In this document: piece by piece, positions 1 through 64,000 of the stretch
Position numbering within the stretch: position 1 is the stretch's first letter
How the letters are laid out: every line of letters begins with the position of its first letter
Assembly: GCA_022072445.1 (NCBI GenBank)
Contig: JAJVHV010000019.1
Span: forward strand, 1-64,000
Source of the DNA: Phycisphaerae bacterium
Lineage (GTDB): Bacteria > Planctomycetota > Phycisphaerae > UBA1845 > Fen-1342
Direction: 5' to 3'
DNA: 64,000 bases
Made by a program: the position numbers and the translations under genes
Notes under the pieces: model-generated
Databases searched by the model: none
What the model saw: the letters and a program-made list of their open reading frames with translations, nothing else
What the model was told of the DNA's origin: nothing

Positions 1-33
1 GGCTCCTTGAGCCGACCGTCGCCCGGCGGCGGC

Positions 34-55
34 TATCTAGTTATATAACTAGATA
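34..55. promoter_or_regulatory. Perfect 22-bp AT-rich palindrome, possible operator
   Basis: Positions 34-44 are the exact reverse complement of 45-55, with core TAGTTATATAACTA. It is almost the only AT-rich stretch in a GC-rich neighbourhood. Such palindromes often bind dimeric MarR- or PadR-type repressors, but no regulator gene is visible here; the target may lie left of the window. Function is inference. Confidence 0.4.
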
Positions 56-124
56 ACCGATCCGCGCAATCTCCACCAGCCGAAGCGAAATCACTTCGCG
101 AAATCTAGAAAGGGCCAAAGTCGA

Positions 125-147
125 GGCACAGGCTATTAGCCTGTGCC
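125..147. repeat. Hairpin with perfect 10-bp stem
   Basis: Arms GGCACAGGCT and AGCCTGTGCC are separated by 3 nt. A related hairpin built on GGCACAGCCG/CGGCTGTGCC lies at 16688-16711. It could be a transcription terminator for a gene to the left, or a dispersed palindromic repeat. The stretch 1-425 contains no credible gene. Confidence 0.5.
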
Positions 148-207
148 ACACTTACACTCGCGCACCGCGGTGAGCCGGGTGCCCTGCCGACGGCTCTTTG
201 CCGGGTG

Positions 208-236
208 CCCTGCCGACGGCTGTCGCGTCGGCAGGG
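208..236. repeat. REP-like hairpin CCCTGCCGACG...CGTCGGCAGGG
   Basis: A perfect 11-bp inverted repeat with a 7-nt loop. A single left arm of the same sequence occurs just before it (about 182-192). The same hairpin occurs twice more at 22309-22337 and in the next 84-bp unit, so this is a dispersed palindromic element and not a gene-specific site. Confidence 0.65.
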
Positions 237-425
237 CTTTCGCGTGCGTGCACATTGGACGCGATGGTGTGCGGGGTGCGTGAGCGGGTCGAAACCCACC
301 ACGGCGGGCGCTCCCGGCGGGCGTCGTGCGAAATGGCGTGGACCGTCGCCCGGCCTTGCCGGCGGCGGGATCGCCGCTGTAGCCTGTGCGTGCCGCGCGG
401 GCGGGACGCACACGAGCCCGCGCGC

Positions 426-512
426 GGAGAGGTGCCGGAGTGGCCGATCGGGCACGCTTGGAAAGCGTGTGAACGGGTAACCGTTCCGCGGGTTCGAATC
501 CCGCCCTCTCCG
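426..512 (+). tRNA. tRNA-Ser (anticodon GGA)
   Basis: Acceptor arm GGAGAGG (426-432) pairs with CCTCTCC (505-511), with discriminator G at 512. The anticodon stem CACGC/GCGTG encloses TTGGAAA, giving anticodon GGA at 460-462. A long variable arm and the T-loop GGTTCGAATCC are present, as expected for a class II serine tRNA. CCA is not encoded. It reads UCC/UCU serine codons. Confidence 0.95.
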
Positions 513-690
513 TTGGGTCTGCGGTCGACTTGGTCGTGCCTTGCTGGTGGGTTTACGCGTGAGAATCCGTTGTGGTTACGTCCCAGGGCAATGACTCGCT
601 TACGTCGTAGATCTCCAGTGAACTGACCGGATCCTGTGCGCACAACACCCAGAGTCGCCGGAGTTCGCGCGGCCGGCGGTCGCGGAAAAG

Positions 691-1146
691 TCAGCTGTCG
701 GTCGCGCTGCGCCGGCGTTTCATGATTCGCACAACCTCGCCGTAGGTGGGGCCACGCAGCCCACGAAGGGTGTGCTCGATATCGATGTTGCGGCCGAGTT
801 TGCTGGTCCAGCGGCCGTTGGGGAGCTGGCGAGCCGCGTGCGTGACTTCGCCTTCCTTCGAGTAAATCGCGACCTTTTCGAAGCCGTCCTCGATTTCACT
901 GGTCTCGCAGGGCGTGTATCCGAGTTGGGCGAATAGCGCCTCGAATGCCGCCACGCTCGGCTCGTCCGGCAGGTCGTGCGGCCAGTACCCGATCGGCGGT
1001 GCTCCCGGCCACCACCAGCGCCGTTCCTCGTCGGCCGCCCACGCGATGCAGTTATACGCGGGATCAACGGGGCTGGTTTCGGTCCAACCTTCTTCGTCGA
1101 GCAGCGGAAAGTCGTTTCCTGAGGGGTCAGCGCGCGAGATAGCCAT
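691..1146 (-). CDS. Hypothetical protein with YNCIAWA motif (DUF7689-like), cassette gene 3
   Basis: A 151-residue soluble protein with no signal peptide. It contains YNCIAWA at about residues 31-37, then a tryptophan-rich stretch (RRWWWPGAPP), and ends in a basic RIMKRRR tail. The YNCIAWA signature is shared by a widespread family of unknown function that I associate from memory with DUF7689. The ATG at 1146 overlaps the end of the preceding gene by 20 nt, so the two are almost certainly translationally coupled. A conserved Cys in an aromatic setting hints at, but does not show, an enzyme. Function unknown. Confidence 0.75.
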   Translation of the reverse strand: MAISRADPSGNDFPLLDEEGWTETSPVDPAYNCIAWAADEERRWWWPGAPPIGYWPHDLPDEPSVAAFEALFAQLGYTPCETSEIEDGFEKVAIYSKEGEVTHAARQLPNGRWTSKLGRNIDIEHTLRGLRGPTYGEVVRIMKRRRSATDS

Positions 1147-1804
1147 GCTCTTGACCCCATGCGAGCCAAGCTGCGGCCATCTCTCGTAGCGAGCCGCGCC
1201 AACTCGGCGGGACGGGATCGACGCCGGTGATGGCCTGTAGCGCCCAGAACCACCAGTCGGGACGTTCCTGTAACTCGCGCAGGATCAACGGGACGGCAAC
1301 CAAGCCCATCCCGATGATGCGCTGGTATGCCGAATGCATCGCCATCCGCGAGGTTGACGAAATATTGAAGGTGTCGCGGCGCCAAAGCGCGGCGAGCGCG
1401 CGGAAGCGCGCCTCGTCCGAGACAAGCGGAACGCGTATCGGAGTTCCGATTGCCTGCGGCCGGAATGAATGCACTCCCGTCGAATGCCACGTCTGACTTG
1501 AACCAACCTGCGATTGACCGAATACGCCGAGCATCGCTGCCTGAAGCGTAGGTTGCGCCCAGCCCGAGGCGGGCCCAAGCACGAAGGTGAAGTCCGAGAG
1601 TGGCTCTTCGGCTGCGGGCTTCTCGAAAAACGGTGATGGATTGGGGCGACGCATACGGATGACGGGGTCCGGATGCTGAGATTCAATCGACCCGCTTGAT
1701 TCCGATACGATGCGTAGCGAGCCCGGACCCCAGGTCGCGGACGACTCGAACTCAGTCGACTCCGGGGCCCGCTCCGTGCGACGCCGTGCCGGTGCGCTAG
1801 ACAT
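1127..1804 (-). CDS. Hypothetical protein with WWFWAL / ITGVDPVP motif, cassette gene 2
   Basis: 225 residues from the ATG at 1804, which lies inside the end of the upstream gene (overlap 1797-1804); a TTG one codon earlier is also possible. The first 90 or so residues are polar and variable. The C-terminal half is the recognisable part: HSAYQRIIGMG, PLILREL, DWWFWALQAITGVDPVP, then AAWLAWG. It looks like a compact helical domain that I recall in small proteins of unknown role, often with a variable N-terminus. Position between a TIGR04255-like protein and a YNCIAWA protein suggests they act together. No function assigned. Confidence 0.72.
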   Translation of the reverse strand: MSSAPARRRTERAPESTEFESSATWGPGSLRIVSESSGSIESQHPDPVIRMRRPNPSPFFEKPAAEEPLSDFTFVLGPASGWAQPTLQAAMLGVFGQSQVGSSQTWHSTGVHSFRPQAIGTPIRVPLVSDEARFRALAALWRRDTFNISSTSRMAMHSAYQRIIGMGLVAVPLILRELQERPDWWFWALQAITGVDPVPPSWRGSLREMAAAWLAWGQEHGYLAR

Positions 1805-2618
1805 CAATCCGTTCCCAAACTTCGCGTTGGATATCCGTGGTCGTCAGGTCCGCGAATCCTCGCACGATCCACTCGTGCGCCGTCTCGAACCAGCCCTTCA
1901 TTCCCTCGACCGTCTTATCGGCCCGGATGCCGCGGGCCGTCAATTCGAAGCGGATCAAGCGGCGGTGCGTCTCGTCGTCGACGAGCAGCCGTGCGGTGGA
2001 GTGCAGCCGGCCGGCCTGATCGGGCAACACAAACGACGTTCGCCAGGTTGAATCGGCCGGAATAGGCAACCAGCGAGTCGCGTCCGTCACCCAGGCAAAA
2101 TCGCGAAACACACGCCCCAGGTTGCTCACAGCATTCTCGATTAGCGCGCCGTCAATATGATTGACGTACGTCAGCTCGTATTGTTGCGCGTCCAGCGCCC
2201 CGCCGCCGATCGCGGCGACAAAATCGCGGAACACGGCCAGATACTTGACGAAATCGCCGTAAACCGACTCGAAGTGCGGATACGCGTCATCTGCTTCGAG
2301 TCGCCGCCAGTTGAAAAGAAAGCGATCGCGCTGCACCTGGATCAGGCGGTCGCCGCGTTGGCTGATGAACCAGACCCGCGGCAACGGCGGCACGTCTGTC
2401 AGCTGAATGGTTGCGGTCGGGGGCGCACCGAATACCTCAACGACAGGGCTGAGCAGCGCCTGTTCCTCGCAATGCGGAAAATCAGCCTTGATGCGCGTCC
2501 AGAAATCCCCGAGATGCGGGGCCTTCAGTGCTTCGATTGGCCGAACCAGGACGCCGCAAACGACCTCAACGACGGGCGGCTTCTTGAAATCGGGTAGTCT
2601 CGTCGTCGATTCAGCCAT
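1797..2618 (-). CDS. TIGR04255 family protein, cassette gene 1
   Basis: 273 residues. The N-terminus carries the family hallmark PPVVEVVCGVLV at about residues 13-24, followed by alternating beta-rich segments (LPRVWFISQRGDRLIQVQ, YELTYVNHI). TIGR04255 members occur sporadically across bacteria and archaea and their role is unknown; they are commonly found in mobile or accessory neighbourhoods. It is the first gene of a tightly overlapping three-gene unit (8-nt and 20-nt overlaps), which argues for stoichiometric co-expression. A defence, toxin-antitoxin or sensory function is speculation. Family assignment is from the motif only. Confidence 0.8.
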   Translation of the reverse strand: MAESTTRLPDFKKPPVVEVVCGVLVRPIEALKAPHLGDFWTRIKADFPHCEEQALLSPVVEVFGAPPTATIQLTDVPPLPRVWFISQRGDRLIQVQRDRFLFNWRRLEADDAYPHFESVYGDFVKYLAVFRDFVAAIGGGALDAQQYELTYVNHIDGALIENAVSNLGRVFRDFAWVTDATRWLPIPADSTWRTSFVLPDQAGRLHSTARLLVDDETHRRLIRFELTARGIRADKTVEGMKGWFETAHEWIVRGFADLTTTDIQREVWERIDV

Positions 2619-2809
2619 CGTCGTCTGCGCCAGTTCACAGGATCTTAGTCAACGCGGCGGCGCTCGGTGTGCGCGTCCTTCCGATCATCATTAGACCGGC
2701 TAAACGTAAGCGACTCCCCCAGGACCGGTCAACTCGAATGCACTCGCTCGCCAACCGCACCGCGCGACGGCGCCGAGCGCTGCTCGGCACCACGGGGGGT
2801 ACGTGACTA

Positions 2810-4240
2810 TCACACCGGCTGCGGATCGCCGCGCACCGGCCACGTGTCGCGGCGCACGCGACGACGCACGGCGCCGTGAGCCAGCAGCGCCGGCGCGGCT
2901 GCATCCGGGAACGTCAACCCGCGCACCACCAGGCCCGCGACGCACCAGAAGATGAACAGGTTCTCGGTGAAACCGAAGTGCTGGCCGGTCAGCCCCATTG
3001 CAAACGTGGTGGCGGCGACGCTCACGCCGGCGACGCCCACCAGCCGCAGCAGCGGGTCCTTGCGCTTCCAGGCCAGCCAGGCGCCCGCGCAGAGCACGAA
3101 GATGAACGGCCCCAGCCGCGGCAGAAAGCCCACCACACCCACGTCCAGCAGCGCCTGCAGGTAGGCATTGTGCGGATGCACCTCAGCCCCGCCCGTCGCC
3201 AGCGAATGGTCCAGCGCCGACGAGAGCACGTAGCCGTACAGCCCGTGGCCGACGATGGGCGATTCGGCGATGCCCTGAAGGGCCGCGGGCCAGATGACGT
3301 CGCGGCCGGCGGTGATCTCGCTCATATCCGAGTAGCCCATGCCGCTGGTGTCCACGCCGGCGAGGATTCTCGCCAAGAGCGACGGCGCCAACGCGACCAC
3401 CGCCGCCGCGCCCGCCGCCATCACACCTACGCAGGCCCACGAGCGGGCCACGATCATGACGGCCAGCCCGCAGGCGATAAAGCCGACGATGCCGCCGCGC
3501 GAATACGTCTGCGCCAGGCAGATCAGCATTGCCACCGAGGGCAAGGCCAGCGCCGCGCGGTATTTCCAGTGATGGAGCTTGAATTGCGTCACATAAATGA
3601 CGGCGACCCAGAAGATCGCGACAACGTCTCGTGCCAGGTCGTTGGGGTGCCGCCCGGTCCAGTCCATGATGCGGTGCCGGACCTGCATGCCACCGTCGCG
3701 CAGCGAGCTGAGCGGAATCTGCTTGGCGACGATCAGCGACTGGACCAGCACGAACAGGAACACGCTCAGCAGCGCAGCCTGCATGTTGCGGCGGGAGCGC
3801 ACACCGTCCAGCAGCAGCAGCGCGCCAACCAGCATGAAGCGTCCGGGAACGTAGACCCGGTCGACCAGTGCTGCCTGCACGCCGTAACCGACGAAATTCT
3901 CCTTGACGTGAGTCGCTTTTTCGCGAAACACGTCCACGTCGATCAGCAGCCGGGCCGTCGCGACCCCCTCGCAGAGCAGATAGATGCCGATAACCCAGAG
4001 CCACGATTTCGGGACGTTCCACGGCACGCGCCGCCCGAACCGCGCCATGCCCCACGCCAGCATGATGCCCGCGAACATCACGACCCAGTGATTAAGACCT
4101 TTCGCCTCCAGCGGGCTGGCGAGGTTGGGATAGTCCTTCGCCGCGCTGAACACGATCAGCGCGCACAATGCGATAACCCAGTCGCGCTGGGCGTAGATCA
4201 CGACGGCGAGCATGAACAGGATGACGAGAATATCGCGCAT
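2810..4240 (-). CDS. O-antigen ligase / polymerase family membrane protein
   Basis: 476 residues from the ATG at 4240; a GTG 21 nt upstream would add seven basic residues. About ten hydrophobic segments span the protein. In the C-terminal third, VHPHNAYLQALLDVG is the typical Wzy_C-type motif lying in the large periplasmic loop, and SRGG earlier matches the family arginine region. Relatives transfer or polymerise undecaprenyl-linked polysaccharide at the outer face of the inner membrane. No glycosyltransferase genes lie next to it, so the actual glycan is unknown. The tail after the last membrane segment is basic and low in complexity. Confidence 0.8.
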   Translation of the reverse strand: MRDILVILFMLAVVIYAQRDWVIALCALIVFSAAKDYPNLASPLEAKGLNHWVVMFAGIMLAWGMARFGRRVPWNVPKSWLWVIGIYLLCEGVATARLLIDVDVFREKATHVKENFVGYGVQAALVDRVYVPGRFMLVGALLLLDGVRSRRNMQAALLSVFLFVLVQSLIVAKQIPLSSLRDGGMQVRHRIMDWTGRHPNDLARDVVAIFWVAVIYVTQFKLHHWKYRAALALPSVAMLICLAQTYSRGGIVGFIACGLAVMIVARSWACVGVMAAGAAAVVALAPSLLARILAGVDTSGMGYSDMSEITAGRDVIWPAALQGIAESPIVGHGLYGYVLSSALDHSLATGGAEVHPHNAYLQALLDVGVVGFLPRLGPFIFVLCAGAWLAWKRKDPLLRLVGVAGVSVAATTFAMGLTGQHFGFTENLFIFWCVAGLVVRGLTFPDAAAPALLAHGAVRRRVRRDTWPVRGDPQPV

Positions 4241-4415
4241 GGGCTGCCGGGTGCGCCGCACGGGCGCTCACATGAAGTGTCGGCGTTCGGCGTGAGGAGC
4301 TTTCGGACACGGGGTGCCGAATTTGGTCCGCCGCGGCATGACGTTGGGGGGACGCTAGAATATCGGGCCGCAGGATTCTTCCGGGCCCCGATCTTCCGTG
4401 AGGTGCAATTCGATC

Positions 4416-6446
4416 ATGCCGTCGCTGCGTGAACGCGTCTCGAGCGAGCTGTTGCCGCGGGTGCGCGGACCGGCGCAGTACATTGGCGGCGAGGTGAATC
4501 AGCTTGCCGGGCCGGGCGACTGGGAGCAGGCCGAGATTCGGGTCGCGGTGGGTTTCCCGGACGCGTACACCATCGGCATGTCGCATCTGGGCTGCCAGAT
4601 TCTCTACTGGCTGTGCAATCACACGCCGGGGGTCTGCGCCGAGCGGACGTACGCTCCGTGGGTGGACGCGGAAGCGGTGATGCGGCAGCGCGGCATTCCA
4701 CTGTTCACGTGGGACACGCGGCAGGCCGTGCGCGAGGCGGACATCTTCGCGATCTCGCTGCAATACGAGATGTGCTTCACGACCGTGCTGAACATGCTCG
4801 ATCTGGCGGGAATTCCGCTGACGCATGACGAGCGGATGAAGCGGGGAACTGAGTGGCCGCTGATCATCGTCGGCGGGCCGCAGGCCGATAATCCCGAGCC
4901 GATGGCGGATTTCGTCGACCTGGTCGTGATCGGCGACGGCGAGCACAGCATGGCCGCGATCCTGGAGGCGTATCGCGAGCTGAAGCGGGCCGGTGTCAGC
5001 AGGAGTGACATGATCGTCGCGATGGCGCGGCGCTTTCCGTGGATCTACGCGCCGAACCTCTACGACGTGTCGTATCACGCCGACGGAACGATCGCCGACA
5101 TGACGCCGCGCGTCGCCGGCATTCCGACGCACATCGAGCGCTGCAAGACGCCGGACTTCGACGAGGCGCCGTTTCCGGTTCGGCCGCTGGTTCCGTGGGT
5201 CGAGGTTGTGCACGACCGTATCGCGATCGAGATCATGCGCGGCTGTCCGCAGGTGTGCCGCTTCTGCCACGCCGGGTACACCAAGCGCCCGCTGCACTAC
5301 CGCACGCCGCTGCGCATCGTCGAGATCGCCGAAGAGGCCTACTGGGCGACGGGTCAGGATGAGATCGGGCTGCTGAGCCTGAGCACGGCGGATTACCCGC
5401 TGCTGCGGGAGTTGACCAGCCGGCTGAACGAGCGCTTCGCGCCGCGGCGCGTGAACCTGAGTTTTCCGTCGCTGCGCATCGACCGGATGTTGCAGAACAT
5501 TCCGTGGATGGCCAACACCGTGCGGAAGGGCGGCATCACGATGGCGGTCGAGGCAGCCCGCGACGACATGCGCAAGGCCATCCGCAAGAAGGTCACCGAC
5601 GGCAACCTGATGGACGGCGTGCGCGAAGTGTACCGGGCCGGGTGGAATCGCGTGAAGCTCTACTTCATGGCGGGCTATCCGGGCGAGCGCGGCGGCGACA
5701 TCGACGGCATCTGGGAGCTGACGCAGGCGGTCAGCGACGAACGCCGATCGATCGGCAAGCCGCCGGCCGAGGTGACGGCGAGCGTCGGCTGGCTGGTGCC
5801 CAAGCCGTTCACGCCGTTGCAGTGGATGGCGCAGCCGCGCGTGGAGTACTTTCAGTCGGTGCGCGAGCGCTTGCGGGGGCTGGCGCGCGGCGAGCTGCAT
5901 TGCGGTGGCGGGTATGGGTCGGTGGAGTTAGACGCGAGGCAGCGAGAAGCGACGGAGCGACGAAGCGACGAAGCGACGAAGGGAGGGGAGCGCGAGGCTC
6001 CTGCCGAGCCGCCAGGCCGCGCTGTGAGCATCTCAACCGTTGCACCAGTCACACACGGCTCCGCGCGAGCCGCGCCGTCCCGATCGCCTCGGCGGCGCGG
6101 CCGGGCGCGCGTCCGCGTCACGACGCACGATCCGCACGTCTCGATTCTCGAAGGTGTTTTCGCGCGCGGCGATCGGCGGCTGGGACGCGTGATACTTGAG
6201 GCGTGGCGGCGCGGGGCGCGGTTCGACGGTTGGACGGAGTGTTTTCGGCGCGAGGTCTGGCGGCAGGCGTTCGAGGTAGCGGGCATTGATCCGGACTGGT
6301 ACGCACATCGCGAGCGGTCGCCGGACGAGCGTCTGCCGTGGGACCACATCGGGCTGCACATGAGTCGCGAGTATCTCGAGCGGAGTTACGGCGACATGTT
6401 TGCGCAGTTGGGCGCGTCGCGGCCGCTGCCGGTGCTGGTGGAATAG
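4416..6446 (+). CDS. TIGR03960-type B12-binding radical SAM protein with in-frame repeat insertion
   Basis: 676 residues from ATG 4416 (the GTG at 4398 lies at the likely ribosome site). The N-terminal part resembles a B12-binding domain (IGMSHLGCQILY, VGGPQADNPEP). The radical SAM cluster motif RGCPQVCRFCHAG (CxxxCxxC) follows at about residue 277. The C-terminus (about 575-676) is the family tail ending in a YGDMF-containing segment. Between them, about residues 506-570, lies a low-complexity arginine-rich insert whose DNA carries four ACGRAGSS octamers (5952-5983); this part is probably not ancestral. The stop codon TAG lies inside the first GAATAGC repeat. Substrate unknown; these proteins are often encoded beside a DUF2344 protein, absent here. 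Confidence 0.88.
   Translation: MPSLRERVSSELLPRVRGPAQYIGGEVNQLAGPGDWEQAEIRVAVGFPDAYTIGMSHLGCQILYWLCNHTPGVCAERTYAPWVDAEAVMRQRGIPLFTWDTRQAVREADIFAISLQYEMCFTTVLNMLDLAGIPLTHDERMKRGTEWPLIIVGGPQADNPEPMADFVDLVVIGDGEHSMAAILEAYRELKRAGVSRSDMIVAMARRFPWIYAPNLYDVSYHADGTIADMTPRVAGIPTHIERCKTPDFDEAPFPVRPLVPWVEVVHDRIAIEIMRGCPQVCRFCHAGYTKRPLHYRTPLRIVEIAEEAYWATGQDEIGLLSLSTADYPLLRELTSRLNERFAPRRVNLSFPSLRIDRMLQNIPWMANTVRKGGITMAVEAARDDMRKAIRKKVTDGNLMDGVREVYRAGWNRVKLYFMAGYPGERGGDIDGIWELTQAVSDERRSIGKPPAEVTASVGWLVPKPFTPLQWMAQPRVEYFQSVRERLRGLARGELHCGGGYGSVELDARQREATERRSDEATKGGEREAPAEPPGRAVSISTVAPVTHGSARAAPSRSPRRRGRARVRVTTHDPHVSILEGVFARGDRRLGRVILEAWRRGARFDGWTECFRREVWRQAFEVAGIDPDWYAHRERSPDERLPWDHIGLHMSREYLERSYGDMFAQLGASRPLPVLVE
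5952..5983 (+). repeat. In-frame ACGRAGSS octamer array (4 units)
   Basis: Four contiguous 8-nt units, ACGGAGCG then ACGAAGCG twice then ACGAAGGG, lie within the radical SAM gene and encode part of its hydrophilic insert. The same octamer family recurs at 23080-23140, 51001-51040, 52555-52610, 53644-53683 and 57464-57495. Confidence 0.85.
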
Positions 6447-6863
6447 CGAATAGCGAGTTCAGAATAACGAATTGAACTCCGACCCAATCCGTGACTCGCC
6501 ATTCGACATTCGCTATTCATCCGCGTGGCCGCGGAGGACCAACGCCACGCAACTTGGCCACGGAGAAACGACGAAAGCCGGGCCTCCTGGCGATCGCGAG
6601 CGGGATCGAGTCCCATGATCGCCGAGCGGGCTGGCCGCTTGGCCGCCCAAAGATGAGAAACATCTTGAAGGAGCCCCGGCGGGAGAATCTTGGGCGTGGA
6701 TCTGGGGCAAAGCAAGGCGGCGTGTTGGACACGAACACGGGCGAGGTGTTGAGAATAGCGAATTGAAACTGCAACGCCGCCCTATTCGCCGAGCTCTCCA
6801 ATTCGTTATTCGCTATTCGACATTCGCTATTCATCCGCGTCGCCGCGGAGGGCCTACAGCGGC
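6444..6863. repeat. Two copies of the GAATAGC hairpin element in a gene-free stretch
   Basis: Each copy starts with TAGCGAA-type heptamers (6444 onward; about 6748 onward), continues with a GAATAACGAATTGAAC-like core, and ends with inverted heptamers (TTCGTTATTCGCTATTC) followed by a conserved ATCCGCGTGGCCGCGGAGG tail. The left copy supplies the TAG stop of the radical SAM gene. The roughly 200 nt between the copies are unique and hold no convincing gene. The arms could pair into a long hairpin acting as a bidirectional terminator between convergent genes. Confidence 0.75.
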
Positions 6864-8981
<2,118 letters not shown>

Positions 8982-9698
8982 TCAGGGGCGAGAGTCGGCG
9001 GCGGGCTGGACGATCGGCGCGGGGCGGACGGCGGCTTCGAGCTGCACGTCGCTGAGGCGAATGCGGCAGGAGGCGGAGCGGCCGTCCGAGACGTCGACCA
9101 GCGCCTGGCCGGCGAGGAAGACGTCGACGGCGTCGCCGGGCGCGAGCGTGACGACGAGCGATGCGGCGTCCTGGCCGCTGCGGCTGGTGGCGCCTTCTTC
9201 GAGAGACTGCGTGAGCAGCACGACGGAACGCAGCAGCAGGCCGCGGTGGTTGCGGGCGTAAAGATTCAGCCCCGTTGAGCCCTTGGCCGGCCCCTGGGCG
9301 ATTTCGATGGCAAAGTCGTAGGCGTATTTCACACGGAGCGACAGATCGAGCTGCCGATCAGTGTCGTTGCGGAAACCGTGGCCCAGTTGGAAGCCGGCGT
9401 CGCCCTTTCCGCCACGCTCGACCTTGGCGCTGGCGTCGGCGGCGCCGTCGCGCGAGGCGTGGGAGTCGGCGGCGGCGACGCCATCGAGGCCGGCGGCGTG
9501 CTGCGCGGGGGCCAGCGCGATGGAGAACTTGTGGTCGGCGGGGATGCGGATGACGGATTCGTCGGGGCGCTTGATATCGAGCGGACTCGGGCGAACGGCC
9601 AGCTCGCTGCCGAACGATCCGCCGCCGCAGCCGGTGGCAGCCGCGAGCAGGAGTGCGGCGTTGAAGCGGCACGGGTTGTGGCCGAGCGGGATTCTCAT
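8982..9698 (-). CDS. Putative exported protein of unknown function
   Basis: 238 residues from ATG 9698, chosen because GGAG lies about nine bases upstream; the longer open frame to 9776 lacks support. The N-terminus is a plausible signal (RFNAALLLAAATGC), with a possible lipobox at ATGC. The rest is a beta-rich domain with segments LDLSLRVKYAYDFAIEI and SLVVTLAPGDAVDVFLAGQALVDV. No catalytic motif is visible and I do not recognise the family. It is followed after 6 nt by ligA and is probably co-transcribed with it. Confidence 0.7.
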   Translation of the reverse strand: MRIPLGHNPCRFNAALLLAAATGCGGGSFGSELAVRPSPLDIKRPDESVIRIPADHKFSIALAPAQHAAGLDGVAAADSHASRDGAADASAKVERGGKGDAGFQLGHGFRNDTDRQLDLSLRVKYAYDFAIEIAQGPAKGSTGLNLYARNHRGLLLRSVVLLTQSLEEGATSRSGQDAASLVVTLAPGDAVDVFLAGQALVDVSDGRSASCRIRLSDVQLEAAVRPAPIVQPAADSRP

Positions 9699-9823
9699 GC
9701 GTGGTTTCTCCGTCGTGTATGACGCAGATTGAATCATCTTGCGCACGTGGGGGCAAGGCGCAGAGCCCTCCCCCAACCCCTCCCTGGAGGGGCCCCGGAA
9801 GGGAGGGGAGTGTCACAATCGCG

Positions 9824-10582
9824 TCAGCGTCGCCAGCGACGTCCGGCCGCGGCACAACCACTGGCGATCGCTAGTAGCGTGAGCGTCGCCGGCTCCGGTG
9901 TGATGGTCGCGTCGGCGAGCGGGCTTTGCGCGCCGATGTCGCCGTTGTCGATGCCGGCGTTTTCGTCGCCGAAGCCGAAGGCGACGTCCCATGTTCCGCC
10001 CTCGCGCGAGGCGATCCCGCCGGCACCGACGCCCAGGCGGATTTCCGAGTAGGGGCTGTCGTTAGCGTCGACGTCGATGTAACCGAGCAGCGTGTTTCCG
10101 ATGTCGTCCTGGTGGTTGCGGAAGTGCAGCGGGTCGCGTGCATCCGCGTTGGGCCAGAACATGCCTGGTTCGGCGGGCGCCGTCGCCGTGAGCATGCGCA
10201 CGTCGTCGAGCAGAGTGATGGAGCCGGTCCCACTCTTGTTTGCAACAGCTCCCCACCGATAGCGTCCCTCAGGAAGGCGATGGTTGTAGATGTTCCAAGC
10301 CGTGATGCGTCCGCCGCCTGTGACCTCGATGTCAAGGCTGATGTGATTCCAGTACTCGTTGAAGTGATTGAGGAACTGCCCATACAAGTACAAGCGTCCC
10401 GAGTCTGCGACTTCCGGATTTGTGAACGCCAGGTTGCCGAGTCCGCGATCCTGCTGCTCGGCGGTGCCGTTCGTGTCGAAGAAGAAGCGCACGGCAAGCT
10501 CAGCTCCCAAGGCGCTCGAAGGGGCGCTTGCGGCCAGCGACAACGCGATGAGCCATCGAATCCACGGACGCAGAGAGTACAT
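9824..10582 (-). CDS. PEP-CTERM sorting domain protein, exported
   Basis: 252 residues from ATG 10582, preceded by GGAGGG at good spacing. An N-terminal signal peptide (WLIALSLAASAPSSALGA) leads into a beta-rich secreted domain containing DSGRLYLYGQF, LDIEVTGGGRITAWNIYNH and FGFGDENAGIDNGD. The C-terminus TPEPATLTLLAIASG plus RRWRR is a PEP-CTERM anchor: Pro-Glu-Pro, one membrane helix, arginine tail. Such anchors are processed by exosortase and are linked to exopolysaccharide producers, including planctomycetes. Ligand or role is unknown. Confidence 0.85.
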   Translation of the reverse strand: MYSLRPWIRWLIALSLAASAPSSALGAELAVRFFFDTNGTAEQQDRGLGNLAFTNPEVADSGRLYLYGQFLNHFNEYWNHISLDIEVTGGGRITAWNIYNHRLPEGRYRWGAVANKSGTGSITLLDDVRMLTATAPAEPGMFWPNADARDPLHFRNHQDDIGNTLLGYIDVDANDSPYSEIRLGVGAGGIASREGGTWDVAFGFGDENAGIDNGDIGAQSPLADATITPEPATLTLLAIASGCAAAGRRWRR

Positions 10583-10597
10583 GGCGCCCTCCATTTC

Positions 10598-11093
10598 CTA
10601 TTCGTATACCGGGATCGCAGTGTGATCCGCGAGCATGTTGACGGTAAGTTGCTGCGGCTCAGGAGACGGCGTCACTGGCGTGCCGTCGACCAGCCACTCC
10701 TTGAACGCGAAGTCGGGCAGCAGATTCTGCGCGCGCAGCGTCACTGTCGTCCCGTGACCGAAACCGCGCGTCACAGGTGTGTCGCTGGAAAGCGCCACGT
10801 CCATCGCGTTGTACACGTCCGGCGGCATTTGCTTGACGGTGATTGTGGGCGGCGGATCAGTCTGCTGGCGCGAGATGGTTAGCGTGCGGATCGGTGCATC
10901 GGGAATCGCAAAGCTGCCGACCACCGTGCGCTTTCAGGATGCTGCGCGCAGCGCCCGTCACGCCGGCGGGATCACCCGTGCGCCGTCCCGTGAACATGAT
11001 ATCGACGTGCCCGCGCTCATAGGCCTTCGTGAAGGACAGCGCGACGCCATCTGTCGCGCTCGTCGGCATGACCATCGGGTAGAGCAAGTGCAC
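10598..11093 (-). pseudogene. Frameshifted remnant of an exported beta-repeat protein
   Basis: Two minus-strand frames overlap and read as one damaged protein. The upstream part (from about 11093) contains YPMVMPTSATDGVALSFTKAYERG; the downstream part (10924-10598) begins FAIPDAPIRTLTISRQQ and ends in a region like bacterial InlB-type repeats (TVTLRAQNLLPDFAFKEWLVDG). A single frameshift near 10925-10935 would join them. No start codon with a convincing signal peptide is left. It ends 15 nt before the PEP-CTERM gene and may once have been part of the same secreted-protein locus. A sequencing error cannot be excluded. Confidence 0.5.
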
Positions 11094-11331
11094 CGGTCGG
11101 TTCTCGCCGATGTCGTCGCCGTTCTCATCCGATGGAAAATGTAACCGCCGTCGACCGACCCGTCGTGTTCAAGGACGGGCGACAGCCCAGACTGCGGCCA
11201 GCCACGGAGCCAGACCTGGCCGCACCAGATCTCAACACGTATCCTACCATCGCGGACACACGACGGTCAATTGGCAATGCCGAATGGCCGAACTGGGCGG
11301 GGCGAGTCGCCGCTCCCGCCCGGAAGGCGAA

Positions 11332-13062
11332 TCATGCCCTGCCGGGCGCGAGGTGGAAGAAGCGCGCGAGCGTTGGCGCACTGGGCGGGCGCGTGACGAG
11401 TGAGACGAGCACCAGCGCAGCGGTGGCGGCGAGCGTGATGGGGGCGACGGGGTGCATGCCGAAGACGGTGTAGTGCGTGTCGGCGCCGTAGTTCGAATCG
11501 TAGAAGAACCACCACCAGGTCAGGCCGCTGGCGATGACGGAGGCATAAGCACCGGCCTTCGTCGTGCGCTTCCAATAGAGCGAGGCGATCAGCAGCGGCG
11601 AAAGGCTGGCATAGCCGGCGAAGCACCAGGTGCCCAGGTGAAACACGCCGCGCGTGCCGTAAAACGCCAGCGAGAGCACGTAGCTGACGGCGACGACTCC
11701 GACGACGAAGGCGCGGCCGAGGAACACCAGTTGCCGATCGGTGAAGCGCTGGCGTCCGTAGTGATGGGCGACGATGTCGTTGGTGAACATGGCGCCGAGG
11801 CAGAGGAACTGCGCGTCGAGCGAATTGGTCGCCAGGATGCTGGCGGCCATCAGCCCGCCGAGCACCTCGCCCGTGAGATTCTTGACGAAGACGGCCAGCA
11901 CGCCGTTGGGGTCGATCGTGGGCGGGACGATGGGTTTGCCGCTGGCGTTGAGCGCCGAGGTGGCCCAGACGCCGAGCATGACGCACGGCAGCCACAGCAC
12001 CAGGATGAAGATCGGATGCATGATGACGGAGAGTCGGAAGGACTTCGCGGAGCGGGCGGTGAGATAATACTGGAAGAGGTGCGGGAACATCGCCACGCTG
12101 AGCGGGATGAAGGCGTAGGTCAGGAAGTAGAACGGGTCGATGCCTTCGGGCTTGACCGGCGGGCGCGGGCGGACGACCGGCGCGCTGGCCGGCCGCGACG
12201 CGGGGCGCGGGGTCGCCGACGAGGACGCAGGCTGCGACCCGGGCGCGGTGGCGGCAGCCGGCTGCGAGGCGGCGGCGATCGCTTTCTGGTAGGCGGCGAG
12301 CTGCTGCTCGTAGCGGGCCTGGTCCTTCGGATCGACGCTGCGTTTGAGCTTGCTGGGGTTGCGCTCCATGACCATGCGCGTGGCGTTGGCGGCGCCGCCG
12401 AGGCGATCGGCGATGACCAGCAGCGTGACGACGCCGACGATGAGAAAGAGCATGTTCTGGAAGGCGTTGATCCAGAGCGTGCTGCGGACGCCGCCGACGA
12501 AGACGTAGATCAGGACGACGGCGCAGATGACGCCCATGCCCAGCCAGGGCGGGATGGCACCGTTGGTGGTGGGGTCGCTGGTGGCGAAGAGGTTGGGCAG
12601 CGCGCCGACCGTCGACTTGCTCATGACGGCGCCGAGGCCGAGGATGCCGACCAGCAGATAAGGAATCATCATGCCGGCGATGATGGGGAAGAGGACGAGG
12701 CCGATGCGGCGGGACTCGAAGCGGTCGCGGAAGAACTGGATCTGCGTGACGTAGCCATGCCGCTTGCCCAGCGACCATATCTTGATGCCGACGAGGAAGA
12801 AACAGAGCGAGTGAACGATTCCGGACCACGAGGCCATCAGACCGTAGACGCCGATGCCGGACTGGAAGGACTCGCCGCTGCTGCCGACCATGGCGAAGGC
12901 GGTCATGGTAGTCCCGAAGAGGGACATGAAGAGCATGAAGGCGCCGACGCCGCGCGACGCGAGGAAAAAGTCGTCCTGGGTTTTCTTGAGGAAGAAGTTG
13001 CTGAGCACGCCCAGCAGGATCAGGACCACGAGGTAACCGGTGATGATGAGGAGCGGGGTCAT
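11332..13062 (-). CDS. Sodium:solute symporter family transporter
   Basis: 576 residues from ATG 13062, inside an ATGA overlap with the preceding DUF3311-like gene; the frame continues further upstream but that part is the shadow of the neighbour. About 12 hydrophobic segments are present. The SSS-type N-terminus includes DDFFLASRGVGAFMLFMSLF, and a mid-protein stretch SLDAQFLCLGAMFTNDI fits the family TM8 sodium-site region. A hydrophilic Ala/Pro/Ser loop at about residues 240-300 (SQPASSSATPRPASRPAS) is much longer than usual. Substrate unknown. DUF3311-SSS pairs are common and suggest a small accessory subunit. Operon position follows a halogenase-like enzyme. Confidence 0.9.
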   Translation of the reverse strand: MTPLLIITGYLVVLILLGVLSNFFLKKTQDDFFLASRGVGAFMLFMSLFGTTMTAFAMVGSSGESFQSGIGVYGLMASWSGIVHSLCFFLVGIKIWSLGKRHGYVTQIQFFRDRFESRRIGLVLFPIIAGMMIPYLLVGILGLGAVMSKSTVGALPNLFATSDPTTNGAIPPWLGMGVICAVVLIYVFVGGVRSTLWINAFQNMLFLIVGVVTLLVIADRLGGAANATRMVMERNPSKLKRSVDPKDQARYEQQLAAYQKAIAAASQPAAATAPGSQPASSSATPRPASRPASAPVVRPRPPVKPEGIDPFYFLTYAFIPLSVAMFPHLFQYYLTARSAKSFRLSVIMHPIFILVLWLPCVMLGVWATSALNASGKPIVPPTIDPNGVLAVFVKNLTGEVLGGLMAASILATNSLDAQFLCLGAMFTNDIVAHHYGRQRFTDRQLVFLGRAFVVGVVAVSYVLSLAFYGTRGVFHLGTWCFAGYASLSPLLIASLYWKRTTKAGAYASVIASGLTWWWFFYDSNYGADTHYTVFGMHPVAPITLAATAALVLVSLVTRPPSAPTLARFFHLAPGRA

Positions 13063-13298
13063 AGCTCGACGTCCCCGCGTGCGGCGGCGTATTCGTGCTC
13101 GGCGACTTCGACGTCGCGCGGCCAGCAATAGCGGACCGCCATGGCCCAGGCGAGCGAAGCGGCGATGGAGATGCCGGCGTGCCAGGCCAGGCCGATCGGC
13201 AGGAAGCCGAAAACCAGCGGCTCGATATCGTCCCAGAACCAGAAGTCCTGGTGCAGCACGAACAGGGCGATGATCAGCAGAATCGTCAGCGTTCTCAT
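13059..13298 (-). CDS. DUF3311-like small membrane protein
   Basis: 79 residues. Two hydrophobic segments flank LHQDFWFWDDIEPLVFGFLP, followed by a second helix and CWPRDVEVAEHEY. The pattern (HxDFW, GFLPxGL, tryptophan-rich second helix, YxWP-like end) matches DUF3311 small proteins encoded before sodium:solute symporters. It overlaps the upstream flavoprotein gene by ATGA and the downstream symporter by ATGA, so all three are translationally coupled. It likely assembles with or stabilises the symporter. Confidence 0.85.
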   Translation of the reverse strand: MRTLTILLIIALFVLHQDFWFWDDIEPLVFGFLPIGLAWHAGISIAASLAWAMAVRYCWPRDVEVAEHEYAAARGDVEL

Positions 13299-14584
13299 CC
13301 GGCGGCCGCTCCGGTGGTCGGAGCGGACGAGGCGAGCGTGAGCGGCTCGGGAAGCGGGCACATCTGGGACATGGGGTTGAACACGTTATTGACGGCGTCG
13401 GTAAAGACGTCGCCAATCAGGATGCCGACCAGGTCTTTCAGGGCGGTGGGATTCCTGCGGTTGAACTCGCCGAAGCTGAAGCCGTCGGTGTAGAAAGCGT
13501 AGACGAGCTTTCGCATGGCCTGCATGCCGCGGTAGAACTCGTCGCCCCAGGCGGCCAGGCGGCGTTCGCTGGGGTCGTCGTGCAGCAGCGCGTCATGAAT
13601 GGCGTCGGCGGCGCGCTCGCCGGAGACCAGCGCGAGGAACACGCCGGAGGAGTAGATCGGGTCGAGGAATCCGAAGGCGTCGCCGATGAGCACCCAGCCG
13701 TCGCCGGCGCAGCGCGTCGAGGACCAGGAGAAGTCGCTCAGGACGTGCACCTGCGACGTGCGGCGGGCGTTGACGAGCCGCGGGCGGACGCCGGCGCAGC
13801 GGTCGATTTCCTCGTCGAGGACGGCGGCGGGGTCGCCCTTGCGTCCTTTGAAGAGGTAGTCGATGTCGGCGACGACGCCGATGCTGGTGATGTCGTATTC
13901 GAGGGGAATGACCCAGAACCAGCCGCGGCGCTGGTCGACGTGGGCGACGATCGTAGCGCCCTCGTCGATGCCGGTGTCACGCGTGGCGCCGGCGTAGTGG
14001 GCGAAGACGGCGGCTTTGCGAAGCTTGGGGTCGGGGCAGCGGAGCTTGAGCTTTCGCGAGAGCATGGCGTTGTTGCCGGTGGCATCGACGACGACGCGGG
14101 CGTGGATCGGCGCGGGCGGTTCGCCGTGCGGGCCGGCCAGGACGCCGACGGCGCGGCCGTCTTCGAAGAGCACGTCGTGGACGAGCCAGCCTTCGCGGGC
14201 GTCGGCGCCTTTTTCGCGGGCATTTTCGAGCAGCATCTGGTCGAATCGGCCGCGGGTCACCTGCCAGGTGGTGGAGCTCTCGTGCGGGTGCGTCTGGTGG
14301 AAATAGAACGGAGCCGAGGTCTTGCCCAGGTCGTTGACGAACTGAACGCTCTCTTTCCGCACGAAATCGGAACAGCGCAGCTTTTCGATCATGCCGAGCC
14401 GCCGCAGCGGCCAGAACGTCAACGGCATGAGCGATTCGCCGATGTGAAAGCGCGGGAAGCTCTCCTTCTCGAGCTGCAGGACGCGATGGCCGTATTGGGC
14501 CAGGATGGTGGCGGCGGTGCAGCCGGCCGGGCCGGCACCGACGACGATCACGTCGAACGGGCCGGCGAGGTTGTCGGAAACCAT
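13295..14584 (-). CDS. Halogenase-like FAD-dependent oxidoreductase
   Basis: 429 residues. The N-terminal dinucleotide motif is VIVVGAGPAGCTAA. Next come FPRFHIGESLMPLTFWPL, typical of the halogenase / geranylgeranyl-reductase branch, then GWFWVIPLEY, which fits the WxWxIP motif used to tell flavin-dependent halogenases from monooxygenases. The second FAD motif is GDAFGFLDPIYSSGVFLAL. A lysine lies in VRKESVQFVND, roughly where the catalytic Lys of halogenases sits, but I cannot align it with certainty. Its neighbours are a chorismate-lyase-like protein upstream and a transporter downstream, consistent with modification of a small aromatic compound. Reaction is inference; a ring reductase is the main alternative. 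Confidence 0.82.
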   Translation of the reverse strand: MVSDNLAGPFDVIVVGAGPAGCTAATILAQYGHRVLQLEKESFPRFHIGESLMPLTFWPLRRLGMIEKLRCSDFVRKESVQFVNDLGKTSAPFYFHQTHPHESSTTWQVTRGRFDQMLLENAREKGADAREGWLVHDVLFEDGRAVGVLAGPHGEPPAPIHARVVVDATGNNAMLSRKLKLRCPDPKLRKAAVFAHYAGATRDTGIDEGATIVAHVDQRRGWFWVIPLEYDITSIGVVADIDYLFKGRKGDPAAVLDEEIDRCAGVRPRLVNARRTSQVHVLSDFSWSSTRCAGDGWVLIGDAFGFLDPIYSSGVFLALVSGERAADAIHDALLHDDPSERRLAAWGDEFYRGMQAMRKLVYAFYTDGFSFGEFNRRNPTALKDLVGILIGDVFTDAVNNVFNPMSQMCPLPEPLTLASSAPTTGAAAG

Positions 14585-14603
14585 GGGCGACTCCGAAACG
14601 GCT

Positions 14604-15143
14604 CTAAACGGCGGTCACAAGCTCCAGCAGTTCGACGGTCGGTTCGTCGTCGCAGTGTATTGTAGCCAGTCGTGCGAAGGGAAGGATGTCGCGGCGAAAG
14701 GGCAGGCGCAGCGGCAGGCCGGGGCCGTTCCAGCGGAAGTACGGGCCGCTTTCGAGACGGCGAAGCACGTCGTGTGCGATCAGCACGCGGCCGAGCGGCG
14801 CGGTGCCGGCGGCGACCTCGGCGCGGACCGCCGGCGGACATGCGCTCAGGTGGATGCGCATCAGGCCGGCGAGCACGGGTCGGCCGGCGGGGTCGGCATG
14901 CAGCGAGATTTTTCGGGCGTATACGTCGCCGTCGGTGCGCTGCTGGTGGACGCGCAGGCGCAGCGGCGCGCCGTGGTAGTCCTCGAGCGTGACGGTCATG
15001 TGGCCGTCGTGAACAAGCAGCCGCCGGACCGGTTGGGGAATTTCTGCCGGGGTGACGTGCTGAAAGCAGGGAAGATCCTCGAGGTCGTCGAAGATCGAGA
15101 GCATGTCGTGCAGGGTGGTGGCGTTCACTTCGAAAGGCAGCAT
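14604..15143 (-). CDS. Chorismate-lyase-like protein
   Basis: 179 residues, no signal peptide. Features that recall chorismate pyruvate-lyase / UTRA-fold proteins are a PVRRLLVHDGHMTVTLEDYHG segment early on, RAEVAAGTAPLGRVLIAHDV in the middle (compare the family G-x-x-P-L-G-x-x-L-I pattern) and a C-terminal EPTVELLELV. If active, it would make 4-hydroxybenzoate from chorismate. It starts the operon with the halogenase-like flavoprotein 19 nt downstream. No Shine-Dalgarno site is visible before the ATG, and GGTTCAG repeats start about 35 nt upstream. Assignment is by pattern memory and moderate. Confidence 0.6.
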   Translation of the reverse strand: MLPFEVNATTLHDMLSIFDDLEDLPCFQHVTPAEIPQPVRRLLVHDGHMTVTLEDYHGAPLRLRVHQQRTDGDVYARKISLHADPAGRPVLAGLMRIHLSACPPAVRAEVAAGTAPLGRVLIAHDVLRRLESGPYFRWNGPGLPLRLPFRRDILPFARLATIHCDDEPTVELLELVTAV

Positions 15144-15178
15144 AGCGGAGGGAGCGGGGAGTGGGGAACAGGTGCCGG

Positions 15179-15262
15179 GGTTCAGGGGGCGGGTTCAGGG
15201 TTCAGGGTCCCGGGTTCAGGGTTCAGGGTTCAGGATTCAGGGGCAGGATTCAGGGGTCAGAA
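15179..15262. repeat. GGTTCAG heptamer tandem repeat
   Basis: Imperfect units of GGTTCAG with inserts of GGTCCC and ATTCAGGGG cover this stretch, for example CGGGTTCAGGGTTCAGGGTT near its middle. It lies between ispF and the chorismate-lyase-like gene. The same heptamer occurs at 46209-46270. The motif superficially resembles telomeric repeats, but is short and internal. Confidence 0.85.
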
Positions 15263-15362
15263 GAGGTGTAGCGCTAAACCGTCCGCTCTTCGTCGTCGCG
15301 GCCCCGTGTTCCCTGTTCCCCGATCCGTGCTCGTGATTTCACGCGCCCCCGTCGCGCTTTCG

Positions 15363-15845
15363 TCACGCGCGGCGGATGAGGGCCGCGGCCCAGCAGGCGA
15401 TGGCCTGGCCCGTGCCGATCTCGCCGATTCCTTCGTTTGTTTTCGCCTTGACGCCGACGGCCTCTTCGTTGAGCCGCAGGAGCGATGCCAGCGAAGCGCG
15501 GATGCGGGCCTTGTGCGGGCCGAGTTTCGGCGCTTCGGCGTGGATGATGACGTCGACGTTGACGGGTGCGAAGCCGGCGTCGCTGACGCGGGTCAGCACG
15601 CGCCCGGTGAGCTGGCGGCTGTCGGCGTCCTTCCAGGCCGGGTCGCTGTCGGGGAAAAGGTCGCCGATGTCGGGCAGGCCGGCGGCGCCGAGCAGCGCGT
15701 CGCAGACGGCGTGCAGGACGACGTCGGCGTCGCTGTGGCCGATCAGGCCGTGGTCGTGCGGGATTTCGACGCCGCCCAGCAGCAGGCGCCGGCCGGACGC
15801 GAGGCGATGCAGGTCGTAGCCGATGCCGGTGCGAAAGGATTGCAT
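15363..15845 (-). CDS. ispF: 2-C-methyl-D-erythritol 2,4-cyclodiphosphate synthase
   Basis: 160 residues, normal length. It cyclises CDP-methylerythritol 2-phosphate with loss of CMP in the MEP isoprenoid pathway. Visible motifs are GIGYDLHRL (metal-binding Asp and His near residues 11-13), GHSDADVVLHAVCDALLGA (second metal His), PDSDPAWKDADS, and the C-terminal KAKTNEGIGEIG with the family TNE/G signature. It is a trimeric zinc enzyme in the cytoplasm. No other MEP gene lies in the window. It is separated from rplL by a 300-nt spacer with strong hairpins, so it is probably transcribed on its own. Confidence 0.97.
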   Translation of the reverse strand: MQSFRTGIGYDLHRLASGRRLLLGGVEIPHDHGLIGHSDADVVLHAVCDALLGAAGLPDIGDLFPDSDPAWKDADSRQLTGRVLTRVSDAGFAPVNVDVIIHAEAPKLGPHKARIRASLASLLRLNEEAVGVKAKTNEGIGEIGTGQAIACWAAALIRRA

Positions 15846-16151
15846 GCAGGAGATTGTAGAGCCTGTCCCAAGTCCTGGGGGGACCGGCCTCGTGCCGGTC
15901 TCGGCGCGCGCGAATGCCTGAGATACGGGCTCACTTGACGAAGAAACTCGCCTCCGGCCGGTCTCGGTGCTGGGGGACCGGTCTCTGGCCGGTCTTTGGG
16001 GCCATGTCGATCTGCCTTGGGAGAAGACCGGCCGCAGGGAGTCCGGTGCCCCAGTCCGCGCGCATCCGTTACGGTTGACCCAACGAGACGGGCGGGCCCG
16101 GCATGCCGGCCGGGCCCGCCCACTCGCGAACCTATCGCTGCGCTCCCGCCG
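15846..16151. other. Gene-free spacer with GACCGG inverted repeats
   Basis: This 306-nt spacer contains several short inverted copies of GGACCGG/CCGGTC-type sequence (about 15880-16055; for example GGGACCGGTCTCTGGCCGGTC), then the rplL terminator-like hairpin. No open frame here looks coding. The repeats probably belong to a REP-like family different from the heptamer elements. Confidence 0.55.
16091..16120 (-). terminator. Terminator-like hairpin after rplL
   Basis: GGCGGGCCCGG (16091-16101) is exactly complementary in inverted order to CCGGGCCCGCC (16110-16120), with an 8-nt loop. It lies about 30 nt past the rplL stop on the transcribed strand. No T-run follows, so it would be a weak or non-canonical intrinsic terminator. 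It probably marks the end of the tuf-to-rplL transcript. Confidence 0.6.
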
Positions 16152-16565
16152 TTACTCGATCACCACGGTCGCGCCGGCGCCCTCGAGCTCCTTCTTCCAC
16201 TTGTCGGCGTCTTCCTTGCTGACGGCCTCGAGCAGCTTCTGCGGCGCGGTGTCGACCAGCGCCTTGGCCTCCTTGAGACCCAGGTCGCTGCGAGCGGCAC
16301 GCACCACCTTGATGACCTGGAGCTTGTTCGCCCCGCCATCCTTCAGCACCACGTTGAACTCGGTCTTGGCTTCGGCCTTCGCCTCGCCGCCGCCGGCCCC
16401 GGGTGCCGCCGCCATCATCACCGCCCCGCCGGCGGCGGGCTCGATGCCGTACGCGTCCTTGAGATAGTCCGTCAGGTCTTTCGCCTGCGTCAGCGTCAGG
16501 GCGACGATCTTGTCGCCCAGCGACTTGATGTCGGCCGCGAACTCCCGTGTTGCTGTTTCTGCCAT
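16152..16565 (-). CDS. rplL: 50S ribosomal protein L7/L12
   Basis: 137 residues from ATG 16565, with GGAG about ten bases upstream; the frame continues upstream but without support. Slightly longer than the usual 120-130 because of an Ala/Gly-rich hinge ([18 protein letters not shown]). The C-terminal domain [22 protein letters not shown] is diagnostic and recruits translation factors to the ribosome stalk. It is the last gene of the ribosomal cluster; rpoB does not follow, the next gene being ispF. Confidence 0.97.
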
Positions 16566-16687
16566 GTCCGATACTCCTGCGTCCAATTGTCTCGATCGCC
16601 CTGATAGCAGGAGCCCCAACGGCTCCATTTAACCCGCGCGGGGACAGTCAGGCAGCAGATCGTCGTTGTTCGCCCTAGCACACCTGT

Positions 16688-16752
16688 GGCACAGCCGCCC
16701 TCGGCTGTGCCGGTAAACTCGGGACTCGCCACTCGCTACTCGCCACTCGCTA
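16688..16752. repeat. ACAGCCG hairpin plus TAGCGAG heptamers at the rplJ stop
   Basis: A perfect 10-bp hairpin (16688-16697 with 16702-16711) is followed toward rplJ by heptamers which, read on the rplJ strand, are TAGCGAG, TGGCGAG, TAGCGAG, TGGCGAG. The first heptamer begins exactly with the TAG stop codon of rplJ. The hairpin between rplJ and rplL may tune L10/L12 stoichiometry, but this is inference. Confidence 0.75.
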
Positions 16753-17292
16753 CTGCGCCGCCGCCGCCGGCTCCGCTTTCTCCAGCTTCTCGATCAGCGT
16801 CTTGAGGCACCCGGCGATGGCGCTGCCTGGTGCGAGAATCGCCGCCGACAGCTTCCGCCCGGGCGACAACGCCGCCGCCGCCAGACCCGCCTGCAAGTCG
16901 CGCTTCGACGGCATCTTCGCCAACCCGGCGACGCGCCGCTCGTCGAGATACTCGCCTTCGAGCACCGCGCCGCGCAGCTTGATCTTGGGAATCTTCGGCA
17001 GCCACTGCTCGATCAGCTTGGCGACGTCGATCACCGACTCGCCGCCCGTGATCACCAGCGACGGCCCGGTCAGCGCCTCGGCCAGCGGCCGCAGCGGACC
17101 CTCGCCGCACGCCCGCCGGAACACCGAGTTTTTCACCACGTCGGCCCGCATCCGCCGGGCGCGCAGGTCGCGCCGGAACTGATTGGTCGTGATGCCGTCC
17201 ACGCCCACCATCTCGACCCACAACGCGCTGTCGAGCCCGTCGAATCGCGTCCGCAACTGCTCGGTCAGAATGTCCTTGACGTATTTGCTCAT
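16750..17292 (-). CDS. rplJ: 50S ribosomal protein L10
   Basis: 180 residues. It anchors L7/L12 dimers at the ribosomal stalk base. The N-terminal domain has SKYVKDILTEQLRTRFDGLD and ITTNQFRRDLRARRMRADVV, then KNSVFRRA and LTGPSLVITGG typical of L10. The C-terminal helix LKTLIEKLEKAEPAAAAQ is the L12 docking helix. The stop codon TAG is the first triplet of a TAGCGAG heptamer array. It starts 7 nt after rplA, and 184 nt of repeat-bearing spacer separate it from rplL, more than usual. Confidence 0.97.
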   Translation of the reverse strand: MSKYVKDILTEQLRTRFDGLDSALWVEMVGVDGITTNQFRRDLRARRMRADVVKNSVFRRACGEGPLRPLAEALTGPSLVITGGESVIDVAKLIEQWLPKIPKIKLRGAVLEGEYLDERRVAGLAKMPSKRDLQAGLAAAALSPGRKLSAAILAPGSAIAGCLKTLIEKLEKAEPAAAAQ

Positions 17293-17299
17293 GGCTCGC

Positions 17300-17998
17300 T
17301 CACTCCTGCGCCGCCGCGGCGCCCGTCTCGATCGCCACCCCCGGCGTCATCGTCCCGCTCACGACCACCTTGCGAAGATACTGACCCTTGGCCGTCTGCG
17401 GCTTCAGCCGCCGGATGTGCTCGACGAACGCGCTGATGTTGTCGGCCAGGTCGCTCTCGGCGAAGCTCAGCTTGCCCACCGGGGCATGCACGTTCCCGCC
17501 CGCGTCGTTGCGGAACTCGATCTTTCCGGCGGCGTACTCCTTCACCGCCGTGCCGATGTCGGCGGTCACCGTGCCGCTCTTGGGCGAGGGCATCTTGCCC
17601 TGCGGGCCGAGCACGCGGCCGAGCTTTCCGACCTTGCCCATCAGCGACGGATGCGCGATCGCCACGTCGAAATCGGTCCAGCCCTTGTTCACCTTGTCGA
17701 TCAGCTCGTCGGCGCCGGCCTCGAGCGCGCCGGCTGCCTTGGCATTCTCGATCTCGGTCTCGGGACAGAACGCGATGACCTTCTTCGATTTGCCGATGCC
17801 TTTCGGCAGGCTGACCGATCCGCGGATCATCTGGTCGGCCTGCTTGGGGTCAATGCCCAGCACGCAGACCACGTCCACGGTCTGATCGAATTTGGTTTTG
17901 GTGAATCCCTTGAGGCGCTTGACCGCTTCCGAAATCGGCAGCGGCGTTTCGGACGCCCGTTCGACGTCCTTGCGATAGCGCTTGCTGCGTAAACGCAT
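17300..17998 (-). CDS. rplA: 50S ribosomal protein L1
   Basis: 232 residues, normal length. It binds 23S rRNA at the L1 stalk and often represses its own operon. Key segments: FDQTVDVVCVLGIDPKQADQ, RGSVSLPKGIGKSKKV, AHPSLMGKVGKLGRVLGPQG (family signature) and KMPSPKSGTVT. The gene sits between a 77-residue small ORF upstream and rplJ 7 nt downstream. The spacer to the small ORF (about 136 nt) could hold an L1 regulatory site, but I could not recognise one. Confidence 0.97.
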   Translation of the reverse strand: MRLRSKRYRKDVERASETPLPISEAVKRLKGFTKTKFDQTVDVVCVLGIDPKQADQMIRGSVSLPKGIGKSKKVIAFCPETEIENAKAAGALEAGADELIDKVNKGWTDFDVAIAHPSLMGKVGKLGRVLGPQGKMPSPKSGTVTADIGTAVKEYAAGKIEFRNDAGGNVHAPVGKLSFAESDLADNISAFVEHIRRLKPQTAKGQYLRKVVVSGTMTPGVAIETGAAAAQE

Positions 17999-18134
17999 GG
18001 CAAAGCTCCCACAATGCGGCCCGTGGTAAGGCCCGTGATTCTCTCTCGCGCGACCGCCACACCAACGACGCGCGAATCTCCGACCGCTCGACTCCTTGAA
18101 ACCGGCAGGCGCCGCGCGGCGCCGCGAAGCAGCC

Positions 18135-18368
18135 CTAAAACCCCGGCGCGTTCCAGCCCGTGCTCAGGCTGCGCGTCCGCGGGTCATAATACATTGTCTT
18201 GTCCTTCCGCAGCACGTCGAGCATTAACTGCACCTCAGCGCCGTCCACCACCTCGATCGTGTGCCGCTCGCCACCGTCCGTCTCGATCACCAGCATCCAG
18301 TTCACCGTGCTGCGGGCAAACGACGCCGCGACCGAATAGCGCTTGACGGTCAGTCCGTGCTCCGACAT
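18135..18368 (-). CDS. Small conserved-looking protein between rplK and rplA
   Basis: 77 residues, not a known ribosomal protein. The ATG (18368-18366) overlaps the rplK stop by one base in a TGATG junction, so it is translationally coupled to L11. The sequence is compact and well folded in appearance: STVNWMLVIETDGGERHTIE, then DGAEVQLMLDVLRKDKTMYY and DPRTRSLSTGWNAPGF. No signal peptide, no membrane segment. Coding is supported by the coupled start and by a frame that ends before the rplA spacer. Possible roles include a ribosome- or transcription-associated factor; unknown. Confidence 0.75.
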   Translation of the reverse strand: MSEHGLTVKRYSVAASFARSTVNWMLVIETDGGERHTIEVVDGAEVQLMLDVLRKDKTMYYDPRTRSLSTGWNAPGF

Positions 18369-18817
18369 CAGTCGGCCACCTCGATGCCCATCGAACGAGC
18401 CGTGCCGGCCACGACGCGCATCGCTGCCTCCACGTCGAACGCGTTCATGTCGCCCAGCTTCGTCTCGGCGATCTTCTTCAGATCGGCTTGCGTCACGCGC
18501 CCGACCTTGCGGCGGTTCGGCTCGCCCGAACCCTTCTCCACGATCGCCGCCCCGGCTTCCAGCGGCTTGGCGGCCTTGACCAGCAGCGCCGACGCCGGCG
18601 GGCTCTTCACCACGAACTCGAACGACTTGTCCTTGAAAACCGTGATCTCCGCCGGACACGTCATCCCGTCCAGGTGCTTGGTGCGCTCGTTGAACTGCTG
18701 CACGAACTGCCCGATGTTCACGCCGTGCTGGCCCAGCGCCGGACCGATCGGCGGCGCGGGTGTCGCCTTGCCGCCCGGGGCCTGCACCTTGATTTTCGCG
18801 ATTACCTGCTTGGCCAT
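18368..18817 (-). CDS. rplK: 50S ribosomal protein L11
   Basis: 149 residues. It forms the GTPase-associated centre with 23S rRNA and is needed for RelA-type stringent sensing. The N-terminal signature [22 protein letters not shown]-like region is at about residues 21-41, and the C-terminal rRNA-binding part includes [20 protein letters not shown]. It lies 39 nt after nusG and is directly coupled to the small ORF downstream. About eight residues longer than the E. coli protein. Confidence 0.97.
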
Positions 18818-18856
18818 GCGCCCGTTCCTGTCAAAAGGGTGTGCCGGAGCTGCTTT

Positions 18857-19540
18857 TCAGACGAGCTCCACCTGCCAGTATTCGATGTCCACCTGCGTCG
18901 CCCGGCCGAAGATCGTCACGATCACGCGGACGGTGCCCTTCTGCGGGTTGATCTCGTCGACGGTGCCCTCGAAATTCTCGAAAGGCCCCTCGCGAATCTT
19001 CACCTTGTCGCCCGGCTTGAAGTTCAGATTGGCCAGCGTCGGCGTCTCGTCACGCTTGATTGCCGCCGCCAGCATCTTCTCGACGTCCACCGACTTCATC
19101 GCCGACGGCTTGCCCCCCGAGCCGATGAAGTCGCCGACGCCGGTCGTCTCCTTGATCACAAACCAGACGTTTTCCGGAATGCTGCCGTCCGGCTCGGTCG
19201 ACATCTCCACGAAGACATAACCCGGGTAGAGCTTCTTCTCGAAAACACGCGCCGCCCCGGCGCGCATCCGCTTCTCGCGCTGCGTCGGAACCACGATCCG
19301 CCCCACCCGCGACTCCAGCCCCTCGATCTTCACCTTCCGCTCCAGCGCCGAACGAACCTGGTCCTCCTTGTTCGACGCCACCTTCAGCACATACCACAGC
19401 ATCCCGGGCCGGAACATCTCCACCTCGCCCGCTGCGGTCGCCGCCCGCGGCGGCGCGGCGGGCGGATTCGCCGCCGCGGCCGGCTGCTGCGCGTCGTCAC
19501 CCGCGGTCGCGGGCGCGCCCTTTTCGTTCTCGCCCGCCAT
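18857..19540 (-). CDS. nusG: Transcription termination/antitermination protein NusG
   Basis: 227 residues. An acidic, Ala/Pro-rich N-terminal extension of about 45 residues precedes the NGN domain (MLWYVLKVASNKEDQVRSAL), which binds RNA polymerase. An internal segment VGDFIGSGGKPSAM precedes the C-terminal KOW domain (FKPGDKVKIREGPFENFEG), which binds Rho or ribosomal protein S10. The start overlaps the secE stop by one nucleotide, so secE and nusG are coupled, as in most bacteria. Confidence 0.96.
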   Translation of the reverse strand: MAGENEKGAPATAGDDAQQPAAAANPPAAPPRAATAAGEVEMFRPGMLWYVLKVASNKEDQVRSALERKVKIEGLESRVGRIVVPTQREKRMRAGAARVFEKKLYPGYVFVEMSTEPDGSIPENVWFVIKETTGVGDFIGSGGKPSAMKSVDVEKMLAAAIKRDETPTLANLNFKPGDKVKIREGPFENFEGTVDEINPQKGTVRVIVTIFGRATQVDIEYWQVELV

Positions 19541-20076
19541 CAGGATGCCCCGCCAAACATGCCCTTGAGAATGTCGCCCGCCAGTACGCCCATCGAGCTG
19601 AACACGACAATGCAGATCACGTCGGTGATGAACAGCAGCAGCGCCATGACCAGCACCGTCACGATCACCACCTGCGTCGCGCCGATCACCTCTTTCCGCG
19701 ACGACCAGTTCACCTTCTTCATCTCGCCTTCGGTCGCCACCATGAAGTCGACCGCGCCGCGACTCTGACCCACCAGCCAGAACAGACCCACCCCGGCCGC
19801 CACGAACACCACCGCCGGAATCAGCAGCCGGACCGTCTCGCTCATCCCGACAAACAGCTTCAACTGGTCGTACAGAAACACGCAGCCGCCGTACGCAATC
19901 AGCGCCCCGCCCACCGCCGTTCCCCAGCGAACGTACGTGCCCTGGCCCTGCTTGTAAATCTGGGCAGGAGAGCCGCCGGCGGCGCGCTGCGGAGCAGCAA
20001 CGCCACTTCCCGAAGGCACCGGGCCTTCGTCACCCGTCACCACGCTCTTTCCCTCCGACGAGGTATCGACAGCCAC
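19540..20076 (-). CDS. secE: Preprotein translocase subunit SecE, long form
   Basis: 178 residues, much longer than the 60-130 usual. The C-terminal domain carries the SecE core EMKKVNWSSRKEVIGATQVV followed by a membrane helix (VIVTVLVMALLLFITDVI). Two further hydrophobic segments lie upstream (AVGGALIAYGGCVFLYDQ and LLIPAVVFVAAGVGLFWLVG), giving about three helices, the arrangement also seen in E. coli SecE. The Ser/Gly-rich N-terminus is hydrophilic. It clamps SecY in the translocon. Located between tRNA-Trp and nusG. Confidence 0.93.
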   Translation of the reverse strand: MAVDTSSEGKSVVTGDEGPVPSGSGVAAPQRAAGGSPAQIYKQGQGTYVRWGTAVGGALIAYGGCVFLYDQLKLFVGMSETVRLLIPAVVFVAAGVGLFWLVGQSRGAVDFMVATEGEMKKVNWSSRKEVIGATQVVIVTVLVMALLLFITDVICIVVFSSMGVLAGDILKGMFGGAS

Positions 20077-20125
20077 TGGTCGTCTCCGTTCGGGTTCGCC
20101 CGAATCCGCGCCGCGCCATGCTCAT

Positions 20126-20198
20126 CAGGAGCGGAGGGAGTCGAACCCCCAACCTGCTGATTTGGAATCAGCTGCTCTGCCAATTGAGCTACGCTCCT
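20126..20198 (-). tRNA. tRNA-Trp (anticodon CCA)
   Basis: On the minus strand the acceptor arm AGGAGCG pairs with CGCTCCT, with discriminator G. The anticodon stem CTGAT/ATCAG surrounds TCCAA, giving CCA. D-loop AGCTCAATTGGCAGAGC and T-loop GGTTCGACTCC are canonical. It lies between rpmG and secE, the classical place for tRNA-Trp in bacterial tuf-secE-nusG clusters. Confidence 0.96.
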
Positions 20199-20288
20199 AG
20201 GTCACGTTTGCAAGGCCGCAAGTGCAGGGCGATCCAGCGGCGACCACCCTCGAACTTTGCACCCCAGGCTGGCACGCTCGCTCTCCGC

Positions 20289-20456
20289 CTACTTCCTCTT
20301 GAGCTTGTGCGTCGTCCGCTTCCGATCACGCGGGCAATACTTGCTCAGCTCCATCTTCGGAAAGCCGCCCTGAACGTTGACCGTAGTCCGGTAGTTCAGT
20401 TCGTCACAGTCCTTGCATTGCAGCCACACCCACTCACGCTTTGGGGCCTTGGCCAT
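20289..20456 (-). CDS. rpmG: 50S ribosomal protein L33
   Basis: 55 residues starting MAKAPKREWVWLQCKDCDEL and ending KRTTHKLKRK. It carries CKDC and then a single Cys in KYCPRDRK, so three of the four cysteines of the zinc-binding L33 form are kept and the fourth position is Asp. The ATG at 20456 fits family length. It lies between tuf and tRNA-Trp in the operon. Confidence 0.95.
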   Translation of the reverse strand: MAKAPKREWVWLQCKDCDELNYRTTVNVQGGFPKMELSKYCPRDRKRTTHKLKRK

Positions 20457-20575
20457 ACCGTTTTCTCCGTACTTCGCGAAGACACCGAGGTGGTCGCGAC
20501 CGGCGGACCGGTCCGACCACCCGGTTCAAGTCCCTGACACGCGGGCGCCGCCGTGCGGCAACGCGCCCGCTCAGC

Positions 20576-21796
<1,221 letters not shown>

Positions 21797-21870
21797 TCAA
21801 GTTTTCTCCACTCACCGCGAGGTGCTCACGACCGGGTGGCCACCCGGCGAGCTTCCGCCTGACAAAACCC

Positions 21871-22020
21871 TGTGAACCGCGGGTCGAACCCGACCCGCCA
21901 GTCCCGCTGCGGGCCGACGCCGACCCGACCACCTGGCTGCGAGCCGAAGCAGACCCGCTCACTCAGCCGCGAGCCGAAACCGACCCGCTCACTCAGCCGC
22001 GAGCCGAAACCGACCCGCCA
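21871..22020 (-). repeat. Five 30-bp tandem repeats in the tuf leader
   Basis: Five head-to-tail 30-nt units begin at 21871, 21901, 21931, 21961 and 21991. The two rightmost share 27-28 of 30 bases (ACTCAGCCGCGAGCCGAAAC followed by CGACCCGCTC); the leftmost are more diverged. The array lies in the transcribed spacer between tRNA-Thr and tuf. Translated on the minus strand it would give a repeated RVGFGSRLSE decapeptide, but no supported start is present, so I treat it as non-coding. Confidence 0.85.
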
Positions 22021-22039
22021 ATCGCCCACAACGTGCCCA

Positions 22040-22111
<72 letters not shown>

Positions 22112-22173
22112 GGTTCGCGAGAACGGGCCGTTCATCCGCGGGCGCAAAAGCAGCCCGCGAAAATAGATCGGAC

Positions 22174-22201
22174 ATTGTAGGCGCACACCTACGCTTGTCA
22201 A
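22174..22201 (-). promoter_or_regulatory. Sigma70-type promoter of the tRNA-Thr-tuf operon
   Basis: On the minus strand TTGACA (22201-22196) is followed after 16 nt by TACAAT (22179-22174), near-consensus -35 and -10 boxes. Transcription would begin about 22167, roughly 55 nt before tRNA-Thr. Strong boxes fit the high expression needed for EF-Tu and ribosomal proteins. Confidence 0.8.
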
Positions 22202-22300
22202 AGGGGATTTCTCCATATCCGGACCCGCGCCAGAGCCGCGCTCGTGCCGCACCAAACCCGCGCAGGCGCCAAAGCCAGAGCCGCGCCCGTCAGGAAGCGG

Positions 22301-22455
22301 CTCGGGTGCCCTGCCGACGGCCGTTGCGTCGGCAGGGCCGCGTCGCGCGCCGTCGCCGCAAGCCGTAAACACGCGCGTCGCGTGCTCGGGTGCCCTGCCG
22401 ACGGCCGTTGCGTCGGCAGGGCCGCGTCGCGCGCCGTCGCCGCAGGCCGTTAACA
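22301..22455. repeat. Two 84-bp direct repeats with REP-type hairpin
   Basis: CTCGGGTGCCCTGCCGACGG starts at 22301 and again at 22385, an 84-bp period, and the following sequence is nearly identical in both copies. Each copy contains the hairpin CCCTGCCGACG/CGTCGGCAGGG also seen at 208-236. The spacer 22202-22541 holds nothing else that looks functional. Confidence 0.85.
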
Positions 22456-22541
22456 CGCCCTCCCGGCCCAAGCACCCCCACCCACCCGACGATACAATCT
22501 GTCAGTAACCGGGCCCGCGCGCCCAACTCGAGAACCCCAGC

Positions 22542-23078
22542 GTGCCGCCAAAACTCACTGCCACGTGGCGCGAACGCCTCACCGACCACGCCCAGCGCGC
22601 CGTCGCCGACTACTCCCGCTGGCGCGCGGACCTCCGCGACGACCCGACCCTCGTCTGGCGCACGCGCCCCATCATTTTCGCCATCACCGGAATCGTCCTC
22701 ATCGGGATCGCTTTCGGAATCCAGGCCCTCGCGAACCACTGGGTCGCCGCCGCATCCGGCAGCCGCGTCTTCGAAAAACCGACCCCGACCGCGACAGTCT
22801 ACGTCGCCTGCGCGAACCCCAACTGCCTCGACGCTGCGGTCCTGCAGCTCCCCATGAATTTCCGCGCCTGGCCGCTCCCATGCGCCACGTGTGGCGGCGC
22901 GAGCGTCCACCGGGCCGAGCTCTGCAAATCCTGCCGCACGTGGTACGCCGCCTCGCAGGGTCCCTGCCCGCATTGCACTGCGAAAGCCGCGCCCCCCAAG
23001 ACGCTCACGCCGCGCAAGCCCTCCAAGCCCGGCGACAGCGAAGACGGCTGGGGCCCGCTTCCCGACTCCGCGCCCTGA
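22542..23078 (+). CDS. Membrane-anchored zinc-ribbon-like protein, unknown function
   Basis: 178 residues from GTG 22542. A cytoplasmic basic N-terminus (about 45 residues) leads to one membrane helix (PIIFAITGIVLIGIAFGIQA). The C-terminal half carries cysteine pairs CANPNC, CATC, CKSC and CPHC, enough for two zinc ribbons, and ends in a Pro/Lys-rich tail. Zinc ribbons of this sort bind nucleic acid or proteins, but here they lie after a membrane helix. I do not recognise the family. It precedes mgtE by 66 nt on the same strand. Confidence 0.7.
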   Translation: MPPKLTATWRERLTDHAQRAVADYSRWRADLRDDPTLVWRTRPIIFAITGIVLIGIAFGIQALANHWVAAASGSRVFEKPTPTATVYVACANPNCLDAAVLQLPMNFRAWPLPCATCGGASVHRAELCKSCRTWYAASQGPCPHCTAKAAPPKTLTPRKPSKPGDSEDGWGPLPDSAP

Positions 23079-23079
23079 C

Positions 23080-23140
23080 GTCCTTTCGTCGCTTCGTCGC
23101 TCCGCAGTTCCGTGGCGGTCTCGCTTCGTGGCTATCATCT
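23080..23140 (-). repeat. ACGRAGSS octamer array in the mgtE leader
   Basis: Read on the minus strand the spacer contains GCCACGAA, GCGAGACC, GCCACGGA, ACTGCGGA, GCGACGAA, GCGACGAA, that is about six 8-nt units, some degenerate. It occupies nearly all the spacer between the zinc-ribbon gene and mgtE. Confidence 0.7.
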
Positions 23141-23144
23141 CGCC

Positions 23145-24476
23145 ATGACGACGCCCGAACCCACGCCACCGCCGCATCCCGACGAGGTCGCCGACGCCAT
23201 CGAGTCGCTTCAACATCCGGCCGACGCCGCCGATGCCATCGAGTCCCTGCCCGCCGAGCAGCGTGCCGAGGTGCTCGACGAATTGCCGCCGCAGACCGCC
23301 GCCGAATTGCTCGAGCAGATGGACGATCGCGACTCGCGCGAGATCGTGCAGGAGATGCAGCCCTCGGCCGCAACCGAGGCCGTCGCGCACATGGCGCCCG
23401 ACGACGCCGCCGACATTCTCGCCGGCCTCGAATCGCAGACCCGCACGCAGATTCTCCAGGCCCTGCCAAGCGCCGAGCGCCAAGCGCTCGAAGGACTGAT
23501 GTCCTATCCGCCCGAGTCCGCCGGCGGCGTCATGTCGCCGCGCGTGACCGCCCTTTCGGCCGACATGACGATCGAGCAGGCGATCGCCGAGTTGCGCCGG
23601 CTGGCCGACACCAGCGAGCAGATCTACTACACCTACGTCGTCGACGCCGGCGGGCGGCTGGTCGGCGTGCTCTCGCTGCGCGACCTGCTGCTCGGCCAGG
23701 CCCGCCAGCGCCTCGCCGACATCATGCTCCCCAACGTCCGCGCCGTGCGCGCCGAGGTCGACCGCGAGGAAGTCGCCGCTCTCCTCACCAAATACGGCTA
23801 CTACGCGCTCCCCGTCGTCGACGCCGACCAGCGCCTGCTCGGAATCGTCACCGTCGACGACGTTGTCGACATCATCCAGGACGAAGCCACCGAAGACATG
23901 CAGCGCATGGTCGGCGCCGGCGGCGACGAGCGCGTCGACTCCCCCGTCGCCCTCAGCCTGCGCCGCCGCGTCCCCTGGCTTCAGGTCAACCTCGCCACCG
24001 CCTTCCTCGCTGCCTGGGTTGTCTCGCTTTTCGAGGGCACGATCCAGACCCACGCGGTACTCGCCGTCCTCATGCCCATCGTCGCCGGCCAGGCCGGAAA
24101 CACCGGCGCCCAGGCCATGGCCATCATGATCCGCGGCATCGCCACCGGCGAAGCCCGCGGACTCCGCCTCCGGCGCCTCATCCTGCGCGAGACCCTCATC
24201 GGCCTGGGCTCGGGGCTTACCGTCGGCGTCACCAGCGGACTGGCGACCTGGTGCTGGTTCGGCAACGCGTCCGCCGCCGCCGCCATCGCGCTATCGATGC
24301 TGCTCGCGATGCTGATCGCTGCGGCGGCCGGCGCGCTGGTGCCGTGGCTGATGCAGCGTCTCGGCTTCGACCCGGCCCAGTCGTCGAGCATCATCCTCAC
24401 CACCGTCACCGACGTCGCCGGTTTCGGCCTGTTCCTCGCGCTGGGCGCCTGGATGCTCTCCTCCGTCGCCACGTAA
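23145..24476 (+). CDS. mgtE: Magnesium transporter MgtE
   Basis: 443 residues from ATG 23145. An N-terminal MgtE_N superhelical domain is rich in repeated short helices (ADAADAIESLPAEQRAEVL, DELPPQTAAELLEQM). Two CBS domains follow (VMSPRVTALSADMTIEQA; YYALPVVDADQRLLGIVTVDD) that sense intracellular Mg2+. The C-terminal channel has five membrane helices with the conserved GQAGNTGAQAMAIMIRGIA segment and SSSIILTTVTDVAGF. It is a dimeric Mg2+ channel gated by its cytosolic domains. No Mg riboswitch was recognised upstream. Confidence 0.96.
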   Translation: MTTPEPTPPPHPDEVADAIESLQHPADAADAIESLPAEQRAEVLDELPPQTAAELLEQMDDRDSREIVQEMQPSAATEAVAHMAPDDAADILAGLESQTRTQILQALPSAERQALEGLMSYPPESAGGVMSPRVTALSADMTIEQAIAELRRLADTSEQIYYTYVVDAGGRLVGVLSLRDLLLGQARQRLADIMLPNVRAVRAEVDREEVAALLTKYGYYALPVVDADQRLLGIVTVDDVVDIIQDEATEDMQRMVGAGGDERVDSPVALSLRRRVPWLQVNLATAFLAAWVVSLFEGTIQTHAVLAVLMPIVAGQAGNTGAQAMAIMIRGIATGEARGLRLRRLILRETLIGLGSGLTVGVTSGLATWCWFGNASAAAAIALSMLLAMLIAAAAGALVPWLMQRLGFDPAQSSSIILTTVTDVAGFGLFLALGAWMLSSVAT

Positions 24477-24759
24477 CACCGCCGAACGGCGGCTGTGTCG
24501 AACACAGCGCCAAGTTGGGTGTGGTAATACCGTTTCGCGTCACCAAGCGCAACGCCTACTAACCAATCCAAGTCAGCTCTCGGCCTCCCGAGTCCGAGCA
24601 CGGCGCACCTTCCTGACGACAGCGACCGGATCGCAGTCCCTAACAAAATACGTACTCATCTGCCGCATCCTGGGCGCGAACCGGGTCGTCCGTCCAGCCT
24701 CAATCGCGGCGCGGCCCCGAGCGCTCGTTCCCCTTTCGGCCTTCGGACTGGGGCCGGCG
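24477..24759. other. Spacer between convergent mgtE and ROK kinase genes
   Basis: 283 nt with a small hairpin near 24488-24510 (GGCTGTGT...ACACAGC) that may end mgtE transcription. A minus-strand frame overlaps here, and part of it (YFVRDCDPVAVVRKVRRA) looks vaguely protein-like, but no start or neighbour supports a gene. I see nothing else. Confidence 0.4.
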
Positions 24760-25716
24760 CTACGGCGCGGATTCGCGGGCGAGGGCGGCGGCGCCGATGA
24801 TGCCCGCGTCGGTGCCGAGGGTGGCCAGCACGATCTGCGGGGCGTCGGGCGCGATCTTCCAGCAGACACGGTCGAAATGCGTCTGGACACAGCTCAGCAG
24901 AGCGGCGCCCGCGTTGATCAGTCCGCCGCCGAGCACGATCAGCTCGGGATTGAGCAGGTGCCGCAGGTTGCAGCAGGCCAGGGCGAGATAGCGGCAGGCG
25001 TCGTCCCAGATTCGCCGGCAGACCGGATCGCCGGCGTCGGCGGCGCGCTGCACGTCGGCGGCGTCGGGCTCTTCGCCGGCGACGACCCTGGCTTGCAGCG
25101 CGGACTTCGCGCCGGCGCGGATCGCTTCCGTCACGCGCACGCCGATGGCGCGGGCGGAGGCGTAGCGCTCGAGGCAGCCGGCCTGCCCGCAGGGGCAGGG
25201 CCGCCCGTCGGGCTCGACGATCATGTGACCGACTTCGCCGGCGTTGTCGAACTTGCCGCGGACGAGCTGGCCGCCGATGACGACCCCTCCGCCGATGCCC
25301 GTCCCGAGCGTGAGGAAGACCAGGTCGCGGACCTGCCGTCCGGCGCCGGCGCGATACTCGCCGTAGGCGGCGGCGTTGGCGTCGTTTTCGATTTCGCAGG
25401 GAACGCCGGTGGCGCGGCTGAGCAGGTCGCGGAGCGGCACGTTTTTCCAGCCGGGGAGGTTGGGTGCGGCATAGATGACGCCGGCGGTGTGCGACATTGG
25501 CCCGGGCGCGCCGACGCCGACGGCGGCGAGGTGGCCGCGATGTTCGCCGGCAAGTCGGCGGACGAGGTCGGCGATTCGGGCGATGACGTGCTCGGCGCCG
25601 CGGTTGGCCTGGGTTTCGACGGAGTCGCGTTGGAGGACGGCGCCGTCCGCGTCGATCAGACCGCCCTTGATGAACGTCCCGCCGAGGTCGATTCCGATGG
25701 CCAGGGAAGCGTGCAT
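24760..25716 (-). CDS. ROK family sugar kinase (glucokinase-like)
   Basis: 318 residues. The ATP-binding loop GIDLGGTFIKGGLID is at the N-terminus. The sugar-binding and ROK signatures EIENDANAAAYGEYRAG, GTGIGGGVVIGG and EVGHMIVEP are present. The zinc motif CPCGQAGCLERYAS (CxCGxxGCxE) is complete, which marks a catalytic ROK kinase; with no N-terminal helix-turn-helix it is not a ROK repressor. Glucose is the likely substrate, but N-acetyl sugars are possible. It stands alone and feeds sugar-6-phosphate to Pgi, which is encoded further along. Confidence 0.93.
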   Translation of the reverse strand: MHASLAIGIDLGGTFIKGGLIDADGAVLQRDSVETQANRGAEHVIARIADLVRRLAGEHRGHLAAVGVGAPGPMSHTAGVIYAAPNLPGWKNVPLRDLLSRATGVPCEIENDANAAAYGEYRAGAGRQVRDLVFLTLGTGIGGGVVIGGQLVRGKFDNAGEVGHMIVEPDGRPCPCGQAGCLERYASARAIGVRVTEAIRAGAKSALQARVVAGEEPDAADVQRAADAGDPVCRRIWDDACRYLALACCNLRHLLNPELIVLGGGLINAGAALLSCVQTHFDRVCWKIAPDAPQIVLATLGTDAGIIGAAALARESAP

Positions 25717-25743
25717 TCGATTCTCATTCCGGCGAGCGCAGGG

Positions 25744-25815
25744 GCGATAGCGATTCGCGAGTTAAGAATAACGACTGAATAGTGAATAGCGAGAAAGCGG
25801 AATGAAGAATGACGG
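25744..25815. repeat. Partial GAATAGC-type element
   Basis: Fragments GCGATAGCGATTCGCGAG, TAAGAATAACGACTGAATAG, TGAATAGCGAG and AAGCGGAATGAAGAATGACG lie between the divergent ROK kinase and parvulin genes. The right-hand part resembles the repeat found inside mqnC. It lacks the inverted half. Confidence 0.65.
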
Positions 25816-25863
25816 CCCGGCCGATGCTCCCCATGCGGGCGGGGTTGCGGTAGGATCGGCGGT

Positions 25864-27318
25864 GTGAATGCCACGTCCGGTTGCTTAGCCCGGCGGATGC
25901 GGTTGGCGATGCATGCGCCGCCGATTGCGCATGCGCCGCCGATCGCGCGTGCGTTGCTGATCGGGCGTGCAGGGCTGATCGCGCGTGCGTCGCTGATCGG
26001 GCGCGGATTGATCCTGGCGGTTGCGGTGCTGCTGCTCGCCGGGTGTGCGTCGCCGCGGGAGGTTAGTGGGCGGATGACCGAAGCGCAGCGCGAGGCGCAG
26101 CGCGACGGCGTCGCGGGCACCGGCCGGCCGAGCGGGGCGACCGGCATCGCAGCCAACAGCCGGGCGGCGGGCGCGACCGGCGGCGCGTCGACCGCCGCTT
26201 CTGGCGGCGGAACAGCAGGCGCGTCGGGGCCTGGGCCGAGCAGCGCGCCGGCCGGTGCCGCCGCGCCAGGCAACCGGGCGGAGCGGGCCGCGCCGCCGAT
26301 GAATGCAGCGGCCATCATGGCGGACGTGTTGATGGTCGATGGTGATTCGCTGACGGTGGACGAGTTTCTTTATCCGCTCCGCCGCGAAATCCTGGAGCGC
26401 CGGCAGACGCAGACCGTGCGTGGCTTCGCGGATTGGCTGGGGGAGGAGCTGCGGACGCAGTTGCGGCGCGAGGTGGGTTCGCTGCTGCTGTTTCACGAGG
26501 CGATGGCGCCGCTGGGCGACGATCAGAAGCAGGCGGTCGATCGGTTTGTCGACAAGCGGATCGACGAACTGGTGAACGAGCGTTTCGGCGGCGTTTCGGC
26601 GCGGCTGGACAACGATCTGGCGCGGTTTGGGCTGAAGCGCGAGCAACTGCGGGCGTCGATGAAGCGCGGGTTGATCGTCGGGCAGTACACGCGCGACAAG
26701 TTTCTGCCGCAGGTGCGCATCCGCCGCGACGAACTGCTGGCGTCGTATGAGCAGAGCGTGGCGCGGCTTTCGAGCAGCGGGCGGCGCGAGCTCTGGATCA
26801 TCGAGGCGCCGTTCGCGCGCTTCGTGCCCGACGGGGCGAGCTGGAACATCGCCGGGGCGGCGGCGCGCGACGCTGCCCGGCGTGAGGCCGCTGGGCAGAT
26901 TCGCGCGGCGCAAGCCGCGCTGACCTCGCAGCCGTTCGACGAGGTCGCGCGGACGTTCTCGCGCGGGGCGCACGCGGCGGATGGCGGCTTGTGGGGCGAG
27001 ATCGCGCTGCCGCTGATGCCGCCCTATGACCGCGCGACGCAGCGGTTTTTCGACATGAAGGAAGGCGACGTGAGCGACCCGATCGAGACCGACGCGGGCT
27101 GGTGCATCGTGCGCTGCGGACGGATCACGCCCGAGCAGCGGCCGACGTTCAGCGAGGTGCAGACGCGCCTGCGGAGCGAGCTGGAGACGCGGCGGCTCAA
27201 CGAGCTGATCGGCGAATACGTCGCCCGCAAGGCCGAGCGGGCCGCGATCTCGCCAATCGATCCGTTCATTGCGACGGCGGTGCGGCGGGTGCTGCAGTGG
27301 CCGGCCGAGGGTGGCTAG
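25864..27318 (+). CDS. Parvulin-type peptidyl-prolyl isomerase lipoprotein
   Basis: 484 residues from GTG 25864; ATG 25897 is an alternative. The signal peptide is unusually long: it starts with tandem six-residue units (PPIAHA, PPIARA, LLIGRA, GLIARA, SLIGRG) before the hydrophobic core LILAVAVLLLAGC, whose Cys is the lipidation site. A Gly/Ala/Ser linker follows, then a SurA/PrsA-like chaperone part (about 140-330). The parvulin domain is near 360-440 (HAADGGLWGEI, GDVSDPIETDAGWCIVRCG). It probably helps fold exported proteins. The stop TAG is the first triplet of a GAATAGC element. Confidence 0.85.
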   Translation: MNATSGCLARRMRLAMHAPPIAHAPPIARALLIGRAGLIARASLIGRGLILAVAVLLLAGCASPREVSGRMTEAQREAQRDGVAGTGRPSGATGIAANSRAAGATGGASTAASGGGTAGASGPGPSSAPAGAAAPGNRAERAAPPMNAAAIMADVLMVDGDSLTVDEFLYPLRREILERRQTQTVRGFADWLGEELRTQLRREVGSLLLFHEAMAPLGDDQKQAVDRFVDKRIDELVNERFGGVSARLDNDLARFGLKREQLRASMKRGLIVGQYTRDKFLPQVRIRRDELLASYEQSVARLSSSGRRELWIIEAPFARFVPDGASWNIAGAAARDAARREAAGQIRAAQAALTSQPFDEVARTFSRGAHAADGGLWGEIALPLMPPYDRATQRFFDMKEGDVSDPIETDAGWCIVRCGRITPEQRPTFSEVQTRLRSELETRRLNELIGEYVARKAERAAISPIDPFIATAVRRVLQWPAEGG

Positions 27319-27437
27319 CGAATAGTGAATAGCGAATAGCGAGTTAAGAATGACGAATGAAACGGCGGCCGGTCCAATTCGTTGTTCGCTATTCGCTATT
27401 CGCCATTACGCGTGGCCACGGAGGGCCGACCGTACGG
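27316..27437. repeat. Complete GAATAGC hairpin element
   Basis: Starts at the TAG stop of the parvulin gene as TAGCGAATAGTGAATAGCGA, passes through AAGAATGACGAATGAAAC, then the inverted arm CAATTCGTTGTTCGCTATTC, and ends with a GCGTGGCCACGGAGGGCCGA tail. The order is the same as at 6444 and 43231. Confidence 0.85.
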
Positions 27438-27488
27438 GATGATGTCAGGATCGTGAGTTCACGTGTTTATCTGGGAGGTTGACAACCG

Positions 27489-28292
27489 ATGCGTTCAATG
27501 CTGATTGCCGGCAGTCTTGCCGCCGTGATGGTCCTTTCGATCGGCTGCGCGGAGCGCTGCTGCGAAGTCGAGTGCGACGCGGCTGACGATCAGGCTCCCG
27601 CCGCGGGCGCGAAAGCCGAATCCGCGGAGGGTTCGTCGAAGTCGACTCCGGGAGACGCGTCGAAGTCGGGTCCCGCGGATGCGTCGAAGGCTGAGAAAGA
27701 GCGGGCGGAGAAGGTGGCGAAGCGCGACAAGCTGGCGCGCGAGTTGGCCATCGCGCGGGAGAAGCTCCAGCAGTCGCAGCTTGCTCAGCAGCATGCCGAG
27801 GCCGAATCGAAGGAGTCGCTGGCGAAGGCGGCCGTGGAGCGCGATCTGACGGGCAAGAAGCTGCGCGACCTGGAGGAGGTGGGCGCTCCGCTGCGCCGTG
27901 AGAACTCCGCGCTGGCGCTGCAGCGGGCGGAAGACGCGCTCAAGGAAGCCGATGAGGAGCTGGCGCAGCTCGAGATGATGTATAAGGAATCCGAGTTGGC
28001 CGACAAGACCCGCGAGATCGTGATCGAGCGCGCCAAGCGCCGGCTCGATCGTGCCCGCAAGGCGCTCGAAACGCAGAAGAAGGAGCACGTGCAGCTCGAG
28101 CAGACCACGCTGCCCATGGAGATCAGCGAGCTGAAGGTGCAACTGGAGCAGAAGTCGCTGGCGGTCGACGCGGCGCAGCGCTCGGCGGCGCTGGGGGCGA
28201 TCGGCAAGCGCATCGACGTGCTGGGGGCGCAGGCGGAAATCGCGCGGCTCGAGCAGGAGCTGGTCGACGCCGAACGGGAGCTGTCCAAGTGA
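27489..28292 (+). CDS. Coiled-coil lipoprotein
   Basis: 267 residues. The signal peptide SLAAVMVLSIGC ends at a lipobox cysteine (about residue 20), directly followed by a Cys-rich AERCCEVEC stretch. A Ser/Lys/Ala/Gly linker (about 35-75) leads into a long charged helix from about 75 to the end, with heptad-like patterns such as REKLQQSQLAQQHAEAES and LARELAIAREKL. It is probably a periplasmic, membrane-anchored rod. The start of the next gene overlaps its stop by GTGA, so the two are made together. Confidence 0.85.
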   Translation: MRSMLIAGSLAAVMVLSIGCAERCCEVECDAADDQAPAAGAKAESAEGSSKSTPGDASKSGPADASKAEKERAEKVAKRDKLARELAIAREKLQQSQLAQQHAEAESKESLAKAAVERDLTGKKLRDLEEVGAPLRRENSALALQRAEDALKEADEELAQLEMMYKESELADKTREIVIERAKRRLDRARKALETQKKEHVQLEQTTLPMEISELKVQLEQKSLAVDAAQRSAALGAIGKRIDVLGAQAEIARLEQELVDAERELSK

Positions 28293-29476
28293 ACGCGCTG
28301 CTGCTGGCCGTCCTGGCGACGGCGGTGCCGCTGCTGGACCGTGACGCCGTGCCGCAGCGCGGCGCGGACGAACCGCCGAGTGCCGCGGAGGTCGAGCGTG
28401 CCATCCGGAAGGGGACGGCGTTTCTGCTGGGCGCGCAGAACCGCGACGGCTCGTGGGGTTCGTGCCGCGAGGCGGCGGTGGGCATCGACGAGTTCTGGTC
28501 GAATCTGGAGACGCATCGCTCGTGGGCCGTCGCGACGACCGGCCTGTGCTGCATGGCGCTGGCGGGCGGCGAGCAGAGCGACGCGGTTCGCGCGGCGTAT
28601 CGTCGCGGCATCGACTACGTGCTGGCGAACACCGATCTGAAACGGCCGAACGAGTGGGACACGGACAATATCTGGGGCTACGTTTACGGGCTTCAGGCGC
28701 TGGTTGACGACTTGGGCCGGATTGCCGAGCAGGACGCGCAGCGTCGGGCCGCAGTGCGGGACGGGGTGGAATCGTTCGTCGCGTCGCTGCGGCGAAATCA
28801 GACGCCCTCGGGTGGATGGGGCTATTACGACGCGTTCGACAGCGTGACGCGGCCGGGCTCGTGGGCGACGAGCTTCACGACCGCGGTCGGGCTGCTGGGT
28901 CTGCTGGATGCGCGCAAGGCGGGAATCGCGATCGAGGAGCGCATGCTGCTCGAGGCGACGCGCGCCGTCCGGCGGTGCCGGCTTCCGAACGGCGCGTTTG
29001 CCTACAGTGCGGATGCGATGCCGACGACCGGCACGCTCGAAGGAATCAACCAGGTCAAGGGGTCGCTGGGGCGCATTCAGGTCTGCAATCTGGCGCTGCT
29101 GCGCGCCGGCGAGGAGATTCCGGTCGAGAAGCTGAAGGTCGGCGTCGCGCACTTTTTCCGCGAGCACCGCTTTCTCGACGTAGCGCGGCAACGGCCCATC
29201 CCGCACGAGGCGTATTACTACAACTCGGGCTATTTCTATTTCTTCGGGCACTACTACGCGGCGCAGGTCATCTCGCGGCTGCCGTCCGAGGATCGGCGGA
29301 CGTTCTGGCCGAAACTTCAACGCGAGGTCATCAAGACGCAGGAGGCTGACGGCTCGATGTGGGACTTCTACATGAACAGCTACGGCCGCCCATATGGCAC
29401 CGCGTATTCGCTGATGGTCCTTCAGCAGTCGCTGGTCGATCGGCCCGCTTCAAGACCGGCCGCGGGCGGCGATTGA
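28289..29476 (+). CDS. Exported prenyltransferase/squalene-cyclase-repeat (QW) protein
   Basis: 395 residues from GTG 28289 in a 4-nt overlap with the lipoprotein. A short hydrophobic N-terminus (LLLAVLATAVPLL) may be a signal peptide. The body is an alpha/alpha barrel of the terpenoid-cyclase/prenyltransferase-repeat type: GAQNRDGSWGS, QTPSGGWGYYDAFDS, RLPNGAFAYSADAMP, and TQEADGSMWDFY are QW-like repeats. It lacks the DxDD or DCTAE motif of squalene-hopene cyclases, so it is more likely a secreted binding or repeat protein, a type that is frequent in planctomycetes. Function unknown. Confidence 0.82.
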   Translation: MNALLLAVLATAVPLLDRDAVPQRGADEPPSAAEVERAIRKGTAFLLGAQNRDGSWGSCREAAVGIDEFWSNLETHRSWAVATTGLCCMALAGGEQSDAVRAAYRRGIDYVLANTDLKRPNEWDTDNIWGYVYGLQALVDDLGRIAEQDAQRRAAVRDGVESFVASLRRNQTPSGGWGYYDAFDSVTRPGSWATSFTTAVGLLGLLDARKAGIAIEERMLLEATRAVRRCRLPNGAFAYSADAMPTTGTLEGINQVKGSLGRIQVCNLALLRAGEEIPVEKLKVGVAHFFREHRFLDVARQRPIPHEAYYYNSGYFYFFGHYYAAQVISRLPSEDRRTFWPKLQREVIKTQEADGSMWDFYMNSYGRPYGTAYSLMVLQQSLVDRPASRPAAGGD

Positions 29477-29536
29477 GGCCCGCTCTGCGCGCTCCGTCCG
29501 CCATCTGGGCGGGCGGGAGGTCAACGTGCGAGCGTC

Positions 29537-29586
29537 CCAGGCGTTGAAACGCCTGGCTCGAGCGTCCCAGGCTTTGAATCGCCTGG
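29537..29586. repeat. Tandem hairpins of CCAGGC type
   Basis: Two hairpins 30 nt apart, 29537-29556 and 29567-29586, share arms CCAGGC/GCCTGG with loops GTTGAAAC and TTTGAATC. They lie between convergent genes and may act as a bidirectional terminator or belong to a dispersed palindrome family. Confidence 0.7.
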
Positions 29587-29623
29587 CTGTGTTCGTGCGC
29601 CCTCCGGGCGCGTCACTCGCTGG

Positions 29624-31465
29624 CTAGCAGCCCGAGCAGGGCGTCCCGCCGCCGAGCATGTCGACAAACGGATCGACGTCGAACCCGTTCACCGAGCCGT
29701 CGCCGTTCGCGTCACCGGCGCAGGGGCTGCACGGCGTTCCGCCGCCGCTCAGCAGGACAACCATCGGGTCGACGTCGAAGCCGTTGATTGAGCCGTCGCA
29801 ATTCACGTCGCAGGGGCAGCAAACGCCGACGACGAGGCGTGCATCGGCGCTCTCGACCGATCCGCAGACGTTGCTGACGACGACGTCGTAGAAGCCGTCG
29901 TCGCCCACGCTGACCGGGCTGATGGTGAGCGTGTCGGTGGTGGCTCCGCTGATGTTCCCGCCGTCGACCAGATCGACGCCGCCCTTCCGCCATTGATACG
30001 TGAAGGGCGGATCGCCGCTGACGCTGACCGAAAAGACGGCCGTTCCGCCGGGTTCGGCGCCGGCGTTGGCTGGGTCGGCGGTGATTTGGACCGTCGGATC
30101 GGACTGGCAGTCGTCCAGCGTTCCGTCCGAATTGCAGTCGACGCTGGTGCCCGCCAGCAGGTCGCAGGCGTCGTTGCGGCCGTTGCCGTTGCAGTCGGGT
30201 CCGACAAAGGACGCGGGAATAATCTTGTAGACCTCGCCCCCGGACTGGTCGCAGATGTAGATCTCGCCGAACGCGTCTTCCCCGAACGAGGTAATCGAAT
30301 CGATCGTCAGCGCGCCGGGCGGATCGAGCTCGGCCGTGCGGTCGGTCGGAGCGGGCGCGGGGTTGCCCGAGCGGTCGTAAACGAAGGAGGAAATGACGCT
30401 GGAGCAATAGTCGGCGTAGAAATAAGTTCCCTGCAGAGCGGGGATCGCGCAACCTCGATAGACGTAGCCGCCGGTGACGGAGCAGGCGCCGCCGGCGTGC
30501 GAATACGTCTGGATCGGGTCGGTCAACACCGGGTCGTTGCACGTGCAGCCGGTCAGCCCCGTGCAGTTCAGCCCCTCCATGCAGCGCCAGCCGAAATTCT
30601 GGATCGGCGTGACGGCGGTGTTGGTGTGAACGAAGTCGATCTCCTCGATCGCGTTCTGGCCGACGTCGCCGATGTACAGGTCGCCGTTGGCGCGGTCGAA
30701 ACCGGCCCGCCACGGGTTGCGCAGGCCCATGAAGTAGATTTCATCGAGGCCCGCGACGCCGACGAAAGGGTTATCGGGCGGGTTGGTATAGGGCGCGAGG
30801 TTCTGGCCGATCGCACCGTCATCGTCGTCGGTGCCGGGAATGTCGTCGGCACCGTCGATGTCGAGCCGTAACGTCTTGCCCAGCAGCACGTTGATGTTCT
30901 GCGCGTTGTTCGGCGGGTCGTTGCCCGAGCCGCCGTCGCCCGTGTTTACGTACAAGTAGCCTTGCGAGTCATTGGGCGAAAACGCGATCCAGCCGCCGTT
31001 GTGATTCGATTGACCGGGGTGGCTGATCGTGAGAACGGTCGTGGCGGAGGCGGCGTCGGCGGTGGTGGAGGTAGCGTAGGGCGCGTTGGCGCGATATCGG
31101 ACGATCGTGTTATTGCCCGAGGAATTGGTGTAGTAGACCCAGAAATAGCCGTTGGCGAGGAACTGCGGGTGGAAGGCCAAGCCGAGCAGCCCCTCCTCGT
31201 TGCCCGTGGCGGTGGGCGAAATCGTCAGATAGGCCGTTCCGTTCAGCGTGTGGGCCGGGATGTTGAGAATTCGAATACGAGCCGTGCTGGTTTGGCGCTG
31301 CTCGATGATGAAGACGCGGTTGAAATCGCCGGTGGCATGCGTCACGAACACGGGCCGCGACAGGCCGCTGGCGACGCGCTCGGTCGTAAGTTGTCCCTGG
31401 GCGGTGAGTGTGCCGAGAAGCAGTCCGATGGTCAGTGGGAGCAGCATCTGAAGCCGCAGGTTCAT
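29624..31465 (-). CDS. Secreted glucose/sorbosone dehydrogenase-like protein with Ig-like and dockerin-like modules
   Basis: 613 residues from ATG 31465, preceded by GGAGGTG at six bases; the frame goes further up but is unsupported. A signal peptide (LLPLTIGLLLGTLTAQG) is followed by a beta-propeller of the PQQ-dependent sugar dehydrogenase type: GNEEGLLGLAFHPQF, QSNHNGGWIAFSPND, YVNTGDGGSGNDPPNNAQN, IYFMGLRNPWRAGFDRANG, YIGDVGQNAIEEIDF. Then a DCNGNGRNDACD calcium-type segment, an Ig-like domain (FTYQWRKGGVDL, YDVVVSNVCGSVES), and a duplicated dockerin-like tail (DVNCDGSINGFDVDPM; GDANGDGSVNGFDVDPF). The tail type is characteristic of planctomycetes. Substrate unknown. Confidence 0.9.
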   Translation of the reverse strand: MNLRLQMLLPLTIGLLLGTLTAQGQLTTERVASGLSRPVFVTHATGDFNRVFIIEQRQTSTARIRILNIPAHTLNGTAYLTISPTATGNEEGLLGLAFHPQFLANGYFWVYYTNSSGNNTIVRYRANAPYATSTTADAASATTVLTISHPGQSNHNGGWIAFSPNDSQGYLYVNTGDGGSGNDPPNNAQNINVLLGKTLRLDIDGADDIPGTDDDDGAIGQNLAPYTNPPDNPFVGVAGLDEIYFMGLRNPWRAGFDRANGDLYIGDVGQNAIEEIDFVHTNTAVTPIQNFGWRCMEGLNCTGLTGCTCNDPVLTDPIQTYSHAGGACSVTGGYVYRGCAIPALQGTYFYADYCSSVISSFVYDRSGNPAPAPTDRTAELDPPGALTIDSITSFGEDAFGEIYICDQSGGEVYKIIPASFVGPDCNGNGRNDACDLLAGTSVDCNSDGTLDDCQSDPTVQITADPANAGAEPGGTAVFSVSVSGDPPFTYQWRKGGVDLVDGGNISGATTDTLTISPVSVGDDGFYDVVVSNVCGSVESADARLVVGVCCPCDVNCDGSINGFDVDPMVVLLSGGGTPCSPCAGDANGDGSVNGFDVDPFVDMLGGGTPCSGC

Positions 31466-31625
31466 CTTCGCACCTCCGATTTTGCGTGATTGGCCCGTGG
31501 GGCGCGAGGGACCCAGCGCCTGCGCCTTGGAACGAATTATAGCACGCGGGCGTGAGGGGCGGGTATCGGTAAAGCAGCGTGGGCGGGGAGTGCGGACCGG
31601 GGCGGCGGCGGGTCTCCAACGGCAA

Positions 31626-31653
31626 TGCAGATTGAAGAATGCAGAGCGCAGAA
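31626..31653. repeat. GCAGAAT heptamer array (4 units)
   Basis: Four 7-nt units, GCAGATT, GAAGAAT, GCAGAGC, GCAGAAC, preceded by CAACGGCAAT. The same lead-in and units recur between carB and guaA (61156-61195), and a shorter copy lies near 41362. Confidence 0.8.
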
Positions 31654-31790
31654 CTCCCCTTCGTCGTCGGGAGTGCAGCCGTGGGCGGCTGCGCTCCATT
31701 ACAGCGGGGGGCGGCAGTGCCACAGGGTGAACGGCGGACGACGGACTGTCTGTCTGGCTCCGGATCGTCCAATATTGAGCCGCGCCGCCA

Positions 31791-31819
31791 TTCCCGTTCC
31801 GCTTGCCGGCGCCTATGAT
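31791..31819 (+). promoter_or_regulatory. Putative rnpB promoter
   Basis: TATGAT at 31814-31819 is a good -10 box eight bases before the predicted RNA start. A weak -35 (TTCCCG, 31791-31796) lies 17 nt upstream. Confidence 0.55.
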
Positions 31820-31827
31820 GGGCGTTG

Positions 31828-32193
31828 CAGAGCGGGCCAGGCGGCCGCTGTGCGGTTCGATGTGGCTGCGCAGAGGAAAGTCCGAACTGGTCAGGGCAGG
31901 GTGATGGCTAACGGCCACCGGGAGTAATCCCAGGGAAAGTGCCACAGAAAACAAACCGCCGGCGCATGCCGGTAAGGGTGAAATGGTGCGGTAAGAGCGC
32001 ACCGCGCGTCCGGCGACGGGCGCGGCACGGCAAACCCCACCCCCAGCAAGCCCAAGCATGGGGCGATGAGCCTGCCCGGCTCGCCACCAGCCCCGGGTAG
32101 GGTGCTTGAGCCGGTCGGCAACGGCCGGCCCAGATAGATGGTCGCCACCCGACTTGTTGTCGGGGACAGAATTCGGCTTATCGGCCCGCTCTG
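31828..32193 (+). ncRNA. rnpB: RNase P RNA (bacterial type A)
   Basis: The ends CAGAGCGGGCC and GGCCCGCTCTG form P1. Conserved regions appear in order: GAGGAAAGTCCGAAC (CR-I), ACAGAAAACAAACCGCC, GTAAGGGTGAAATGGTGCGG with TAAGAGCGCACC (CR-II/III), GGCAAACCCC, and AGATAGATGGTCGCC then ACAGAATTCGGCTTAT (CR-V). About 366 nt, a normal length for a type A RNA. It is the catalytic RNA that cuts 5' leaders from pre-tRNAs, such as those in this window. Confidence 0.97.
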
Positions 32194-32252
32194 CTCCTTA
32201 ACCCGCCGCATGAGTCGTTTCTGTGCGTTCGACAGGAGCGGGCCGCGCTTTG

Positions 32253-33536
32253 CTACAGCGGCAGTTGCCGATAAGTCGCCGAATAGGCCGCGACCAACCG
32301 GATCGCCTCCTCGGTGCCCCGAGTGCAGCCGCGAAAGACGAGTTTTGTCAGGCTGCCCGGCGTCTTGAACACCTCATACAGAAGGGCGTGCGCAAAGGAC
32401 TGGGTGACAAAGCGTGCGCCGCCAAAGTCGAGCACAACGTGATCCCCGCGCTCGATTGCCGGCAGTATCTGCGCCTTACGCGTGAGTGCGGCCCGCTCCA
32501 CGTCTTCCAGAAAGCTGGCGACCGCAACGCTCGTGTATCCCTCCGGAAGCTCCGACGCCTCATCGACGAAGTCGAGCCCTGCCGGTCCCACTTCGCGCCG
32601 GGACTGCGCTGCTAACTCGCGACACAGTGAAAACAGGTCGTCGAAACCGACCAACTCCTGATCTGGCAGGTGCAGCACCACGAGTGTTCCGGGCCACTCG
32701 TTGATTCTGCGATAGACTCGGCCGCGCCCCGACGATTGCAAACCGACCACCGCCAGGAGTGCGTCGTGCGACGCCAGCCAGAAGCTCCCACCGGTCCGCC
32801 AGCAGATCTCCTTGCAGAAGAACAACCCAAGACCGGCGTTCTCCTGCGCACCATACGGACCGGGCGCGGCCGCACCGGAGACGTGCGGCAGAACCGCCAG
32901 CTTCAGGCTCTCCAGGTGGCTGCGAAGCTCGGGGTAATTGGCCCGCAGCGAGTCAAACACGCCGCGTCCGGTGTCACACACGGCAATTTGAATGTCGTGG
33001 CGCTGCGGAAAATACTGCGCGATCGCCACGCCGCCGGCCGGCGCCTGGGCATGCTGGACGACGTTCCGGCTGAGCTCAGCCATTCCGTACTTGAGCGTGT
33101 CGAGTGTGTCGCGCGTCGGTCCGGCGGCGAGCGCCTCAACGCTGCGGATGAAACGGCCGACATCGGCATGGCTGGCCAGCACATGCAACCCGGTGTTGTG
33201 GTTCGACTCGTCCCAGCGAGGCGTCGACGTCCCCGTTTCAACGAGATGGACGAGGCCCATCTGGCGAAAATACTGATTGGAAGGGTTTGACTCGTCCAAC
33301 AAGACCTCAACAGCGCAGCCTTCACTTCTGAGTTGGTTCGCGAAGCTGGCGAACATCGCCAGCGCCCAGGGTTCCATGAAGTCAACCATGCGGAAGTCGA
33401 TGCGGACGCGCTTGAGTCTGCGGGCCGGCTTCCAGCGCCAGTCCCAGGTCTGAAGCCGAGAGCGCATGTCGCCGGCCTGATCGTTCCAGTTCAGCCGATC
33501 GATGCGGATCTCACACGATTCCCCGTCCACGCTCAC
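32253..33536 (-). CDS. STAS-like / HATPase / DUF4325-type regulatory protein
   Basis: 427 residues from GTG 33536 in a GTGA overlap with the upstream DUF444 gene; the longer upstream frame is only a shadow. N-terminal about 30-80: STAS-like strand-helix units (RVRIDFRMVDFMEPWALAMF). Middle about 150-290: a GHKL ATPase with N-box ELSRNVVQHAQAP, DTGRGVFDSL and AGLGLFFCKEI. C-terminal about 365-427: a second STAS-like unit of DUF4325 type (GDHVVLDFGGARFVTQSF). It resembles anti-sigma or partner-switching kinases fused to their STAS modules. No receiver or His-phosphotransfer domain is visible. Role unknown. Confidence 0.8.
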   Translation of the reverse strand: MSVDGESCEIRIDRLNWNDQAGDMRSRLQTWDWRWKPARRLKRVRIDFRMVDFMEPWALAMFASFANQLRSEGCAVEVLLDESNPSNQYFRQMGLVHLVETGTSTPRWDESNHNTGLHVLASHADVGRFIRSVEALAAGPTRDTLDTLKYGMAELSRNVVQHAQAPAGGVAIAQYFPQRHDIQIAVCDTGRGVFDSLRANYPELRSHLESLKLAVLPHVSGAAAPGPYGAQENAGLGLFFCKEICWRTGGSFWLASHDALLAVVGLQSSGRGRVYRRINEWPGTLVVLHLPDQELVGFDDLFSLCRELAAQSRREVGPAGLDFVDEASELPEGYTSVAVASFLEDVERAALTRKAQILPAIERGDHVVLDFGGARFVTQSFAHALLYEVFKTPGSLTKLVFRGCTRGTEEAIRLVAAYSATYRQLPL

Positions 33537-34630
33537 CGCCCCTTGGCGAAAAACGCCTTGATGCTGTCGTAGATGTCGTCCTTGGTGTTCACGCGGCTGG
33601 TGACCATGTTCTCCGCACTGCTGAGCTGATCGCGCAGCACGTCGATGAAATTCCCGCTGCCGTAGGCGCTGGCCACCTGGCAGTAGCCGAACTGGTTGCT
33701 GCGCGGCAGCAGCTCCTCCCGCAGGATGCGGCAAGCCTCGCGCGAATCGCTCTCGCTCGAATTGTCGCCGTCCGAGAAGTGAAACAGATACGTGTTCCAC
33801 TCGTCCGGGCTGTAGTGCCGGTCGAGCAGCTCTTTGCAGCTCTTGAACGCGCTGCTGATCTTCGTCCCTCCGTCCTCGCGCAGGTGGAAAAACGTCTCGC
33901 GATCGACCTCTTTCGCGTACACGTCGTGCACGATGTAGCGGCTCTCGATCCCGTCGTAGTTCTTCCGCAGCCAGGCGTCGATCCAGAACGCCTCCAGCCG
34001 CACCAGCTCCTTCTGCTCGAAGCCCATCGAGCCGGACACGTCCATCATGTAGACGATCACCGCGTTGCTCTGCGGCTTCCGGACCGGTTTCCAGCTCCGA
34101 TATTGCTTGTCATGCCGCTCGAAGATGATGATCGGGTTGTCCGGGTTGTACGAACCCGTCATGATCATCCGCCGCAGCGCCCGCCGAAACGTCCGCTTGA
34201 AATGCCGCAGGCTCTCGGGTCCGGTCTGACGGATGCTGCTGTAGCGGTCCTTGACCGCCGTGATGTTGTGCCGGCCGCGCGGCTCGATCCGCGGGAGCTG
34301 AAGCTCCTCGCCGAGAATCTCGGCCAACTCGTCGAGCGTGATGTCGACTTCCAGCAGGTGTTGTCCCGGATCGGTCCCGCCCCGCGACCCGCTTCCGTCG
34401 CCGTCCACCTGCTGACCCGGCTGGGCCTCGCCCTGTCCGACGCCGCCGTCGCTGTTGTCGCCGTAGCGGAAGTGCGGCAGTTCGATCCCCGGCACCGGGA
34501 TGCTGATGAGGTGCTTGCCCTCCTTGCCGATCAGCTCGCCGTGCGTCAGGAATTTGCGCAAGTCCTTGCGGATCTTCCCCTTGACGATCTGCCGAAAGCG
34601 CTGATGGTCCTTCTCGATCTTCTCAACCAT
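33533..34630 (-). CDS. DUF444 (YeaH/YhbH) family protein
   Basis: 365 residues from ATG 34630. Typical family pattern: basic N-terminus (DHQRFRQIVKGKIRKDLRKF), a Gly/Asp/Gln-rich linker (GEAQPGQQVDGDGSGSRGG), then a von Willebrand A-like domain with MIDAS-type DVSGSMG and TYLFHFSDGDNSSESDS. YeaH proteins are usually encoded with the PrkA kinase and SpoVR in stress or sporulation-like programmes. Here the partner is an ATPase/STAS protein, with translational coupling, and no PrkA gene lies within the window. Probably cytoplasmic. Confidence 0.92.
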   Translation of the reverse strand: MVEKIEKDHQRFRQIVKGKIRKDLRKFLTHGELIGKEGKHLISIPVPGIELPHFRYGDNSDGGVGQGEAQPGQQVDGDGSGSRGGTDPGQHLLEVDITLDELAEILGEELQLPRIEPRGRHNITAVKDRYSSIRQTGPESLRHFKRTFRRALRRMIMTGSYNPDNPIIIFERHDKQYRSWKPVRKPQSNAVIVYMMDVSGSMGFEQKELVRLEAFWIDAWLRKNYDGIESRYIVHDVYAKEVDRETFFHLREDGGTKISSAFKSCKELLDRHYSPDEWNTYLFHFSDGDNSSESDSREACRILREELLPRSNQFGYCQVASAYGSGNFIDVLRDQLSSAENMVTSRVNTKDDIYDSIKAFFAKGR

Positions 34631-34815
34631 GACGCATTCCCGGCACGATCGCTTGGCTTCGCCGATTCGAGTCAATCGTAGCACGGCGGCGCGGCAGCGT
34701 CACGAGGTCCTGCACGGCCACGGGTTCCGCCGATCGAGTCGTATTATCGGCATTTCTGGCCGGGCCGCCCGTGTGCGGCGTGCGGCGCGAGGCGGCTGGG
34801 CCGGACGGTTGCCAT

Positions 34816-34848
34816 CAGTATGGCCATATGCTACCATATTGCCATATG
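34816..34848. promoter_or_regulatory. Likely operator of the VapBC-type module
   Basis: Three spaced copies of CCATAT (GGCCATATGC, ACCATATTG, GCCATATGA) precede and overlap the antitoxin ATG at 34846. The first and third sites contain the palindrome CATATG. Antitoxins of this class bind such repeats and repress their own operon. Confidence 0.6.
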
Positions 34849-35166
34849 AAGACGACCGTAGAGATTCCCGACGCGCTGCTTGCTCGCCTGCGGCAGCGCG
34901 CCGTCCGCGAGAAGACCACGCTCCGCGCCCTGATCCACGCCGCCCTGCAGCAATTCCTCGCCGGCCCGCGCCGCGCGACACGCTTCCGGCTGAAGGACGG
35001 CTCCGTCGCCGGCGAAGGCCTCGCCCAAGGCCTGGATGACGGCGACTGGCGTCCGATTCGCGAGCTGACTTACGCGGGCCGCGGCGGCGTGACCGATCGC
35101 GGCGGCCGGGAGGCGCAAGCTGGCGCGCTGCCGCCCGATCCGTGCACGGACCTTGAGCCACCGTGA
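34846..35166 (+). CDS. VapB-type antitoxin
   Basis: 106 residues. The N-terminus MKTTVEIPDALLARLRQRA followed by TLRALIHAALQQFL is a ribbon-helix-helix DNA-binding domain. The C-terminal half (KDGSVAGEGLAQGL, DWRPIRELTYAGR) is the flexible part expected to wrap around the toxin. The stop TGA overlaps the toxin's GTG (GTGA). It lies directly after CATATG operator-like repeats. The module is likely a type II toxin-antitoxin pair. Confidence 0.85.
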   Translation: MKTTVEIPDALLARLRQRAVREKTTLRALIHAALQQFLAGPRRATRFRLKDGSVAGEGLAQGLDDGDWRPIRELTYAGRGGVTDRGGREAQAGALPPDPCTDLEPP

Positions 35167-35603
35167 TCGCCGTCGACACGAACATTCTCGTGTTCGCGCA
35201 CCGACGGGATTCTCCGTGGCACGCGCGTGCCGCCGTGCGGGTCGCGTCGCTGGCCGAAGGCGGCGCCCCCTGGCTGATTCCGTGGCCGTGCATCCACGAG
35301 TTTCTCGCGATTGTCACGCACCCGCGCATCTACCGGCCGCCGAGCGCGCTGGACGCGGCTCTGCGCCAGGTTGACTTCTGGCTCGAATCGCCGTCGTTGC
35401 TGGTCGAGGCGGAGTCCCCCAGGCATTGGAGCACGCTGCGGGCACTGGCCGACGGCGCGAAGCTCTCGGGAGCGGCGTTCCACGATGCCCGTGTGGCGGC
35501 CATCTGCATTGATCAGGAAGTCGACGTGCTCTGGACCGCCGATCGCGACTTTTCGCGTTTCCCGCGGCTGCGCGTCGAGAACCCGCTTCTGGGGGCGTTG
35601 TGA
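35163..35603 (+). CDS. VapC-type PIN-domain ribonuclease toxin
   Basis: 146 residues from GTG 35163. The PIN core is AVDTNILVFAHRRDS (first acidic residue), WPCIHEFLAI (Glu), a later FHDARVAAICI (Asp) and DVLWTADRDFSRFP (Asp), which together form the metal site. Such toxins cleave tRNA or rRNA when freed from antitoxin. Coupled to the antitoxin by a 4-nt overlap. Nothing suggests inactivation. Confidence 0.9.
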   Translation: MIAVDTNILVFAHRRDSPWHARAAVRVASLAEGGAPWLIPWPCIHEFLAIVTHPRIYRPPSALDAALRQVDFWLESPSLLVEAESPRHWSTLRALADGAKLSGAAFHDARVAAICIDQEVDVLWTADRDFSRFPRLRVENPLLGAL

Positions 35604-35750
35604 ATCGTGATCGGGCCAGGGGTGACGCGCCTTGCCCCCCCCTCGACCTCTTGGCCCCTCGTCATCTTTTGAAAATTTCAGAAACTTACGCCGCCTGAAC
35701 GCCACGCCGCTTCTCCGCCGCTAGCATGTCGCATCGACGCGGAACGTCAC

Positions 35751-37118
35751 TTGACGCCGCCGGCTGCACGCGAGCGCTGGCGGAGATCGAACCGGATTGC
35801 GTGGAGCGCTCACCTGGCTCACTCAACGCGACTCAGCGACGCCGACGCACTTGCGCTCTATCACGATCTCAGCATTCACGAGCTGGGCCGGCGGGCGTTT
35901 GCGCGGCTGAGCGAACTGCATCCGGAGCCCTACCGCACGTACGTGGTCGACCGCAACATCAACTATGCCAATGTCTGCACGGCCAGGTGCATCTTCTGCA
36001 ATTTCAAGGCGGACCCGGGCGACGCCGACGCCTACATTCTCTCGTTCGAGCAGATCGGGCGGAAGATCGAGGAATTGATCGAGATCGGCGGCACGCAGAT
36101 TCTGATGCAGGGCGGCCTGGTGCCCGACCAGAACGACCCGCACGGCCACGGACTGCCGTTCGAGTGGTACCTCGACCTGCTGCGCTTCATCCGCGGGAAT
36201 TACCCGTCCATTCACATTCACGCCTTCAGCCCGCCTGAGATCTGGGCGTTTCACCAGGTCTACCACATGCCGCTGCGCGACGTTCTGCTGCGCTTGCGCG
36301 ACGCGGGTCTGGCCACGATTCCGGGTGGCGGCGGGGAAATTCTGGTCGATCGCGTCCGTCGCAAGATCGGCCAGGGCAAGACGCTGACGCACGAATGGCT
36401 GGCGGTGATGCGCGCGGCGCACCAGCTCGGCATGAAGACGAGCTGCACGATGATGTTCGGGCACATCGAGACGGTCGAAGAGCGCATCGAGCACATGCGC
36501 CTGCTGCGCGATCTCCAGGACGAGACCGGCGGATTCACGGCCTTCATCCACTGGCCGTTTCAGCCGGAGGGCACGCCGCTGGGGCGCTGGAAGCGGTTGC
36601 CGGTGGATGAACGTGAGATAGTGAGAAAGTCGGAAAGCGGGAATGGAAGCGCTGACGCACGACCGTCCCACGTTCCCACGTTGCCACCTTCCCACTTTGC
36701 GCGGCCCGCGCCGGACGGCGAACATCTTCTTCTGGCCGACGCACACGAGTATCTCGTCATGCTGGCGATCGCCCGGCTCTACTTCGACAACATCCCGAAC
36801 ATCCAGTCGAGCTGGGTGACGATGGGCCCCAAGGTCGGGCAACTCGCCCTCTTCTACGGCGCCAACGACATGGGCAGCGTCATGATGGAGGAGAACGTCG
36901 TCAGCCAGGCCGGGGCGACGTATCGCCTGAGTGAAGACGAGATTCGCCGTCTAATCACCGACGCCGGCTGGCAGCCGCAGCAGCGCGACCAGTATTACCG
37001 GCCGGTGGATACGTCGGCTCAGCGCCGCGGCTCCGGCGGCGCGCCGCCCGGCGCCTCACGCGAGGCGCAGCCGGTTGTGCCGCTCACTGTCTCGGGAACC
37101 TCACCCGCCGCCCGTTGA
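35751..37118 (+). CDS. mqnC: Cyclic dehypoxanthinyl futalosine synthase MqnC
   Basis: 455 residues from TTG 35751, the only start that gives a normal N-terminus. A radical SAM enzyme of the futalosine menaquinone pathway. Family landmarks: YVVDRNINYANVCTARCIFC with the CxxxCxxC cluster (VCTARCIFC), GGTQILMQGGLVPDQ, IHIHAFSPPEI, IPGGGGEILVDRVR and MMFGHIETVEERIEH, ending near ENVVSQAG. Around residues 287-322 an insert (VRKSESGNGSADARP onward) is encoded by two inverted octamer arrays and splits the segment between WKRLP and the HLLLADAHEYL helix; it looks acquired. The C-terminal 30 residues are also extra. Stop overlaps the convergent kinase gene by 18 nt. Confidence 0.92.
   Translation: MTPPAARERWRRSNRIAWSAHLAHSTRLSDADALALYHDLSIHELGRRAFARLSELHPEPYRTYVVDRNINYANVCTARCIFCNFKADPGDADAYILSFEQIGRKIEELIEIGGTQILMQGGLVPDQNDPHGHGLPFEWYLDLLRFIRGNYPSIHIHAFSPPEIWAFHQVYHMPLRDVLLRLRDAGLATIPGGGGEILVDRVRRKIGQGKTLTHEWLAVMRAAHQLGMKTSCTMMFGHIETVEERIEHMRLLRDLQDETGGFTAFIHWPFQPEGTPLGRWKRLPVDEREIVRKSESGNGSADARPSHVPTLPPSHFARPAPDGEHLLLADAHEYLVMLAIARLYFDNIPNIQSSWVTMGPKVGQLALFYGANDMGSVMMEENVVSQAGATYRLSEDEIRRLITDAGWQPQQRDQYYRPVDTSAQRRGSGGAPPGASREAQPVVPLTVSGTSPAAR
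36613..36695. repeat. Inverted pair of octamer arrays inside mqnC
   Basis: Left arm units: GTGAGATA, GTGAGAAA, GTCGGAAA, GCGGGAAT. Right arm units: CGTCCCAC, GTTCCCAC, GTTGCCAC, CTTCCCAC. The right arm is roughly the reverse complement of the left, so the insert can fold into an imperfect hairpin. Reading frame is kept. Confidence 0.85.
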
Positions 37119-38552
37119 CCGCGCGCCGATTCCCGCCTCGGACTCCGACGCGGCAGCCGGGCCGCATGGGCAAGTGAGCCGCACGCAGAACTCGCCGCCG
37201 CACGCGCTGACACCAATCCGGCCTCCCAGCCTGTCGATAATCGCCTTGCACAGCGGCAGACCCAGCCCGCAGTGCCGCCCCTCGCCGGCGTCGCCGTTCC
37301 CACGCCAGAAGCGGTCGAACACGCGCTCCAACTGCTCCGGCGGAATGGTGTTTCCCGTGTTGGTGATTTCAAGCTCCGCTTGTCCGTCGCCGGGCTCGAT
37401 CGCGATCCGCACACGGCCTTTCGCGTCCGAGTGTGAGACGGCGTTATCGAGCAGATTCTGGATCACGAGCCGCAGCAGCGCGCGGTCCGATTGCACCGTG
37501 GCATCGCGCAGGCTCCACTCCACGCTCAACTGCCGCTCGCGGACCCGGTCGTCCAGCGCCGACCAGCACTCGCGTACGAGAGTGCAGAGATTGAGCGCCT
37601 CTGACTCGACTTCAAGCTGATTCGCGTCGGCCCTTGCCAGCTGCAGCAGGGATTCGGCCGTGCGCTGCATGTCAACGCCGATGCGCAGCGACAGCACGAG
37701 CGCCTCCCGATATTCGCCGGCCGAGCGCTGCCGCGCCAGGGCAAGCTCCAGCCTGGCGCGCAAGCCCGCCAGCGGCGTGCGAAGCTCGTGCGCCACGTCG
37801 CCGGTGAAGCGCCTCTCGCGCTCGAACGCCGCCTGCACGCGCGCCAGCAGTTCGTTGAGCCGCGACACGACCGGGCTCAGCTCGGCCGGAATCGACGGCA
37901 CATCCACGCGCGACGAGAGGTCGTCGCCGGGAATGTCCGCGATCCGGGCGCCAAGCTCGCGCACCGGCCGCAGCCCGCGCCGTACGCACCAGGCCGCGAT
38001 GAGGAGCGACACGCCGTTCGCGACGACTCCCACCACGATCAGACCGTCGCGCACCCGCGCCAGCGTGGCGTCCAGCGAAGCCGTCTCGCGCGCCACCGCC
38101 AGCGTTACGGGCTGGGCCGGATCACCGCTGCCCTCTTGCCGCGGCAGGAAAACGCGCGTCACGCGGCGGGCGCGGCGTCCGTCGGGGAGCGTGCCATCGC
38201 TGAAGGTCGCACGCTCGGAGGCGTCCGCCGGAAGGGGCAGATCGCGCTGGCGAAGCGCCGCGGAGCGCGCCAGAACCGAGCCATCCGACCGCCAGAGCTG
38301 ATACCACTCGGCCACCGATTCGCCGCTGTCCGCCGGACGGCTCGACTCGTGCAGCTCGAAGCTGACGCCGTCTTCGTCCTGCTCGACGAGCGCGGCGAGC
38401 GCGCCGGACTGCGCGACCAAGGCGGCGTCGAACTCGGCGCGCAGGACGTGGCTCAATACGAAGTACGCGCCGACGCCCGACACGATCAGAACCGCGGACG
38501 TGCCCAGCCCGATCGCGGTCACCAGTTGTGCACGCAGCGAGCGCATCACCAT
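37101..38552 (-). CDS. Sensor histidine kinase
   Basis: 483 residues. Two membrane helices (LVTAIGLGTSAVLIVSGVGA; LIVVGVVANGVSLLIAAWCV) flank an extracytoplasmic sensor domain of about 140 residues with no recognisable fold. A HAMP region, then the H-box FTGDVAHELRTPLAGLRARL with the phosphorylated His, N-box LLDNAVSHSD, and G-boxes GLGLPLCKAI. It autophosphorylates and passes phosphate to the response regulator 16 nt upstream. Its C-terminus overlaps mqnC by 18 nt on the opposite strand. Start could also be ATG 38546. Confidence 0.93.
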   Translation of the reverse strand: MVMRSLRAQLVTAIGLGTSAVLIVSGVGAYFVLSHVLRAEFDAALVAQSGALAALVEQDEDGVSFELHESSRPADSGESVAEWYQLWRSDGSVLARSAALRQRDLPLPADASERATFSDGTLPDGRRARRVTRVFLPRQEGSGDPAQPVTLAVARETASLDATLARVRDGLIVVGVVANGVSLLIAAWCVRRGLRPVRELGARIADIPGDDLSSRVDVPSIPAELSPVVSRLNELLARVQAAFERERRFTGDVAHELRTPLAGLRARLELALARQRSAGEYREALVLSLRIGVDMQRTAESLLQLARADANQLEVESEALNLCTLVRECWSALDDRVRERQLSVEWSLRDATVQSDRALLRLVIQNLLDNAVSHSDAKGRVRIAIEPGDGQAELEITNTGNTIPPEQLERVFDRFWRGNGDAGEGRHCGLGLPLCKAIIDRLGGRIGVSACGGEFCVRLTCPCGPAAASESEAGIGARSTGGG

Positions 38553-38568
38553 TCCACCGGCCGGCTCG

Positions 38569-39234
38569 TCACTCCAGCACGTATCCCAGACCGCGGCGCG
38601 TGTGAATCAGGCGCGTGCCGCCCGACTCTTCGAGTTTGCGGCGGAGATATCCGACGTAGACGTCGACGACGTTGCTCTCCGCCGACGCGTGAAAGTCGTA
38701 GAGGTGTTCCCAGATATCGGTCCGCGAAACGACCTGCCCCGCGCGAAGTGCCAGAAACTCGAGCAGGGCGTACTCGCGGGCCGTCAGCTCGATCGTCCGT
38801 CCGCCACGCCGAACCTGTTTGCGGACCGTGTCGATCTCCACGTCCCGAACGTGCAGGACTGGGTCGGTCGCCTCGTACTTGCGCCGGACCAGCGCCCGGA
38901 CGCGCGCCAGCAGTTCCTCGAGGGCGAACGGCTTGATGAGATAGTCATCCGCGCCCGCGTCGAGGCCGGCGACGCGGTCGGCAACGGTGTCGCGCGCCGT
39001 CAGCAGCAGCACGGGCGTGGTCTGTCCGCTTTTCCGGAGCGTGCGGAGGATCGACAACCCGTCGCGCCCCGGCAGGCCGATGTCCAGCACGATCGCGTCA
39101 TACGCACCGGACTGCGCGTACCACAGACCTTCTCCGCCCTCGGCGGCGCTATCGACCGCGAACCCGGCCTCGGCCAGCGCCTGGGCGACCGTCTCCCGGA
39201 GCGGGGCGTAGTCTTCCACGAGCAGGGCGCGCAT
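38569..39234 (-). CDS. OmpR-family response regulator
   Basis: 221 residues from ATG 39234; an upstream extension to 39378 is not credible. Receiver domain: MRALLVEDYAPLRETVAQAL, phospho-acceptor Asp in AIVLDIGLPGRDGLS, LLLTARDTVADRV and the lysine in YLIKPFALEELLA. The C-terminal winged helix of OmpR type ends RRKLEESGGTRLIHTRRGLG. Paired with the histidine kinase just downstream and a PepSY-like protein just upstream. Confidence 0.95.
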   Translation of the reverse strand: MRALLVEDYAPLRETVAQALAEAGFAVDSAAEGGEGLWYAQSGAYDAIVLDIGLPGRDGLSILRTLRKSGQTTPVLLLTARDTVADRVAGLDAGADDYLIKPFALEELLARVRALVRRKYEATDPVLHVRDVEIDTVRKQVRRGGRTIELTAREYALLEFLALRAGQVVSRTDIWEHLYDFHASAESNVVDVYVGYLRRKLEESGGTRLIHTRRGLGYVLE

Positions 39235-39390
39235 GCGGATCCTTGTCGATTTGCGTGCGGCGGCGACGCCGACGGCGAGTCGTACGGAACCGCGGACTTC
39301 ACCACCTGGAACACGATGATACCGGTTCACGTGTTCCGTCGAACGCGCGGCGCGGCGCCGCTCCGCGTTCGTCGACATCCGACGCGCGCG

Positions 39391-39912
39391 TCAGTCCTCG
39401 TCCTTGTCGTCGTCGTCTTTGTCGTCGTCCTTGTCCCCTTCCTTGCCGTTGCCCTCGTCTTCGTGAAAACGCCGGCCGTCGGCCAGGAAGATCATCTCGC
39501 GGCCCTTGCCGTCTTTCTTGAAATGCACCTCGTAAAGATAGAGCGTCTTGCGCTCCCAGGCGGATTTGGCGTCCTTGCCGGACTCCTTCTCCGCGGCGGC
39601 GCGGACGCCCGCGGGGACCTTGTCAGCCGGGACCGACTCTTCGAGCTCGACGACGTCGCCCGTTTCGGTCACCAGGCCGTCGACGTTTCCGTCCGGCCCC
39701 TTCCATGAGCCTTCAAAGTACTTGTGGCCGTGCTCGATTTCCTCGGCGAACTCGGTCAGGGCCGCCCCGCCGGCCAGTTTCTGAAGGGCCGTCAGGGCCG
39801 CGGGCGGCACCTCGCTCTGCTTCACCTTTCGCTCCTGCACGCCCAGCGCGACCAGCCCGAGTGTGGCACATGCGGCTCCGAGGGTCATTGCGCTGCGAAC
39901 GGTTCTGGACAT
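39391..39912 (-). CDS. Exported PepSY-like protein
   Basis: 173 residues from ATG 39912. Signal peptide AMTLGAACATLGLVALGVQ. Two repeats of the PepSY-like pattern VPPAALTALQKLAGG...GHKYFEGSWKG and VPAGVRAAAEKESGK...KTLYLYEVHFKKDG, each ending in a Tyr/Glu strand. The extreme C-terminus is a run of Asp and Lys (DDDKDDDDKDED), probably a metal-binding or flexible tail. PepSY-like proteins commonly accompany two-component systems; this gene precedes the regulator and kinase on the same strand and is likely co-regulated. Confidence 0.8.
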   Translation of the reverse strand: MSRTVRSAMTLGAACATLGLVALGVQERKVKQSEVPPAALTALQKLAGGAALTEFAEEIEHGHKYFEGSWKGPDGNVDGLVTETGDVVELEESVPADKVPAGVRAAAEKESGKDAKSAWERKTLYLYEVHFKKDGKGREMIFLADGRRFHEDEGNGKEGDKDDDKDDDDKDED

Positions 39913-40125
39913 GGTCCTGCTCCTCTGCAATCGTGCTGCGGGTCGGGTCGCCGCGCCGCCGACCGGCGCGTGACCCAGAGGCCGCAGCTTATCGGCCGCA
40001 GATGAGAGCTTGATGAGAATCGCCGATGCTCCCTGAGGCTCGCTGCATGGTCGCACAGCGCATCGGACATTATCATCTTGTCGTTCGGGACAACGCCTCC
40101 AGATCCGACCATGGAGAATCTCGCT

Positions 40126-40785
40126 ATGTTCACCTGCCGTTTGACGTGCCGCGCCGTTCGACTCGCTGCCATGCTTGCTCCCGCGCTGGCGCTGGGCGGC
40201 TGCCCGATTGCGGCCGACTTCGCCGACACTTTTCCGGTCACGCTTCCTGGGGACCGCGTGCTGAGCGCCGAGCGCGGGGACGGTGCGGCGGCGCTGGCCA
40301 ACACGACCTGGGCGTTCTTCAAGGCACCCAATGGCCGGAATTTCGACGACCAGCCCGGGCCGTACGGCGGTATTCTCGGCAGCGCGCTTTTCGAGACGCC
40401 CGCGGATGATGAGTTTCTCTTCCGGGCCGAGTTCGGCGCCGACGGACGGCTGGTGCGGATCTTCGACAATAACTTCCTGATCCCCGAGATCGTCGGCGAC
40501 GAGTTCCTCTACGACGAGCAGTCGCACTCGACCAACGTGCCGCTGTTGCTCTACGTCGGCGCGTCCTACGGGATTCAGGACGGCAACCAGGTCGGCTACG
40601 CCGCGCCGTATGACGCCACCTTCGCCGGTGTCGATGCGGCCAGCGCGCTGGCGTACGCCTGGGCGACGCTGGACGGCGACCGGATGACCGGCGTGATCGG
40701 CTACCTCATTGACCCGGTCGATCTTGAGGCGCTGTTCGGCGACTCGATTGCGACGCAGTGGTCGGCGTACGCCATTCGCGAATGA
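40126..40785 (+). CDS. Putative lipoprotein of unknown function
   Basis: 219 residues from ATG 40126, with GGAG nine bases upstream; ATG 40111 overlaps that site and is less likely. The signal AMLAPALALGGC has a lipobox Cys. The mature protein is an acidic, aromatic-rich single domain: NTTWAFFKAPNGRNFDDQPG, DEFLFRAEFGADGRLVRIFD, and a closing segment MTGVIGYLIDP. It is probably a beta-barrel-like secreted domain. No family recognised. It diverges from the PepSY-like gene across a 213-nt region. Confidence 0.75.
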   Translation: MFTCRLTCRAVRLAAMLAPALALGGCPIAADFADTFPVTLPGDRVLSAERGDGAAALANTTWAFFKAPNGRNFDDQPGPYGGILGSALFETPADDEFLFRAEFGADGRLVRIFDNNFLIPEIVGDEFLYDEQSHSTNVPLLLYVGASYGIQDGNQVGYAAPYDATFAGVDAASALAYAWATLDGDRMTGVIGYLIDPVDLEALFGDSIATQWSAYAIRE

Positions 40786-40801
40786 CGGGCACCGCCGCCG
40801 G

Positions 40802-41290
40802 TCACGCGGGGCCGGCGCACAGCATCTGCCGCACGGCGCCGAGGTGATACGCGGCGTGCGCGATCGTGCCGAGCGCGGACGCGAGCCGCAGCTCGTCCCA
40901 TTCGCACGTCTCGTACTTCCGCTTCACGGCCAGGTACGCGGTGCGAAACGCATCGATCTCGCGCTGCCATGAGGCGGCGTCGCGCGCGTTGGTGTTCCAG
41001 CTCGTGTCCCAGTCGCTCGCTGAGCTGTCGCCGGTCAGGAGTTTGAGCGTGACCTCCAGATGGAAGCGTTCGTGGCGGACGTGCTGGGCGATGGACTTTC
41101 GCCCCGCCCCCGGCGCCCGGGCGGCGACGCTGGCGCCGACGGTGCCGAGCAGCCCGATAAAGCCGCGGTCGCGGCCGCTGTCGTTGAACCAGGTCTGAGC
41201 GCCCGCGTCGGCGCCTTCGAACGTCTCAGTCAGCAGGGCGCCGACGGCAGCGCGAATCACTCCGGCTTCGGTTGTCTCTGTGCCAGGCAT
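40802..41290 (-). CDS. DinB-like domain protein
   Basis: 162 residues from ATG 41290, with GGAGAG eight bases upstream. A four-helix-bundle protein of the DinB/YfiT type: HVRHERFHLEVTLKLLTG in the second helix and LRLASALGTIAHAAYHLGAV near the end, with histidines (HERFH, AHAAYHLG) spaced for a metal site. Members include thiol transferases and putative DNA-damage-inducible hydrolases. It converges with the lipoprotein gene with a 16-nt gap. Confidence 0.8.
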   Translation of the reverse strand: MPGTETTEAGVIRAAVGALLTETFEGADAGAQTWFNDSGRDRGFIGLLGTVGASVAARAPGAGRKSIAQHVRHERFHLEVTLKLLTGDSSASDWDTSWNTNARDAASWQREIDAFRTAYLAVKRKYETCEWDELRLASALGTIAHAAYHLGAVRQMLCAGPA

Positions 41291-41353
41291 GGGGTTTCTC
41301 TCCTTCGTGCTCGCAATAACACGAATACTAACATATACCAAACGCCTTGTCAA

Positions 41354-41527
41354 GCGACGGCGATGCAGAATGAAGAATTCACGCGCGTGAGCGGGAGTGT
41401 AGCCGGGGGCGGCTCCTCTCCATGGCTCAACTCCATGGGCTCAACACAGCCGGGGGCGGCTGTGCTACATTCTTAGGCCGGCAAGGACGCTTGCCCACGG
41501 ATCGAGATTTCGAGGAGCTTTGCGTAC
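41354..41527. other. Spacer with GCAGAAT and ACAGCCG repeats
   Basis: Holds GGCGATGCAGAATGAAGAAT (about 41360-41380), a partial copy of the GCAGAAT heptamer element, and two hairpin-like AGCCGGGGGCGGCT sequences near 41400-41415 and 41447-41465 (the latter extended to ACAGCCGGGGGCGGCTGT). GAGGAG before the TTG start at 41528 is a probable ribosome site. Confidence 0.6.
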
Positions 41528-43222
41528 TTGCCGCCGCGACCCTTCGCACAACTGCTGACGCTGCTGCTGCTCGGGCTGCTGGGGGCCGGGCTGCTGGCGC
41601 CGATCGCGTCGGTGGTTTGGACGGGCTTTCGCGATCAGGGGCGTTTTTCGCTGGAGTGGTTCCAGTTCGTGCTCTCCGACAAGCTTTATGTCGAGGGCCT
41701 GCTCAACTCGGTCTGGCTGGCGACGCTGACCACGCTGCTGTGCCTGCTGATCGCCCTGCCGCTGGCGCTGCTGGCCGAGTATTTCAACTTCGCCGGCAAG
41801 CGCGTCTGGCTGGCGCTCATTCAGGTGCCCATGATCCTGCCGCCCTTCGTCGGCGCGATCGGCATGAAGAAGCTGCTGTCGCGCAACGGCGGGATCAACG
41901 CGCTGCTGGCGTGGGCGGGGTGGATCGATCCGTCGCGGCCGATCGACTGGCTAGCCGAGCCGTTCTACGCCTGCGTGCTGCTCGAAGCGCTGTATCTGTA
42001 CCCAATCATGTTCCTGAACGTGCAGTCGGCGCTGGCCAACATCGACCCGGCGCTGCCCGAGGCGGCGCGCAACCTCGGGGCCGGGCCGTGGCGCACGTTC
42101 TGGCGCGTCACGCTGCCGCTGATGCGCCCGGGCATCTTCGCCGGCTCGACCCTGATCTTCATCTGGGCTCTGACCGAGCTCGGCACGCCGCTGATGGTCA
42201 ATTACACGAACGTCACCGCGGTGCAGGTGTTCAACGAGCTGCAGACGCAGAATCCGGGCGGCGACGCGTATGCGCTGGTGATCGTGATGCTGGCGGCCAG
42301 CGTGGGGCTGTACCTGCTGGGCAAGGTGCTGCTGGGACGCTCGCCCGGGGCGATGCTGGCCAAGGCGACGGTGGCAACGCCGCCGAAGGCGCTGCGCGGC
42401 GGCGGCGCGCTGCTCATCACGCTGCCGTTCGCGCTGGTGTTCCTGGTCGCGGTGCTGCCGCACATTGGCGTGCTGCTGGGCAGTGTGACGACGACGGGGA
42501 TGCTGGAAGTCTCTCCCGAGAAGCTCACATGGCAGCATTACGCGGACGTGGTGAACACGGCGGACGCCGGCCGCAGCGTGCTGAACAGCCTGAAATACTC
42601 GCTGCTGGCGACGGCGGGAGACGTCGTGCTGGCGGTCGCGATTGCGTATCTGCTGGTGCGCAGCCGGACTTGGGGCTCGTCGCTGCTGGACGGGCTGGCG
42701 ATGCTGCCGCTGGCCGTGCCGGGACTGGTGATGGCGTTCGGCTACTTCGCGATGACGCAGGGCGATTCGCCCGTCGCATTCCTCAACCCGCTGAAGCACG
42801 ATCCGACGCCGCTGCTGGTGATCGCCTACACGGTGCGGCGGCTGCCGTTCCTGGTGCGCTCGTGCGCGGCGGGGCTGGAGCAGACGTCGGTGGCGCTGGA
42901 GGAGGCGGCGGTGAATCTGGGGGCGTCGCCGGCGCGGACGCTGTGGAGCGTGACGATTCCGCTGCTGACGGCCAACCTGATCGCGGGGTCGCTGCTGGTG
43001 TTCAGCCGCTCGATGCTGGAAGTGTCGGACAGCCTGCTGCTGGCGTTCGACAGGCACACGTATCCGCTGACCAAGGCGATGTGGACGTTTGCGTCCGATC
43101 CGGCGGGTGGGTTGGAGCTGGCTTCGGCACTGGGCGTGCTGAGCATGGTGCTGTTGATCGTGACGATCGCAGGTGCGTCGTTGGTGCTCGGCAAGCGCCT
43201 TGGGGCGCTGTTCCGCGTATGA
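41528..43222 (+). CDS. Fused ABC transporter permease (two BPD domains), iron-type
   Basis: 564 residues from TTG 41528, preceded by GAGGAG. About 12 membrane helices form two permease halves. The EAA loops are EAARNLGAGPWRTFWRVTLP in the first half and EEAAVNLGASPARTLWSVTIP in the second, which contact an ATPase. The fused, double-permease arrangement is typical of FbpB/ThiP-type importers for ferric iron, thiamine or related substrates. No binding protein or ATPase gene lies beside it, so partners must be elsewhere or it is an orphan. Confidence 0.88.
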   Translation: MPPRPFAQLLTLLLLGLLGAGLLAPIASVVWTGFRDQGRFSLEWFQFVLSDKLYVEGLLNSVWLATLTTLLCLLIALPLALLAEYFNFAGKRVWLALIQVPMILPPFVGAIGMKKLLSRNGGINALLAWAGWIDPSRPIDWLAEPFYACVLLEALYLYPIMFLNVQSALANIDPALPEAARNLGAGPWRTFWRVTLPLMRPGIFAGSTLIFIWALTELGTPLMVNYTNVTAVQVFNELQTQNPGGDAYALVIVMLAASVGLYLLGKVLLGRSPGAMLAKATVATPPKALRGGGALLITLPFALVFLVAVLPHIGVLLGSVTTTGMLEVSPEKLTWQHYADVVNTADAGRSVLNSLKYSLLATAGDVVLAVAIAYLLVRSRTWGSSLLDGLAMLPLAVPGLVMAFGYFAMTQGDSPVAFLNPLKHDPTPLLVIAYTVRRLPFLVRSCAAGLEQTSVALEEAAVNLGASPARTLWSVTIPLLTANLIAGSLLVFSRSMLEVSDSLLLAFDRHTYPLTKAMWTFASDPAGGLELASALGVLSMVLLIVTIAGASLVLGKRLGALFRV

Positions 43223-43230
43223 CAGCGGTG

Positions 43231-43462
43231 AATAGCGAATAGCGAGTGGCGAGTTAGGAATGACGAGTTGAACTGCGACGCCGCCCTATTCGGCAAGCTG
43301 ACCAGTTCGTTATTCGTTATTCGCTATTCATCCACGTGGCCACCGAGGGCCGACGCTACGGTGAATAGCGAATAGCGAGTTAAGAATGACGAGTTGAACT
43401 GCGACGCCACCCTATTCGGCAAGCTGACTAATTCGTTATTCGCTATTCGTTATTCGCTATTG
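43231..43462. repeat. Two tandem GAATAGC hairpin elements
   Basis: The first copy runs from GTGAATAGCGAATAGCGAGT through AATGACGAGTTGAACTGCGA, CTATTCGGCAAGCTGACCAG, TTCGTTATTCGCTATTC and the ATCCACGTGGCCACCGAGGG tail to about 43361. The second begins there and repeats the same order but stops at the pgi stop codon, which is provided by the repeat itself (TAG within CAATAGCGAA on the minus strand). The two copies are nearly identical over most of their length. Confidence 0.9.
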
Positions 43463-45049
43463 CGCAGCAGCCGGCGCGAACCACGTCGACGTTTCCGGGT
43501 CGTCGACTCCTGTGCCGCGTGCCCGGCCGTTCGCCGCAAGGTGTCGCAGAATTTCGTAGACCTGCTCGCATTCGCCGGGCACACCGCAGCGCCGCGCCAA
43601 CTCGGCAACGTCGAGCGGCGTGTCGCTCAGGGCCGCCAGAATGCCGCGCTGGAGTTGCAGGACTTGCGCCGCGGCCTTCTTTCCGGCTTCCACGCCCGGC
43701 TGGTGGTAGGCGTTCACGTTGATCAGTGAGGCGTAGAGGCCGACGGCGCGCTCGAAGAGCGCGATGAGCGCCCCGACGCCGCGCTCATCGACGCGCGGCA
43801 GCGTGAGGGTGAGCGACGCGCGGCCGTTCTCGCTGAGCGCACCGCGCGTTCCGAGCAGGAACGCGTCAAGATAATCGCCCGATGTCACGCCCGGCTCGAC
43901 GTCGACCCGCGGCGATTCGGCCAGCGTGTCCTGCAGCACGCGGATGAAGACCACGAAGAAATTGTTCAGCCCGTCGCGGAGCTGCTGGACGTACGCGTGC
44001 TGGTCGGTGGAGCCCTTGTTGCCGTAGACGGCGATGCCCTGCTCGACGCGCCGCCCCTGCGAGTCAAGCTGCTTGCCCAGCGATTCCATCACGAGTTGTT
44101 GGAGGTAGCGGCTCAGCAGCAGCAGGCGATCCTTGTACGGCAGGATCACCATGTCCTTCGCGCCGCGGCCGTCGGTCAGCCGATGCCACGCCAGCGCCAG
44201 CAGCGCCGCCGGATTCGCCCGAACGTCGTGGCTGCGCGTAGCCTCGTCGCAGGCCGCGGCGCCGGCCAGCAGCGCGTCGACGTCGAGCCCCTGAAGCGCG
44301 GCGGGCAACAGGCCGACCGCCGAGGTCTGGCTGGTGCGCCCGCCGACCCAGTCCCACATGGGGAAGCGCGCCAGCCAGCCTTCGTCGGCCGCCTGACGGT
44401 CGAGCTGCGAGCCCTCGCCGGTGATGGCGACGGCGCGGCGCGCGAAGCGCAGACCGGTCGCTTCGAACCAGCTCCGGACGGTCAGCAGCGCGTTGCGCGG
44501 TTCGGGCGTGCTGCCGCTCTTGCTGATGACCAGGACGAGCGTCTCGCCCAGCCGGCCGGTCAGCTCCTGGCGCAGCCGCTCGAAGCCATCCGGGTCGGTG
44601 TTGTCGATGAAGTGCGGCGCCACGCGGTCGCGGCCGGGAAGGCCCAGCGCGTCGGCCACGAACATCGGCCCCAGCGCCGAGCCGCCGATACCGATCGACA
44701 CGACCCGCGCGAAATGCGACGACTCGCCGCGGATGCGGCCGGCGTGCACATCCGCCGCAAACGCGCGGATGCGGGCCAGCGTCGTTTCGATGTCGGCGGC
44801 GATTCGCCGCGTCGGCGCGCGATGCGGGGCGCGCAGCCAGTAATGCCCGACCATGCGGTTCTCGTCGGGGTTGGCGATGGCGCCGGCCTCGAGCGCGTCC
44901 ATGGCGCGCAGGGCGGCGCCGAGCGGCCCTTCCATCTGCTGAATCCAGCCATCGGTCAGCTCGGCGCGGCTGTAGTCGAGCGTCAGTTCGAGCGGCTTGA
45001 CCACGCAGCGCTGGCGGCGGAAATGCTCCCAGGCGGCGGAGGAGGACAT
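43457..45049 (-). CDS. pgi: Glucose-6-phosphate isomerase
   Basis: 530 residues from ATG 45049, with GGGAGGT at good spacing. It interconverts glucose-6-P and fructose-6-P. Sugar isomerase motifs: [50 protein letters not shown], and [16 protein letters not shown] with the catalytic base region; [13 protein letters not shown] near the end holds the catalytic Lys. A further 55-60 residues ([29 protein letters not shown]) look like a small winged-helix. The stop codon lies in a GAATAGC repeat, so the last residues may have been set by the insertion. Confidence 0.96.
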
Positions 45050-45184
45050 CGCGAACCTCCCAGAACGCGCCGATCGGCGGCGCGACGCGCGTATTCTACG
45101 GTCTGCGGCCTAAGCGTCGATACGACCGCGGGCGCGAGCGCCGGCGGGCGCACGCGGCGCGACGGCTGCCCCTATAATGCCGCC

Positions 45185-46204
45185 ATGCCCCATCGTCGAT
45201 CGAGCCGCCGCCGGCATTCGCTTCGCCTCGCTGCCGGCCCGGTCGCGGCGCTGATCGTCGTCGCCGCGAGCGGCTGCGCCACGTCGCGGACGCTTCCCGA
45301 GCAACGCACGACAGCGCCCGAATCCGGCGGCGGCGCGGCTTCACCGATCACGTGGCGCGTTCCCACCGACACGCGCGCCGCGGCCGAGCTGGTGCGGGCC
45401 GGGCGGCGCGGGCTGGCCCTGCTGCGCGAGTTTGACGCTTCGACACCCGAGCAACTGGAGCGCACTTACAAGCCCTATCTGCACGTCTATGACGCGCAGG
45501 GCCGCGAGCCGATCACCAAGGGAACCGGCGGGCTGTACCCGCATCATCGCGGCGTCTTCGTCGGCTGGAACAAGGTTCGCGTCGGCAACCGCGAAGTGGA
45601 TTTCTGGCATATGCGCGGCGGCGTGCAGCGCGTGCTGTCGACGACGCCGGTCGCCGCCGCGGAAGGGCGGGCGGCGCTGGCGGCCGAAGTGGCGTGGATG
45701 GCAACCGACGGCGAAGTGCTGGTGCGCGAGTATCGTGAGATCATCGCCTGCGCGACATCCGACGACGTGCTGGCCCGCTTCGACGTCGTCTCGACGCTCT
45801 TCGCGCCGCAGGACGCCGACGTCGCACTCGACGGCGACCCGGAGCACGCCGGCGTCCAGTTCCGCGCCAGCAACGCCGTCCACGAAGGGCCCCCGGAAGG
45901 AAAGGCGGCGTACACGTTTGAGCGCGACGGCGTCGACGCCCACCGCGAGCGCGACCTGCGCTGGGTGCTGATGAGCTGTCGCGTCGGCGGGCAACGCTAT
46001 CACGTGCTGCACATGAACGACCCGAACAATCCGCCTGCGACGCTCTATTCGGCCTATCGCGACTACGGCCGATTCGGAGCGTTCTTTCGTGCCGTCATTC
46101 CGCGCGGCGGCATGTTGCGGATGCGTTACGGTTTCGTCGTCTTCAGCGGCGAACCCCCGCCCCGCGAAACGCTCGAACGCAGCTATGCGACGTTCGCGGA
46201 TTGA
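45185..46204 (+). CDS. DUF6807-like (PmoA-family) lipoprotein
   Basis: 339 residues from ATG 45185; the longer frame through pgi is a shadow. A basic N-terminus and ALIVVAASGC lipobox mark a lipoprotein. The domain pattern KGTGGLYPHHRGVFVGWNKV, VDFWHMRGGVQRV and a closing MRYGFVVFSGEPP matches DUF6807 (formerly named PmoA after annotation, but not a methane oxygenase subunit), a galactose-mutarotase-like beta sandwich common in planctomycetes. The catalytic role is unknown. The stop TGA is directly followed by a GGTTCAG array. Confidence 0.85.
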   Translation: MPHRRSSRRRHSLRLAAGPVAALIVVAASGCATSRTLPEQRTTAPESGGGAASPITWRVPTDTRAAAELVRAGRRGLALLREFDASTPEQLERTYKPYLHVYDAQGREPITKGTGGLYPHHRGVFVGWNKVRVGNREVDFWHMRGGVQRVLSTTPVAAAEGRAALAAEVAWMATDGEVLVREYREIIACATSDDVLARFDVVSTLFAPQDADVALDGDPEHAGVQFRASNAVHEGPPEGKAAYTFERDGVDAHRERDLRWVLMSCRVGGQRYHVLHMNDPNNPPATLYSAYRDYGRFGAFFRAVIPRGGMLRMRYGFVVFSGEPPPRETLERSYATFAD

Positions 46205-46208
46205 GTGG

Positions 46209-46270
46209 TCAGGGTTCGGCGTGTTGAGTGGTCAGGGTTCAGGGTTCAGGGTTCAGGGTTCGGAGAAGCA
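46209..46270. repeat. GGTTCAG heptamer tandem repeat
   Basis: GTGGTCAGGGTTCGGCGTGT is followed by GTGGTCAGGGTTCAGGGTTC and further perfect heptamers to about 46262. Same family as 15179-15262. The array begins within a few bases of the DUF6807 gene's stop codon. The remaining spacer to 46400 holds a hairpin-like CCATCCGTGGCCACGCTGCGG sort of sequence but no gene. Confidence 0.85.
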
Positions 46271-46400
46271 GGGTTGAGGTTCGGCGCTTGCGGGTATGGC
46301 GTTCGGCGTCCGTCGTTCGCGTAGCGTAGGCCATCCGTGGCCACGCTGCGGCGCAGCCACCTGCTCCAACGCTCGCGCGACGTGATGGCCGCATCGCACG

Positions 46401-47456
46401 CTACGGCGTGGCCGAAGACGCCCCGAGCGTCAGGGCCAGCAGAAACACGCCGTAGCTGCCCGCCAGCAGACCCCCTTCGAGCCGCGAGACGCGCTTGTCG
46501 AACGTGCGGCTGATCACGATCAGCGCAAGCGCCAGCAGCCCCATGTACGCCAGCGGCAGCCGAAACGACTCCGTCACCGTCGGCGGCGCGATCAGGCCGG
46601 TCAGGCCGAAAATCGCGCCCGCATTGAACAGACTCGAACCAATCGCGTTGCCGATCGCCAGATCGGTCTGCCCGGCACGCACCGCCAGAATGCAGGTCAC
46701 CAGCTCGGGCAACGTCGTCCCGATCGACACGATCGTCACGCCGACGATCGCCGCCGGCACGCCGAACGCCAGCGCCATGCCCGACGCGCCGTCGCTGGCC
46801 AGCGCCCCACCCCACCCCAGCATCGCCAGGCCACCGGCGAAACACACCGCGATCATCGTCCAGCTCATCGCCTCGCCGCCGCGCGCCTCAGCGACACCCG
46901 CCGCAGCCGAGTCGGCGGCGTACGGCACGGGCGCGTCAGTGATACCGGCTGCGGCTGCGTCAGCGACACTCGGCGCGGGCACCGTCACTACCGTCGCAAC
47001 GCTGCGGCTCGCGCGCATCGCCGCGTAAATCGTCCAGCCGCTGTACGCCACGAACACCACCAGCAGCAGTGCCGCCTCCCAGCGCTGATAACCGCTGAAC
47101 AACCCCAGACCCGCCATGAACGACAGAATGAACGCGTTCAGCCAGATTTCGATCTTGATCAGTCGCTCGTGCACGACCAGCGGCTGGAGCAGCGCGGCGA
47201 CACCGAGAACGAGCCCCAGATTGCAGATGTTGGCGCCGACCACGTTTCCCAGCGCCAGGTCGCCGCGTCCCTTGAACGCCGAAACAAGATTCAGCGCCAG
47301 CTCCGGCGCCGAAGTTCCCCATGCCACGAGCGTCAAGCCGACCACCAGCGGCGCGACGCCCAGCCGCCGCGCCGCATCGACCGACGCCGAAACGAGAAAA
47401 CGGCCGCCAATCAGCAGCAGAATCAACCCGCCGACGAATCCAAGGAAGTGCGCCAT
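46401..47456 (-). CDS. Calcium/sodium antiporter family protein
   Basis: 351 residues. Two inverted halves of five helices each; the ion-binding alpha repeats are LTLVAWGTSAPELALNLVSA and VTIVSIGTTLPELVTCILAV, with conserved Glu in GTSAPEL and GTTLPEL. A low-complexity loop between the halves (about 150-195: SVADAAAAGITDAPV and similar) is longer than usual. YrbG-like; exchanges Ca2+ for Na+ across the inner membrane. Its ATG lies 9 nt after the stop of the amine-oxidase gene. Confidence 0.93.
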   Translation of the reverse strand: MAHFLGFVGGLILLLIGGRFLVSASVDAARRLGVAPLVVGLTLVAWGTSAPELALNLVSAFKGRGDLALGNVVGANICNLGLVLGVAALLQPLVVHERLIKIEIWLNAFILSFMAGLGLFSGYQRWEAALLLVVFVAYSGWTIYAAMRASRSVATVVTVPAPSVADAAAAGITDAPVPYAADSAAAGVAEARGGEAMSWTMIAVCFAGGLAMLGWGGALASDGASGMALAFGVPAAIVGVTIVSIGTTLPELVTCILAVRAGQTDLAIGNAIGSSLFNAGAIFGLTGLIAPPTVTESFRLPLAYMGLLALALIVISRTFDKRVSRLEGGLLAGSYGVFLLALTLGASSATP

Positions 47457-47465
47457 CGTGCCCGC

Positions 47466-48953
47466 TCACCCGCCGCCCCGCGCCGCGCCCTCTGCCACCG
47501 CAAGCCGCCGCGCCAGCTCGACGCCCGACGCCAGCCCGCCCTCCATGAATCCGACGAACTTGAAGCACGTGTGCTCGCCGGCGAAATGCAGCCGCCCGCA
47601 CCCGCGCCGCAGCGCCGGCCCGGCGCGCGTGATCTGCCCCGGCGCCGGGAACGAGTACCCGCCGCGCGTCCACTCATCCTTCGGCCAGTCCATCATCCGC
47701 GCCGCCACGAACTGTTCCGCGAAGCCCGGATAAATCCGCTCGAACTCGGCTTGATAACGCGCGTCGCGCAGCTGGCGCGCCACCGCCAGGCACCGCTCCG
47801 CCGCCGCCGCACTCGAAAATGCCACCATGCCGGCGGCCTCGCCATCGGGCTGATTATCCGTCAACTCCCACGTCAGCCCGATCGGCCCGTCCGTGATCGC
47901 GTCGGGCGCCAGACCCAGCCGCTTCCAGAATCGACTCCGCAGCGACGTCAGATACTTGATGCTCGTCCCCATCTGCGTTCGCAGCACCTCTGGCGGCGCG
48001 GGCGTGATGCGAATGCGGTCCCACACCGTCGGCGGAACGGCCAGGACGACGTCGTCGGCCTCCCAGCGGCGGCCGTCGGCGGAAATGAGCTGGGCGCGGC
48101 GCTCGTCGACGTCGATCTGCGTGACTGGCAATTCCAGGACGATGCGGTCGCGTCCGATCGCGTCGGCGAGCTTGTCGGCCAACTGCCCGTTGCCGCCCTT
48201 GCAGCGATAAACTTCGCTCTCGGTCCAGTAACGCTCGCCGCCGCCGCCCTTCACCGCCGTCAGCATTGCCAGAAAACTCTGCCGTTCCAACGCCACACCG
48301 TTGTCGGATACAAGTTGGATCTCGACGGCCTTTCGCGTCAGCGGCGAAAGCTTCTGCTCGGCGAGCCATTCGGCCAGCGAGCGTGCGTCAAGCTCGGCGG
48401 CGTTGGGCGACTCCCATGGGCGGTCGGCGTCCACGTTCGCGGCCTGCGCGTTCATGCCGCTCAGCGCGGTTTCCATTTCTTCCCAGATGCGCCGTGTCTC
48501 GGCGCCGCGCAGCAGCCGGCCGTCGAGGTGGATCGGCAGCTCGAGCGATTCATCCTCGGTGACGTCCAGAAACTCGAGCTCGAATTGGCGGGCGTAGGCC
48601 ACCCACGTCGGGTGGTTCGAACCAATCAGCTCGGCCCCGCCCTCGACATTCTTTCCGGGCACGAAGTCGCGGAAGCTCAGCACGCGGCCGCCCACGCGCC
48701 GCCGGGCTTCCAGCACCGTCACGTCGCAACCGGCGTTTCTCAGCTCATGGGCGCACGCCAGTCCGGCGAAACCGGCGCCCACGATCACGACGCGCCGCCC
48801 GCGCAATGCCGCGCCGGCCGACGCCGCACCGCCGGACAGCAGCATTCCGGCGCCGGCCGCCGCGGTCAGTTTCAGCAGTTCGCGGCGGGTGAGGGCGTCG
48901 CAGCGCTGCGGCCGGAAGCGTTGCGCCAGACGCGCGAACAGCGATCGTGACAT
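47466..48953 (-). CDS. Flavin monoamine oxidase family protein, Tat-exported
   Basis: 495 residues. The N-terminus has a twin-arginine signal (TRRELLKLTAAAGAGMLLSG) and then the FAD-binding VVIVGAGFAGLACAHELRNAG. The GG-doublet ARRRVGGRVLSFRDF and the C-terminal GRLHFAGEHTCFKFVGFMEG bind FAD. The substrate domain lies between. Probably a periplasmic amine oxidase; substrate unknown. It ends 9 nt before the antiporter gene and may be co-transcribed with it. Confidence 0.92.
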   Translation of the reverse strand: MSRSLFARLAQRFRPQRCDALTRRELLKLTAAAGAGMLLSGGAASAGAALRGRRVVIVGAGFAGLACAHELRNAGCDVTVLEARRRVGGRVLSFRDFVPGKNVEGGAELIGSNHPTWVAYARQFELEFLDVTEDESLELPIHLDGRLLRGAETRRIWEEMETALSGMNAQAANVDADRPWESPNAAELDARSLAEWLAEQKLSPLTRKAVEIQLVSDNGVALERQSFLAMLTAVKGGGGERYWTESEVYRCKGGNGQLADKLADAIGRDRIVLELPVTQIDVDERRAQLISADGRRWEADDVVLAVPPTVWDRIRITPAPPEVLRTQMGTSIKYLTSLRSRFWKRLGLAPDAITDGPIGLTWELTDNQPDGEAAGMVAFSSAAAAERCLAVARQLRDARYQAEFERIYPGFAEQFVAARMMDWPKDEWTRGGYSFPAPGQITRAGPALRRGCGRLHFAGEHTCFKFVGFMEGGLASGVELARRLAVAEGAARGGG

Positions 48954-48998
48954 GGGTCAGACTCCTCGCATGGTTGTGGTGCGGCGAGCGTCGCCGGG

Positions 48999-49670
48999 TC
49001 ATACGCGTCGATATTCGCGGATGTAGCGCGGCACCGGCGTGCCCGGCGGCAGGTGCGGGTCGGGCAGCGGCTCGCCGCAGACCAGCGACAGCGGCAGCAC
49101 GCCGGCCCAGACGGGCAGCGTCAGATCGTCGGCGTCGTCGGCGGGAGGGCCGGCGCGGACCTTGGCGGAGCATTCGTCCAGCGGAAATGCCACCACCGCC
49201 GTGGCCTGCAATTCCTGCGGGTTGGCGGGGCGGGCTTCGGCGGCGCGGCCGGGGACGACGCGCTCCACCAGGGCCTCGAGCGCGGCGGATTTCTCGGCGT
49301 CGGCGGTGATCTCGGTGGCGCGGCCCAGCACGACCACCGAGCGATAGTTCATCGAGTGATGAAACGTCGAGCGCGCCAGGACCAGGCCGTCGAGGATCGT
49401 CGCGGTGATGCAGGCCGGTGCGCCGGCGGCCAGGCACGCCAGCATGCGGCTGGCGCGTGAGCCGTGCAGCACGAGCTGGCCGCCGACGCGGGCGTGGATG
49501 GTCGGAATCACAAATGGTTGATTCTGATCGACGAACCCGACGTGGCAGTAGAGCGACTGGTCGAGAATCGCGTAAATGGTCGCCTGGTCGTAGACGCCGC
49601 GCTTCGCCAGCCGGCGGACGGTGGCGCGGTCGGAGGGAGGGCGCGGGATATCGGGCACGCGGGTCTCCAT
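48999..49670 (-). CDS. Pyridoxamine 5'-phosphate oxidase family protein
   Basis: 223 residues. Split-barrel flavin-binding fold: YDQATIYAILDQSLYCHVGF, QPFVIPTIHARVGGQLVLHG, SRASRMLACLAAGAPACITATI and RSVVVLGRATEIT. This architecture is that of nitroimidazole-resistance or heme/flavin-binding PNPOx-like proteins rather than true PdxH. Cytoplasmic, no signal peptide. It precedes the amine oxidase gene on the same strand with a 45-nt gap. Confidence 0.88.
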   Translation of the reverse strand: METRVPDIPRPPSDRATVRRLAKRGVYDQATIYAILDQSLYCHVGFVDQNQPFVIPTIHARVGGQLVLHGSRASRMLACLAAGAPACITATILDGLVLARSTFHHSMNYRSVVVLGRATEITADAEKSAALEALVERVVPGRAAEARPANPQELQATAVVAFPLDECSAKVRAGPPADDADDLTLPVWAGVLPLSLVCGEPLPDPHLPPGTPVPRYIREYRRV

Positions 49671-49819
49671 GGGTGGCGGGCGTCGGGCCGCGGGGGATTA
49701 TGGCGGGGCGGAGCCGGGCTGTCATGGGGGCGCGACCGGCGTGAAGGAAGAGCATGCTCACGCCTGACGGCCTCGCACGCATCGCATCCCCCCCGCCGAA
49801 AGAAACTCTGCCGTCGCGC

Positions 49820-49849
49820 TTGCTTTTCTAGAAATCGGTGCAATACTAT
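49820..49849 (+). promoter_or_regulatory. Possible dnaE promoter
   Basis: TTGCTT at 49820 and TACTAT at 49844 are 18 nt apart, upstream of dnaE (ATG 50010). The open frame reaching further upstream is therefore likely leader. Weak evidence. Confidence 0.35.
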
Positions 49850-50009
49850 GAGCATGAGATCGCTATCCGCCATCGCCGCCCGCTACCGCACGCACGCCCG
49901 GCCCCAGTCCGTCCCCACGCGCTCCGGGAGCGATAACGTTCTTCACAACCTACCAAGCCCAAATCACGCCCGATATCATCTCTCCCAGCGCACCGCTCGC
50001 GAGACCCGC

Positions 50010-53000
50010 ATGACTCAATTCGCACCACCCTTCGTGCACCTCCACGTCCATACCCACTACAGCTTGCTCGACGGCGCTACCCGCATCCCCGACCTCGTCA
50101 ACGCCTGCAAAAACCTCAACATGCCCGCCGTCGCCATCACCGACCACGGAAACATGTTCGGATCCATCGAGTTCTACAAAGCCGCAACCGCCGCCGGCAT
50201 CCGTCCGATCATCGGCTGCGAAACCTACCTCGCTCCCGCCGACCGCCGCGACAAACGCGACCCCGGCGGAAACCGCGAAACCGCCTATCACCAGCTCCTC
50301 CTCGCCGCCAACCTCACCGGTTATCGCAACCTGCTCAAGCTCTGCAGCATCGGCTACCTCGAAGGCTTCTACTACAAACCCCGCATCGACAAGGACGTGC
50401 TGCGCCAGTTCTCCGCTGGGCTGATCTGCACCAGCACCTGCCTCGGCGGCGAAGTGCCGCAGGCCTTCCTCAAACAAGACGCCGCCGCCGCCCGGCGCGT
50501 CGCCGAAGAATTCCTCGACATCTTCGGACCCGAGCGCTTCTTCATCGAGCTCCAGAACCATGGCCTGCCCGAACAGAAAACGCTCAACCCCGAACTGGCC
50601 GCATTGGCCAAACGCCTCGGCGTCGCGACGATCGCGACGAACGACGTGCATTATCTGTCGCACGACGACGTCGAAGCGCACGACGTGCTCTGCTGCATCA
50701 GCACCCGCGCCCGCGTCGCCGACGAGAACCGCTTCAAGTTCGAGTCCGATCAGTTCTATCTGAAGTCGCCGCAGGAGATGCTGGCGGCCCTGCCGGACTA
50801 CCCCGAGGCGCTGGCCAACACAATGCGCGTGGTGGAGATGTGCAACCTTGAGCTCGATTTCTCGAAGCGCTACGCGCCGGTCTATCGCGCCCCCGACGAA
50901 AAATCCGCCGACGACTACCTCCGCGAGCTGGTCTACGCCGGCGCCGCGTCCCGCTATGGTGCGAACCGTGACGAAGCAGCTCCGTCGACTTCTTCTCCCC
51001 CTTCGTCGCTTCGTCGCTCCGTCGCTCCGTCGCTCGCTTCATGCCTGTCCGACGAACTTCGCGAGCGCATCGACTACGAACTGTCCGTCATCCGCGACAA
51101 GGGTTTCTCGGGCTACTTCCTGATCGTCTGGGATTTCGTCCGCTACTGCCGCGAGCACGACATTCCGTGCGGGGCGCGCGGCAGCGGTTGCAGCACGGTC
51201 GTGGGCTACTGCCTGCGCGTGTCGGACGTCGATCCGCTGAAGTACGGGCTCTATTTCGAGCGCTTCATGGACCCGGAGCGTGACGAGATGCCCGATATCG
51301 ACGTCGACATGTGCCAGGACCGCCGCCAAGAGGTGATCGACTACGTCCGGCAGAAGTACGGGCACGTGGCACAGATCATCACGTTTGGGACGCTCAAGGC
51401 CCGCGCGGCGATCCGCGACGTGTGCCGCACGCTGGACGTGCCGCTCTCCGAGGCCGACCGCATCGCCAAGCTCGTGCCCGAAGAGCTGAAGATGACGATC
51501 GAAAAGGCGCTGGAGCGCGAGCCGGCCCTGCGGCAGCTTTACGACGGCGATCCGAAAATCCGCCGCGTGCTCGACATCTCGAAGCGGCTGGAGGGTCTGG
51601 CGCGGCACGCGTCGGTGCACGCCGCCGGCGTGGTGATCGCCGACCAGCCGCTCGACACACTCGTGCCGCTCTACAAGCCGGCCGACTCGGACGACGTTAT
51701 CACGCAGTATGAGGGCGCGACGGTCGAGAAAGTCGGCCTGCTGAAGATGGACTTTCTCGGGCTGCGGACGCTCTCGCAGATTCACCGCACCTGCCAGCTC
51801 GTCCGCGCGCATCACGGCCGAACGATCGACCTCGAATCGCTCGACCTGGAAGACCCGCGCGTCTACGAGCTGCTCAGCCGCGGCGACACGCGGGGCGTGT
51901 TCCAGTTCGAATCGGGCGGCATGCGCGACGTGCTGATGAAGATGAAGCCGAACCGCATCTTCGACCTGATCGCCGCCAACGCGCTGTATCGCCCGGGGCC
52001 GATGCAGTACATCGACGAATACATCGCCCGCAAACACGGCAAATCCTGGACCACGCCGCACGCCAACATGACCGAGGTGCTCAGCGAGACCTACGGCATC
52101 ATGGTTTATCAGGAGCAGGTCTCGCGGCTGGTGAACCGGCTGGGCGACGTGCCGCTGCGACGCGCGTTCCGGCTGGCCAAGGCGATCTCGAAGAAGAACA
52201 CCAAGATGATCGACGCCGAGCGCGAGCCGTTTCTGGCGGGCGCCGAGAAGAACGGCGTGCCGCGCAAGGTGGGCGAGCAGATTTTTGCGGACATCCTGCA
52301 ATTCGGCGGCTACGCGTTCAACAAGGCGCACTCGTCGGGCTACGCGCTGCTCGCGTTCCAGACCGCGTGGCTCAAGACGTATCACCCGGTCGAATTCATG
52401 GCGTCGCTGCTGACGTATGAATCGGGCGATCGCGACAAGGTGGCGGATTACATCCAGGAGTGCCGGCACATGCGCCAGCCCGACGGCAGCGTGGGTATTC
52501 CGGTCGAGCCGCCCGACGTCAACCGCAGCGAGCTGGCGTTCACGGTGGTGTACGACGAAGGAACGGAGCCACGAAGCCACGGAGCCACGAAGCCACGGAG
52601 GGACGGAGGTGTCGGCCGCGGGCGAGTTCTGTTCGGGCTGGCGGCGATCAACGGGCTGGGCGAGAAGGCGATCAACGCGATTATCGAGGCGCGGCGGCAG
52701 GGCGGCCCGTTTCGCGACATCTACGACTTCTGCGAGCGCGTCGACCTGGCCGCGGTGAACAAAGCGGCGCTGGAAAGCCTGGTGAAGGCCGGCGCGTTCG
52801 ACCGGACCGGGGCGATGCGCGGCGCGCTGTGGCGCATCCTCGGCGGCGCGATGGAGCATGGGCAGGCGATGCAGCGCGACCGGCGCAGCGGGCAGATGAG
52901 CATGTTCGGCGAGCTCGACGTGGGCGCGGCTGCAACCGCGGGCGGCGCAGCGCGCGTGATTCCGGCCGACGAGTGGAGCGAGTCGGAAATGCTGGCGCAT

Positions 53001-53639
53001 GAAAAGGAAACGCTCGGCTTCTACGTCACCAAGCATCCGCTGACGCAGCATCTGGAGACGATCGAACGATTCCGCACGACGACGATCGCGGCGGCGAAGG
53101 GCATGAGCGAGGGCGCGCGGGTGGTGCTGGGCGGGCTGATCTCAAAGGTCCGCGAAGTGCCGATCAAGAACGGGCGCAGCGCCGGCAAGCGGATGGCGGT
53201 GATCCAGCTTGAGGATCTCAGCGGCGGAATCGAAGCGGTCGTGTTTCCGGACCAGCTCGACGCGCTGCGCCCGCGGCTGCGGCCCGACAGCGTCGTGTTC
53301 CTGAGCGGCGAAGTGGACAAGCGCCGTGAGGACGCGTGCATCCGCACCGGCAGCATCACGCCGGTGGAGGACGCGGCCCGCGAGCTGGCGCGGGGCGTGG
53401 TGGTGCGCCTGCGCAGTCTGGGCGGGCCGGCGGAGTCGGTGCCGCGGATTCGCGAGCTGGTGCGGGCGCATCGCGGCCGCTGCCCGCTGTTTCTCGAGGT
53501 GTCGTCGGCGGACGGCTGGCGAACGGTGATCGAGGCGGACGGCGGCGCGGCGGTGTCGCCGAGCGGCGAGCTGCTGCGCGGGCTGGCGGCGGTGGTGGGC
53601 GAGGGGAATGTGAGTTGCGTGGGGGGGAGGTGGAATTGA
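50010..53639 (+). CDS. dnaE: DNA polymerase III alpha subunit DnaE
   Basis: 1209 residues from ATG 50010, chosen because FVHLHVHTHYSLLDGA (PHP domain) follows directly; the long upstream frame is untranslated. The palm has the catalytic aspartates in DEMPDIDVDMCQDRRQEVID, then the fingers, a helix-hairpin-helix region (LFGLAAINGLGEKAINAI), and an OB domain (VVLGGLISKVREVP). It is the replicative polymerase. Two inserts look acquired: residues about 320-343 (SSPPSSLRRSVAPSLASC) and about 849-867 (GTEPRSHGATKPRRDGG), both encoded by 8-nt repeats. The protein must tolerate them, as this is the only dnaE in the window. Confidence 0.97.
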   Translation: MTQFAPPFVHLHVHTHYSLLDGATRIPDLVNACKNLNMPAVAITDHGNMFGSIEFYKAATAAGIRPIIGCETYLAPADRRDKRDPGGNRETAYHQLLLAANLTGYRNLLKLCSIGYLEGFYYKPRIDKDVLRQFSAGLICTSTCLGGEVPQAFLKQDAAAARRVAEEFLDIFGPERFFIELQNHGLPEQKTLNPELAALAKRLGVATIATNDVHYLSHDDVEAHDVLCCISTRARVADENRFKFESDQFYLKSPQEMLAALPDYPEALANTMRVVEMCNLELDFSKRYAPVYRAPDEKSADDYLRELVYAGAASRYGANRDEAAPSTSSPPSSLRRSVAPSLASCLSDELRERIDYELSVIRDKGFSGYFLIVWDFVRYCREHDIPCGARGSGCSTVVGYCLRVSDVDPLKYGLYFERFMDPERDEMPDIDVDMCQDRRQEVIDYVRQKYGHVAQIITFGTLKARAAIRDVCRTLDVPLSEADRIAKLVPEELKMTIEKALEREPALRQLYDGDPKIRRVLDISKRLEGLARHASVHAAGVVIADQPLDTLVPLYKPADSDDVITQYEGATVEKVGLLKMDFLGLRTLSQIHRTCQLVRAHHGRTIDLESLDLEDPRVYELLSRGDTRGVFQFESGGMRDVLMKMKPNRIFDLIAANALYRPGPMQYIDEYIARKHGKSWTTPHANMTEVLSETYGIMVYQEQVSRLVNRLGDVPLRRAFRLAKAISKKNTKMIDAEREPFLAGAEKNGVPRKVGEQIFADILQFGGYAFNKAHSSGYALLAFQTAWLKTYHPVEFMASLLTYESGDRDKVADYIQECRHMRQPDGSVGIPVEPPDVNRSELAFTVVYDEGTEPRSHGATKPRRDGGVGRGRVLFGLAAINGLGEKAINAIIEARRQGGPFRDIYDFCERVDLAAVNKAALESLVKAGAFDRTGAMRGALWRILGGAMEHGQAMQRDRRSGQMSMFGELDVGAAATAGGAARVIPADEWSESEMLAHEKETLGFYVTKHPLTQHLETIERFRTTTIAAAKGMSEGARVVLGGLISKVREVPIKNGRSAGKRMAVIQLEDLSGGIEAVVFPDQLDALRPRLRPDSVVFLSGEVDKRREDACIRTGSITPVEDAARELARGVVVRLRSLGGPAESVPRIRELVRAHRGRCPLFLEVSSADGWRTVIEADGGAAVSPSGELLRGLAAVVGEGNVSCVGGRWN
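51001..51040 (-). repeat. In-frame octamer array 1 in dnaE (reverse orientation)
   Basis: Five contiguous 8-nt units on the plus strand: CTTCGTCG twice, CTCCGTCG twice, CTCGCTTC. These are the reverse complements of ACGRAGSS-type units. They encode Ser/Arg-rich residues between two helices of DnaE that are normally close together. Confidence 0.85.
52555..52610 (+). repeat. In-frame octamer array 2 in dnaE
   Basis: Seven contiguous units: ACGAAGGA, ACGGAGCC, ACGAAGCC, ACGGAGCC, ACGAAGCC, ACGGAGGG, ACGGAGGT. They lie just before the LFGLAAINGLG segment and encode EPRSHGATKPRRDGG. Essentially the same array occurs right after the dnaE stop codon. Confidence 0.88.
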
Positions 53640-53643
53640 AGCT

Positions 53644-53683
53644 ACGAAGCCACGGAGCCACGGAGCCACGAAGCGACGGAGCA
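53644..53683 (+). repeat. Octamer array after the dnaE stop
   Basis: Five units: ACGAAGCC, ACGGAGCC, ACGGAGCC, ACGAAGCG, ACGGAGCA, starting five bases after the TGA of dnaE. Shares sequence with the array inside dnaE at 52555. Confidence 0.85.
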
Positions 53684-53685
53684 AC

Positions 53686-54090
53686 GCCGAGTCCGATGGC
53701 AAACTCAGGTCGAACCCCTCCCTGACGGTCGGGGCTCGGCTGGGAGCGCGGGCTCTACGCCGGCCGCCGCTTGCTGACGGTCGGGGCTCGGCGCCGAGTC
53801 CGATGGCAAGCTCAGGTCGAACCCCTCCCTGACGGTCGGGGCTCGGCTGGGAGCGCGGGCTCTACGCCGGCCGCCGCTTGCTGACGGTCGGGGCTCGGCG
53901 CCGAGTCCGATGGCAAACTCAGGTCGAACCCCTCCCTGACGGTCGGGGCTCGGCTGGGAGCGCGGGCTCTACGCCGGCCGCCGCTTGCTGACGGTCGGGG
54001 CTCGGCTGGGAGCGCGGGCTCTACGGTCGGGGCTCGGCTGGGAGCGCGGGCTCTACGCCGGCCGCCGCTTGCTGACGGTCGGGGCTCTCA
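53686..54090. repeat. 107-bp tandem repeat array
   Basis: Units begin at 53686, 53793 and 53900 with GCCGAGTCCGATGGCAA, an exact 107-bp period and almost identical copies. The third copy continues into truncated repeats of GACGGTCGGGGCTCGGCTGG and GAGCGCGGGCTCTACG up to about 54090. No open frame is maintained. This gene-free stretch separates dnaE from the cysteine-synthase-like gene. Confidence 0.92.
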
Positions 54091-54158
54091 GCCCATGCCA
54101 CCGCCCGTCGGCGATCGGGCGTTTGGCAGGTTGCGCCGAACGCTTTTAGAATTTCCTC

Positions 54159-55232
54159 ATGAGCTGCGATTTCAAGTCCTGTTGTACTCAAGCCGGTGTC
54201 GCCGCCGACGCGGAGGAGAATTGCCGCCGTTGTCCGGTGAACTCCACCGGGCTTCAGCACATGATCGGCAACACGCCCCTGCTGGAGATCGAATATCAGC
54301 TCGACGGGCGTCCGCGGCGGCTCTTCGCGAAGTACGAGCAACGGAACATGACCGGCTCGGTGAAAGACCGCATGGCGGCGTGGATCATCGCCAAGGCTTA
54401 CCAGTTGGGCGAGCTGACGCCGGGCGACACGATCGTCGAGGCGACCAGCGGCAACACGGGCATTTCGTTTGCCGCGATCGGCCGGGCGCTGGGACACAAC
54501 GTGCGTATTTACATGCCGAACTGGATGAGCGCCGAGCGTGTCGGTCTGATTCGCAGCTTTGGCGCGGAGGTGGTCCCGGTTTCGCGCGAGGACGGCGGGT
54601 TCGTCGGCAGCATCGAGCGGGCGGAGGAATACGCCCGCGACCATGACCACGTCTTTCTGCCGCGTCAGTTCGCAAATACCGCCAACATCGAGGCCCACGA
54701 GCACACCACCGGCCCCGAAATCGAACGGCAGCTCGCGACGCGCGGGCTGGTCGCCGACGCCGTCCTCGCCGGCGTTGGTACGGGCGGAACGATCATGGGT
54801 CTTCAGCGGCATCTCAAACGGGTCAACCCGAAGCTCGGCGCCCATCCGCTGGAGCCGGCGAATTCCCCGACGCTGCGCACCGGCCACAAGGTCGGCAAGC
54901 ACCGTATTCAGGGGATCTCGGACGAGTTCATCCCGCCGATCGTGCGGCTCGGCGAACTGGACGAGGTGATTGATACGTGGGACGGCGACGCGATCCTGAT
55001 GGCGCAGGGGCTCTGCCGCGACCTGGGGCTGGGCGTGGGCATCTCTTCCGGCGCGAATTTCCTGGGCGCGGCGCAGCTCGTCGAACGACATCCGGAGCGC
55101 GCGACGATCGTCACCATCTTTCCCGACTCCAACAAGAAGTACCTGAGCACCGACCTGGCCCGCGAGGAATCGCCGGCGGACGATTATCTGACGCCGCGGA
55201 TCAAGCTCGTTTCGTTTCGCGCGATCGCTTGA
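54159..55232 (+). CDS. PLP-dependent cysteine synthase family protein with Cys-rich N-terminus
   Basis: 357 residues from ATG 54159. Fold type II enzyme: PLP lysine in [24 protein letters not shown] loop, and [11 protein letters not shown] phosphate-binding turn, ending [16 protein letters not shown]. Such enzymes join O-acetylserine or O-phosphoserine with sulfide. The first 30 residues carry six cysteines (CDFKSCC, ENCRRCP), an addition that could bind a metal or an Fe-S cluster, or serve sulfur transfer. No serine acetyltransferase is nearby. Confidence 0.9.
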
Positions 55233-55308
55233 CGCTGGGCTCCAGGGCGCAGAATCCAGAACGCCAGGCGTGCCGACGTTCTCTTCACGGCGGCGCCAGG
55301 TTGACCGG

Positions 55309-56013
55309 TTACGGGAGCAGCGGGTCGAAGTACACGGGGTCGAAGCTGGTAAAGCGCTGGACGTACTCGTAGTGTCCATCGGCGAACACCGCGTTGCCCC
55401 GTCCGGCGCGGAAGTCGGTGGGGGCCTCGGCGAGGACCCGATCGTGGCGGTTCGAGAGGACGTTTCGGCCGTTACCGAAATTGTCGGGCCACCAGCACCC
55501 GTCGTCGATTGTCTCGCTGTTCTCATCGACCACAAAGATCTTGCGGGCGGGCTGGCGCACCTGCTCGACGCGCAGCGGTTCCTGGTACCAGCCGCAGATC
55601 TTCTCGTTCACGGTGTAGCTGTAGCGGTAATTGTCCCTGGCGTTAGCGAGGTGGAGGTTGACGTCGTCGGACGGACAGCGAAAGAGCCGCGCATCGAACA
55701 TGCTGCCGAGGTAGGGCACAATCCGGCTTTTGTTGAGGTCGTGTTTCTTGTACCAGTAGATCCAGTCTTCCGCCAGGAACCGGACTGCGGGGCGGGGGAA
55801 GCGGCCCCGGTAGTCGTTCACGTACATCATGAAGGCGATGCCGATCTGGCGCAGGTTTGAGGCGCAGGCGATGCGCTTGCCGGTCTCGCGGGCGGAGCGC
55901 AAGGCGGGCAGCAGGATGGCCATGAGCGTGGCGATGATCACGATGACCACGAGCAGTTCGATCAGCGTGAAGGCCGGGCGAACGGCCGGCGGCGAGCGCC
56001 GGGCGAGCGGCAT
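55309..56013 (-). CDS. Prepilin-type secreted protein (planctomycete type)
   Basis: 234 residues from ATG 56013, with GGAG eight bases upstream. A type IV pilin-like start ([17 protein letters not shown]) with the prepilin peptidase cleavage before Phe and a long hydrophobic helix. The rest includes [20 protein letters not shown], a conserved feature of these proteins, and the C-terminal [12 protein letters not shown] close to the H-x-G/FADG motif of DUF1559-like and related proteins. They are numerous in planctomycetes and form pseudopilin-like assemblies of unknown role. Confidence 0.88.
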
Positions 56014-56123
56014 ATGAACTCCTAACTGGGGACCATTGTGCACAAGGCCGCGCGGGCGGGCAAGATGCCCGCCCCACCCAAGATGCACGCCCCGCCGATG
56101 CACGCCCCGCCCTTCCGACCTGG

Positions 56124-57392
56124 TCAGGTTCCTTCGGTGGAGCTGGCGAGGTAGGACTTCTGCACGTTGGTCAAGGCGTCGATGCGGATTTTCATGGCCT
56201 TGAGCTTGAGCCGCGCGACGCGCTCTTCGATCTCGAAGGGGACGTCGTGGACCGAGACGCCGAGGTGGCGGCCCTGGCGGCTGACGTAGGCGGCGGTGAG
56301 GGCCTGCGTCGAGAAGCTCATGTCCATGACGCTGGCGGGGTGGCCGGTGGCGGCCGAGAGGTTGACGAGGCGGCCTTCGGCGAGCAGGTAGATGCGGCGG
56401 TCGGCCGCGAGCTGGTATTCGTCGACATTGCGGCGGACGTCGCGCGTGACCTTTTTCGACATGTCGGCCAGGGCCGGGATGTCGATCTCGACGTCGAAAT
56501 GGCCGCTGTTGCAGATCACGGCGCCGTCGCGCATTTTGCGGAAGTGCTCGGCCCGCAGGACGTGCTTGTTGCCGGTGACGGTGACGAAGACCTCGCCATC
56601 GCGGGCGGCGTCGCTCATGGGGCTGACGTTGAAGCCATCCATGACGGCTTCGAGGGCGCGGAGCGGGTCGATCTCGGTGACGGTGACGAGCGCGCCGGCG
56701 CCGCGGGCGCGCATGGCGACGCCGCGGCCGCACCAGCCGTAGCCGGCGACGACGACGCGTTTTCCGGCGAGCAGGCAGTCGGTGGCGCGGACGATGCCGT
56801 CGAGCGTGCTCTGGCCGGTGCCGTAGCGGTTATCGAAGAGGTGTTTGGTGTCGGCGTCGTTGACGGCGATGACCGGGAAGCGCAACGTGCCGTTCTGCTC
56901 CATGGCGCGCAGGCGGATGACGCCGGTGGTGGTCTCCTCCATGCTGGCGATGATGTTTGCGGCGTCGGGTTGGCGTTTGGTGTGCAACAGGTTGACCAGG
57001 TCGGCGCCGTCGTCCATTGTGATCTGGGGCTTGACGTCGATGACGGCGTTGAGGTGCTTATAGAAGGTGGGCACGTCTTCGCCGCGGCGGGCGTAGGTCG
57101 GGACGCCGAAGTCTTTGGCGAGGCTGGCGGCGACGTCGTCCTGGGTGCTGAGGGGGTTTGAGGCGCAGAGCGCGACGGTGGCTCCGCCGGCCTTGAGGGC
57201 GCGCATGAGATTGGCGGTTTCGGAGGTGACGTGCATGCAGCAGCCGAAACGCAGGCCCTTAAGGGGCTTTTTCTTTTCGAACTCCTCGCGGATGAGGGCG
57301 AGGACGGGCATGTCGCGGTCTGCCCAGAGGATGCGTTTGCGGCCGTCGGGTGCGAGCTTCAGGTCTGATACGTCGCTGCCGTTTCTTCCCAT
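56124..57392 (-). CDS. ahcY: Adenosylhomocysteinase
   Basis: 422 residues. It hydrolyses S-adenosylhomocysteine, the product of methylation reactions, including radical SAM methyl transfers. The NAD-binding region has [19 protein letters not shown]; substrate motifs include [17 protein letters not shown] and the [13 protein letters not shown] segment, and [13 protein letters not shown] follows. The C-terminus lacks the KxxxYRY end of the mammalian enzymes, as usual in this clade. No SAH riboswitch was recognised in the 226 nt upstream. Confidence 0.96.
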
Positions 57393-57463
57393 CGTGTGAT
57401 CGAGCTCCTCGAATGACGGGCGGCATGTTAGGACGTGCGGTTCGGCGGGTCAAACTGGAAGGG

Positions 57464-57495
57464 ACGGAGGGACGCGGGGACGAAGGGACGAAGTG
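57464..57495. repeat. ACGRAGSS octamer array between ahcY and carB
   Basis: Four units: ACGGAGGG, ACGCGGGG, ACGAAGGG, ACGAAGTG, in the divergent spacer upstream of both genes. The promoters of ahcY and carB must lie around it. Confidence 0.8.
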
Positions 57496-57618
57496 GGCGT
57501 TGGCTGGGAGGGGCGGCGGGGCATATGATAACGGGATCGTCCCGCTGCGCTCGGCGCAGCGGCGTCCTATGGCTCCTCATTGGCGGCGGCCGCCGCTGGT
57601 GAATGAGGGGTGAAAAAC

Positions 57619-61152
<3,534 letters not shown>

Positions 61153-61155
61153 GCT

Positions 61156-61195
61156 GCAACGGCAATGCAGAATGAAGAGTGCAGAATGCAGAACG
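61156..61195. repeat. GCAGAAT heptamer array between carB and guaA
   Basis: CAACGGCAATGCAGAATGAA continues as GAGTGCAGAATGCAGAACG: units GCAGAAT, GAAGAGT, GCAGAAT, GCAGAAC. It matches the copy at 31620 almost base for base, including the lead-in. Located between convergent genes. Confidence 0.85.
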
Positions 61196-61219
61196 CGGGA
61201 ACGGCCGCACGCGGCTCGC

Positions 61220-62773
61220 TCACTGCCACTCGATCGTCGCGGGCGGTTTGCTGGAGATGTCGTAGGCGACGCGGTTGACGCCCGGGACTTCGTTGATGAT
61301 GCGCGTGCTGATCCGCGACAGTATTTCGGGGTCGATGTGGACCCAGTCGGCCGTCATGAAGTCGCTGGTCTCGACCAGGCGGACGATGATCAGATGCTGA
61401 TCCTCAAACGTCCGGTCGTCGCCCATCACGCCGACGCTCGAGGTCGGCACCAGCACGGCGAATCCCTGGGCGACACGGCGGTACCAGCCGGCCGCCTTGA
61501 TTTCTTCGAGCACGGCGTCGTCGGCGGCGCGGAGGATTTCGAGGCGGCGCGGCGTCACATCGCCCATGATGCGGACCGCGAGTCCGGGGCCGGGGAACGG
61601 ATGCCGCCAGACGATTTCTTCGGGCAGGCCGAGCGCCTCGCCGAGCAGCCGCACTTCGTCCTTGAAGAGCAGGCGGAGCGGCTCGACGAGTTCGAAGCCG
61701 AGCTGCTCGGGCAGGCCGCCGACGTTGTGATGCGATTTGATGACGGCGGCGTGGCCGGTCGGGCCGTGGCCGGATTCGATCACGTCGGGGTAGATGGTGC
61801 CCTGGGCGAGGAAGCGGGCGCCGTCGATGCGCGCGGCCTGCTCGCGGAAGACCTCGATGAACTCGCGGCCGATGATGCGACGCTTTTCCTGCGGGTCGGT
61901 GACGCCGGCGAGAGCGGCGAGGAAGCGCTGCGAGGCGTCGGCGATGCGCAGTTGCATGCCGAAATGATCGCGGAACGTCGCGGCGACCAGCTCGCTCTCG
62001 TTGCGGCGCAGCACGCCATTATCGACGAAGATGCAGATGAGGCGGTCGCCGATGGCGCGATGGATGAGGGCAGCGACGACGCTGCTGTCGACGCCGCCGG
62101 AGAGGCCGCAGATCACGCGGGCGTTGGGGCCGACCTGGCGGCGGATGTCGTCGATGGTCGAGTCGATGACACTGCCGACTTTCCAATCGCCGGCGCAGCC
62201 GCAGATTTCATAGACGAAGTTGCGGATGATCTGGTCGCCGCGCGGCGTGTGCGTCACCTCGGGATGGAACTGGACGCCGAAGACCGGCCGGCTGACGTGT
62301 CGGACGGCGGCGACCGGGGAATTGGGCGTGCTGGCGAGGCTGATGAACTGCTCTCCGGCGTGGGTGACGACGTCGCCGTGGCTCATCCAGACGGTGGTTT
62401 CGCCGGCGAGGTGCGCGAGGACGCCTTCGGGGCGGGTGACGTTAACGCGGACGCGGCCGAACTCGCGTGCCGCGCCGGGCTTCACGTCGCCGCCGAGGAG
62501 CAGGCAAGCCAGTTGCATGCCGTAGCAGATTCCCAGGACGGGGATGTCGAGCTCGAAGATGGCGGGGTCGCAGCGCGGGGCACCGGGCTGATAGACGCTG
62601 GATGGACCGCCGGAGAGGATGATGCCGCGGGCACCGGCGTCGCGGAGCTGCTGGGGTTCGACGGCGGGGGGGAAGATTTCGCTGTAGACGTGGTTTTCGC
62701 GGACGCGGCGAGCGATGAGGTGCGAGTATTGGCTGCCGAAGTCGAGGATGGCGATGCATTCGGAGGGTTTCAT
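61220..62773 (-). CDS. guaA: GMP synthase (glutamine-hydrolysing)
   Basis: 517 residues. Class I amidotransferase: [19 protein letters not shown], nucleophile in [10 protein letters not shown], and [11 protein letters not shown] for the His and Glu. ATP pyrophosphatase: [19 protein letters not shown]. The C-terminal dimerisation domain ends KPPATIEWQ, as expected. Converts XMP to GMP. Confidence 0.98.
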
Positions 62774-62999
62774 TGCTCGATTATGGTCGCGCGCGGGTCG
62801 GATGGGAATTGTGGGTGAGGTTGCGAGCTGGGCGGCGAGTGGGCGTGGGTGAGGCGGTGAGGCGGCGGAGCCGACGTTGGCGGCGTCGGGTGGTGGCGGG
62901 AGGCTCAGCTTGACGGTAACCGGCGGCGAGCGTAGGGTTTTGCTCGAAAGCGCTGCCGCGGCCTTGCGACCGGGGCGGGAGCGGCGTGCGGCGTGATGA

Positions 63000-63090
<91 letters not shown>

Positions 63091-63163
63091 TTTCCCTTCG
63101 GTTGTACTTCTGGGTTCCGTTCTGCTCGTTCCGTTGAAATGCTGTCGTGGCGATTGAGGGTGT

Positions 63164-63994
63164 TCAGGGGCGCTGGGCGGCGAGGGCTTCGACTCGGCGG
63201 CGGAGCTCCGATTTGGCGGCGGGGCTGAGCATCGAGAAGCCGTGCGCGTGGAAGGCACGCGTTTCGGCGCGGGTGGGGTGTCCGAAATAGGAGCGGCGCG
63301 CGAGGTCCTGCTCGCGGCCGTCGGCGAACGACGTCGCGCCGTCGAAGAAGCGGTTCAGCATGGGTGAGACGCACGAGGCCATCGCCAGCGCCACGTCGAG
63401 GGCGCTGCGCCATCCACTCATGTCGCCGGTGGTCTGCTCGATGATCGGCCCGGCGTCGAGCTTGAGCGTGATGCGATGGAGCGTGACGCCGAAGCGCGGC
63501 TCGCGATTGTGCAGGTGCCAGTAGTAGGGCGACAACCCCGCGTACGCGGGCAGCGCACCGAAGTGCGTATTGATCGCACCCTGGGCGGCGGCGTCGATCA
63601 GCGGCTGGCGGAAACGCTGGGTGGCGCTGAAGGAGACGATCAGATCGGGCCGAAGCGCACGCACTTCGTCCACCACTGCCGGCGTGTTGACCGAATCGAC
63701 CGGCTGCACGGGCGCCGGCAGCCCGCGGCGGCGCAGATAGTCGGCGACCGAGACGGGCAGGCCGGCGGCCCGCAGGCGGCGCGGCGCGACGATGTTCATC
63801 CATATTTTGAAGTAGGTGTAATCCCAGCCGCTCTGCCGCCACATGCTCCAGACGCCGGCGACGTTGCTTTTCTGCGAGGGCAGCTTGTGCGTCACGTAGA
63901 CCTTGGCGATCTGGTCGCCGTGGGCGCGCATCCATCCGCCAAGCGAGATCATCGAGAGAAGGTTGCCGTTGGTGATCAGCACGCAGCGATACAT
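63164..63994 (-). CDS. Formyltransferase family protein
   Basis: 276 residues from ATG 63994; the window ends 6 nt upstream. The formyltransferase N-terminal fold is shown by PDLIVSFSATQRFRQPLIDA, then INTHFGALPAYAGLSPYYW, with the catalytic Asn and His, and TLKLDAGPIIEQ near the conserved Asp. Its substrate could be a sugar amine or a methionyl-like amine. It lacks the C-terminal OB domain of Fmt. The tRNA-Ser lies 73 nt away on the opposite strand. Because the window stops here, an upstream start cannot be checked. Confidence 0.85.
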   Translation of the reverse strand: MYRCVLITNGNLLSMISLGGWMRAHGDQIAKVYVTHKLPSQKSNVAGVWSMWRQSGWDYTYFKIWMNIVAPRRLRAAGLPVSVADYLRRRGLPAPVQPVDSVNTPAVVDEVRALRPDLIVSFSATQRFRQPLIDAAAQGAINTHFGALPAYAGLSPYYWHLHNREPRFGVTLHRITLKLDAGPIIEQTTGDMSGWRSALDVALAMASCVSPMLNRFFDGATSFADGREQDLARRSYFGHPTRAETRAFHAHGFSMLSPAAKSELRRRVEALAAQRP

Positions 63995-64000
63995 CGGATT

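Follow-up and report, generated by a model that had tools for sequence, protein, structure and literature searches.

The window (the whole 64,000-nucleotide stretch of DNA analysed here) includes dnaE, the gene for DNA polymerase III alpha, which carries two in-frame inserts containing tandem arrays of the octamer ACGRAGSS. An earlier note on this DNA had described such arrays inside dnaE and at several other places; all of those named were located, at the positions it gave or a few bases off. The features in question are:

50004..53639, plus strand: dnaE; start probably near 50004 (MTQFAPP...)
50966..51044, minus strand: dnaE insert 1, in-frame, 27 aa; ACGRAGSS array at 50999-51038, final unit ACGAAGGG
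52555..52610, plus strand: dnaE insert 2, in-frame; ACGRAGSS array with one arm, within the hypervariable loop that follows AFTVVY
53644..53683, plus strand: single-arm ACGRAGSS array directly past the dnaE stop codon
5944..5983, plus strand: in-frame ACGRAGSS array in a TIGR03960 radical SAM gene, beyond the profile match, which ends at residue 505
23082..23105, minus strand: short, weak ACGRAGSS array (2-3 units) upstream of the gene named mgtE in the earlier note
57456..57495, plus strand: degenerate ACGRAGSS array between the genes there named ahcY and carB
36610..36695, unstranded: palindromic octamer element, in-frame in mqnC, dialect AACGTGGG; the TIGR03699 match is interrupted at residue 311

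The inverted octamer pair reported inside mqnC was confirmed (at about 36610-36695), its dialect being other than ACGRAGSS. Alignment of DnaE from relatives bore out the expectation that the inserts would be absent from most of them: insert 1 is missing in all except one, which has a different insert at that position, and insert 2 falls within a loop that is unlike in nearly every relative. To the left of its array, insert 1 retains only a degenerate second arm, and its RNA fold z of -0.85 indicates that it is not a strong hairpin now.

Heptamer arrays (AATAGCG, GGGTTCA and AATGCAG), absent from the earlier note, are present in the same window and are the same kind of thing:

6439..6518, unstranded: palindromic heptamer element, AGCGAAT, at a gene end
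6801-6832: lone arm of the AGCGAAT dialect
27315..27407, unstranded: intergenic palindromic heptamer element with AGCGAAT arms, strong hairpin (fold z -5.4)
43229..43329, unstranded: intergenic palindromic heptamer element with AGCGAAT arms, first of a pair (fold z -6.1)
43361..43461, unstranded: palindromic heptamer element, AGCGAAT, second in the same intergenic region
15178..15260, plus strand: GGGTTCA heptamer array
46192..46261, plus strand: GGGTTCA heptamer array
61164..61193, plus strand: AATGCAG heptamer array

Abundance, period and reading frame of the arrays

Two-unit ACGRAGSS matches (with at most 2 mismatches) number 28 in the window, against 5.6 expected, a figure reached in none of 100 shuffles. 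Copies are numerous across the genome as well, 145 exact three-unit matches being obtained versus 1 for a reversed-pattern control (genome-level counts derive from pattern searches and from 1.17 Mb of stretches). In an unselected 0.86 Mb sample, 13 strong tandem arrays had period 7 and 18 had period 8; periods 4-6, 9-11 and 13 gave 0-1 each. With a more permissive threshold, periods 6, 9 and 12 increase too, reaching 15-17, which codon structure would lead one to expect. An array on the opposite strand lies within 700 bp for only 16 of the 65 ACGRAGSS arrays counted, indicating that the majority of solo arrays consist of one arm and, in their present form, are not palindromic elements.

The claim that copies inside genes keep the frame held up. 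Of 23 octamer clusters flanked by coding sequence on either side (some share a gene, so that not all are independent), 18 leave the flanking sequences in the same frame and 17 are stop-free. The genes concerned, in which the frame is nearly always kept, include valS, uvrA, argS, glnS, nadA, nrdJ, metH, dnaE and dnaE2.

IVP genes flanked by inverted arrays

The +1 frame of the inserts in dnaE2 encodes an IVP domain (PF05635, E values of 1.6e-35 and 6.5e-35; also TIGR02436), and the arms of these two IVP copies are written in the ACGRAGSS dialect. GGGTTCA forms the arms of an IVP gene on C6, and AATGCAG those of an IVP gene between atpG and atpD on C16; in all, three of the main repeat dialects of the genome recur in the arms of IVP elements that it carries itself. 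For AGCGAAT, the assembly contains no IVP partner. Full elements encode an IVP, and the solo arrays in the window encode none (PF05635). The sites occupied by IVP elements are non-rRNA: dnaE2, a methyltransferase gene, the atpG-atpD interval and others. A frameshifted stretch of normal dnaE2 caught between two arrays was rejected as an account of the dnaE2 inserts, since insert-free relatives have no sequence there and the +1 frame matches IVP.

Throughout the dnaE2 IVP inserts, the host frame remains open: all 13 have 0 stops, against 1.4-3.5 expected from synonymous reshuffling, the cases sharing ancestry. This bears on whether inserts in protein genes could be removed, by RNA cutting or splicing or by translational bypass, and hence go untranslated. 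RNase III does excise the intervening sequences (IVSs) of 23S rRNA (PMC4990558), and the strongest inserts would form stems in mRNA. Nevertheless, maintenance of both the frame and the absence of stops, for which there would be no need if the inserts were removed, makes removal very unlikely; frame conservation likewise disfavours an intron or spliced insert.

Association of IVP genes with periodic arrays extends throughout the family, where 31 of 33 IVP loci have period-7/8 arrays and 30 of 33 have inverted flanks; the background for this comparison is about 0.04 arrays per 600 bp. In a Planctomycetota sample of 28 IVP loci, 23 are inverted, with period 7 in 17, period 8 in 5 and period 9 in 3. 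Among 18 loci on plasmids of cyanobacteria and other phyla, most are flanked by inverted or partial period-7/8 arrays (hosts: Nostoc, Calothrix, Anabaena, Pseudanabaena, Geminocystis, Riemerella and Gemmatirosa); at L317 (Nostoc HK-01), L320, L322 and L330 the periodic arms are weak, partial or lacking. An assembly artefact was dismissed, as independent MAGs (e.g., a two-contig genome, that of locus L310) and complete plasmids have the same architecture.

RAYT genes, encoding a Y1 tyrosine transposase that would mobilise REP-like elements, occur in nearly all genomes of the family, this genome yielding ten Y1_Tnp matches, and they too have inverted repeats in their flanks. These flanks are never tandem, however: none of 19 RAYT control loci has a period-7/8 array, and their palindromes are of other sequence. 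Mobilisation of the arrays as REP-like elements was rejected on these grounds and appears highly improbable.

The same data bear on the idea that the arrays grew as microsatellites, from local seeds and by replication slippage at each place. In its favour, the arrays are tandem, local duplication is also at work (as seen from higher-order duplications of 33, 39 and 45 bp), and the ACGRAGSS octamer, being stop-free in all frames, would be tolerated in any of them. Yet a single dialect occupies dozens of unrelated loci and varies between genera, periods 7 and 8 alone are prominent, the arrays are specific to IVP flanks, and slippage does not make inverted copies on the two sides of a 350-bp gene. 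Slippage as the source is improbable. The earlier note had proposed an expanding microsatellite or a small mobile repeat colonising genes. The latter fits a dialect dispersed genome-wide, relatives without the inserts and a preserved frame; the former does not, because the arrays of a genome share a single dialect, periods 7 and 8 are conspicuous, and like arrays are the inverted arms of IVP genes.

Dialects and element sites in related genomes

When period is mapped on the IVP tree, 10 changes are required versus 18.6 after shuffling (0 of 200 shuffles were as low). The IVP at L310, in a genome of a different family, belongs to the same IVP clade and has the same ACGGAGGC arms. ATYRAGGG, used by the dnaE2 IVP arms of G015, G003, G009 and G010, is frequent in those genomes and absent from G000 and G001. 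Among 27 genomes ranked by ACGRAGSS arrays, those with a close cognate IVP (at least 63% identity), namely G000, G021, G001 and G012, rank 1, 2, 4 and 6. G019 has 92 array matches yet no close cognate IVP (the genome is 82% complete); G013 has cognate arms and almost no solo arrays. The phylum-wide SRAGGG pattern has a patchy distribution, to which low-complexity GGAGGG matches add noise.

An IVP element of G007 is missing in its congener G024, whose element-free site carries no array. This is the only empty site that could be used; it is not clean, its flanking spacer has diverged, and no target-site duplication is visible in the comparison. No transposition event was seen. For L245, the corresponding comparison in G025 located only one flank.

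Could the arrays be an older, independent repeat system, in or beside which IVP elements insert? Most arrays lack an IVP, and multiple arrays also occur near one another. Against this, the two flanks are copies in inverted, not direct, orientation; both period and dialect track the phylogeny of the IVP; the L310 genome, from another family, has the dialect together with its IVP; and the empty G024 site has no array. We consider this explanation unlikely.

Solo arrays as probable derivatives of IVP elements

Altogether we judge it likely that the octamer and heptamer arrays are arms, arm remnants or short derivatives of small IVS-type elements. A full element comprises an IVP (S23, four-helix-bundle) ORF of about 115-125 codons, preceded by a tandem array of some 3-5 units of 7 or 8 bp and followed by an inverted copy of that array. 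In RNA or single-stranded DNA, the arms can pair into a stem with the IVP in its loop, in the manner of 23S rRNA intervening sequences. Solo arrays, which lack an IVP and would descend from such elements, are dispersed in intergenic DNA. Those of stop-free dialects also occur in protein genes; there, insertions would survive only at tolerant loops and in-frame, and be translated as charged, probably flexible peptides. The IVP may mobilise them, acting in trans on repeat-bearing RNA or DNA, with the arms as its putative binding sites.

Intervening sequences with an S23p/IVP ORF are known from the 23S rRNA of Coxiella and Leptospira (PMC4990558), and CPR rRNA genes have IVP-bearing insertions as well as shorter, ORF-less versions at the same sites (PMC11270868). 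The elements described here resemble them in placing the IVP ORF between complementary, stem-forming ends. They differ in occupying protein genes and intergenic DNA instead of a 23S rRNA hairpin loop, in having tandem 7/8-bp arms and a host frame open across the IVP, and in their many solo arrays.

Rickettsia palindromic elements are palindromic selfish DNA inserted in-frame in essential protein genes. The in-frame palindromic insertions in protein genes seen here are like them in description; the Rickettsia elements are not known to have tandem 8-bp arms or an IVP partner.

Dispersed heptamer arrays with genome-specific dialects have been described as STRRs in cyanobacteria (Mazel et al. 1990, as cited in PMC4692102), as GGGAATC in Xanthomonas and GGGGAYT in Nostoc (PMC4692102), and as TAACTGA in Beggiatoaceae (PMC4679880). 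Those of Xanthomonas are 89-93% intergenic, and each genome has about 70 inverted pairs whose members lie close together (PMC4692102). The AGCGAAT, GGGTTCA and AATGCAG arrays are similar in kind, dispersed and mostly intergenic. Unlike STRR-type repeats, the arrays studied here have a gene partner, include period 8 and make in-frame coding insertions, the octamers sitting in genes. PMC4692102 and PMC4679880 tie no gene to the heptamers, and the terms "S23" and "four helix" appear in neither; within the titles, abstracts and passages of open-licence PMC literature, we found no link between IVP/S23 and short tandem arrays.

IVP genes have also been noted in cas loci, between cas6 and cas4, and a CRISPR-associated function considered (PMC3936711). 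On Pseudanabaena and Anabaena plasmids they again lie in cas loci, framed by inverted heptamer arrays, which suggests that they are insertion elements; where an IVP gene lies in a cas or other operon, it may be an insertion and not part of the system. Avd of diversity-generating retroelements (DGRs) resembles PF05635 (PMC10053308); it is a distant IVP homologue, required for retrohoming, and the IVPs of this genome match Avd models below the cut-off (21 bits versus 80).

More broadly, IVP genes with inverted 7/8-bp tandem arms may form a class of mobile element that occurs across bacterial phyla and has been overlooked. Solo arrays would be its non-autonomous members, and it would be the source of cyanobacterial STRRs and of similar heptamer and octamer arrays elsewhere. 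Such elements would be able to live in essential protein genes, IVP and host frames being read from the same DNA, and the IVP, as an Avd relative, would copy repeat RNA or DNA into new places. We regard this wider proposition as evenly poised. The pairing with IVP provides a concrete, testable candidate source for the heptamers and octamers of cyanobacteria (on record since 1990), Xanthomonas and Beggiatoaceae, and many unexplained 7-8-base bacterial repeats would gain a common one. It also points to a candidate role for the IVP family, to which the DGR protein Avd is related. Overlapping coding in large conserved genes would, moreover, have unusual natural examples in dnaE2 and a DNA methyltransferase gene, each with a second gene hidden in a different frame.

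Period-7 and period-8 arrays in the genome and its genes

The arrays named by the earlier note, those of ACGRAGSS inside dnaE, the TIGR03960 radical SAM gene and elsewhere and a related inverted octamer pair in mqnC, were all located in the window. Its expectation of numerous copies was borne out genome-wide: the 5.25-Mb genome has 145 matches to three exact consecutive units, and the reversed pattern matches once. By our count, the 103 matches listed cover about 39 distinct places. A 0.86-Mb sample, chosen irrespective of array content, has 13 strong tandem arrays of period 7 and 18 of period 8, periods 4-6, 9-11 and 13 giving none or one each; when the threshold is lowered, periods 6, 9 and 12, which relate to codon structure, rise too. 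ACGRAGSS arrays mostly hold 3-5 units (57/65; mode, 4). Of the 65 terminal units, 39 end in GG, versus 61 of 238 inner units, an excess implying that the arrays are directional. An opposite-strand arm lies within 700 bp of only 16 of the 65. In RNA folding, the window's intact intergenic palindromes score far better than shuffled sequences (z -5.4 and -6.1), an excess not seen for dnaE insert 1 (z -0.85) or the mqnC element (z -1.5). The window also holds tandem 107-bp repeats with CCTCCCTGACGGTCGGGGCTCGG (53685-54057), directly after the octamer array trailing dnaE, and a pair of near-identical 84-bp repeats (22300-22458; 97% matches).

Octamer arrays were found inside the following genes:
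valS, uvrA, argS, glnS, nadA, nrdJ, metH, an HscA/DnaK-like chaperone gene, TIGR03960, mqnC, dnaE and dnaE2

Near the arrays, profile matches are interrupted in valS, nadA, mqnC, TIGR03960 and the chaperone. As had been proposed, the reading frame is mostly kept: a codon model trained on the window genome itself places coding sequence on both sides of 23 octamer clusters, of which 18 retain the same frame and 17 are stop-free. Clusters of the AATGCAG, GGGTTCA and AATAGCG heptamers are mainly intergenic. In valS (L113), dnaE2 (L162) and metH (L173), other palindrome-like peptides were read in frame (SRDREGAV...NPLPHGRGSD and QPSPDRQGGVR), which suggests further, unrelated in-frame repeat families in this genome.

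The closest DnaE relatives come from metagenome-assembled genomes (MAGs) of Phycisphaerae and other Planctomycetota. The 27-aa dnaE insert 1 is missing from all relatives aligned, as anticipated, the exception being the related genome G019 (L133; the named record L066 has the identical sequence), where a different insert, a palindromic one, occupies that position. The octamers differ in other genera, where peptides of the variable DnaE loop read as products of GGATCAAG, GGAACGTG, AAGGGAAC, GGCCAAGG and GGACCAAG arrays, several then carrying an inverse arm, also read from the peptides. Compared by eye, the two dnaE insert sites match two dnaE2 insert sites, and these shared positions would fit tolerant loops.

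IVP genes between inverted arms

Among family loci of IVP (the S23/PF05635 four-helix-bundle ORF) with enough flank, period-7/8 arrays lie within 300 bp at 31 of 33 and the flanks are inverted at 30 of 33, the null for the latter being a simple base shuffle. Control loci of the Y1 transposase RAYT have such arrays in 0 of 19 cases, and the background is about 0.04 arrays per 600 bp (some 62 arrays in 858,700 bases). Four IVP queries together gave 35 family loci, 32 of them inverted. In the rest of the phylum 23 of 28 loci are inverted (period 7, 17; period 8, 5; period 9, 3). Among 18 plasmid loci (cyanobacteria, Riemerella, Gemmatirosa and Azospirillum), the majority show period-7/8 arrays that are inverted or present on at least one side; at several loci the arrays are weak or missing. 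On Pseudanabaena (L319) and Anabaena (L323) plasmids, heptamer arrays surround an IVP gene lying between cas6 and cas4.

At 18 of 19 loci the family's RAYT genes themselves (L202-L231) have inverted REP-like flanks; open frames above 900 aa contain some of the Y1_Tnp matches.

IVP elements within open reading frames

The error-prone polymerase gene dnaE2 of the window genome is a single open frame of 1748 aa, compared with 1061-1096 aa in several relatives that lack large inserts. In its largest inserts, an octamer array marks the left end and its inverse the right. An insert of 150-206 aa follows LTALRKCFEL in 11 of 20 genomes. In all 13 dnaE2 IVP copies examined the host frame stays open right across IVP, which lies in frame +1 relative to the host in every copy. 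Synonymous reshuffling of IVP codons produces a mean of 1.4-3.5 host-frame stops, with a probability of no stop of 0.02-0.22 per copy; the joint product, 4e-16, is overstated because the copies share ancestry. Even so, both frames appear to be kept.

In another family, the dnaE2 gene of G094 (L310) contains an IVP with ACGGAGGC arms at the equivalent site. In the related genome G021 a period-7 IVP element lies in frame within a PglX-like methyltransferase ORF, just ahead of ILDPACGSGSFL; judged by eye, its frame is also +1. The same ORF (L274, contig C332) has more period-7 inserts just ahead of catalytic motifs.

Dialects, putative mobility and a possible mechanism

In the window genome, one IVP gene lies between GGGTTCA arms (contig C6) and another (L265, C16:15299-15592), between genes read as atpG and atpD, has AATGCAG arms. 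Both heptamers, like ACGRAGSS, belong to the main solo dialects (arrays without IVP) of the 0.86-Mb sample; for the AGCGAAT solo dialect no IVP partner was found in this genome. Family-wide, we predicted that genomes whose dnaE2 IVP has ATYRAGGG arms would be rich in ATYRAGGG elsewhere. This held for G015 (61), G003 (63), G009 (27) and G010 (21), and failed for G013 (a single match). G025, whose dnaE2 arms were not read, is also rich (29); G000 (the window genome), G001, G019 and G021 have no ATYRAGGG arrays. ACGRAGSS counts are 156 in G021, 145 in G000, 92 in G019 and 54 in G001. An IVP that is 63% or more identical to that of the window genome occurs in four genomes, which rank 1, 2, 4 and 6 of 27 by this count; by our arithmetic, 7 of 17,550 rank sets reach this extreme. 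Across the genomes compared, most of them MAGs, ACGRAGSS is frequent in just some genera of its own family and nearly missing from other families of the order; such arrays are patchy phylum-wide. The period label changes 10 times on a tree of 54 IVPs, versus 18.6 in shuffles. Each element has one dialect common to both arms, while at the same dnaE2 site different genera have different dialects, so that the arms of a pair seem to change in step.

One IVP clade occupies varied places: two dnaE2 sites, a position beside glmS in G021, and dnaE2 of another family. In G007 an element with GTAACAAG arms lies between two genes that, in its congener G024, are separated by about 114 bp of other sequence. 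This shows presence or absence of the element, without direction or element ends.

Three things are already known separately: intervening sequences (IVSs) that carry IVP, dispersed heptamers, and palindromic elements inserted in frame. The heptamer papers (PMC4692102, PMC4679880) do not mention S23/IVP, a study of cas loci regarded IVP as a possible cas partner (PMC3936711), and in the open-licence literature we found no paper uniting the three. The ends of 23S IVSs form a stem (PMC4990558); by analogy, the arms of IVP elements could also pair into a stem, as RNA or as single-stranded DNA. IVP resembles Avd, a protein essential to retrohoming of diversity-generating retroelements (PMC10053308). 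The only solved IVP relative by sequence, 2gsc, holds five chains in its entry. One may speculate that IVP subunits form a ring, each binding one array unit, which the unit numbers would permit.
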